Positions 1-36,132 of a DNA stretch of 36,132 nt are shown piece by piece. The DNA comes from Spirochaetota bacterium. GTDB taxonomy: Bacteria; Spirochaetota; Spirochaetia; DTKZ01. The notes beneath the pieces were generated by a model that was not told the origin of the DNA, did not search any database, and saw only the letters and a list, made by a program, of their open reading frames with translations. A program made the position numbers and the translations under genes. Within the stretch, counting starts at the first letter, position 1. Each line of letters starts with the position of its first letter. The stretch is from the NCBI GenBank assembly GCA_026418195.1, contig JAOABU010000005.1, positions 1 to 36,132 of the forward strand. The letters are read 5' to 3'.

Positions 1-202
1 GAGAATTGGAGGTACTTCCTTCATTTCGAAGGATCTTATGGGTGATAAGAAAGCTTGGGTCCAGCTCAGTGATCATGGATTTGGAGAGTACCTCATCGTC
101 ACCACTTGACGAGAATAGAAAGCACGAAGAAAGTCCCGTCAGTACCCCAAGGATAAGCACCCACGTCCAGTTGATTTTTTTCCATACTTTTTTACTTTTC
201 AT
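1..202 (-). CDS. Lipoprotein, N-terminal part (cut by window edge)
   Basis: An open frame on the minus strand begins with ATG at 202 and runs off the left edge, so only 67 residues are visible. They start MKSKKVWKKINWTWVLILGVLTGLSSCFLF. This is a short basic N-terminus, a hydrophobic stretch and a lipobox-like GLSSC, so the protein is predicted to be exported, lipidated at Cys27 and anchored in a membrane. The mature part starts with Ser and acidic residues (SSSGDDEV). A GAGGT Shine-Dalgarno site lies just upstream of the ATG, and a good promoter sits at 238-266. The visible part does not identify a family. Confidence 0.72.
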   Translation of the reverse strand, partial: MKSKKVWKKINWTWVLILGVLTGLSSCFLFSSSGDDEVLSKSMITELDPSFLITHKILRNEGSTSNS

Positions 203-237
203 ACGATTACCTCGCATTTCCGTGATATATATAAATA

Positions 238-266
238 AATATATCTTATTGTATCGAATTTTTCAA
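238..266 (-). promoter_or_regulatory. Sigma-70-like promoter for the lipoprotein gene
   Basis: Reading the minus strand, TTGAAA (261-266) is followed after 17 bp by TATATT (238-243); each box matches the consensus at 5 of 6 positions. A small GC hairpin (CGCTGC/GCAGCG, about 268-287) lies upstream, after the HIT gene stop, but has no T-run behind it, so a terminator is not claimed. Confidence 0.6.
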
Positions 267-309
267 CGCTGCGATATCCGGCAGCGAATCAGAATGCTAG
301 AACAAACCA

Positions 310-654
310 TTATCCCGGCGGCCAGCCCATTTGCCGGCCCCCGATAATGTGTCCGTGGATGTACGGAACTGTCTGTTGCCCGTGTTTCCCTACGTTGAAC
401 ACAACTCGGTATCCGTCCTTTAGATTCAATTTTTCCGCTACCTTGCTGATGGCGATCATGTATTTCCCCGCTTCTGTCGCTCCCATCTCTTCGATTCGAT
501 CGAACCCTGTTACTTTTTTCTTGGGAAGCACTAACACATGCACCGGACCTTGCGGATTGATGTCTTTGATAGCCATCACTACATCGTCCTCGTACACGAC
601 CTCGGCGGGTATTTCTTTTCGTATGATTTTATCAAAAATCGTATCCTGCTGCAT
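310..654 (-). CDS. HIT-family (histidine triad) nucleotide-binding protein, HinT-like
   Basis: This is a 114-residue protein of the usual HinT length. HIT proteins hydrolyse or transfer nucleotides from purine phosphoramidates and related substrates in the cytoplasm. Visible family features are FDKIIRKEIPAEVVYEDD near the N-terminus, INPQGPVHVLVLPKK in the middle and the C-terminal GGRQMGWPPG. The triad itself reads YIHGH where the family has HxHxH: the first His is Tyr, and the middle, catalytic-position His and the last His are kept. I chose the start at 654 because GGAGGA sits 7 bases before this ATG; upstream in-frame ATGs overlap the rhomboid stop and have no ribosome site. The gene lies 14 nt after the rhomboid gene and is probably co-transcribed with it. 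Confidence 0.9.
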   Translation of the reverse strand: MQQDTIFDKIIRKEIPAEVVYEDDVVMAIKDINPQGPVHVLVLPKKKVTGFDRIEEMGATEAGKYMIAISKVAEKLNLKDGYRVVFNVGKHGQQTVPYIHGHIIGGRQMGWPPG

Positions 655-668
655 GATTGATTCCTCCA

Positions 669-1418
669 TCACCAGTAGTAGTATCGGCGTTCAGGGGTAA
701 AAACCTTCACGAGTACAACTCCCGCAACGAATCCCCCTATGTGAGCGGCGTAAGCTACGCCCCCTCCTTCAATACCACCCCCCAGGTATCCGAGGCCGTT
801 GATTAACTGGAACAGAAACCAGAGCATCAACACGACCCCCGCGGGAACGGCAAGGATGAACTGAATGAATAGCACTCGCACTAATTTGTGGGGGAATAAA
901 ATCAAGTATCCCCCCAGCACACCAGAAATCGCTCCGGATGCTCCTAGGGTAGGGACGAGAAGACCAGACTCAAGAGTAGCGGACACGAACACATGAGATA
1001 GGGCAGCACACACACCACAGAGTAGGTAGAACAGGATAAATCGAAGTTTGCCCATCCGGTCTTCTAGGTTGTCTCCGAAGATGTACAGGTACATCATGTT
1101 TCCCAGTAAGTGAGCGATACCTCCGTGCATGAACATGGAGGTTAGGATCGTTAGCCATACGGGGATGGGGGTAGGCTGCAGGCCTGGAATCCGAACCCGC
1201 AGACCCGTGAATGGATCAATCCGTACCTGAGAGGGAGTAACGATGTCTTTGCCACTCAGGATCTCAGCGGGCACCATGGAGTACGCGTAGGTAAAGCGAT
1301 AATCGGTACCGCATCCTTGGTATAGGAGAAATACGATGATGTTCAACGCGATGAGAAAGTAGGTAATGATGGGGTAACTTCGCCGGTCCCGATTATCATC
1401 TCCAATGGGAATGAACAT
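669..1418 (-). CDS. Rhomboid-family intramembrane serine protease
   Basis: This 249-residue integral membrane protein has about six hydrophobic segments. The catalytic Ser161 lies in GASGAISG, and the partner His226 in AYAAHIGGFVAG near the C-terminus. FMHGGIAHLLGNMMYLYIFGDNLED is the typical rhomboid stretch between the first helices. Rhomboids cleave single-pass membrane substrates inside the bilayer; the substrate here is unknown. ATG at 1418 is taken as the start; the codon before it is TTG. There is no convincing Shine-Dalgarno site, and TATACT lies 8 bases before the ATG, so the message may be leaderless. The HIT gene follows on the same strand. Confidence 0.92.
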   Translation of the reverse strand: MFIPIGDDNRDRRSYPIITYFLIALNIIVFLLYQGCGTDYRFTYAYSMVPAEILSGKDIVTPSQVRIDPFTGLRVRIPGLQPTPIPVWLTILTSMFMHGGIAHLLGNMMYLYIFGDNLEDRMGKLRFILFYLLCGVCAALSHVFVSATLESGLLVPTLGASGAISGVLGGYLILFPHKLVRVLFIQFILAVPAGVVLMLWFLFQLINGLGYLGGGIEGGGVAYAAHIGGFVAGVVLVKVFTPERRYYYW

Positions 1419-1491
1419 CAAGGTTAAGTATAAAAAAGTTTTCTGTTCTTTGCTATAGTAGAGTCAATGTGACAGAGTTCGAGGTGATAGC

Positions 1492-2442
1492 ATGCAATTG
1501 GTATACAATGCAATTCAAGGTGTTTTGACAATCCTATTCATGGTAGCTGTGGGATATGGGCTTTCGAAACGAGGATGGTTTGATCAGCGGGATTCTGCCT
1601 TTTTAACCCGATTGGTGTTGAATCTGGCACTACCTGCTTTGATGGTGTCCAATTTTACCCGTACGTTTGATCGGAAAACTCTTCTCCAAATTGGATCAGG
1701 AATCGTGATCCCCCTCTCGGTGATTCTAGGATCCTATCTCGTTGCCGCTTTCGTAGCAGTGCTGCTACGAATTCCCGACCGGCTTCGGGGAACCTTTCGA
1801 GCCCTGTTTGCGTTTTCTAACACTATCTTTGTTGGCCTTCCGGTGAACTTGGCATTATTCGGAGAATCAGCAGTTCCGTTTGTAACTCTGTACTATCTGG
1901 TGAATACCACCCTGTTCTGGACTTTAGGGGTGTACTATATCCGGCGAGATGCGGAAGGACCCGCTAAACATACCCGTTTTTTTTCCTTAGAAACGCTGAG
2001 ACGTGTGTTCAGCCCTGTGCTTGTCTCTTTTATGATCGCGATTCTTCTTGTGCTGATGGAGGTAAAGCTTCCCCCTTTTCTTTCTGCATCCTTTAAGTAC
2101 GGAGCGGAGCTCACTACCCCTCTTTCCATGTTGATCATTGGGATTACCATGGCATCTATTGGGTTTCGCGGTATCCAATTCGACCGTTATACCATCGCGA
2201 TCCTGGCCGGAAGATTCCTGGTAGCCCCTTCCATCGCTTGGTTTGCCCTATCCCGCTTCCCTATGCCCGAACTAATGGGAAAGGTGTTCCTAGTGTCCGC
2301 TTCTTTGCCTGTGATGACTCAGGTAGCTATCGTCAGTAAAGCGTTTGGTGCGGATGATGGACGGGCTAGCGCTTTGGTGACCCTTACCACGGTATTGAGC
2401 CTAGGAGTCATTCCGTTCTACATGTTTCTGTTGACTCTATAG
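1492..2442 (+). CDS. AEC-family (auxin efflux carrier-like) permease
   Basis: This 316-residue membrane protein has about ten hydrophobic segments in two halves. It opens with an N-terminal helix (QGVLTILFMVAVGYGLSKRGW) and contains LVLNLALPALMVSNF and FSNTIFVGLPVNLALFGESAVPF, which are characteristic of AEC transporters. The C-terminal half keeps TTPLSMLIIGITMA and ends in SLGVIPFYMFLL. Bacterial members move malate, malonate or other small carboxylates, but the sequence does not fix the substrate. GAGGTGAT precedes the ATG. The gene is divergent from the rhomboid gene and converges on the dehydrogenase gene at 2482, with a 39-nt gap and no clear terminator. Confidence 0.88.
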   Translation: MQLVYNAIQGVLTILFMVAVGYGLSKRGWFDQRDSAFLTRLVLNLALPALMVSNFTRTFDRKTLLQIGSGIVIPLSVILGSYLVAAFVAVLLRIPDRLRGTFRALFAFSNTIFVGLPVNLALFGESAVPFVTLYYLVNTTLFWTLGVYYIRRDAEGPAKHTRFFSLETLRRVFSPVLVSFMIAILLVLMEVKLPPFLSASFKYGAELTTPLSMLIIGITMASIGFRGIQFDRYTIAILAGRFLVAPSIAWFALSRFPMPELMGKVFLVSASLPVMTQVAIVSKAFGADDGRASALVTLTTVLSLGVIPFYMFLLTL

Positions 2443-2481
2443 TGCTTTTCCCCTAAGGCGCCCCGATACCTGTTTAATAGA

Positions 2482-3966
2482 TTATCCCTTCTCCGTCCAG
2501 TACCGCTCGGTGATGATTTTATCTTGGGTAAAGAAGTTGATCACTGCCTTCCCCTGAGCTTTGATATCGGCGAACTGAGACTGTTTCATCCCGCCGAAGG
2601 GGAGGTAGGCTACGGGTGCGGGGATCCCTACGTTCACTCCTATCATCCCGCAGTTCACCTCCAGTTTGAACTTTCGAGCGTAGAATCCGTTCTGGGTGTA
2701 GATGGAGGCACCGTTTCCATACGGATGCTCGTTGATGATTCGGATCGCTTCGTCTAAGGAGTCTGCTTTCAGGATCACCACTACGGGGCCGAAAATCTCG
2801 GTAAGGTGGATCTGCATTCCTGGTTTCACGTCGGCGAACACGGTAGGTCCAATATAGTACCCCTTCTCGTATCCCTTCACTACCAGGCCTCGGCCATCCA
2901 ATAGGAGAGTAGCCCCTTCCTTCACTCCCGTGTCGATCATCTTCAGGATGAACTCCTTGGCCTTCGCAGAAATTACCGGCCCCATTACCATGGGTTCATT
3001 GGCCACCTTCGGGTCTAACGGGTTGGTGACGATCACCTTTTTAGCCGCTTCCGTGAACTCCCGGCACACGGTTCGGTAGGTTTCCTCCCCTACACACACG
3101 ATGGCGGAGGCGGCCATGCATCGCTGTCCGGCGCACCCGAAGCAGGAGGTGATCATGTTCCGAATTACCTCATTCATTCGGGCATCAGGCATTACGACAA
3201 GGTGATTCTTGGCGCTGCCCATGGCTTGGAACCGTTTCCCGTTGGAAGCGCATTTCTTGGCCACTTCGATACAGGTTTTCGTTGAACCCACGAGGGACAC
3301 TCCCTGCACCAGGGGATGTTCCATGAAGGCGTCCGCTACGGTCTTGTCCCCATTGATCAGGTTAAAAACTCCGGGCGGTAGACCGACCTGATCGATCAGC
3401 TCAGTGATATAGTTCATGGTGCAGGGCACTTGCTTGGACGCTTTCACGACAAAGCTATTCCCGGTAGCGATGGCATAGGGAAGGAACCAGAAAGGCACCA
3501 TAGCGGGAAAGTTGAAGGGGGCGATCATGGTAAAAACCCCCATGGGAAGTCGAATCACCTCCCCATCGATATCGAAGGAAGCACCGATCAGCTTGTCTCC
3601 CTGCTGAAGCACCGGCATGCCACAGGCAACCTCGATGTTCTCAAACACCCGTTTCATCTCTGCCTGCGCATCGGGGATTGACTTTCCCATCTCCTCTACC
3701 AGGATCCGGGAGATCTTTTCCTCCTGATCCTCCATCAAAGCCAAGAGCTTGAAGAGGTAATGGACCCGCCGGGCAACGGGCACGTTCCGCCATCCCAGGT
3801 ACGCTTGGTGAGCGAGCTCAATGGCCCGGTTCGTCTCTTCCCTCGAGGTAAGGGGAACCTGAGCGATGATCTCGCCTGTACTCGGGTTCTCCACATCGAT
3901 GTAACTCGCACCGCTCGGATCGACCCACGTACCGTTGATATAGTTTTTCAGTTTTCGAATGGACAT
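2482..3966 (-). CDS. mmsA: CoA-acylating methylmalonate-semialdehyde dehydrogenase
   Basis: This 494-residue, full-length member of the aldehyde dehydrogenase superfamily catalyses the NAD- and CoA-dependent oxidative decarboxylation of (methyl)malonate semialdehyde to propionyl-CoA or acetyl-CoA, in valine, inositol or beta-alanine breakdown. Family signs are the N-terminal NYINGTWVDPSG, MIAPFNFPAMVPFWFLPYAIA with the conserved Asn152, and FGCAGQRCMAASAI with catalytic Cys283. FGGMKQSQFADIKAQGKAVINFFT near the C-terminus is typical of the MmsA/IolA subgroup. No Shine-Dalgarno site precedes the ATG. The gene starts 46 nt after the MutS-like pair on the same strand with no terminator between, so it may be read through from the fluoride-controlled promoter. 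Confidence 0.9.
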   Translation of the reverse strand: MSIRKLKNYINGTWVDPSGASYIDVENPSTGEIIAQVPLTSREETNRAIELAHQAYLGWRNVPVARRVHYLFKLLALMEDQEEKISRILVEEMGKSIPDAQAEMKRVFENIEVACGMPVLQQGDKLIGASFDIDGEVIRLPMGVFTMIAPFNFPAMVPFWFLPYAIATGNSFVVKASKQVPCTMNYITELIDQVGLPPGVFNLINGDKTVADAFMEHPLVQGVSLVGSTKTCIEVAKKCASNGKRFQAMGSAKNHLVVMPDARMNEVIRNMITSCFGCAGQRCMAASAIVCVGEETYRTVCREFTEAAKKVIVTNPLDPKVANEPMVMGPVISAKAKEFILKMIDTGVKEGATLLLDGRGLVVKGYEKGYYIGPTVFADVKPGMQIHLTEIFGPVVVILKADSLDEAIRIINEHPYGNGASIYTQNGFYARKFKLEVNCGMIGVNVGIPAPVAYLPFGGMKQSQFADIKAQGKAVINFFTQDKIITERYWTEKG

Positions 3967-4012
3967 GGGTACTGTTTAAAACATTTATTCTTTTTTTGCA
4001 ATGCGGAACACG

Positions 4013-5536
4013 CTATAAGGCAAACACCCTATGGTACAGATCCTCCCCATAACTGGTCTTAAGAGGCGTTCCTTCTAAGATTCGATAGGTGCGGGTGCCG
4101 TCAGAGAGACGCTCGGCAACTAAAAACAAGGGATTCAGGGAGATGTATGAGGATGCGGGGATTCTTTTTTCCATCACGCGGTGAGCAAACTCATACAGAT
4201 GCGTGACATAGGCTACTTTCACGTTCGATTCCAGAAGAGCAGTCACGACCTGTAGCGCTACTTCCGACCCTTCCCGCTCGTTCGTAGCAGAGAAAGATTC
4301 GTTCATTAGAACAAGACTATTCGGTTTCACTCGATCGACGATCTGACTCATCCGTTGCAGTTCTTCTTCGAATTTCCCCCGCTCCATCGACTTGTCTTCT
4401 TCCCGCAAAAAATGGGTAAAGATCCCGGATACTGGGTTTGCCGAAAAGGTTTCTGCTGGTACGAACATGCCCGCCTGCATGAGGAGTTGGGCTTGTCCAA
4501 GACTCCGTAAGAAGGTTGTTTTTCCTCCCTTGTTGGGGCCCATGATAACCAGTGGGTTCCTGTTTTTCGCATGTAATTGGTTCCCCACGATTCGTTTTCC
4601 CATGGAGAGGGCCAGACATATGTCGTACAAACCGGAAAAAGAGAGAGTGGGTTCATGGAGAGGGTAAGGCTTTGGAAATACGAATGGAGCGCGTAATTGT
4701 TTCAGCTGTTCTTCCAGATTGATACAACCGATGTAGAAAGACAGTTCCCATCGAAGCCTATGGAAGAACTGTTCGATATGTTCCGCAGCTTGGGCTACGC
4801 TGTTCGCTACCCGAGCCAATCCCCGATCTCGCAATTCACTCAGGATTCGTGCTCCACTTTCATCCCGCGGATGGAGGGAAAAAGAATAGACCGGGGATTT
4901 CTCCGAGAAGATGCGGGTAATCCAACTCCCCGTTTGTGGGTTGGGTTTACGGAGCAAATACCCAGTCCCCTCATTCCCTTTGCCTAGTTGTGCGCTCAAC
5001 AGCACACCTCCAGGAAATCGGAGACTCTTCACATGGGTTTCTACCAAGGATAGGTACGTGTCATCGAGTTCTTGCTGGATCATGGAAAAGAAGCGGCGGA
5101 AACCTTTGGATAGAACGTGTTCGGAATTTTTTTCTGCGACGGTTCGAAGGGTATGGAGTAAATCAAGAGAGCTTTCCAGCAATTGTCGAGCACCACTTAG
5201 GATCAAACTAGGACTGGAGTGGCGAGGAGAAAACCACAGCCATTGTTTTCGTTTCCGATCCAGAAACTCAAGGGGAATCCTGTATAATTCGTGGATCAAC
5301 TCGGGATGATTCAGGCAGTCCTTCAGGATCTCCTGTCGATAGAGAATCTCGGAGGGATCTTCCAGACGGGTGAGGATCACCCTTTGAACAACTTGGTACA
5401 CGAACTTGTCTCCACCAGCCATGGTAGAGAACAGGGTTTCCAGTCCAAGATCTTGCACAAGGGTTTCCCAGAGCGGAGATAGTTCGGCAGTCATATCGAA
5501 ATCCCGATCAGGGTAGAGGAAAAAGACCTTCATCAT
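4013..5536 (-). CDS. MutS-like ATPase, second gene of the coupled pair
   Basis: A 507-residue MutS-superfamily protein. It has the core/lever region (EILYRQEILKDCLNHPELIHEL near residues 63-85) and a C-terminal ABC-type ATPase. The Walker A is MGPNKGGKTT (332-341), the Walker B is SLVLMNESFS with Glu413, and His446 lies in VTHLYEF at the switch position. The signature-loop region is FSATNEREGSE. It is far shorter than true MutS (over 800 residues), and no N-terminal mismatch-binding domain with a Phe-X-Glu motif is visible, so classical mismatch recognition is unlikely. Its start overlaps the stop of the first MutS-like gene by 4 nt, implying translational coupling and probably a heterodimer. 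The unit is headed by a fluoride riboswitch. Its exact function is unknown. Confidence 0.85.
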   Translation of the reverse strand: MMKVFFLYPDRDFDMTAELSPLWETLVQDLGLETLFSTMAGGDKFVYQVVQRVILTRLEDPSEILYRQEILKDCLNHPELIHELYRIPLEFLDRKRKQWLWFSPRHSSPSLILSGARQLLESSLDLLHTLRTVAEKNSEHVLSKGFRRFFSMIQQELDDTYLSLVETHVKSLRFPGGVLLSAQLGKGNEGTGYLLRKPNPQTGSWITRIFSEKSPVYSFSLHPRDESGARILSELRDRGLARVANSVAQAAEHIEQFFHRLRWELSFYIGCINLEEQLKQLRAPFVFPKPYPLHEPTLSFSGLYDICLALSMGKRIVGNQLHAKNRNPLVIMGPNKGGKTTFLRSLGQAQLLMQAGMFVPAETFSANPVSGIFTHFLREEDKSMERGKFEEELQRMSQIVDRVKPNSLVLMNESFSATNEREGSEVALQVVTALLESNVKVAYVTHLYEFAHRVMEKRIPASSYISLNPLFLVAERLSDGTRTYRILEGTPLKTSYGEDLYHRVFAL

Positions 5537-7092
5537 GAAAGACGCTCCCGGATCTGTTCGTACGTGAGCCTATACTTGTGCGCTAGGGAAAGGGCATAGG
5601 AAAGCCCATCCGCAGGTTCACGTACCACATGGAAGGTACGGATGGTAGGATCGACGGGATCTACCTGCGCTACCATGCTGACAGTTTTTTCATTGATGGA
5701 AGATAGTTCATCCAGGAACGTAACCCAGACACAGATCGCATCCAGCTCCAGGAGGCGAGTCATAATTTGTTTACTGAGAAAAATCGCATCCTGTAGGGTA
5801 GTAGAGGTGAAAATTTCGTTCAGGATGAACAAACTTTTAGAAGAAGCTTGAAGAATCTTTGTATGGATTCGGTACAGATCGTCCTCTAGTTTCCCTCGAT
5901 GAGTGTGTACCTCTTCCTTTCGTTCGAAATGAGTAAGGATTTTGTCTACAAGGAATAAGCTCGCCTCTGTGCCAGGCACTGGGAAACCCAGACTAGCCAG
6001 GTAATGGATCTGGCCTACCATGCGGGCAAAGGTGGTTTTACCTCCTTGGTTAGGGCCTGTTACTACAAGGATTCTTTCTGAAGCTCGCAATGAAAAATCG
6101 TTTTTTACGGCTAGTTTCCCCTCCTTCATAAGGGCAGCCGCTACCATGAGGTCGAACCCATCCTGAACAGATTCTTCCTTGCAAGTATCTTGTACCGTAG
6201 GATAACAGAAAGAGTATCCTCTGGTCTTTAACTCAAAAATGAAATCCAAGTAAGCTAAGTAGAACTGAATCTCCCGATCGAACGTGATCATTGTGGGGTC
6301 GAAAAACTCTTCATGGGAAGAGAGAAACGAATCTAAATCATCAAACGGTTCGGGAAACAATTTTGCTACAAGCTCGAGGATCTTCCCTTCCACATGGTTT
6401 ATCCCTGCGCGTTCAGGATACTTGATCAGGTAACTTTCCACCGCTCCTTGTTGAAACTTTTCGAACAGTTGCTCGATTTCGGTACTGTAGTCCCTTTCAC
6501 TCTCGAACCGCTTCACCCGAACCCTATCACCATTTAGGAGCACGCAGTACCGAAGGGAGGAAAGGTCTTTCTTTATTCTATGGGCATGAGTGTGAAGAAT
6601 CTGGAAAGCTTCGGACTCGACATACTGTTGTACCCATGTGCGAAAGGATCGAAGCCCCTCTGACTTGATCGGTTCGGTTTCTAAACCGAGATAGAGGCTT
6701 TGTATGGCTTCGGTATATACAAAAACCGCTTCCAGAATCCACCCCTTCCTGTGGTACTCATAGTCCAACGTTTCTGCCAGTGCTCGGTACCGGCGGACAA
6801 TTCCCATTTTTTCTACAAACTCCTTGATTTTCTTCAAGAGAGTTGGATTTTCCAGATCCTGCATTACTTCCTGTCTATACTGGATATTTTTTACATTGCG
6901 GAGGGGACTCCAGAAAAGGGGCTTCAAGTCATATTCCGGTTTGGATCCAGTGATGGTATCGATGAGTTGATCCAAGTTTAAGTCATAGAAACAGTCGGGT
7001 GGTTCCGTGGCCAAGGGCTCTTGGTATGGATATGGAAACAGGATACTAGATGGGAAAGGGTTGATCACAGAATAGCGTTTCTGTTCCATCAT
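5533..7092 (-). CDS. MutS-like ATPase, first gene of the coupled pair, downstream of a fluoride riboswitch
   Basis: A 519-residue paralogue of the next gene. It shares the core motif NIQYRQEVMQDLENPTLL (residues 69-86), Walker A VTGPNQGGKTT (344-354) and Walker B SLFILNEIFTS with Glu426. At the switch-His position the sequence reads VTFLDEL, so His is replaced by Phe459, which may lower or alter ATP hydrolysis. Like its partner it lacks the mismatch-recognition domain. Two adjacent ATGs open the frame (7090-7092 and 7087-7089); only a weak AAGG/GAAAG ribosome site is visible. The start codon is 15 nt after the T-run of the riboswitch terminator, so expression should depend on transcription passing that terminator. 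Confidence 0.86.
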   Translation of the reverse strand: MMEQKRYSVINPFPSSILFPYPYQEPLATEPPDCFYDLNLDQLIDTITGSKPEYDLKPLFWSPLRNVKNIQYRQEVMQDLENPTLLKKIKEFVEKMGIVRRYRALAETLDYEYHRKGWILEAVFVYTEAIQSLYLGLETEPIKSEGLRSFRTWVQQYVESEAFQILHTHAHRIKKDLSSLRYCVLLNGDRVRVKRFESERDYSTEIEQLFEKFQQGAVESYLIKYPERAGINHVEGKILELVAKLFPEPFDDLDSFLSSHEEFFDPTMITFDREIQFYLAYLDFIFELKTRGYSFCYPTVQDTCKEESVQDGFDLMVAAALMKEGKLAVKNDFSLRASERILVVTGPNQGGKTTFARMVGQIHYLASLGFPVPGTEASLFLVDKILTHFERKEEVHTHRGKLEDDLYRIHTKILQASSKSLFILNEIFTSTTLQDAIFLSKQIMTRLLELDAICVWVTFLDELSSINEKTVSMVAQVDPVDPTIRTFHVVREPADGLSYALSLAHKYRLTYEQIRERLS

Positions 7093-7107
7093 CTTTCAAT
7101 AAACCTT

Positions 7108-7145
7108 AAAAAAAAAGCCTCTACGGAAAGGGTTCCGTAGAGGCT
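7108..7145 (-). terminator. Intrinsic terminator forming the expression platform of the fluoride riboswitch
   Basis: A perfect 13-bp inverted repeat (7116-7128 and 7133-7145) has a 4-base loop and is followed on the minus strand by nine T (7116-7108). Its 5' arm contains the GCCTC segment that the aptamer needs for its pseudoknot, so folding of the aptamer and of the terminator exclude each other. This predicts an ON switch: ligand binding should prevent termination. Confidence 0.9.
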
Positions 7146-7184
7146 ATCAGCCACTGTTGGCGGTTTGGGCGAGCCTCATCGCCC
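7135..7184 (-). promoter_or_regulatory. Fluoride riboswitch (crcB motif) aptamer
   Basis: Read on the minus strand, the RNA starts GGGCGAUGAGG and follows the crcB-motif layout. P2 is GGGCG (7184-7180) with CGCCC (7171-7167), then the conserved AAAC. P3 is GCCA (7161-7158) with UGGC (7153-7150), then UGAUA. The pseudoknot is GAGGC in the P2 loop (7177-7173) with GCCUC (7144-7140). From memory, it matches the crystallised Thermotoga petrophila fluoride aptamer at nearly every conserved position. It lies about 10 nt after the predicted transcription start and leads directly into the terminator before the MutS-like pair. No crcB or fluoride-type CLC gene is in the window, so the MutS-like operon is the direct target. 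Confidence 0.93.
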
Positions 7185-7197
7185 AGCTTATGTATTC

Positions 7198-7226
7198 ACT
7201 GTACACTTTTGGAATGGAGTGGTCAA
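7198..7226 (-). promoter_or_regulatory. Promoter of the fluoride riboswitch and MutS-like operon
   Basis: On the minus strand TTGACC (7221-7226) and TACAGT (7198-7203) are separated by exactly 17 bp. This places the start of transcription near 7191, a few bases before the aptamer, and makes the riboswitch RNA a separate unit from the metal ATPase gene upstream. Confidence 0.75.
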
Positions 7227-7287
7227 GAGCTTTTCGATGAGAACGGTTCTTTCGTTAACTCCTCATGAATACTACATTGGGTTACTA

Positions 7288-9414
7288 CTAATTCTTCGTG
7301 GGCATGCGCAAAAGCCGAGCCGAATTTAATAGAATCCCTACATCTGGTATTGATTGAGCCGATGCAGCGATCACAGGAGGAAGCAGACCGAAGGCAGATA
7401 AGGTAATCCCTGCTACGTTATAGAAAGCGGTGAAAGCTAGGTTAAACCGAACCACCCCTAAGGTGCGACGGGCGATCAGGAAGAGTTCAGGGATACGAGA
7501 CCAATCTTCCTTCATCAGGGCAATGTGAGCTGCTTCGATAGCTATGTCGGTACCTGCAGCTCCCATGGCAATACCTACATCCGCTTGCGCCAAGGCTGGA
7601 GCATCGTTCACTCCATCGCCCATCATCACCACGACCTGCCCCTGGGCCTGGTACTCTTTCACGATTCGAATCTTATCCTCCGGTAAAAGGTTGGCACGGT
7701 AGGGAATCCCGAGACGCTCTGCTAGGGAAGAAGCCGTGTGTTCATTGTCGCCCGTGAGAAGTTCAATGTGCGAAACTCCCAGAGTGCGGAGCTTTTGAAT
7801 CGCTTCCGGCACTTCTGGACGCACGGAATCGGAGGCAATGAGCACTCCCCCTAGCTCTCCATCGATGAGGACGAATAGGACCGACCCCTCCTTCGCCTCT
7901 ATCCCTTCGCTTTGTGGGATGACCGCCCCGCTAGGAATCAGGGAACGATTCCCCACGGTCACGGTATAACCATCGATCCGGGCTTTCACACCCATTCCTG
8001 GAAGGGCTACAAAGTCCTTAGGATCCTTGAAGGGAATGTTTTGCTCTTTAGCGGCAATCCGAACAGCTTCCGCTAAGGGATGTTCCGAGTATCGTTCAGC
8101 GGAAGCGGCAAGGGAAAGGATCTCGGAAGCGGACCATTGACCAATCGGAATGATCTCGTTGATTCGTGGTTTGCCCAAAGTAAGGGTCCCTGTTTTATCT
8201 ACCAGGACTATGCTTGCTCTGGCCAAAGCTTCCAGATATTTTCCCCCTTTGATAAGGAGTCCTTGTTTAGCGGCGGCGCCAATGGAAGCGAGCATGGCGA
8301 TGGGGGTCGCTAGAGCGAAGGAGCAGGAGCAAGCGACCACGAGAACAGCAGCAGTGGAAAGAGGATTGTGGGATAAAAGGAAGGTAAATCCAGCGATTCC
8401 CAGAACAACGGGGAGGTAATAGGTGCTAAACCGATCGGCCAACCGTTGCATGTTGGCTCGATTGGACTCGGCCTCTTCCACCATCCGAACCACTTTGCCA
8501 AAAACCGTATCGGATCCGATCCGGACCGCTCGTACTTTAAGGGAGCCGAGGGTTGCGATACAGGAAGCGTACACGTAGGATCCCTGGGATACGTCCACCG
8601 GAATAGCTTCTCCTGTGATGGTAGACTGGTCTACTGTTGCATTCCCTGAAATCACTTCCCCATCCACGGGGATTTTCTCTCCTGGACGAAGGATAACGAT
8701 TTCTCCTACACGAACTTCTCGGATGGGTACCTCCCGTTCTTCTCCATCCCGCTCCACCCGAGCAGTCTGGGGCGAGAGATGGATGAGGTCTTTCACCGCT
8801 CGTCGGGCACTATCTGTGGTAAACTTTTCCACCCTGTCTCCTACCCGCATAAATAGGACCACAATAGAGGCGGTAACCCATTCACCCACAAGCAATGCTG
8901 CCACCGCTCCCAACGTCATCAAGGTATGGGAAGTAATCTGTTTTCGAAAACTTGCTTGAAGGACGTTACGAAAAACCGGAAGTCCTGCTATGCATACAAA
9001 CAAAGCTCCTAGAGGAAGTGGAATCCAGGAATTGAGAATAGAGAAGATCCCTCCCCATTCTCCTACGGTTACTACCCCGAGAACTAAACCGAATACCAGG
9101 AGGAGTAGACCCCGATACCGACGATGGTCGCCAACGAAGGGGGTAAGGGTCGATGAAGAAACCCGAGGATCTTTCATTTCAGGAACCCTGTACCCAGCCT
9201 TTTCCACTGCTTTGCAAATTGTTCTTAGGTCCACCTGGTCAGCATTAATTCTCAGCACCGCTTTTTCTGTGGAGAGAAAAACATCCGCTTCTATCACACC
9301 AGGAATTGCTATAATTGCTTCCCGAACATGATTCGCACATTCTGCGCAGTCCATTCCCTGTATGGAAAGTTCGATTTTTTTGAGTTCCACTTTTGTAGCG
9401 GTGGGTACAGTCAT
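7288..9414 (-). CDS. Heavy-metal P1B-type ATPase with CSC transmembrane motif
   Basis: A 708-residue metal-pumping P-type ATPase. It has one N-terminal heavy-metal-associated domain (residues about 13-75) with GMDCAEC (Cys23, Cys26). The actuator has TGEAIPVD, the phosphorylation site is DKTGTLT with Asp406, SEHPLAEAV carries the HP locus, and GDGVNDAPALAQADVGIAMG is the hinge. The sixth-helix metal site reads ACSCSFALATP: the almost universal CPC is CSC (362-364), confirmed in the nucleotides. The last helix reads SIPDVGILLNSARLLR. Substrate cannot be assigned safely; copper, zinc or another soft metal are all possible. ATG at 9414 is preceded by AAAGGGAGAG. No metal regulator gene is adjacent. 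The gene ends 61 nt before the fluoride operon promoter without a clear terminator of its own. Confidence 0.9.
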   Translation of the reverse strand: MTVPTATKVELKKIELSIQGMDCAECANHVREAIIAIPGVIEADVFLSTEKAVLRINADQVDLRTICKAVEKAGYRVPEMKDPRVSSSTLTPFVGDHRRYRGLLLLVFGLVLGVVTVGEWGGIFSILNSWIPLPLGALFVCIAGLPVFRNVLQASFRKQITSHTLMTLGAVAALLVGEWVTASIVVLFMRVGDRVEKFTTDSARRAVKDLIHLSPQTARVERDGEEREVPIREVRVGEIVILRPGEKIPVDGEVISGNATVDQSTITGEAIPVDVSQGSYVYASCIATLGSLKVRAVRIGSDTVFGKVVRMVEEAESNRANMQRLADRFSTYYLPVVLGIAGFTFLLSHNPLSTAAVLVVACSCSFALATPIAMLASIGAAAKQGLLIKGGKYLEALARASIVLVDKTGTLTLGKPRINEIIPIGQWSASEILSLAASAERYSEHPLAEAVRIAAKEQNIPFKDPKDFVALPGMGVKARIDGYTVTVGNRSLIPSGAVIPQSEGIEAKEGSVLFVLIDGELGGVLIASDSVRPEVPEAIQKLRTLGVSHIELLTGDNEHTASSLAERLGIPYRANLLPEDKIRIVKEYQAQGQVVVMMGDGVNDAPALAQADVGIAMGAAGTDIAIEAAHIALMKEDWSRIPELFLIARRTLGVVRFNLAFTAFYNVAGITLSAFGLLPPVIAASAQSIPDVGILLNSARLLRMPTKN

Positions 9415-9523
9415 AATTCTCTCCCTTTGTTCTGATTATCCCTATAGAAAGGTACCTAAAAAATGGAGAACATAGTAGTATCTTTCACGATCGTATGAGG
9501 TTCTTTTACATGGAGGTGTTCGT

Positions 9524-11167
9524 GTGAGCTATGACTATCCTTTGATCATCAAAAACCTTTTCTATGCGCCTTTTGTGTACAATCCAACCCAGGAACTCGT
9601 GTACCAGGGTACGGTGCGGTTCACCTACGCTGATTTCCGGGATCGTGTAAGGAGACTTGCCTCGGCCCTAGTTCAGATGGGGGTGAAAGAAGGAACCACG
9701 GTTGGAGTCCTGGACTGGGACAGTCACCGGTACCTAGAGTGTTTCTTTGCAGTACCCATGATTGGGGCAGTGCTCCATACCGTCAATGTACGGCTTTCAC
9801 CTGAACAGTTGGTGTACACCATCGATCATGCAGAGGATGAACTGCTCCTGGTGCACGAAGATTTCTTGCCTCTCCTAGAACAGATCAAGGGCCGGATTGA
9901 TACGGTGAAAAAGATCATCCTGATTCGAGAACTAGATAATGAGAATGCGGCTTCTACCCTACTGTCTTTTGAAGGCGAGTATGAAGAACTGCTTGCGAAA
10001 AGCACCCCTTTACAGGAGTTCCCTGATTTCGATGAAAATACTCACGCAACAATCTTCTACACGACGGGGACTACGGGATTGCCTAAAGGAGTATACTTCA
10101 GTCACCGACAGATCGTGCTTCACACTCTTTCTGGGTTAGTAGCATTGGGGAGTCCATCAGAGAAAGGGCGATTCCACACTGCCGATGTATACATGCCCTT
10201 GACACCCATGTTCCACGTACATGCCTGGGGGATCCCCTACATGGCCACTGTATTAGGGGTCAAGCAGGTATATCCGGGGAAATACGTCCCTTCTAGGATC
10301 CTTTCTCTTCTGCGAACTGAAGAGGTAACCTTCTCACACTGCGTTCCCACGCTCCTGAACATGCTGTTGAAAGATCCTGCCTCGAAAGAGTTGGACCTAT
10401 CTCGCTGGAAGGTGATCGTGGGAGGTTCTGCCCTTCCCCGTGAGTTGGCCCGGGAGGCTATGCGAAGAGGAATCGATATTTTTTCAGGGTATGGTCTCTC
10501 CGAGACCTGTCCGGTACTGACTATTGCCCGAATCACACACAGGATGGAGCCGGATCATACTCAAGCTGATGAAGTTGAAACCCTAGAAGCCGAGATCGAA
10601 TGCCGAACTCGCACTGGTACCCCCATCCCCCTTGTCCATCTCAGGGTGGTGGATTCGGAAGGAAAGGAGGTCCCTAAGGATGACCGAACGGCGGGTGAGA
10701 TCTGCGTCAGGGCACCCTGGCTTACTCAGGGGTATTGGAAGGACCACACGAACTCGGAAAGACTCTGGCAAGACGGCTGGCTTCATACAGGCGACATCGC
10801 CTGCATGAACTCATCAGGCTCTATCCGGATTACCGACCGAAAAAAGGACGTGATCAAAGTGGGGGGAGAGTGGGTATCGAGTCTCGCACTGGAAGATATC
10901 CTAAGTACCCATCCCGCCGTAACGGAGGTAGCCGTGATAGCACAGAAGGATCCTACCTGGGGCGAACTGCCCCTTGCTCTTATCGTATTGAAGCTAGGAC
11001 AACAGGCTACCGAAAGAGATTTGGTGACTTACGCTAAGACATACGTGGATAGAGGGATCCTACCTCGAGAAGCCATTCTCCTGAAGGTCCGATTCGTTCC
11101 TTCCCTCGAAAAGACCAGTGTGGGCAAATTTAATAAAGAAGCCTTACGACAAAAGTATGTATCATGA
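9524..11167 (+). CDS. AMP-forming acyl-CoA synthetase (fatty acid/medium-chain type)
   Basis: A 547-residue ANL-superfamily ligase that activates a carboxylic acid through acyl-adenylate to acyl-CoA. The P-loop is TTGTTGLPKG (about 180-189), and SGYGLSETCPV, TGDIACMNSSGSIRITDRKKDVIKVGGEW and a C-terminal catalytic Lys535 in SVGKFNKEAL are present. The overall pattern (DWDSHRYLECFFAVPMIGAVLHTVNVRLSPEQL) resembles medium/long-chain fatty acyl-CoA ligases, but the acid is not known. The start is GTG, chosen for GGAGGTG six bases upstream. The gene is divergent from the metal ATPase and converges on ppdK, sharing the terminator region at 11174-11204. Confidence 0.9.
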   Translation: MSYDYPLIIKNLFYAPFVYNPTQELVYQGTVRFTYADFRDRVRRLASALVQMGVKEGTTVGVLDWDSHRYLECFFAVPMIGAVLHTVNVRLSPEQLVYTIDHAEDELLLVHEDFLPLLEQIKGRIDTVKKIILIRELDNENAASTLLSFEGEYEELLAKSTPLQEFPDFDENTHATIFYTTGTTGLPKGVYFSHRQIVLHTLSGLVALGSPSEKGRFHTADVYMPLTPMFHVHAWGIPYMATVLGVKQVYPGKYVPSRILSLLRTEEVTFSHCVPTLLNMLLKDPASKELDLSRWKVIVGGSALPRELAREAMRRGIDIFSGYGLSETCPVLTIARITHRMEPDHTQADEVETLEAEIECRTRTGTPIPLVHLRVVDSEGKEVPKDDRTAGEICVRAPWLTQGYWKDHTNSERLWQDGWLHTGDIACMNSSGSIRITDRKKDVIKVGGEWVSSLALEDILSTHPAVTEVAVIAQKDPTWGELPLALIVLKLGQQATERDLVTYAKTYVDRGILPREAILLKVRFVPSLEKTSVGKFNKEALRQKYVS

Positions 11168-11173
11168 AAAGAG

Positions 11174-11204
11174 AAAAAACAGGAGGATCCCTTGGATCCT
11201 CCTG
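11174..11204 (-). terminator. Intrinsic terminator after ppdK
   Basis: A perfect 11-bp inverted repeat (11180-11190 and 11194-11204) with a 3-base loop is followed on the minus strand by a T-run (11179-11174). It ends the DUF4914-ppdK unit and may also slow transcripts arriving from the acyl-CoA synthetase gene. Confidence 0.85.
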
Positions 11205-11215
11205 AACGTATCGAT

Positions 11216-13879
11216 CTATCCTCGGGGTAAACGAAGAGCGACCTGCGCAGCGGTGAGTCTGGCAATGGGAACTCGAAAGGGAGAACAGGAAACATAATCT
11301 CCTCCAATTGAGTGGAAAAACTCAATGGAACTAGGATCTCCTCCGTGCTCCCCACACATCCCATATTTTAAAGACTTTTTTACGGCTCTGGAATTGGAAA
11401 TCGCAAGGGATACTAGCTGACCTACTCCTTTACGGTCTAAAGTCTTAAAAGGATCCTCTTCTAATATTTTTTGTTCTAAGTAGTAAGGTAAAAAAGATCC
11501 TACATCGTCTCGGGAGTATCCAAAGGTCATTTGTGTTAAATCGTTTGTCCCAAAGGAAAAGAAATCTGCATAGGGAGCAATTTCTTCTGTGGTGAGGGCT
11601 GCTCTGGGAATCTCGATCATAGTACCAATCTTGTACTCGATCTGGCCTGGAGGGAGAATTTGGAGCATCTTTTTTTCTAGTTGCTCTCGGAGGATAGATA
11701 GTTCTTTGTAAGTACCAACAAGGGGAATCATGATCTCAGGCAAAACATGGATTCCCTCTTTTCTCACCTCGACAATGGCGAGGGCAATCGCCTCTACTTG
11801 CATTTCATAGATCTCAGGATATACGATTCCCAAACGACAGCCCCGCATACCGAGCATTGGATTCATTTCTTTCAAACTCTCTGCTTTGCTCCGCAGTCGC
11901 TCTACGGGTATGTGTAATGTTTCTGCAAGAGCTTTTATGTCCTCTAAAGAATGAGGCACGAACTCATGGAGCGGAGGGTCTAGTAAACGTATTGTCACTG
12001 GGAATCCATTCATTGCACGGAAAATCCCTTTGAAGTCTTCTTTCTGGAGAGGCAAGAGTTTCCGCAATGCCGCTTGACGAGATTCCTTATTCTCAGCAAC
12101 GATCATTTCTTGGAAAATTTCCAATTTCCCTTTGTCAAAAAACATATGTTCAGTTCTGCATAGTCCTATTCCTTCTGCACCGAACCTCCTTGCCTTCTCT
12201 GCATCTTCGGGAATATCCGCATTCGCACGAACTTGTAATCCTTTCGGTCGCTCGGTGTGTGGGTCCTTCTCTTTTCGGATCTCGTCAGCCCAATTCAAGA
12301 GAGTCTGTAGTTCTTCAGAAAGGATTGGTGGTATTAAGGAAAGCTGGCCTTCAAAGATATTCCCTGTAGAACCATCAATAGTTAACCAAGCTCCTTCAGC
12401 TAACTCTTTCCCATAAACGGTTATTTTCTTTACACTACTGTCCACGAGAATATCCTTAGCACCGACAATACACGGTTTCCCCATCCCTCTTGCTACCACT
12501 GCGGCATGGCTTGTCAATCCTCCGGTAGACGTAAGCACTCCCTCGGAAACGTACATCCCTCCGATATCATCCGGGGAAGTTTCTTTACGAACTAAAATTA
12601 CCTTTTTCCCTTCCTTTGCCCAATTTTCTGCATCCTCAGAAGTAAATACGATTTGTCCTGCCGCCGCACCCGGTGAGGCATTGAGTCCTTTTGCGATGGG
12701 TTTTGCGTTTTTGCTCACTTTTGGATCTATCATCGGATGTAACACTTGGTCTAACTGTTCGGGAGTGACTCTGAGGATCGCGGTTTTCTTATCTATGATG
12801 GTTTCCTTTGCCATATCAACTGCGATTTTTACTGCGGCGGTTCCTGTACGCTTTCCAGAACGAGTCTGTAAAATATAAAGCTTCCCTTTTTCTACGGTGA
12901 ACTCAATGTCTTGCATATCCTTATAATGCGCTTCTAAAAGGTCTTTAAATGCCACTAGCTGATTGTACAATTCTGGATTTTGCCTCTTTAGAGCATCTAA
13001 GGGTTCGGGAGTCCGAATGCCGGCTACTACGTCTTCTCCCTGAGCGTTCATCAGATATTCTCCATAGAACTCCTTCTTGCCTGTCGAAGGGTCCCTGCTG
13101 AAACAAACTCCTGTACCAGAATCAAGTCCAAAATTCCCAAAAACCATGGTTTGAACGGTTACAGCGGTGCCTTTCAGGTTTTTAATGTTGTGGATTTGTC
13201 TGTACCGAATAGCTCGTTCATTATTCCAGGATCGAAATACCGCAGCAATCGCTTCCCATAACTGTTGTTTTGGATCTTGGGGGAACTCTTCTCCTGTCGA
13301 ATTGCGAAATTCCTTTTTATACTCTTCTACAATACGTATCAGATCCTTTACTTCCAATTGGGTATCTAAGGAAACCCCTTTCTCTAATTTCTTCTTTTCC
13401 AGGATGTGTTCAAAGGAATCATGGGATACATGTTTCACTACGTTTCCAAACATTTGGATGAATCGTCGATAGGCATCCCATGCAAACCGCGGATTCCCTG
13501 TCTTTGCGGATAGTCCTTCGACTACCTTATCATTCATTCCCAAGTTCAGCACAGTGTCCATCATGCCTGGCATTGAAACAGCGGCTCCCGATCGAACAGA
13601 AACGAGTAACGGATTGTCAGGGTTCCCGAACTTCTTCTCTAGCAGTGTTTCTAACCGGTGTAAATTGAGTTCTACTTCTTCTTGAAGACCGTCTGGGAAC
13701 CTCTGTCCGTGTGCATAGTACAATTCGCAAACTTCCGTAGAAATCGTGAACCCTGGAGGAACGGGGATACCAAGGTTTGTCATTTCAGCCAAGTTGGCTC
13801 CTTTTCCTCCCAGGAGATCCTTCATGGAGGCATTCCCTTCTGCTTTTCCACCTCCAAAAAAATAGACCATTTTAGTCAT
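11216..13879 (-). CDS. ppdK: Pyruvate, phosphate dikinase
   Basis: An 887-residue cytoplasmic enzyme interconverting pyruvate + ATP + Pi and PEP + AMP + PPi. It is full length for the family. The N-terminal ATP-grasp part has GGKGANLAEM and SVRSGAAVSMPGMMDTVLNLG. The swivelling domain has catalytic His458 in GGLTSHAAVVARGMGKPCIVGA. The C-terminal PEP/pyruvate TIM barrel has GLCRTEHMFF, GTMIEIPRAAL, FSFGTNDLTQMTFGYSRDD and GMCGEHGGDP with its acid-base Cys. The ATG at 13879 follows AAGGAG. It lies 35 nt after the DUF4914 gene on the same strand, so it is the second gene of a unit whose leader carries an attenuator (15826-16045). In anaerobes it often works glycolytically with pyrophosphate-linked metabolism. 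Confidence 0.97.
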   Translation of the reverse strand: MTKMVYFFGGGKAEGNASMKDLLGGKGANLAEMTNLGIPVPPGFTISTEVCELYYAHGQRFPDGLQEEVELNLHRLETLLEKKFGNPDNPLLVSVRSGAAVSMPGMMDTVLNLGMNDKVVEGLSAKTGNPRFAWDAYRRFIQMFGNVVKHVSHDSFEHILEKKKLEKGVSLDTQLEVKDLIRIVEEYKKEFRNSTGEEFPQDPKQQLWEAIAAVFRSWNNERAIRYRQIHNIKNLKGTAVTVQTMVFGNFGLDSGTGVCFSRDPSTGKKEFYGEYLMNAQGEDVVAGIRTPEPLDALKRQNPELYNQLVAFKDLLEAHYKDMQDIEFTVEKGKLYILQTRSGKRTGTAAVKIAVDMAKETIIDKKTAILRVTPEQLDQVLHPMIDPKVSKNAKPIAKGLNASPGAAAGQIVFTSEDAENWAKEGKKVILVRKETSPDDIGGMYVSEGVLTSTGGLTSHAAVVARGMGKPCIVGAKDILVDSSVKKITVYGKELAEGAWLTIDGSTGNIFEGQLSLIPPILSEELQTLLNWADEIRKEKDPHTERPKGLQVRANADIPEDAEKARRFGAEGIGLCRTEHMFFDKGKLEIFQEMIVAENKESRQAALRKLLPLQKEDFKGIFRAMNGFPVTIRLLDPPLHEFVPHSLEDIKALAETLHIPVERLRSKAESLKEMNPMLGMRGCRLGIVYPEIYEMQVEAIALAIVEVRKEGIHVLPEIMIPLVGTYKELSILREQLEKKMLQILPPGQIEYKIGTMIEIPRAALTTEEIAPYADFFSFGTNDLTQMTFGYSRDDVGSFLPYYLEQKILEEDPFKTLDRKGVGQLVSLAISNSRAVKKSLKYGMCGEHGGDPSSIEFFHSIGGDYVSCSPFRVPIARLTAAQVALRLPRG

Positions 13880-13914
13880 GTGTTTCTCCTTCTGTGACGG
13901 TTGATGTTTAGCAC

Positions 13915-15789
13915 CTATTTATGTGGCAGCAGTGACTCATAATCAGCCACAGAGCCTTTATCCATGAAGCACTCAATAATTAGTCGCCCGCTTAGGTGCA
14001 GTTCAGGGGATAGAAACTTCTTCAATTCCCTCTGGAAGAAATCTTCAAGAATTTTTGCTCCCCGATCGTACGCTTCTTCTCCAACTTCAATCTGCTGTTC
14101 CACTTGCAGAAGTCCTATGGGCATATCAACCCCCTGGATTCGTACAGATTTTGGTACGTATCCTAGGAGGGTGCACCGAGCAGGGGTAATTTGTTCGGGC
14201 CGGAACTTAACTCCTCCTCGGCGGGTAATATATTCCCGGGTGAGCCATTGGGGCATGAAACTGACCCGGAAAGCCCCGATGTGCTGATTCGGAATAAGGA
14301 GATACTTCGTTTCTGGAGTTTCTAGGATCTGCTGGAGAAGGAGATTCGCCTGATCCACCATACTGCCCGTGGCAAAGGGCCAATAGGATCCTACACCCTC
14401 ACTACTAAGTCCAGCGGTTTCCGTGATGCTTGGGTTGTCGTGTCCCCGGGGAGCTACCAGTCTCCAGAGCCATGCCAAAGCAGGAGGTAAAACATGAAAC
14501 ATGCCAATGATCCCATATGTAGGATGTTCCCGTGTGCAAGGAGGAGTACGGACCCCGAAGCTTCGAACGTCTACCTCGACCGGTTCGTTCACAACACCAG
14601 GAACGAATCGTCTGGGCATAATTACCCTTGGGTTGGGACATCGTTTTCCTGGGGCATCCATCGTATGTTCCCAAATCAAGCAGGTAGCACCTTGAACGCC
14701 ATCCAAGTTCAAGAAAATCAGAGGCTCTGGCGGATGAATGGTAAGCTTCTCGATGAAGGGATCTGTCCCGTAATGGGTGATATGGTTGATCCGAAGGAAC
14801 CATCCCTGCTCTGCATCCTTCACCACTAGTTTCCCACTAGTGTTCTGAAGCTTAGGGTGGCAGAGAGCCATATCGTCGGTGATAGGCATCAACTCGCAGC
14901 TGTCGGATAGTTTCAGGTAGAGTTTATCTCCTGTTTTCAGGTTTTCCCCCACCAGAATCCGGCCGTCCAGTTCTTTATGCATCTGTTCGATCATCTCACT
15001 TTTACCACCACCGCTTGCTCCTTCGTGCATGATGGTCACGATGTTCTCGTAAGGAGAGATAGAGCGAACGGTGGATCCGTGCAGGGTGATCCATCCTTCC
15101 TGCTCTCCGATGGTCAATAGCACTCCATAGATTCCTTTCTTTGCGCTAGGCCCAGGATATAAATTGTAGGAAAATATCTCGTGCACGCTGGTTCGATGAT
15201 GCACCACGATCTGCTTTCCTTTGAAATGCGTATGCCGGAACGGAGGGGCTACGTAGATGATGGCTCGGGGAGTAAACCGTTCGGGAACTTTTTCAGGAGG
15301 TAGGAATCCTTGAAGGTCTGCCAATCCACCTGCAAAGAATCCAGCGTTGGAAGGAGCGATAATTAGGGCTGGGTATCCGTAGGGTTCACCACCAGCAAGA
15401 AACGCGAAGACAAGAAGACTCTGAGTAGATAACCAATGGAATGTTTCCGTACGAAGAGGAGTAAAGTCAGACCCGAACGTGTCTTTATAGCGGGGTTTAT
15501 CAGTCTTTTTCTGGTCTGCAACGACCATACAATCGGGGTCCCGTCTGCGGATGTATGGATCCACATAGTTGATGGAAAGTCCGTTCTTGCACCGGACTAC
15601 CTCCGCTTCTAGGACCCATCCTTTCCCCGGCACCTCATACCCGACTTGGAAAAAGTTCTGTCTACCTACCGCAATTTCCAGTAATTCTTTCCTGTTCTCG
15701 GGTATGATAAGTTCGGGTGCATTAGATAAAAGAGTAGCTACTTCCTCTTGCAAGGATAATTTGGATAGAAATTGTTCTTTTATGACCAT
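13915..15789 (-). CDS. DUF4914-type protein, PEP carboxykinase-like P-loop protein
   Basis: A 624-residue cytoplasmic protein that I associate, from memory, with DUF4914, a family without an established function. It shows a kinase-type P-loop, HEGASGGGKSEM (residues 255-266; Lys263, Ser264). About 40 residues later comes PITDDMALCHPKL, whose paired Asp (305-306) resemble the second metal/nucleotide motif of PEP carboxykinases. Other striking stretches are RNRKELLEIAVGRQNFFQVGYEVPGKGWVLE-like sequence near 33-60, DGVQGATCLIWEHTMDAPGKRCPNPR and LIPNQHIGAFRVSFMPQWLTREYITRRGG. The fold is probably PEPCK-like; the reaction is unknown. ATG at 15789 follows GGAGGTTCT. It precedes ppdK by 35 nt, which supports a role at the PEP-pyruvate-oxaloacetate node. 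Confidence 0.72.
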   Translation of the reverse strand: MVIKEQFLSKLSLQEEVATLLSNAPELIIPENRKELLEIAVGRQNFFQVGYEVPGKGWVLEAEVVRCKNGLSINYVDPYIRRRDPDCMVVADQKKTDKPRYKDTFGSDFTPLRTETFHWLSTQSLLVFAFLAGGEPYGYPALIIAPSNAGFFAGGLADLQGFLPPEKVPERFTPRAIIYVAPPFRHTHFKGKQIVVHHRTSVHEIFSYNLYPGPSAKKGIYGVLLTIGEQEGWITLHGSTVRSISPYENIVTIMHEGASGGGKSEMIEQMHKELDGRILVGENLKTGDKLYLKLSDSCELMPITDDMALCHPKLQNTSGKLVVKDAEQGWFLRINHITHYGTDPFIEKLTIHPPEPLIFLNLDGVQGATCLIWEHTMDAPGKRCPNPRVIMPRRFVPGVVNEPVEVDVRSFGVRTPPCTREHPTYGIIGMFHVLPPALAWLWRLVAPRGHDNPSITETAGLSSEGVGSYWPFATGSMVDQANLLLQQILETPETKYLLIPNQHIGAFRVSFMPQWLTREYITRRGGVKFRPEQITPARCTLLGYVPKSVRIQGVDMPIGLLQVEQQIEVGEEAYDRGAKILEDFFQRELKKFLSPELHLSGRLIIECFMDKGSVADYESLLPHK

Positions 15790-15825
15790 AGAACCTCCGG
15801 TTATGTTTTAAAATACAGAGGGCAT

Positions 15826-15865
15826 AAAAAAAGCCAGCGTTCATACGCTTTGTACGAACGCTGGC
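15826..15865 (-). terminator. Leader terminator (attenuator) before DUF4914-ppdK
   Basis: A 10-bp inverted repeat (15833-15842 with 15856-15865), extended by three pairs inside the loop, is followed on the minus strand by seven T (15832-15826). It lies between the promoter at 16017-16045 and the DUF4914 start codon with no credible gene in between, so it acts in a leader and is presumably conditional. Confidence 0.82.
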
Positions 15866-16010
15866 CTACTCTGCAACCGATGGATACCTTATTTCTTGTA
15901 GATAGGTACCATCCTTTGTATAGTCTACCCGCTCTATGACTTTAAGATTGCCTCCCCTCTCTCCCGAGAGCTTTTCGAATGCACTCGTTAGTAGGGGCTT
16001 CAATCTAACA
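15863..16010 (-). ncRNA. Structured leader RNA of the DUF4914-ppdK operon (leader C), candidate riboswitch
   Basis: About 150 nt of untranslated leader. A 5' domain is closed by AGAUUG (16006-16001) with CAAUCU (15950-15945) and by CCCC/GGGG (15997-15994 with 15957-15954), and encloses a CUCUC/GAGAG hairpin. A second domain starts GGGUAGACU (15930-15922) and ends AGUAGGCC (15870-15863). It holds a hairpin GGAUGG(U)ACC/GGUAUCCAUC. The final GCC is the foot of the terminator stem. ACU and AGU can close this second domain, the same layout as leaders A and B at 16101 and 19561. I could not match it to any known riboswitch. Length, context and the terminator are seen; ligand sensing is inference. 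Confidence 0.5.
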
Positions 16011-16016
16011 TGCATA

Positions 16017-16045
16017 AATATACAAATTTCATTCCAATAGATCAA
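16017..16045 (-). promoter_or_regulatory. Promoter of the DUF4914-ppdK operon
   Basis: Minus strand TTGATC (16040-16045), 17-bp spacer, TATATT (16017-16022). The predicted start of transcription is near 16010, leaving a leader of about 220 nt before the DUF4914 start codon. Confidence 0.7.
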
Positions 16046-16063
16046 GGGGAGCAATGGTAGCAC

Positions 16064-16092
16064 TTGACCTTTTCCCTCTGGATTGTTTTTAT
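16064..16092 (+). promoter_or_regulatory. Promoter of the OFA transporter leader
   Basis: TTGACC (16064-16069), 17-bp spacer, TTTTAT (16087-16092). The predicted start is near 16099, so the RNA would begin almost exactly at the GGAAGACUG element. It is divergent from the DUF4914-ppdK promoter. Confidence 0.65.
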
Positions 16093-16100
16093 GTGGGGCA

Positions 16101-16145
16101 GGAAGACTGGATGGAGAGATTCTACGCTAGCCATCCGGTAAGCCG
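16101..16145 (+). ncRNA. Small conserved leader element A (GGAAGACUG-hairpin-GUAAGCCG), candidate riboswitch
   Basis: A 45-nt element at the 5' end of the OFA transporter transcript. GGAAGACUG (16101-16109) and GUAAGCCG (16138-16145) flank a hairpin with stem ACUGGAUGG/CCAUCCGGU and a 16-base loop containing UUCUACG. The last AGCCG is also the 5' arm of the following terminator. Element B upstream of the kinase-like gene has identical flanking blocks at almost the same spacing (28 versus 29 nt) around a stem of different sequence. I recognise no known RNA family. Confidence 0.6.
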
Positions 16146-16192
16146 TTATGTGCTTATGCTTTAAAGGAGCAGAGTACGTAACGGCTTTTTTT
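16141..16192 (+). terminator. Leader terminator before the OFA transporter gene
   Basis: AGCCGUUA (16141-16148) pairs with UAACGGCU (16179-16186). The stem continues with GUGCU/AGUAC and UGCUUU/GGAGCA and is followed by seven T (16186-16192). It lies 24 nt before the GTG start of the transporter, with no gene between it and the promoter, so it is a candidate attenuator. Confidence 0.82.
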
Positions 16193-16216
16193 ATGCCAAC
16201 AGGTTAGGAGGTTGGG

Positions 16217-17383
16217 GTGAAAAAGTGGCTTGTTCTATTAGGAGGCATTGCGATGCAAAGCTCTCTGGGAGGAATCTATGCGTGGAGTACTCTGGTAGGC
16301 CCTCTACAAACCCAGCTAGAGTTTTCCCGCTTTCAAAGTGGTCTGGTATATGGCATCATGATTGGCATCTTTGCGTTTGCTACCATCCCTGCTGGCAGAT
16401 GGTACCTGCGTATTGGTCCACGACGGACGGGAATGATAGGGGCAGCTCTTTTTACTTTTGGTTACTGGATCGCATCCTTTTCCCAAGGTAAGTTTTTCCT
16501 GTTTTTGCTCGGGTTAGGGCTGGTTACTGGAACTGGAATTGGATTCGGCTACGTGTGCCCCCTCTCGGTCGGAATGAAATGGTTTCCCCATAGAAAGGGT
16601 CTAATCACGGGAATCATGGTTGCTGGTTTCGGATTTGGAGCTCTATACCTTTCTTCAGGGATGGAAATTCTTTTAAGTCGGTACGATGTACTAACCGTTA
16701 TAAGAATAGTGGGAACCACATCAGGTGGAATTGCCTTTATTGCTGCATCCCTTTTGTCAGAACCCATAGGAAGGAAGGTGCCGCATGCTTCAGCGTTATT
16801 CCATCTAAAAACACTCGTTCACTCGACAAAGTTCCTTATCCTCTGGATGGGCATGTTCACAGGTACGTTTTCTGGGCTCCTTATCTCCGGACATTTGAAA
16901 CCCCTTTTGCGAGAATATGGGTTATTAGATTCTTTGGCTGCTTTTGGGGTACCGGTGTTTGCCCTTGGAAATACCGCTGGCCGTTTGATTTGGGGACGTT
17001 GGTACGATCATTGGGGACCTCAACGTACCGTTCAGAGATCTATCGGAGTGTTACTGGCTTCCGTAATGCTTCTACTGGTAGGACGAATCCCTGTGCTATC
17101 GTTTCTCGCTGTCCTGGGGATCGGATTCGGCTTTGGCTCCTGTTTCGTCATATACGCTTCCTCTGTGGCTGATCTATTTGGAGTACAAAACGTACCCCGT
17201 ATTTATCCGTTGCTTTTCGGTGGGTATGGAATTTCAGCACTACTAGGACCAACTATCGGGGGGATCCTATCGGATGTAACGAACTCGTATTCCTGGGGAT
17301 TGGGATTAAGTATTGTTCTCCTTAGCGGTACGCTGGGAATCGTAAAAACACTCCGGGTTTTACCTTCTTCCCCTACTCATTGA
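16217..17383 (+). CDS. OFA-family (oxalate/formate antiporter-like) MFS transporter
   Basis: A 388-residue, 12-helix major facilitator protein. OFA hallmarks are the N-terminal GGIYAWSTLVGPL and FGYVCPLSVGMKWFPHRKGLITGIMVAGFGFGA; the second half has NTAGRLIWGRWYDHWG and GGYGISALLGPTIGG. OFA members exchange oxalate, formate, pyruvate or other small monocarboxylates; the substrate here is not determined by sequence. The start is GTG at 16217, chosen for TTAGGAGG seven to ten bases upstream. Expression is probably governed by the leader terminator at 16141-16192 and element A. The gene overlaps the 3' end of the convergent MpsC/DUF2294 gene by 7 nt. Confidence 0.85.
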   Translation: MKKWLVLLGGIAMQSSLGGIYAWSTLVGPLQTQLEFSRFQSGLVYGIMIGIFAFATIPAGRWYLRIGPRRTGMIGAALFTFGYWIASFSQGKFFLFLLGLGLVTGTGIGFGYVCPLSVGMKWFPHRKGLITGIMVAGFGFGALYLSSGMEILLSRYDVLTVIRIVGTTSGGIAFIAASLLSEPIGRKVPHASALFHLKTLVHSTKFLILWMGMFTGTFSGLLISGHLKPLLREYGLLDSLAAFGVPVFALGNTAGRLIWGRWYDHWGPQRTVQRSIGVLLASVMLLLVGRIPVLSFLAVLGIGFGFGSCFVIYASSVADLFGVQNVPRIYPLLFGGYGISALLGPTIGGILSDVTNSYSWGLGLSIVLLSGTLGIVKTLRVLPSSPTH

Positions 17384-17730
17384 GAATCAGTGAGTATGAA
17401 TATGATCACACGTTCTCCTGTCCGAGTGCTGATGTCGGTGTGGAGGCTGAGTACGTCCCGACCCGTGATCTCTTTTATGGTCTGATAAAGATACTCCTTA
17501 TTCGTCTCGATCAATTCTCTACGCACTCGTTTGATCAAGCGTAAACCATCATGGATACTTGCAGACTGGGCGATCTGTTGTTCCGCTTTGGTAAGAATGC
17601 CTTTCAACCGGACCAACACCATGTCATCGATGATGTAGGTTTTTGTTTCTAGGGGTCCTCTACCCAAGTATTCTTTTTCGAACCGTATGATCGCTTCACT
17701 AATTTTCGCCTCCAGCTGCCCTTTTGTCAT
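17377..17730 (-). CDS. MpsC/DUF2294-family protein
   Basis: A 117-residue soluble protein whose whole length fits DUF2294. It shows GQLEAKISEAIIRFEKEYLGRGPLETKTYIIDDMVLVRLKGILTKAEQ, then RRELIETNKEYLYQTIKEITGRDVLSLHTDIS and GERVIIFIL. The family is named after Staphylococcus MpsC, part of a membrane-potential/inorganic carbon transport system, but many members stand alone and their role is unclear; no MpsA or MpsB is in the window. The ATG follows GAGGAGAG. The gene lies 32 nt after the kinase-like gene on the same strand, so the two are probably co-transcribed behind leader B. Confidence 0.8.
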   Translation of the reverse strand: MTKGQLEAKISEAIIRFEKEYLGRGPLETKTYIIDDMVLVRLKGILTKAEQQIAQSASIHDGLRLIKRVRRELIETNKEYLYQTIKEITGRDVLSLHTDISTRTGERVIIFILTDSQ

Positions 17731-17762
17731 GTTTTCTCTCCTCTTGGCTTATCCTACCATAT

Positions 17763-19469
17763 CTATCCTATAAATATATATCTATCATGATCAAAAGTGT
17801 TTTTTTGATGGGTCACAGTGTACCGTCTCGTCATAAACTCGAAGTTACATAAGCGAACTTTGGGAATCCCCTCCTCGGTTTTCTGTATCGTCCGAGTATC
17901 TGAAAGGAATAGTAGAACATGCTGCCCTACCAGATGATGGTCCTGCATCCCCTTTTTCTGTAGTTGCATGTTGAGGAATCGGATAAGGGAATAGTATGCC
18001 TCCTCCTGTATTAAAGACAGGTAAAAAGCTTGCAGTGCGTCAATTACTTCTACCTGATCGGAGTTCTCGGTATCAAGATCCCATAGCATAAAATACTCGT
18101 GATTTTTCCGAAGAATCGGGTTTCCTTCCCGTGTCAGCAGGGAAGCATGGGACTTGTATTTGGATTCATCATAGGGATGGATGGTCAATGAAGGTTTTTC
18201 GCCCGTCATGTAAATGGCTAGGGGAGCTAAACAGTCTATCCCTAGGGATTTCAATTCCATGGCAATGGAGAACTCTTGGAAAGGACTATTGTAGCCGTTT
18301 TTCAACAGCTCTTGGGATTCTGCGTGGTAAGGTTCTATCACAGGATGTTCTCCGACCCGTGATTTACGCCATAGAATATCGAGACCGTCTGCTGTTTTTG
18401 TTCTGAAGAGTCTTTGGTCTAGAGTAACATCGGAACTCCGGGAGAGGTTAAACCACTTTTCAGGATAGAAATAGTCGAATAATTCGAAATCGTTGCCCGT
18501 TACCCATAGGTACCCCCCTGTTGAGGGAACTTCCCCGCAAACGTAGGGTACTCCCATAATCGTCGTTCTGTAGATAGCTCCGGTTTTTTCAGATTCCATC
18601 CTATCGGGTTGGAACCTAGAATTCTTTCTATAGTAATACCGTGAACGTCTTTCTGCTTGCTTTGCTTTGGTATTATTTGAGTTTCTATATAGTAGCTCAT
18701 AATCCACAAGAGATACGTTCCGCCCTTTGAATGTTAGCTTTGTTGGACTCTCATTCCCATTCGTTAGTATGATGTGGCATAACTTGTGATCTACCACATC
18801 AAACCCTGCTTCGAATAGTATCCCTTTTAATTGATCGGAAAACTTCTCTGCTTCCTGCCGATCTACCTCGTCCGATTCCACTAATTCCAACAGGTTTTTT
18901 CCTGGGATCCACTGGTACATGACCGCGTACTGTCTGTGCATATCCATTTCTGCTTCCCAGTGGGAGAGGAGATAATGTTCCATTAAGTATTTCCTCCGCT
19001 GTAAGGCCTCTAGGGTGTACCGGTCCGAAGGAACATAGATGGCCAGCGGGTTTTGTGTGCCAATCGTTGAAGTTTTTCTAAGTTCATCCGCTAATGCGAA
19101 CTCTTCGAAGGGAGTGTTGAACTGTTGGGTCGTGTAAGGAACATAGGTTTTCATTCCCATGCGGTTCCATTTGAATACTATATCGATGGCGACCCCATCA
19201 AACTCCTTTGTCGTTACTTTGTAAGGAACGCTGGAACCTTCCAGAGTGATTCGGTGGGATTGAAACCATAGATTGTCGCGAACCAGATTTCGAGGCAGGA
19301 GATGCTTCATATAGGGGACTCCATGATCCGTAAAAAAAAGATCATCTCCTTCCAAGGTTTTCACGTGAAGGTAGGGAATATCGATAATGGAACGGATATC
19401 CATTTCTAGAATGTATCCTTCCAAATAGGGCGGTATCTCAATCTTTTTCTTTCTTGGTTCTTTTCCCAC
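17763..19469 (-). CDS. Unrecognised protein with two kinase-like repeats
   Basis: A 568-residue protein of unknown family. It contains a duplicated stretch: FNTPFEEFALADELRK…NPLAIYV (about residues 117-147) and YNSPFQEFSIAMELKS…APLAIYM (about 393-422), so it is an internal tandem repeat. After the first copy come YQWIPGKNLLELV, DHKLCHIILTNGN and SLVDYELL. These resemble the hinge, catalytic loop and metal-binding Asp (about 256) of lipopolysaccharide/aminoglycoside-type kinase folds, but the usual Lys and HxD pattern are not certain. No signal peptide or membrane helix is seen. I chose the GTG start at 19469 (GAGGGAT five bases upstream); a longer in-frame extension runs through the leader terminator and promoter and is rejected. 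Confidence 0.6.
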   Translation of the reverse strand: MGKEPRKKKIEIPPYLEGYILEMDIRSIIDIPYLHVKTLEGDDLFFTDHGVPYMKHLLPRNLVRDNLWFQSHRITLEGSSVPYKVTTKEFDGVAIDIVFKWNRMGMKTYVPYTTQQFNTPFEEFALADELRKTSTIGTQNPLAIYVPSDRYTLEALQRRKYLMEHYLLSHWEAEMDMHRQYAVMYQWIPGKNLLELVESDEVDRQEAEKFSDQLKGILFEAGFDVVDHKLCHIILTNGNESPTKLTFKGRNVSLVDYELLYRNSNNTKAKQAERRSRYYYRKNSRFQPDRMESEKTGAIYRTTIMGVPYVCGEVPSTGGYLWVTGNDFELFDYFYPEKWFNLSRSSDVTLDQRLFRTKTADGLDILWRKSRVGEHPVIEPYHAESQELLKNGYNSPFQEFSIAMELKSLGIDCLAPLAIYMTGEKPSLTIHPYDESKYKSHASLLTREGNPILRKNHEYFMLWDLDTENSDQVEVIDALQAFYLSLIQEEAYYSLIRFLNMQLQKKGMQDHHLVGQHVLLFLSDTRTIQKTEEGIPKVRLCNFEFMTRRYTVTHQKNTFDHDRYIFIG

Positions 19470-19509
19470 TGCATCCCTCGTGTGATATATAGGTCCATGG
19501 TTTCGTGAT

Positions 19510-19565
19510 AAAAAAAGCCGGTACGCATACGCACTGCTAAACCAGTAATCATATGCGCACCGGCT
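19510..19565 (-). terminator. Leader terminator before the kinase-like gene
   Basis: Minus-strand stem AGCCGGU (19565-19559) with ACCGGCU (19522-19516), extended by CGCAUA/UAUGCG, followed by seven T (19516-19510). It lies after promoter B and 40 nt before the GTG start, so it acts as an attenuator for that gene and would also end transcripts from the symporter gene at 19672. Confidence 0.82.
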
Positions 19566-19606
19566 TACTAAAAGACAGGTCCGTAAGACCCCTCTTTCAG
19601 TCTTCC
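19561..19606 (-). ncRNA. Small conserved leader element B (GGAAGACUG-hairpin-GUAAGCCG), candidate riboswitch
   Basis: The minus-strand RNA reads GGAAGACUG (19606-19598) and GUAAGCCG (19568-19561) around a hairpin with stem ACUGAAAGA/UCUUUUAGU and a loop containing GGUCUUACGGACC. The flanking blocks equal those of element A, while the stem sequence differs but still pairs, which is what a conserved RNA structure would show. The 3' AGCCG is the foot of the terminator at 19510-19565. Confidence 0.6.
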
Positions 19607-19617
19607 GTCTACTTTTT

Positions 19618-19646
19618 AAAATAAGACATTTGATCAATAGAATCAA
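19618..19646 (-). promoter_or_regulatory. Promoter of the kinase-like/MpsC unit
   Basis: Minus strand TTGATT (19641-19646), 17-bp spacer, TATTTT (19618-19623). The predicted start is near 19611, about 5 nt before element B, similar to the arrangement at the OFA gene. Confidence 0.58.
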
Positions 19647-19671
19647 GATCAGAGGGATAAGGGATGGGTAT

Positions 19672-21129
19672 TTATTTCAGTCCCTTAAACGCCGCTTCCA
19701 CCACCGATGCGGAGGGTGGTTTCGTGGCTAGACTTACCACGGGTATCACAAGGAAGGGTAAGATCATCCCTACGCTGGAAGCAGCGGGAGACCAGGCTTC
19801 GCCCCAGTGGAAGAAAAGGAGGATGGAGGTGAAAAGACCTGTAAACATTCCCGCGTAAACGCCTGCAAGGGTGGCCCGTTTCCAAAACAACCCATAGAGG
19901 AAAGGTGCCATAAATGACCCTGCTACCGTTCCCCAGGAAAGGGACATGAGGGTGATGATGATGGCGAAATCGTACCGGGCAATGAAGTAGGAAATGATGA
20001 TAAACAGGGCACTCAGGAAGCGCATCATATAGAGGGAGTTCTCCTTAGACACTGCCGGATTCACGTGCCCTTTGTACAGGTCGATCGCTATGGCGGAGGA
20101 AGAAACGAGCACGAGGGAAGAGAGGGTAGACATGGAAGCTGAAAGAATCAAGAGTAGGATCACAGCCATCAGGGGTTCGGGAAGGTTGCGGGTCAGAAGG
20201 TCTGGAATCAGCCGATCGAATGCGGGTTTTCCATTCACCAGCGGAACCTGATCATAGAAAAGGTGGGAGAGAGCTCCGGTGAAGTAGGCGCTCAATCCGA
20301 TCACTAGAGCGAAAACTGCTGTTACCAGGGCGGCCTTTTTTATTACCCCTTCGCTTTTCACCGCGTAGAACTTCTGCACCATTTGCGGCAATCCCCAAGT
20401 TCCAAAGGAAGTCATGAACACGAGGGCGCCTAAAAGTAGCATCGGGGGCTGCTTGGCTGTCGGAAGGTGAAGAGGGTACTTCTGCAATACTTGCATAGCG
20501 CTCGCTCCGATTCCACCATGCTTTCCAGCCAGGACAAAAACCATTGTGATGGACCCTGCCAGCATGATGATCCCCTGGATGAAGTCTGTGAGGGTAATGG
20601 CAAAGTATCCACCCAGCACGAGGTACACGCCCGTAATCCCAATCATGATAAGAAGAGCCACATCGTAAGAGATGTGGAAGGTTGCTTCGAATAGGTGCCC
20701 TAACCCTTTGAACACGGAGGCCGAATACGGCAGAAGGAACATGAAGATGATGATAGCGGCTAGGATCTTGATGTACCTTCCTCCGAACCGTTCCATGAGG
20801 AACTCTGGCATGGTCATCACGTCGAGGTTTTGGGTCATGATTCGGGTTCTCCGTCCCAGCACGAGCCACGCAAGAAGGGAACCAAACAGTGCGTTTCCCA
20901 GCCCAATCCAGAGAGCATGGAGCCCGAACCCCCAACCCAACTTACCGGCAAATCCTATAAAGAGAACCGCTGAGAAGTATGAGGTCCCATAGGCAAAGGC
21001 AGAGATCCAGGGACCGACCGATCTGCCGCCGAGAAAGAAATCTCCCAGAGTAGAAGTTTTCCGCATACCCCATACACCGATTACCACCATGGCTACCAGG
21101 AAAACCGTTAATAGTAGGATTGCCAGCAT
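19672..21129 (-). CDS. Sodium:solute symporter (SSS family)
   Basis: A 485-residue membrane protein with about 13 helices. It contains STLGDFFLGGRSVGPWISAFAYGTSYFSAVLFIGFAGKLGWGFGLHALWIGLGNA, the SSS N-terminal pattern, and LILSASMSTLSSLVLVSSSAIAIDLYK, the conserved Ser/Thr-rich sodium-site helix. It resembles pantothenate/acetate/proline-type carriers; given its neighbours a carboxylate is likely, but this is inference. The start is ATG at 21129 because GGAGGAG lies six bases upstream; 22 further in-frame codons upstream have no ribosome site. It follows the GntR gene by 115 nt on the same strand. That gap holds a TTGCC/GGCAA inverted repeat near 21211, and no terminator was seen in it. Confidence 0.9.
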   Translation of the reverse strand: MLAILLLTVFLVAMVVIGVWGMRKTSTLGDFFLGGRSVGPWISAFAYGTSYFSAVLFIGFAGKLGWGFGLHALWIGLGNALFGSLLAWLVLGRRTRIMTQNLDVMTMPEFLMERFGGRYIKILAAIIIFMFLLPYSASVFKGLGHLFEATFHISYDVALLIMIGITGVYLVLGGYFAITLTDFIQGIIMLAGSITMVFVLAGKHGGIGASAMQVLQKYPLHLPTAKQPPMLLLGALVFMTSFGTWGLPQMVQKFYAVKSEGVIKKAALVTAVFALVIGLSAYFTGALSHLFYDQVPLVNGKPAFDRLIPDLLTRNLPEPLMAVILLLILSASMSTLSSLVLVSSSAIAIDLYKGHVNPAVSKENSLYMMRFLSALFIIISYFIARYDFAIIITLMSLSWGTVAGSFMAPFLYGLFWKRATLAGVYAGMFTGLFTSILLFFHWGEAWSPAASSVGMILPFLVIPVVSLATKPPSASVVEAAFKGLK

Positions 21130-21244
21130 GGAAGCTCCTCCATTGGGATTACATATTTCCGCTGCGTATCTTCGGGCGGCAACATAGTATCGCATTGAGG
21201 AGCTTGCCTGGCAAGGGGTTTTACTATAGAGCAGTGCAGAGGGG

Positions 21245-21904
21245 TCAAAATTTTACTAAGCTCCAAGCTTTTTGGATATTTATGCGCAAGTTTCCCATGT
21301 GGGTTCGGATGCTCTGTTCCGCTAGAACCGGATCTCTTTTTCGAAACGCTTCAAAAATCCTCTGGTGTTCTGCAAGGGATTCCTCGCTCCTTCCCGGAAT
21401 GAGGATCGTGCGCAGCTGCAATCGAGCCAGCCGAGACCGGAGCATTTCGATCAGTAGCGAAAGGCTGCGATTCCCGCAGGCTTCATAGATCGTTCGATGA
21501 AATCGAAGATTCATCTGGGAATATGTGTCGAAATTATTCTCAGAAAGGGCCTTCCCCATCAACCGAATGCATTCCTCCAGTCTCTCGCATTGGCCATCGG
21601 TGATATTTTGAATGGCCAGACGAACCACTGCCACTTCCAGTTCTTCCCGAGCGACGAGAATATCCATAATGTCCTCCAGGGAGAGTTCGGCGATCCTAGC
21701 ACCCTTATGGGGTTCAATGATCACTAAACCCTCTCCCTGGAGTTTTTGCAGGGCGAGACGGATGTTGTATCGCCCTGTTTTATATTCCTCAGCTAGCTGT
21801 TTTTCGATCAGCCTCTCGGAAGGGTAGTAATCCCCTTCGATGATGCGTTTACGTAAATGCTGATAAATCTGTTCGTACTGCCTGTCGTTCTTTTTCCCAC
21901 TCAT
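21245..21904 (-). CDS. GntR-family transcriptional regulator, FCD (FadR-like) subfamily
   Basis: A 219-residue repressor-type regulator. The N-terminal winged helix spans about residues 8-72 (YEQIYQHLRKRIIEGDYYPSERLIEKQLAEEY…GEGLVIIEPHKGARI). The C-terminal all-helical FCD domain has the metal-site residues Asn132 (usually Asp), His136, His180 and His202. FCD regulators commonly bind a carboxylate effector or metal. Its likely operators are the two identical palindromes at 24773-24808, matching the ACAA/TTGT style of FCD-GntR sites. It starts one base after the TRAP permease stop, so it is the third gene of the TAXI-TRAP unit and would control its own expression. Confidence 0.92.
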   Translation of the reverse strand: MSGKKNDRQYEQIYQHLRKRIIEGDYYPSERLIEKQLAEEYKTGRYNIRLALQKLQGEGLVIIEPHKGARIAELSLEDIMDILVAREELEVAVVRLAIQNITDGQCERLEECIRLMGKALSENNFDTYSQMNLRFHRTIYEACGNRSLSLLIEMLRSRLARLQLRTILIPGRSEESLAEHQRIFEAFRKRDPVLAEQSIRTHMGNLRINIQKAWSLVKF

Positions 21905-21905
21905 G

Positions 21906-23744
21906 TTACTCTTGTTTTAATTTGTACAGGGATACGATTGCAATAGTAAGGAGAATCACCCCAATCACATCCGTTTTCCAGTCCCCATGGATGAGGAGAA
22001 CAGAACCTACGAATAGCACAAAACGGATAAGGAGCGGGATCTTCCGCTTGAAGTACCCGATCGCGGCAGTAGTACAGGCCGCAATTCCTATGGTCGCAGT
22101 AAGACTGTTATAGAGGATCGATAGGGGATCCCCTTGTAAGAGTAGGGAAGGGTTTAGTGTAAAGAAGAACGGCACGATGAACGAAGGCAGGGAGATCTTG
22201 AATGCGGTCCATCCGGTTTGATTGAAATTGCTCCCCGCTATTGAGGCAGCAGCGTAGGAGGCTAAAGCTACAGGAGGTGTGATCGCTGCAAGAACGCCGA
22301 AGTAGAAGATGAAGAAATGGGCGGCGAGAGGAGTGATACCCAATTTTACCAGAGCGGGAGCTACCAATGCAGCGAGTAGAACATACACTACCGTTGTAGG
22401 CATCCCCATCCCTAGAATGATCGAAGCTACCATGACTAGGATAAGCAGGAAGAAGATACTGCCCTGTGATAAGTCTACCAGTATGCTTGCCAGTTGAGCT
22501 CCGATCCCTGTCAATTGCACGATCCCCACGATGATTCCTGCTCCGGCACTTACCGCGCATAGGGTAGCGGACGCTTCACCGCCTGACACCAAGGCTTCGA
22601 ACATCTGTTTCAGCGAAACTCGTTTGACCAGGGTGAGAGTCAGGGCAGTGATGACTCCGATGAACCCTGCGATCGTCGCAGAGTAACCAACGATGAGAAC
22701 CACATATACAATGAGAATGGCCGAAAGGTAGTACCACCCTTCTTTCAGGGTTGATAGAAAGGGAGGGATTTCTTCTTTAGGTAGCCCTTTGATTCCTTTG
22801 TACCGGGCATACAGATCGATCGCAATCCCGGCGCTTAAAAAATAGAACAAAGCGGGAATGATAGCAGCTGTCGCGACTTTGACATACGGGATCCCTAGAT
22901 AATCGGCCATCAGGAATGCAGCCGCTCCCATCACGGGTGGCATGATCTGTCCGCCTGTAGAGGCAACTGCTTCGATAGCCCCCGCAAAATGGGGTTCGTA
23001 CTTGTCCCGCTTCATGGCAGGAATCGTAACGCTCCCCGTAGTAGCCACGTTGCCGGCAGCGCTTCCAGAAATCGTTCCTACCAATGCGCTCGCTACTACC
23101 GCTACCTTGCCCAGCCCACCGGTGAATCTTCCTGCGAAGGATTTTGCGAACTTGATCAGGAACTCTGCTGCACCGCTAACCTGGAGAAAGGATCCAAACA
23201 CGATGAAGAGGATCACGTACCGAATCATCACTTGTAGGGGAGTCCCAAAGATTCCCGAGTAGCTCAAAGTCAACTGTTGGGAAATTCTTCCGATCGTGTA
23301 CCCCCGATGCATGAGTGGACCGGGCATATAAGGGCCAAAAAGGGCGTAGAGGATTGCAAAAAGACATACCAAAGTGAGGGCCCACCCTACCGCTCTACGG
23401 ACCCCCTCAAACACCAGGATGGCGACAAGGATGGATACGATCAGGTCAAAGGAAGTGAAGTCTCCCTGTCGGAAAATGATCTTTGAATAATTGATCGAGA
23501 GGTACACTCCCACTGCCAGCACAATGAGAATGAGAATTGCGTCTATCCCATTCACGAAAACCTTTCGAAATGATCGGTCTCCTGTCTGGAGAGAGAAGAT
23601 GGGTCTATGTGCAAATAGACCCATCAAAACTAAAGCCAATGTAATTGGAAGCTGTTGTTCGATCGGTAGAAGGTACAAGGGTTGTGCGATACTTACGAAT
23701 ACAACAGCTAGGACCCATGTGACATCACGAACGATGGTTCTCAT
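21906..23744 (-). CDS. TRAP transporter permease, fused DctQM (4TM/12TM) type
   Basis: A 612-residue membrane protein. The N-terminal four-helix small-permease portion (about 1-170) is fused to the large permease, whose family stretches include FAKSFAGRFTGGLGKVAVVASALVGTISGSAAGNVATTGSVTIPAMKR, GGQIMPPVMGAAAFLMADYLG and ILGMGMPTTVVYVLLAALVAPAL. Such fusions pair with TAXI-type receptors and use an ion gradient to import carboxylates. The receptor gene lies directly upstream with a 3-nt gap. The substrate is unknown but is probably the one catabolised by the divergent operon. Confidence 0.95.
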   Translation of the reverse strand: MRTIVRDVTWVLAVVFVSIAQPLYLLPIEQQLPITLALVLMGLFAHRPIFSLQTGDRSFRKVFVNGIDAILILIVLAVGVYLSINYSKIIFRQGDFTSFDLIVSILVAILVFEGVRRAVGWALTLVCLFAILYALFGPYMPGPLMHRGYTIGRISQQLTLSYSGIFGTPLQVMIRYVILFIVFGSFLQVSGAAEFLIKFAKSFAGRFTGGLGKVAVVASALVGTISGSAAGNVATTGSVTIPAMKRDKYEPHFAGAIEAVASTGGQIMPPVMGAAAFLMADYLGIPYVKVATAAIIPALFYFLSAGIAIDLYARYKGIKGLPKEEIPPFLSTLKEGWYYLSAILIVYVVLIVGYSATIAGFIGVITALTLTLVKRVSLKQMFEALVSGGEASATLCAVSAGAGIIVGIVQLTGIGAQLASILVDLSQGSIFFLLILVMVASIILGMGMPTTVVYVLLAALVAPALVKLGITPLAAHFFIFYFGVLAAITPPVALASYAAASIAGSNFNQTGWTAFKISLPSFIVPFFFTLNPSLLLQGDPLSILYNSLTATIGIAACTTAAIGYFKRKIPLLIRFVLFVGSVLLIHGDWKTDVIGVILLTIAIVSLYKLKQE

Positions 23745-23747
23745 AGA

Positions 23748-24725
23748 TTACCATTTTCCTACTTCTTTTGCATATCGAATCACCCCTGGATGTATTTCCA
23801 GAGAAATCTCATCCGCTTCCTTTTTCGACAGTAGCCGGGTTTGATTTCCCGACGGATGCGCCTGTGCTAGGGCGGGGATATTCGCGAAAATGGTTTTCAC
23901 CATCTCATACACAAGATCTTCTGGAAGTTTGGGGGATAGGTAAACGATGGATCGGATCACGACAGCGTCCCCATCCTCGTCCGATTTATACATAGCAGCG
24001 GGGATCTTACCTCCGGTATAGGGGTACGTACTCAGTTTCCGGAACTTTTCTGTATCGAACTGCAGTATGGTTACGGGAGTTCGAAGAGCGAGAGAGGTAA
24101 TAGCTGGAAAGGGTTGACCGCCTACCATCAGGGCCGCATCTACGAATCCATCCGAGAGAGCGTCAGCAGATTCCTGCCATCCAAGAAAGGTAGGAGTGAA
24201 TTGGTTCTCTTCGATCCCTTCCGCTTTTAGGATCAGTTTTCCGAATACGTTCGCCGAAGATCCAGGTGCGCCAATGGCAACTTTCTTTCCTCGCAGGTCC
24301 GATACTTTCTTGATTCCGCTTTTCTTGAGGGCAACCAGTACGGCCATGCTATCGTTCAATACCCAACCTCCCTGAACTTTGATCTGCTGTTTGAATGGGG
24401 GGTTCCCCTTCATGGCATCATAGGCGATGTTCTCGTTGGCGATCCCAACTTCGATTTCATTATTGTGGAGCATGTTCATATTCGCCACGCCACCCCCGGT
24501 CTCCTGGGCATTAAACTTGATTCCCTGGATGTTTTTGTTCCATATATTTGCCATTGCCACTCCGAGCGGATAGTAGGCTCCTGCCGCCGATGCGGTCCCG
24601 ATGGAAATGAAGTTAGGTCTAGGTGCCGCTTTCTGCGATCCACTTTTTTCCTGGGACGGAGAAGCGTTCAGACCGAATGTAATGGCAAAGACCATTAAGA
24701 CGAGAAATAATTTTTGCAATTTCAT
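23748..24725 (-). CDS. TAXI-family TRAP transporter solute-binding protein
   Basis: A 325-residue exported receptor. A signal peptide (MKLQKLFLVLMVFAITFGLNAS) is followed by a Ser/Lys-rich linker. The mature part begins FISIGTASAAGAYYPLGVAMANIWN, with ETGGGVANMNMLHNNEIEVGIANENIAYDA and VAIGAPGSSANVFGKLIL, all typical of TAXI receptors. It delivers a carboxylate to the permease encoded 3 nt downstream. The start at 24725 is set by GGGAGG nine bases upstream; a TTG two codons earlier is not needed. Confidence 0.93.
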   Translation of the reverse strand: MKLQKLFLVLMVFAITFGLNASPSQEKSGSQKAAPRPNFISIGTASAAGAYYPLGVAMANIWNKNIQGIKFNAQETGGGVANMNMLHNNEIEVGIANENIAYDAMKGNPPFKQQIKVQGGWVLNDSMAVLVALKKSGIKKVSDLRGKKVAIGAPGSSANVFGKLILKAEGIEENQFTPTFLGWQESADALSDGFVDAALMVGGQPFPAITSLALRTPVTILQFDTEKFRKLSTYPYTGGKIPAAMYKSDEDGDAVVIRSIVYLSPKLPEDLVYEMVKTIFANIPALAQAHPSGNQTRLLSKKEADEISLEIHPGVIRYAKEVGKW

Positions 24726-24756
24726 GTACAAACCTCCCTGGTTTCTGATTGTTCAT

Positions 24757-24786
24757 AGGATAGCCTGAGGTAGACAATATTGTCAA
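24757..24786 (-). promoter_or_regulatory. Promoter of the TAXI-TRAP-GntR unit
   Basis: Minus strand TTGACA (24781-24786) and TATCCT (24757-24762), spacer 18 bp. The -35 box overlaps the left palindrome, so a bound regulator would block RNA polymerase. Confidence 0.65.
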
Positions 24787-24808
24787 CAATTTTATTGACA
24801 ATATTGTC
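24773..24808. promoter_or_regulatory. Twin 12-bp palindromic operators between divergent operons
   Basis: GACAATATTGTC occurs twice, at 24773-24784 and 24797-24808, with starts 24 bp apart. Each copy is a perfect palindrome and each supplies part of the -35 box of one of the two divergent promoters. The ACAATATTGT core fits FCD-type GntR operators. The GntR gene at 21245 is the obvious candidate binder; this is inferred from position. Confidence 0.78.
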
Positions 24809-24824
24809 AGCACCGTACTACAAT
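24795..24824 (+). promoter_or_regulatory. Promoter of the carboxylate catabolic operon
   Basis: TTGACA (24795-24800), 18-bp spacer, TACAAT (24819-24824). It mirrors the leftward promoter, and its -35 box overlaps the right palindrome. It also rules out the in-frame ATG at 24823 as start codon of the next gene. Confidence 0.72.
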
Positions 24825-24858
24825 GCATACAATTGATTCAATTAAGGGAGTTAAAACG

Positions 24859-25779
24859 ATGGAAGGATCCAAACCAAGTAAACGAGCCATTGAACTGGCG
24901 AAAGGTGCATACGACCTTCATGTGCATTCTGCGCCCGATTTGATGGAACGAATCAACAACGACATAGAAATTGCAGAGCGTTTCAAGAACAGAGGAATGA
25001 AAGGGTTCGTGATTAAATCCCATTATGAGTCTACCGCTGCACGGGCAGCTTTAGCTCGGTATGTAGTACCTGGGGTTAATGTGGTAGGAGCGATCACGTT
25101 AAACTCGGCGGTGGGTGGTTTGAACGCTCTGGCAGTGGAGATAGCGGCTCGACAGGGAGCCCGGTTGGTATGGTTACCGACTGTCGATGCGGTGAATGAG
25201 CCGGCGGGACGGGTAGAGCCTGAACCGGGTGCAAAATTACCATTCTGGGCAAAGATGCAGCATCAGTTACGGAAGGAGGGGGTGGATAGCCCTCCTGTTC
25301 CCGTGATCGACCCTCAGGGAAAGGTGCTTCCTGCTTTGGTACAGGTTCTGAAGAGCATCGCGAAGCACGACATGATCTTGGCTACTGCCCATTTGGGAAG
25401 GGACGAAATCTTTGCGGTGGTGGATGCAGCAGTGGAAATCGGGGTGCGAAGGATCATCGTAACCCATCCTGAGTTTCCATCCCAGAACCTTTCCTTGGAT
25501 GATCAGCTAAAACTGGCAGCGAAGGGAGCTTACCTAGAACGCTGTTTCACTACTCCCTTCACCGGGAAGGTAAGCTGGGAGAAGACCTTCGAACATATCC
25601 GAAAAGCGGGAATTGCACGATCCATTCTCTCTACAGATCTTGGCCAACCTCACAACCCCCCTGTGGAAGACGGAATTCCTCTTTTCATCGATCGGTTGCT
25701 CGAGGCAGGCTTCACCGAAGAGGAAATTCATACGATGGCTGTGAAGAACACAGTCTGGTTAGTTGAGGGAGGTAGGTAA
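24859..25779 (+). CDS. DUF6282-type amidohydrolase-like protein
   Basis: A 306-residue protein resembling DUF6282, a metal-dependent TIM-barrel hydrolase group. Likely metal ligands are YDLHVHSAPD near the N-terminus, VIKSHYEST, TAHLGRDE, VTHPEF and the late STDLGQ Asp. No signal peptide is present. The reaction is unknown. Next to GalB- and LigK-like genes it could be a lactonase or hydrolase producing 4-oxalomesaconate or a similar acid, as LigI does from 2-pyrone-4,6-dicarboxylate, but LigI is a different subgroup and this is inference. The start at 24859 is chosen because AAGGGAG precedes it and the earlier ATG lies in the -10 box. Its stop overlaps the next start. Confidence 0.75.
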   Translation: MEGSKPSKRAIELAKGAYDLHVHSAPDLMERINNDIEIAERFKNRGMKGFVIKSHYESTAARAALARYVVPGVNVVGAITLNSAVGGLNALAVEIAARQGARLVWLPTVDAVNEPAGRVEPEPGAKLPFWAKMQHQLRKEGVDSPPVPVIDPQGKVLPALVQVLKSIAKHDMILATAHLGRDEIFAVVDAAVEIGVRRIIVTHPEFPSQNLSLDDQLKLAAKGAYLERCFTTPFTGKVSWEKTFEHIRKAGIARSILSTDLGQPHNPPVEDGIPLFIDRLLEAGFTEEEIHTMAVKNTVWLVEGGR

Positions 25780-26495
25780 TGGGGAAGAAACTGGTTGTGA
25801 TAGGTGCTCACGCAGCAGATTTTGTTTGGAGGTCCGCAGGCGCTATTGCCCTCACCGTGCAGCAAGGGGGGAGTGCCCTGGTTGTAGCGCTTTCCTACGG
25901 TGAGAGAGGAGAATCAGGGGAGCTCTGGAAAGAGCCGAATCAGACCATCGAACGAGTGAAGCGGATCCGTCACGAACAAGCTCAGGCCGCTTCGGAAATT
26001 CTCGGTGCACGGTTTCTCTGTTTCGATCTGGGAGATTATCCATTGCGAATGGATGAACAGGGGATCGAAAAGATTGTGAAGCTCTTGCAGGAGGAGAAAC
26101 CCGACATCATCATTACCCATACTGAAAAGGATCCTTTCAATCCTGATCACCCGACAGCGTACGAAGCGGTGATCCGAGCTCGACTGCTTTCGGCCGGTGC
26201 AGGGGTGGAAAGCGCCTTCGAAAGGATCAAACCTCCTGTTGTGTATAGTTTTGAACCTCATCAGCCGGAACTTTCCGGTTTTCTCCCGAATCTGTTCCTC
26301 GACATCACTCCTGTTTTTGAGAAAAAGGTTGCGGCAATGGGGCAGATGGGGTCTCAATCTTACCTAAAGGATTACTACACAGAGCTCGCTTCACGGAGAG
26401 GAAACCATGCTAGGCGCATCTCCGGGAACAAAGAAATCAAGTATGCGGAAGCGTTCCAGCGCTTACTTCCCCAGGTCGTAAAGGAGTTAACATGA
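25779..26495 (+). CDS. PIG-L family protein, possibly 4-oxalomesaconate hydratase (GalB-like)
   Basis: A 238-residue PIG-L/LmbE-fold protein. The metal motif near the N-terminus is GAHAADFVWRSAG, a variant of the usual AHPDD, followed by SYGERGESGELW and THTEKDPFNPDHPTAYEAV with HPT as the remaining ligand site. The AHAAD variant and the GERGES segment are what I associate with GalB, a PIG-L-fold enzyme that hydrates 4-oxalomesaconate instead of deacetylating a sugar. The neighbouring LigK/GalC-like aldolase would use the product of that reaction, which strengthens the assignment. It overlaps both neighbours by 1 and 4 nt. Confidence 0.72.
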   Translation: MGKKLVVIGAHAADFVWRSAGAIALTVQQGGSALVVALSYGERGESGELWKEPNQTIERVKRIRHEQAQAASEILGARFLCFDLGDYPLRMDEQGIEKIVKLLQEEKPDIIITHTEKDPFNPDHPTAYEAVIRARLLSAGAGVESAFERIKPPVVYSFEPHQPELSGFLPNLFLDITPVFEKKVAAMGQMGSQSYLKDYYTELASRRGNHARRISGNKEIKYAEAFQRLLPQVVKELT

Positions 26496-27169
26496 GTATG
26501 GTACATGTGCGAAAACGAATTGAACGTCCGGATTCAAAGATCATCGAGGCGTTTCGAGATTTGGATGTGGCGACAGTTTACGAGGCTTCCGGGAGAAAAG
26601 GGTACATCGCCGCAGCCATAAAGCCCATTACAAAAGGGGTTCGGATCTGTGGGCCCGCTTTTACCGTACAGTGCGCTCCGGGAGACAACTTGATGCTCCA
26701 TAAGGCACTTCAGATTGCTTCACCGGGCGATGTGTTGGTGGCTACGGTAGGTAACGAACCTGAGTATGGTTACTGGGGAGGAATGATGGCCGTGTCTGCT
26801 CTGGCGAGAAAATTAGGAGGCCTTGCCATCGATGGGTGCATTCGGGATTCGGCCGAGATCATTCGTATGGGGTTTCCCATCTTCTGTAGAGGTTTCTCCA
26901 TTCGGGGCACCACAAAGGATATATTAGGATTGATCAATTACCCAGTGAACTTCGGAAACATGACCATTTATCCGGGGGATCTAATTCTAGGGGATGACGA
27001 TGGGATGGTGGTGGTTCGAAGAACCGAATGTGAAGCCGTGCTGGAGAAAAGCAGAAAAAGAGTGGAAGCAGAAAAGATGAAATCAGATCAGCTTCGACAG
27101 GGCGTGAGTAGCGTGGAACTCAATAAACTCCAACCCGTGTTTGATGCATTGGGTTGTGTGGAAGAATAA
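26492..27169 (+). CDS. 4-carboxy-4-hydroxy-2-oxoadipate aldolase/oxaloacetate decarboxylase (LigK/GalC-like, RraA fold)
   Basis: A 225-residue RraA-fold protein. It has the N-terminal DLDVATVYEASGRKGYIAAAIKPI, GPAFTVQCAPGDNLMLHKAL, and the active-site segments GNEPEYGYWGGMMAVSA and LAIDGCIRDSAEI with the conserved Arg-Asp. GDLILGDDDGMVVV completes the metal site. Members of this group cleave 4-carboxy-4-hydroxy-2-oxoadipate to pyruvate and oxaloacetate and decarboxylate oxaloacetate. RraA proper is much shorter and lacks this C-terminal extension. ATG overlaps the PIG-L stop (ATGA), so the two are translationally coupled. Confidence 0.85.
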   Translation: MSMVHVRKRIERPDSKIIEAFRDLDVATVYEASGRKGYIAAAIKPITKGVRICGPAFTVQCAPGDNLMLHKALQIASPGDVLVATVGNEPEYGYWGGMMAVSALARKLGGLAIDGCIRDSAEIIRMGFPIFCRGFSIRGTTKDILGLINYPVNFGNMTIYPGDLILGDDDGMVVVRRTECEAVLEKSRKRVEAEKMKSDQLRQGVSSVELNKLQPVFDALGCVEE

Positions 27170-27202
27170 GAATACAAAGGAATCAGTAAAGGGAGGCGGT
27201 GT

Positions 27203-28204
27203 ATGAAACGGAACATAAAAACTCTGTTGATTCTGTTATCCGTACTGTTAACAATCACATTGTATGTACCAGCGGGGGGCAGCAAGGAACAGGGAGACAA
27301 GAGCAAGGCGTTGGACTTTCCAAAGCGTCCGATCGAAATTGTGGTTCCCTTTGGTCCCGGTGGATCGTCGGATATGATGACGCGTCAAGTGGCTTCGATC
27401 ATGACGAAGATCGTTGGGAAACCAGTGAATGTGGTGAATCGAGCCGGTGGAGGAGGAATAGACGGGATGGTGTACGTAGCAAAGGCACCTGCGGATGGAT
27501 ACACTCTTCTTCAAATTACGCCCTCCCACGCGATTGCTACCGCTCTCGGAAGGCCGAACGCCGATCTTCTGAAGGATTTCGATCCCGTTGCGAATTTCCA
27601 GATCGATATCCAATGTTTTGGAGTGGCAAAGAATAGCAAATTCAAGTCTCTGGACGATATCCTGGAATACGCAAAAGCGAACCCAGGCAAGGTAAAAATT
27701 GGAGGAACTTCACCGGGTGGTTTGGATGAATATATGGCAAACGGGTTTGCCAAAGCAGCGGGAGTGCAATTCCTCTATGTTCCGTATAATGCAGCAGCAG
27801 AGACAAAAGCAGCTGTGTTGGGAGGTGAAATCGATATCTACCAGGACAAGGTTATCTCCTTCCTAACCATGGTCCGAGCTGATCAAATCCGACCCATCGT
27901 CGTGTTGAACAACAAGCGGCTCGACATGATCGAAGAATTGAAGAACGTTCCCTGTTCCGTGGAAAAAGGTATCCAATTTACCCAGGGATCTTGGAGAGGG
28001 TTCGCCGTCCGAAAAGGGACCCCCCAACCGATCCGAGATTATCTAGCCGAGGTGATTAAGAAAGTGTATGAGTCACCGGAGTACAGAGAAGCAAGCAAAC
28101 GCGACATGTCCGATATCATTCCAGGGTATATTGGACCGAAGGAATATGGAGAGATGTGGGTTTCCGAGATAGCAAAGTTCAAAGAGATATTGGGAAAAAA
28201 GTAG
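27203..28204 (+). CDS. tctC: Tripartite tricarboxylate transporter substrate-binding protein (TctC)
   Basis: A 333-residue exported receptor. The signal peptide (MKRNIKTLLILLSVLLTITLYVPAGG) ends in a PAGGSKEQ segment of the kind common in spirochaete binding proteins; no lipobox Cys is present. The mature protein starts FPKRPIEIVVPFGPGGSSDMMTRQVA, the classic TctC/Bug motif, with NRAGGGGIDGMVYVAKAPADGYTLL and PYNAAAETKAAVLGGEIDIYQD. GGGAGG precedes the ATG. It follows the aldolase gene by 33 nt, and TctB/TctA follow directly. Confidence 0.94.
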   Translation: MKRNIKTLLILLSVLLTITLYVPAGGSKEQGDKSKALDFPKRPIEIVVPFGPGGSSDMMTRQVASIMTKIVGKPVNVVNRAGGGGIDGMVYVAKAPADGYTLLQITPSHAIATALGRPNADLLKDFDPVANFQIDIQCFGVAKNSKFKSLDDILEYAKANPGKVKIGGTSPGGLDEYMANGFAKAAGVQFLYVPYNAAAETKAAVLGGEIDIYQDKVISFLTMVRADQIRPIVVLNNKRLDMIEELKNVPCSVEKGIQFTQGSWRGFAVRKGTPQPIRDYLAEVIKKVYESPEYREASKRDMSDIIPGYIGPKEYGEMWVSEIAKFKEILGKK

Positions 28205-28227
28205 GTTGGAATGAGAAGGGGTAGAGC

Positions 28228-28701
28228 ATGATGGAGTTGATAGGGCTTTCATGCATGGGAATAGGACTCATCTACCTGTTCATCCAATCATGGGAACTCA
28301 AAGGTATCATGGTTTCAAAGGATACGGTAGGTCCAGCGGGCTTTCCGCAGCTCGTTATTATTCTCAGTTTCCTTTTGTTAGCGTTCATAGGTTTCACCCT
28401 GATGAAGCAACAACGCAAAAAAGAAGAAAAGATGTCATGGGATCGGAAAAAGATTCTTGGCATTCACGTTCTCCTTTTCTTCGCATATCTCATGTCCTTG
28501 GACCTACTGGGGTTTGTCCTGTCTACAACAATCTACTGTTTCCTAGGAATCCTGAATCTAAAGTATACCCAAACCCTTAAATCAGCAGTGTTTTCCCTCT
28601 TATTGAGTGGGGGTATCACAATCCTCTTTGGGCGCATATTCCTGGTTAGTTTGCCAAGAGGGATAGGGGTGTTCCGAGAGTTGAGCTACTTCTTATATTG
28701 A
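28228..28701 (+). CDS. tctB: Tripartite tricarboxylate transporter small membrane subunit (TctB)
   Basis: A 157-residue protein with four predicted helices. GLSCMGIGLIYLFIQSWEL opens it, SKDTVGPAGFPQLVIILSFLLLAFIGFTLM is the typical TctB segment, and YLMSLDLLGFVLSTTIYCFLGIL makes up the second pair. It stabilises the large permease subunit. Two ATGs (28228, 28231) are possible starts. Its stop lies 17 nt before the tctA ATG. Confidence 0.88.
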   Translation: MMELIGLSCMGIGLIYLFIQSWELKGIMVSKDTVGPAGFPQLVIILSFLLLAFIGFTLMKQQRKKEEKMSWDRKKILGIHVLLFFAYLMSLDLLGFVLSTTIYCFLGILNLKYTQTLKSAVFSLLLSGGITILFGRIFLVSLPRGIGVFRELSYFLY

Positions 28702-28718
28702 AGGGAGACCTCCTACGT

Positions 28719-30221
28719 ATGGGTATAACGATTAAATCCTTAAGCATTGTGTTCAGTCCGTTATCGATGGTGTTCATGAGTTTCGGAACACTGTTTGGGG
28801 TAGTGTGTGGTGCGTTGCCTGGATTAGGGCCTTCCATGGCGGTGATTCTGCTTCTTCCCTTCACGTACGCGATGGATCCCATCGTGGGAATCATCACATT
28901 GGTTGCGGTGAATGTGGGTGCCCAAGCAGGGGGAAGTATCTCTTCGATCTTGCTCCGGGTACCCGGTACACCCAGCGCCATAGCTACTACCTTCGATGGA
29001 TACCCGATGGCGATGCAAGGAAAAGCAGGACGAGCCCTTGGACTAGCCTTTACTGCGTCGGTGATTGGAAGCATCTTTTCCGCAATCGCCATGCTGGTCG
29101 CTACTCCTCTGCTCTCGAACGTGGCTCTTAAATTCCAGAGTGCGGAGTTCTTCTCCTTAGCCTTGCTTGGACTGAGTTGCATCTCTAGCCTTGGGGCGAA
29201 GAATCAGGCAAAATCACTCTTTGCCGCATGTCTGGGACTGCTTCTTTCTACTGTGGGGTTGGACTCCATCAATGGAGTGGAACGTTTCACCTTTGGACAA
29301 GAGTTCCTCCTGAACGGAATCGATTTCATTCCTGTGATGATCGGCGCGTACGCGATCGCCGAGGTATATGAGACGATCGGGAGGAGTTCTTCTGGGAATT
29401 CGAACGAATCTTCTGTGCTCAAAGGAGCAAAGTTCGAGTTCATCAAACTGAAGGATGTACTCACAAAATGGAAAACCTACCTGAAAGGATCTATCATCGG
29501 AACCATCGTTGGGATTATTCCTGCAGCTGGCGGTTCAATTGCTGCGTTCATTGCATACAGTGAAGAAGTCCGATCCAGCAAAACACCCGAAAAGTTCGGC
29601 ACTGGAGTAGAGGAAGGGATCATCGCTCCAGAATCCTCCAATAATGCCTGTGTGGGTGGTTCCATGGTTCCGACATTGACGCTAGGTATTCCGGGTAGCC
29701 CTGTCGCTGCAATCATCATGGCAGCTTTCATGCTTCATGGACTCACTCCGGGTCCCCTCCTCATTCAGCAGCAGCCTGCGATGCTTCAAAGCATTTTTTT
29801 TGGAATGATCGCTTCGTCCTTACTTCTGTTTGTGTTTGGGAAAATCGTGGCGAGAGAGTTCACCAAAATCCTGAAACTTCCCTATCCGTTGTTGGCGATG
29901 TTGATCATGGTGTTAGGGGTAGTAGGAGCCTATTCTCTGCGCAACAATTTGGCGGATGTGTTTATCGCCTTTGCGTTCAGTTTCGTGGGTTACTTTTTCA
30001 ATAAGTATGGATACTCAACTTCTTCCTTCATCCTCGGCTTGGTACTAGGCAGGATTGCAGAGAACTCCATGCGGAAGCAACTCATCATCAGCGGTGGAAG
30101 TTGGCTCGGTTTCGTGACAAGACCCATCTCGTTGGTCATTCTTCTCCTTTCGTTAGCTGCGTTCCTTTCACCGTACTATAGGAAGTTCATGTCTGCGAGA
30201 AAGTCGGGGGGCGTATGTTGA
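28719..30221 (+). CDS. tctA: Tripartite tricarboxylate transporter large membrane subunit (TctA)
   Basis: A 500-residue, roughly 12-helix permease. The conserved first repeat is FGTLFGVVCGALPGLGPSMAVILLLPFTY, followed by GAQAGGSISSILLRVPGTPSAIATTFDGYPMA. The second repeat has GIIPAAGGSIAAFIAYSEE and VPTLTLGIPGSPVAAIIMAAFMLHGLTPGP. It takes up a carboxylate delivered by TctC using an ion gradient. I prefer the ATG at 28719 (GGGAG 11 bases upstream) to an in-frame TTG at 28698 that has no ribosome site. Its stop overlaps the next gene by 7 nt. Confidence 0.94.
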   Translation: MGITIKSLSIVFSPLSMVFMSFGTLFGVVCGALPGLGPSMAVILLLPFTYAMDPIVGIITLVAVNVGAQAGGSISSILLRVPGTPSAIATTFDGYPMAMQGKAGRALGLAFTASVIGSIFSAIAMLVATPLLSNVALKFQSAEFFSLALLGLSCISSLGAKNQAKSLFAACLGLLLSTVGLDSINGVERFTFGQEFLLNGIDFIPVMIGAYAIAEVYETIGRSSSGNSNESSVLKGAKFEFIKLKDVLTKWKTYLKGSIIGTIVGIIPAAGGSIAAFIAYSEEVRSSKTPEKFGTGVEEGIIAPESSNNACVGGSMVPTLTLGIPGSPVAAIIMAAFMLHGLTPGPLLIQQQPAMLQSIFFGMIASSLLLFVFGKIVAREFTKILKLPYPLLAMLIMVLGVVGAYSLRNNLADVFIAFAFSFVGYFFNKYGYSTSSFILGLVLGRIAENSMRKQLIISGGSWLGFVTRPISLVILLLSLAAFLSPYYRKFMSARKSGGVC

Positions 30222-31099
30222 AGGCTATCACGTTCATTGGATTTGGAGAAGCTTCGTACCATATAGCGAAGGGTCTTAGAACAGAAGGGTTTCCGGTAAT
30301 CAAAGCCTTTGATCTGTACTGGAATCACCCGGAAAAGGGACAATTAATCCAGCAACGAGCAGCGGAGCTAGGGGTGGAACTGTTTCCAACCCTTCCGCAA
30401 GCTGTTCAAGACGTTCAATTCGTGGTCTCGGCTACGAGTGCGAAAGCTGCCTTCTCTGTGGCGGAGACGGTGTTCCCATTCCTTGAAGAAGGCCAAGTGT
30501 TCATAGATATCAATGCAGCTTCGCCAATAACGAAAAAAAGAATCGACGCACTACCTCGAAAGAAGGGAGTGCGCTTTTGCGATGCTGCGGTGATGGGAAT
30601 TGTTCCATCCGAAGGGCATAGAGTTCCTATGCTGCTTTCGGGTGATGGTGCATCTATCCTAGTAGAAGCCCTATCGTCGTACGGCATGCGATTGACTGAC
30701 ATCAAGGCACCTGCTGGAGGTTCTTCGGCCATCAAAATGTTCCGAAGCGTGTTCATGAAGGGATTCACTCAACTTTTGATTGAATCCTTTACTCCCGCAA
30801 AACAATTTGGAGCGTTGGAAACATTGGTGGATTCATTGAACGAGACTTTCCAAGGTAAATCAATCGAGGACCTGGCAAACGAGTTAATCCCAAGGACCTT
30901 AGTACATGCAGCGAGAAGGATCTCTGAGATGGAGGAAGTGATCCTCACCTTGAAAGAGATGCATTTAGATGCCTCCATGTCGGAAAGTACGAAGAAGAAG
31001 CTCGAGTTGATTGTCGCATCTTCCATACCTACAAAACTGAAAGGAAACACTCCTTCGAATTATCGAAAAGCGATAGACTTTCTTCAAGAGTCGATTTAG
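30215..31099 (+). CDS. NAD(P)-binding dehydrogenase with DUF1932 C-terminal domain
   Basis: A 294-residue beta-hydroxyacid dehydrogenase-like protein. The Rossmann half begins ITFIGFGEASYHIAKGLRTEG and has VVSATSAKAAFSVAETVFPFLEEGQVFIDINAASPITKKRI. The substrate segment is FCDAAVMGIVPSEGHRVPMLLSG, and the helical half has the conserved Lys in GGSSAIKMFRSVFMKGF, followed by a DUF1932-type region. It should oxidise or reduce a 2- or 3-hydroxy/oxo acid; the substrate is unknown. A G-rich ribosome site (GGGGGGCG) and a 7-nt overlap with tctA tie it to the operon as its last gene. Confidence 0.88.
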   Translation: MLKAITFIGFGEASYHIAKGLRTEGFPVIKAFDLYWNHPEKGQLIQQRAAELGVELFPTLPQAVQDVQFVVSATSAKAAFSVAETVFPFLEEGQVFIDINAASPITKKRIDALPRKKGVRFCDAAVMGIVPSEGHRVPMLLSGDGASILVEALSSYGMRLTDIKAPAGGSSAIKMFRSVFMKGFTQLLIESFTPAKQFGALETLVDSLNETFQGKSIEDLANELIPRTLVHAARRISEMEEVILTLKEMHLDASMSESTKKKLELIVASSIPTKLKGNTPSNYRKAIDFLQESI

Positions 31100-31147
31100 G
31101 AGCCCTGTATCTTACAGATCCCGACCCAAAGGGTTATACTTTGACTG

Positions 31148-32110
31148 ATGTCGAAGGATATCTTTCTTGGCACCTGTTCCTGGAACTACGATTCCTGGGT
31201 AGGTCTTGTGTATTCCTCCCCGAAACGGACGGCCGCTGAATACCTCCGAGAATATGCGACAAAGTTCGATACAGTGGAGGTGGACAGTTGGTACTACAAG
31301 ATTCCCACTCAGATAGAAGCTGGACAGTACCGTGATGCTACGCCGGACGGTTTTCTTTTCACCTGTAAAGTCGTGCAGGACATCACCGTCCCTTTTAAAA
31401 GGAACTTTTCCCAAGACCGAAGCAGGTCTTCCGCTGTAAAAGGGTCATCGGAGAAAGGTGCCCTATTTCCACCCGGATTCTCGGACGATTCAGTCTCCTT
31501 AGAAGGATCAAAAGGCTCGCACCCACGAACTACGCTGGAGCCCAACCCTACTTTCCTCTCTGCAGAAGTATTCCGTCGTTACTGCGAGGGGATCGAGCCA
31601 CTACAGCACAAGATCGCCCTCCTGATCTTTGAGTTCGAGTACTTGAACAGGGAAAAAATGGAATCCCTGGAAAAGTTCCTGAAACTTATGGAAGATTTCT
31701 TGGCTAAGATCCATCGTTCCTACCGTATAGGGATAGAGACACGGAACAAGAACTACCTTACCCGAGAGTATTTTGCCTTTCTGCGAGACCAGGGAGTAGA
31801 ACATGTATTTTCCGAGAAACAGTATATGCCCCCTGTGTATGAGGTGTACGAACGGTTCAAGGAGTACCTTGGGGAGTGGGTGGTGGTGCGTCTCTTAGGA
31901 GGAGATCGTGCCCAAATGGAGGCAAAGACAGGGGAGCGATGGGACAGGATCGTGGAACCTAGACCTGACAAGGATCGGATCGTTCGCATGTCCTTGGATG
32001 CCAGATATAGTGGCCGAAGGGTGATCCTAAATGTGAATAATCATTACGAAGGGTCTGCTCCCCTTACCATTATGGAATTATCGCGTTTATTTGAACGTAT
32101 TCGATATTAA
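31148..32110 (+). CDS. DUF72-family protein (YecE-like)
   Basis: A 320-residue DUF72 protein with a TIM-barrel-like fold and no established function. It starts IFLGTCSWNYDSWVGLVYSS, with EYATKFDTVEVDSWYYKIPT, DGFLFTCKVVQDIT, RIGIETRNKNYLTREYFAFLRDQGVEHVFSEKQYMPP and NVNNHYEGSAPLTIMEL, all family features. Residues about 88-135 are an extra, Ser/Gly/Pro-rich, probably disordered insertion. No Shine-Dalgarno site is near the ATG; TATACT ends 7 bases before it, so the message may be leaderless. It stands alone between the catabolic operon and the chemoreceptor gene. Confidence 0.88.
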   Translation: MSKDIFLGTCSWNYDSWVGLVYSSPKRTAAEYLREYATKFDTVEVDSWYYKIPTQIEAGQYRDATPDGFLFTCKVVQDITVPFKRNFSQDRSRSSAVKGSSEKGALFPPGFSDDSVSLEGSKGSHPRTTLEPNPTFLSAEVFRRYCEGIEPLQHKIALLIFEFEYLNREKMESLEKFLKLMEDFLAKIHRSYRIGIETRNKNYLTREYFAFLRDQGVEHVFSEKQYMPPVYEVYERFKEYLGEWVVVRLLGGDRAQMEAKTGERWDRIVEPRPDKDRIVRMSLDARYSGRRVILNVNNHYEGSAPLTIMELSRLFERIRY

Positions 32111-32115
32111 CCTAT

Positions 32116-32182
32116 AGAATGGTTGCGCGTTCTCCTACATTGCTGTAAAATTGTAAAGTAAATGCATTAAATAAACCATTCT
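32116..32182. repeat. 9-bp inverted repeat upstream of the chemoreceptor gene
   Basis: AGAATGGTT (32116-32124) and AACCATTCT (32174-32182) are separated by 49 AT-rich bases. A second inverted repeat, GAAATAG/CTATTTC, follows closely before the ribosome site. These could be operator arms or leader structure; neither has a T-run, so they are not called terminators. Confidence 0.4.
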
Positions 32183-32241
32183 GAAATAGGTGCTAGAGCC
32201 CTGTAACTCCCTGCGTTCTATTTCAAAAAGAGGTAATCCAA

Positions 32242-34353
32242 ATGAAAATGTCGATCATGAAAAAGATGGTGCTCTACACTCTGATCCCTGTTGTGTGTCT
32301 TACCAGCGCTGGTGCTATCGTTGCCTACCTACAGATGAGAGATGTAATGGAGCCGTTGGTGTACGAGTCGTCCCAGGAAATCGCGGATAAGAGCGCCCAC
32401 ATCATCCAACAGTATCTGGAAGGGTTGATTCGGGAAATGCGGGCTTTGTCGGAACGTGATATCCTGCAAACGCTAGACTGGGCGAAAATACGGGACGATC
32501 TAGCGCGAAGTCTGAAAAGTCGAGAACACTTGGAATCCTTCATTTTCGTGTATCCCAATGGAGAAACACCGAATATAGCCCGGAAAGGATCCGATGTGGT
32601 CTCGGGGGAGACCATAAACATGTCCGATCGCCCCTACTATAGACTGATCTATCAGGAAAAAAAGGAGCACGTCATTACCAATCCCATCATTTCCCGGGTA
32701 ACGAATCAGCCTGTATTTGCTCTAGTGGTTCCTGTTAAGAACAAGAGTGGCGAGACGATCGCCCTTTTAGGTACGGCTGTTCCATTGACTTCCCTCAGTC
32801 GTACCGCTTCCGACATCAAGATAGGGAAAACTGGCTACGGATGGATCGTGGATAGCAATGGGGTGGTGGTCGCCCATCCGAACCAAGATATTGTGATGAA
32901 GCTCAATATTCGGGAGTCGGCAAAAGCCGGGTATGTAGGATTGGAGGAAGCGGGAAAAGAGATGCTTTCTGGAAAGGAAGGTAAAGCGCGTGTTGTACGA
33001 CCGGATCGAGTCTCGGAACTAGTATTCTACGCTCCTATTGAATCATCTCCCGGATGGGTATTGGGAGTATCAGTAGAGGAATCCCAGTTCTTGAGTCGTG
33101 TTTTCCATTTGCTTCGAATCGTGCTTTTCATTTTTATAGCTCTCACTCTTGTCATTGCAGGGGTGATGGTTGTTGTAAGTCGTAGTATTTCTGCTCCTGT
33201 ACGTAAAACCGCTTCCTTAGTGAAAGATCTTTCAAAGGGTGAAGGGGATCTGAGGATCCGGCTCTCCATTCAAACTCAGGATGAAATAGGGGACATGAAC
33301 CATGAGCTGAATACTTTTCTGGAGCACCTCGAGGGAATGGTCAGGACGATTCGCACATCCGTTCAGAAACTGAAGGAACTAGGGGAGGATCTATCCTCGA
33401 ACATGACGGAAACCAGCGCAGCGGTAACTCAGATTTCCGCAAACATAGAGTCGGTAAAGAATCAAGTGGTGAATCAATCTTCTGGAGTTACAGAGACATT
33501 GGCTACGGTTGAGCAGATCAATCGAAACGTCGAGTCCTTCAACCGTTTGATCGAAAGCCAGGCAGCGAATATAACCGAAGCGTCTTCGGCCATCGAACAG
33601 ATGGTAGCTAATATTCGTTCTGTTCATACTACCATCGAACGGAACAAAGAAGGAATCGAGCATCTCCTAACCGCTTCAGCTTTAGGGAAAGAACGGTTGC
33701 TGGGTACGGTGAAGTTCGTGCGGGATATCGCGACAGCTTCCGGAGGGATGATTGAAGCGAACAGGGTAATCATGAACATTGCCCAACAGACGAATCTTCT
33801 ATCCATGAATGCTGCCATCGAAGCGGCTCATGCAGGTGCAGCCGGCGCAGGCTTTTCCGTTGTGGCGCAGGAAATCCGAAAGCTGGCCGAGAATGCTGGA
33901 GAGCAGACAAAATCCATTTCCAGAGTCCTATCCCAGGTGAGAAAGTTGATCGAGGAGGCGGTAGCTTATGCAACCGAAGCTGAGTCCAAGTACGAGGAAA
34001 TTTTAGGGGGTGTACAGAGGGTTCGAGACCAGGAAACCGAGATCCGGTTTGCCATGGAAGAACAGAGTTCGGGGAGCACCCAGGTGCTTCAGGCAATCAA
34101 GCAGATAAACGAGATTACTACGGAGATCAAGCAAGGTTCTGCAGAAATTCTTCAAGGGAGCAGAACGATCTTAGATGAAATGCATCGACTTTCCGATATC
34201 ACCCGGCAACTAAATCAGAGCGCTCAGGAAATAGCGGGAGGAGCTGGAGAAATAAACACAGCAGTAGCCCATGTTCGAGATACAAGCGTTGCGAGTCGTG
34301 AGGCGATCGAACGGGTGGATGAATTGGTGCGAAAATTTAAGATCAGTGAATAA
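32242..34353 (+). CDS. Methyl-accepting chemotaxis protein (dCache, HAMP, MA domains)
   Basis: A 703-residue membrane chemoreceptor. Helix 1 spans about residues 9-29. A periplasmic double-Cache ligand-binding domain (about 38-285) contains NMSDRPYYRLIYQEKKEHVITNPIISR, VVPVKNKSGETIALLGTAV and GKTGYGWIVDSNGVVVAHPNQ. Helix 2 lies at about 288-310, then HAMP (SRSISAPVRKTASLVKDLSKGEGDL). The coiled signalling domain has its hairpin tip at NIAQQTNLLSMNAAIEAAHAGAAGAGFSVVAQEIRKLAENAG. dCache domains bind small molecules such as amino acids or carboxylates; the ligand is unknown. GAGGT precedes the ATG. It probably steers motility through CheA/CheW encoded elsewhere. Confidence 0.96.
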   Translation: MKMSIMKKMVLYTLIPVVCLTSAGAIVAYLQMRDVMEPLVYESSQEIADKSAHIIQQYLEGLIREMRALSERDILQTLDWAKIRDDLARSLKSREHLESFIFVYPNGETPNIARKGSDVVSGETINMSDRPYYRLIYQEKKEHVITNPIISRVTNQPVFALVVPVKNKSGETIALLGTAVPLTSLSRTASDIKIGKTGYGWIVDSNGVVVAHPNQDIVMKLNIRESAKAGYVGLEEAGKEMLSGKEGKARVVRPDRVSELVFYAPIESSPGWVLGVSVEESQFLSRVFHLLRIVLFIFIALTLVIAGVMVVVSRSISAPVRKTASLVKDLSKGEGDLRIRLSIQTQDEIGDMNHELNTFLEHLEGMVRTIRTSVQKLKELGEDLSSNMTETSAAVTQISANIESVKNQVVNQSSGVTETLATVEQINRNVESFNRLIESQAANITEASSAIEQMVANIRSVHTTIERNKEGIEHLLTASALGKERLLGTVKFVRDIATASGGMIEANRVIMNIAQQTNLLSMNAAIEAAHAGAAGAGFSVVAQEIRKLAENAGEQTKSISRVLSQVRKLIEEAVAYATEAESKYEEILGGVQRVRDQETEIRFAMEEQSSGSTQVLQAIKQINEITTEIKQGSAEILQGSRTILDEMHRLSDITRQLNQSAQEIAGGAGEINTAVAHVRDTSVASREAIERVDELVRKFKISE

Positions 34354-34366
34354 CCAGAAAATCACT

Positions 34367-35587
34367 ATGCACCAGAAGAATCATGCACGAGCCAGCCTAT
34401 ACTGTGCTTCAGCTCTTCATGGAATGATCCATACGTTGAGCTTGTTCTTGAGCCCATTGAATGTTGAGATTGCAGCTTACTTTCAAACCCATTCCGTAGC
34501 TACTGTCACCTCTTTCAAGACTGCCTACTTGATCGTGTATTCAGCCAGTAATTTGTTCTTTGGTGTGTGGACCCATCGACTTCCGGTGCGGCAGACCCTC
34601 TCGTTCGGTATGCTGGCGAACTCTGTAGCCGTAACTTTATTCTATTTCGTGCCTCCAGATGGGATCTCTTTCATGTACATTCTATGGACCCTAGCTGCTG
34701 TAGGAGGAGGGGTATACCACCCGGTAGCGAACGTGTTCATTACCCGCAAGTTCTCTGAACGGAAAGGATGGGCACTAGGGATTACAGGGATTGGATCGGG
34801 GATCGGTTTTGCGTTCGGCCCCCTCATAACCGGGGCTCTTTCTCGGTTGGGACTGGATTGGCAATTGATCGCTCTTCTATTCGGCCTCACAGGTACTCTG
34901 GCGGGTGGAATCGCATACCTGATCATTCGGGACGATGGAAAGGATGAAGGGGTTCATCTGGAACGAGGTAATCCCAATAAACTTCCCCAAGGTCTCACCT
35001 GGCCTCTTCTTGGGTTTCTAGCATGGATGATCCTTCTTACGGCAAGTCGGGAGGTCTCCATGTGGAGCATCCTAGATGTATCTGCATTCTTTCTCGAAGT
35101 ATCTACTGGAAACGCGAGTCTAGCTTCCTGGCACCTCTTCATCATGTACCTTCCTGGAATCGTGACCCAGCCTTTCATAGGAACTTGGTCTGATCGTTGG
35201 GGTCGGAGGGGATTTGCCCTTCTTACCTTTAGTGTGTTTGGAGTTGCTCTCGCTTTGCTCCCATTTCTTTCCCCTAGCTGGTACCTACTTTCCTACTTTC
35301 TCATGGGAGCTGCTCAATCTGCTTCAGTACCCTTAGTGGAGGCGATGATCGCCGATCACACCACACCTGAGAACCGAGGTATGATGTTCGGGATTTTCAT
35401 CACAGCAATTATGGGATTGGGAGCTGTAGGGCCTTACCTTTCTGGGGCATGGTTGGATGGAGTGGGAAGAACACTGGATAGTTTCCGCTTGCTTTTCAGT
35501 GTTTTGGGAGGAACTGTGGTCTTCAGTGGGATCTGCCTTTATTTTACTCCCTACGTTTCGAACGCGTTGAAATTGAAAAAGGGGTGA
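34367..35587 (+). CDS. MFS transporter, fosmidomycin-resistance (Fsr)-like
   Basis: A 406-residue, 12-helix major facilitator protein. ASALHGMIHTLSLFLSPL at the N-terminus, AAVGGGVYHPVANVFITRKFSERKGWALGITGIGSGIGFAFGPLITGAL in the middle and GTWSDRWGRRGFAL at the start of the second half fit Fsr-like exporters. The substrate is not deducible. I take the ATG at 34367, 13 nt after the chemoreceptor stop. A GTG at 34346 overlapping that stop is the alternative; neither has a strong ribosome site. It may be co-transcribed with the chemoreceptor gene. It converges on the last gene with a 19-nt gap. Confidence 0.82.
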   Translation: MHQKNHARASLYCASALHGMIHTLSLFLSPLNVEIAAYFQTHSVATVTSFKTAYLIVYSASNLFFGVWTHRLPVRQTLSFGMLANSVAVTLFYFVPPDGISFMYILWTLAAVGGGVYHPVANVFITRKFSERKGWALGITGIGSGIGFAFGPLITGALSRLGLDWQLIALLFGLTGTLAGGIAYLIIRDDGKDEGVHLERGNPNKLPQGLTWPLLGFLAWMILLTASREVSMWSILDVSAFFLEVSTGNASLASWHLFIMYLPGIVTQPFIGTWSDRWGRRGFALLTFSVFGVALALLPFLSPSWYLLSYFLMGAAQSASVPLVEAMIADHTTPENRGMMFGIFITAIMGLGAVGPYLSGAWLDGVGRTLDSFRLLFSVLGGTVVFSGICLYFTPYVSNALKLKKG

Positions 35588-35606
35588 GTTCGAAGATTAT
35601 GAGACT

Positions 35607-36132
35607 TCAAGGCTTGGATAGAAATCCAACCAACAGTAGGAGACCGAACAGAAGTAGTACCAGTTGATTGTCGAAGGAGATCCGGAGACGGTTTGCCCAG
35701 GCTTGCACATCCCTTCCTTTCTTGCTTACCAGCAAGCGGTACACACCATACCCTAGAGAAAGTGTTACGATGGTTTTCAGGTATTCTTGCCCGCGCGTCC
35801 AAAGAAAAACAGTCAGATACGTACCTGTACAGTGAGGATTGATTGCATCCTTCCCGAACAAAATAGCAGAAAAAAACTGGACCCCATAGGTTCCCAGTGC
35901 CCCTCCTGCAATGCAGAAAGCTGCCAACAAACCCATACCCAAGTATCCGCTTTGAAAAGGACCTTTAGTGAGGGTGTTGTGGTTCGCCTTCGTTTGTTCG
36001 TCTACCATGGGAGATCTTCGAAACAGAAGGGATAACTTAGTAAAAGAGGCTACCGTTCCTACCGAAGCGGCAAAGAGCATCCAGTAGGAAACAGGATGAT
36101 TTTTTACTCCCTCGAAGATGAGACTCTTACTT
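35607..36132 (-). CDS. Proton-conducting antiporter/complex I-type membrane subunit, C-terminal part (cut by window edge)
   Basis: The frame stays open to the right edge, so the start is outside the window; 175 residues are visible. The first visible part, SKSLIFEGVKNHPVSYWMLFAASVGTVASFTKL, matches the late helices of NuoM/NuoN/MrpD-type subunits, where a Ser-Lys follows the family's PPxxGFxSK turn. A hydrophilic stretch (RRSPMVDEQTKANHNTLTKG) and further helices follow, ending LLLFGLLLLVGFLSKP. It probably belongs to an Mrp-type Na+/H+ antiporter or related complex to the right. An internal ATG at 36080 is not a credible start, because the reading frame and the homologous helix both extend past it. 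Confidence 0.6.
   Translation of the reverse strand, partial: SKSLIFEGVKNHPVSYWMLFAASVGTVASFTKLSLLFRRSPMVDEQTKANHNTLTKGPFQSGYLGMGLLAAFCIAGGALGTYGVQFFSAILFGKDAINPHCTGTYLTVFLWTRGQEYLKTIVTLSLGYGVYRLLVSKKGRDVQAWANRLRISFDNQLVLLLFGLLLLVGFLSKP

Follow-up and report, generated by a model that had tools for sequence, protein, structure and literature searches.

The window, by which we mean the whole 36,132-nt stretch analysed (positions 1 to 36,132 of contig JAOABU010000005.1, Spirochaetota bacterium assembly GCA_026418195.1), carries three copies of a short leader element, A, B and C, each with an intrinsic terminator and genes downstream. Element B has the highest covariance model score of the three, and the scores below are not independent, since A, B and C were all in the alignment behind the model and helped to build it.

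16101 to 16144, + strand: element A, GGAAG-P1-P2-P3-AAGCC, an aptamer-like domain by its fold (39.2 bits, E about 1e-6)
G16101 and G16102 with C16144 and C16143, + strand: possible helix P0 of element A, present in the nascent RNA fold
16140 to 16192, + strand: intrinsic terminator of leader A, from fold and sequence, T-run 16186-16192
16217 to 17383, + strand: MFS carboxylate transporter downstream of A, by profile models all below cutoff
19562 to 19606, − strand: element B, same domain as A by its fold (48.2 bits, E about 7e-9)
19510 to 19566, − strand: intrinsic terminator of leader B by its fold, foot AAGCC 19566-19562, T-run 19516-19510
17763 to 19469, − strand: unit B gene 1, 568 aa from GTG, without Pfam or NCBIfam match
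17377 to 17730, − strand: unit B gene 2, MpsC (PF10057, DUF2294), which accompanies the element repeatedly in different lineages
15863 to 15929, − strand: element C, a diverged third copy, GGUAGACU...AGUAGGCC (33.9 bits, E about 2e-5)
15826 to 15867, − strand: intrinsic terminator of leader C, 16 pairs, T-run 15832-15826
13915 to 15789, − strand: unit C gene 1, DUF4914 protein (PF16260)
11216 to 13879, − strand: unit C gene 2, pyruvate, phosphate dikinase (PPDK; TIGR01828 above cutoff)
7131 to 7192, − strand: fluoride riboswitch (RF01734), also within the window

The initial annotation described two identical sequence blocks shared by A (16101-16145, + strand, 28 nt between them) and B (19561-19606, − strand, 29 nt between them). 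Both blocks are present as described; the window and the 3.13-Mb genome have no exact match besides these two, and 0 are expected in shuffles. Leaders A and B each fold into one hairpin with a strong terminator directly after it (z −7.3 and −8.4, respectively), which agrees with the claim that both elements end in the foot of a terminator; in leader A the AAGCC at 16140-16144 is common to element and terminator. The two units had been called divergent, but because A (+) and B (−) read towards each other they are convergent, and the divergent partner of A is element C, found on the − strand upstream of the DUF4914-PPDK operon. A covariance model search of the genome returned A, B and C and no fourth copy. 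Both A and B had also been placed within a few nt of a predicted transcription start, and a consensus scan found no promoter near either one; promoters of the TTGACT/TATATT type lie just upstream of several Scalindua copies. The contig does not look plainly foreign to its bin, as GC content and tetranucleotide usage match the bin. For the genes, the transporter annotated as an OFA carboxylate transporter scores best with an L-lactate (MCT) MFS model and next with the oxalate/formate antiporter family, with every score below cutoff. The "kinase-like" protein of unit B has no Pfam or NCBIfam match to back that name, and MpsC in the same unit matches PF10057.

Relatives were sought with the pattern GGAAGAYTG N18-45 RTAAGCC N20-50 GGCTTTT, which contains both blocks and the terminator foot. 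In about 85,000 species genomes it matched 66 loci, 27 of which have an A/B-like fold, and in viral contigs it added one distinct sequence on three contigs, giving 28 convincing relatives from the pattern scans. More than half of the 66 first-pass matches were discarded as chance, having no family fold and scoring below 23 bits. The named sources include Schlesneria, Scalindua, Planctomycetales, Aerophobetes, Thermotalea metallivorans, Clostridium caldaquaticum and another Clostridiales genome. A covariance model (R1) built from 31 sequences of the element alone, with the terminator left out, separated the family and further copies on the same loci (at least 33.8 bits) from the other pattern matches (at most 22.9 bits). 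A, B and C belong to this class in that they score well above background and have a terminator beginning at the foot. Searching with the covariance model found more than 100 copies in 17 genomes of Planctomycetes, Scalindua, Aerophobetes and Clostridia, with up to 20 per genome. Of 39 genomes from the Scalindua order, 10 have further copies, and there two to four element-plus-terminator units can follow one another in tandem (period about 129 nt in the four-copy array); divergent pairs like C/A in the window recur in Schlesneria.

The initial annotation had called for a search of related genomes, and this succeeded across several phyla but produced no convincing relative in the sampled genomes of the window's own order, class and phylum, where other exact-block matches lack the fold or the model score. 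MpsC and the transporter genes are likewise absent from the relatives in the window's order. No copy was found in the phylum of the Aerophobetes genome outside the genome already known. In the class of Thermotalea (391 genomes, model R2) there were near-zero matches, a result that is no proof of absence because the search was insensitive, its strict filters having dropped Thermotalea's own known copy. The true range of the family is underestimated, since the scan of the whole collection relied on near-exact blocks.

The element is about 42-67 nt long, with the consensus 5′ GGAAG-ACU-n2-P2(3-4)-AG-P3-apex-P3′-G-P2′-n2-AGU-AAGCC 3′. Its architecture comprises P0 (GG:CC), a symmetric purine loop (AAG/AAG), P1 (ACU/AGU), a small loop, P2, a second loop, P3 and a variable apex. 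Across 113 distinct sequences, 90% of the cells pair, compared with 79% when shuffled and at most 50% with one strand slid, and two-sided changes are seen in 10 of 12 pairs (170 cells against 50 ± 5 when shuffled). These counts ignore relatedness, so we also ran a tree-aware null in which each column's inferred substitutions were placed randomly on a tree. With about 1,770 column pairs tested, only two reached E ≤ 0.05, both of them P3 pairs; testing only the 15 proposed pairs lowers the E-values about 118-fold, by our own rescaling, and six of the 15 then pass, in P1 (7-76), P2 (12-71 and 13-69) and P3 (17-64, 18-63 and 19-62). The secondary structure of P1 to P3 is supported by covariation. 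Conservation within GGAAGAYTG and RTAAGCC is partly by construction, as the blocks were fixed in the first search, and model-found copies do vary at block positions (GGAAAACT, GGATGACT, GGACGACA and AGAAGACT), while A6 and U77 are invariant in them and A3, A78, A79 and G80 are rarely changed. Homologues with covarying stems in several phyla, nearly all followed by a terminator, mean that the proposed structured class survived the objection that no such homologues might exist.

Covariation in P0 is scant, as GG:CC is nearly invariant and the two-sided change from G-C to A-U is confined to one clade. A further P0 pair, immediately flanking the model, is standard in 77% of sequences compared with 66% when shuffled (C-G in 79, U-A in 12 and U-G in 11 of 132). 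The P0 pairs fail the tree-aware test, and P0 therefore stays putative. Pairing of the loop with the 5′ block, a feature proposed for A and B, did not emerge as a clear family feature, with the longest run averaging 3.25 against 2.94 in shuffled loops.

The element is directly linked to the terminator. The model ends at the AAGCC foot and does not include the terminator, yet of 115 distinct matches 112 have a hairpin plus U-run starting at that foot; two of the 112 terminators are weak calls (−4 to −5 kcal/mol), and of the three exceptions two sit at the edge of a contig. Since the remaining terminator sequence differs freely, the terminator itself does not demand that AAGCC be nearly invariant. 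When the RNA is cut 6 nt past the foot, 122 of 130 elements, among them A, B and C, have P0 (GG:CC) in their lowest-energy fold. For full leaders the thermodynamic model puts the terminator ahead of the P0 state by a mean of 7.2 kcal/mol, and P1 to P3 are compatible with both states. Folding in the model thus runs in the order P0 before terminator.

From this we infer that P0 is the switching helix and that the switch is of the ON type. In the nascent RNA, AAGCC would serve as the 3′ side of P0, and once the downstream half is transcribed it would become the foot of the terminator (AAGCC/GGCUU) beside the U-run. A signal that stabilised P0 and the purine loops would withhold AAGCC and strip the terminator of its base, allowing read-through. 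The prediction of an ON switch rests on P0 and the AAG/AAG loop being able to form first and on the leftover hairpin being parted from its U-run, by about 5 nt; the bound signal would have to hold P0 and the loop against the terminator.

The initial annotation matched the element to no known RNA family, and this was borne out in Rfam 15 (4227 families, gathering thresholds), where no family falls over A, B, C or their relatives in 19 loci and permissive scans gave sub-threshold matches only. Membership of the Na+-I family (RF03071) was rejected, with nothing above 40.5 bits and a single off-register match of 14.4 bits. The RNA antiterminator (RAT) recognised by BglG/LicT proteins is an internally looped hairpin that shares its 3′ part with the 5′ side of an intrinsic terminator, and RAT regulons consist of sugar-utilisation genes with the antiterminator gene adjacent. 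The present element is also a hairpin with internal loops overlapping the 5′ side of a terminator, but among the neighbours scanned we recognised neither sugar-utilisation genes nor an antiterminator gene. The fluoride riboswitch is a small anion-sensing leader, and A, B and C do not match its model (RF01734). Nothing like this RNA class was found described in the literature searched. Na+-I (the DUF1646 motif) is similar in being a small aptamer overlapping a terminator, with binding that prevents the terminator (ON), and in having oxaloacetate decarboxylase among its genes, which recurs with the present class (PMC9337991). It differs in that the present element has its own conserved sequence and architecture, whereas Na+-I has two stems and its P2 competes with the terminator. 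The HMP-PP (thiS) riboswitch is another likeness, its terminator and aptamer forming one unit, a "terminator-embedded aptamer" (PMC6478431), but its gene context is unrelated and it gave no match in the Rfam scans.

The genes associated with the element were examined for a candidate signal, with operons called by ORF order only, so that some assignments are operon members and not first genes, and with gene sets read as raw occurrences. Outside Planctomycetia they include SulP transporters (distant to the DauA and BicA models), beta-carbonic anhydrase, PurE/AIR carboxylase, acetyl-CoA synthase, Na+-translocating oxaloacetate decarboxylase and a molybdopterin oxidoreductase with NuoG-type domains as in formate dehydrogenases. 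GTP-PEPCK lies behind elements in Aerophobetes and Clostridiales, lactate/oxalate-type MFS transporters occur in Thermotalea and the window, DUF3360 is found in C. caldaquaticum, and MpsC and PPDK are also in this set. Judged by gene content, its common theme reads as CO2 or bicarbonate being made, used or moved. The Planctomycetia set (MpsC, YflT, BON, PRC-barrel, KaiC-KaiB, Usp, SpoIIAA-like, chalcone-synthase-type or type III polyketide synthase, and FtsX/MacB) reads as a putative stress regulon, and since its genes are mostly of stress type no single metabolite is indicated. The family probably switches genes on or off, in most lineages genes that handle CO2, bicarbonate and related small carboxylates, and the likeliest signal is a small molecule or ion with a link to inorganic carbon or short carboxylates. 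That the ligand is a small molecule, and which one, we infer; our best single guess is bicarbonate or CO2, the leading but unproven candidate. Literature searches on bicarbonate, oxaloacetate, Scalindua and Planctomycetes riboswitches returned nothing matching and no bicarbonate or CO2 riboswitch. A bicarbonate ON switch placed before bicarbonate-uptake genes would amount to positive feedback, which counts against bicarbonate as the ligand.

MpsC is a partner of the element in several lineages, and at three Brocadiales loci it lies just upstream of the elements and not downstream. The protein is named after the MpsAB bicarbonate system (PMC6689103, PMC8552792). In Staphylococcus aureus MpsC was reported as not taking part in bicarbonate transport (PMC8552792), a report that counts against the bicarbonate reading. 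Structure prediction for MpsC is confident (pLDDT 92.5), and comparing the predicted structure with the PDB gave no significant match. RNA binding was considered from the fold and set aside, the resemblance to ribosomal proteins not being significant (TM about 0.3). MpsC could be a regulated gene or a trans-acting factor.

The element could be the binding site of a protein antiterminator in the manner of RAT, with a protein, perhaps one encoded nearby such as MpsC, stabilising the hairpin that overlaps the terminator foot. The same logic of a hairpin over the 5′ side of a terminator, the recurrence of MpsC as a neighbour across lineages, the fact that the 8 further genomes in the window's order lack both element and MpsC, and the mixed regulons, which fit a trans-acting factor, all speak for it, as does MpsC having no known function and a predicted fold that lacks a significant PDB match. 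We consider it unlikely nonetheless, as many copies are far from MpsC, the scan of neighbouring genes turned up no recognisable PRD-type antiterminator gene, the ribosomal-protein resemblance is not significant, and the conserved unpaired purines flanking P1 on both sides would equally suit a ligand pocket. Sensing of Na+, as in Na+-I, in place of inorganic carbon would account for the Na+-translocating oxaloacetate decarboxylase, the SulP proteins distantly like BicA and the P-type cation ATPases among the genes, and Na+-I riboswitches control oxaloacetate decarboxylase too and turn ON by terminator exclusion (PMC9337991). Carbonic anhydrase, PurE, acetyl-CoA synthase, formate-dehydrogenase-type enzymes, PEPCK and PPDK are not sodium genes, though, and the lone Rfam Sodium match (14.4 bits against a gathering threshold of 40.5) is in another register and unrepeated, which makes sodium a highly unlikely signal. 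The many copies per Schlesneria genome and the tandem arrays might suggest nothing more than an attenuator or terminator of a conserved kind, spread by duplication with no sensing function. That account is very improbable indeed, given that the helices covary, that unrelated operons in several phyla have this element in front of them, and that conservation is in the unpaired purines and short closing strands while the remainder of the terminator is free to differ.

Our preferred reading, to which we give a probability of about 0.66, is that A, B and C are undescribed cis-acting leader RNAs controlling termination, each a signal-stabilised ON switch sharing AAGCC with its terminator and most likely answering to an inorganic-carbon or short-carboxylate signal. 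The conserved 5′-leader structure with covariation looked for in riboswitches generally is present; as for a platform exclusive with part of the aptamer, P0 and the terminator foot share AAGCC, with P0 covariation weak. The riboswitch class proposed in the initial annotation thus stands as structured leaders with covariation, but direct sensing of a small molecule, which would make it a true riboswitch, is only plausible. A tentative and rather doubtful extension would make it the first riboswitch from nature that senses dissolved inorganic carbon (bicarbonate or CO2), recruited in Planctomycetia for stress genes. If true, an inorganic-carbon class would control carbonic anhydrase, SulP-type transporters and CO2-fixing or decarboxylating enzymes in bacteria that include the anammox group. 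The gene set makes RNA sensing of bicarbonate or CO2 directly testable. The class is small, well conserved, coupled to terminators, present in several phyla and outside Rfam, making it a ready target for ligand discovery, and it offers a way into gene regulation in Planctomycetia and anammox bacteria and into the study of MpsC, which has no known function.

The first gene of unit B, downstream of element B, encodes a protein that was labelled kinase-like in the initial annotation:

17763-19490, - strand, ORF for a protein of 568-575 aa

Pfam and NCBIfam were searched with this protein and returned no match; judged by eye, it seemingly consists of two similar halves. Elsewhere in the window, an Rfam scan placed a fluoride riboswitch (RF01734, 43.8 bits) at 7131-7192 on the - strand, which is a known class with no relation to the element family.

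Among relatives, four Planctomycetial genomes (loci L122, L123, L132 and L143) carry the element ahead of a kaiC-kaiB operon, and in a Brocadiales genome (locus L204, contig G986:C109, 5480-5918, - strand) four complete element-plus-terminator units stand in tandem with a period of 128-129 nt, an unusually long serial arrangement. The element is also found on large contigs of 112-192 kb classed as viral, at 784-843 on the - strand of L080 and, as the same element, in L084 and L085, with a CsrA-like gene downstream (gene identity examined on L080). At L175 (2877-2933, - strand), from a viral-contig collection, the downstream gene is MpsC, and this contig may be of bacterial instead of viral origin.

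Within the source genome, the element is confined to the window contig (G000:C151), and the other genomes of the window's order lack the element, MpsC and the transporter alike. Horizontal transfer may have occurred.
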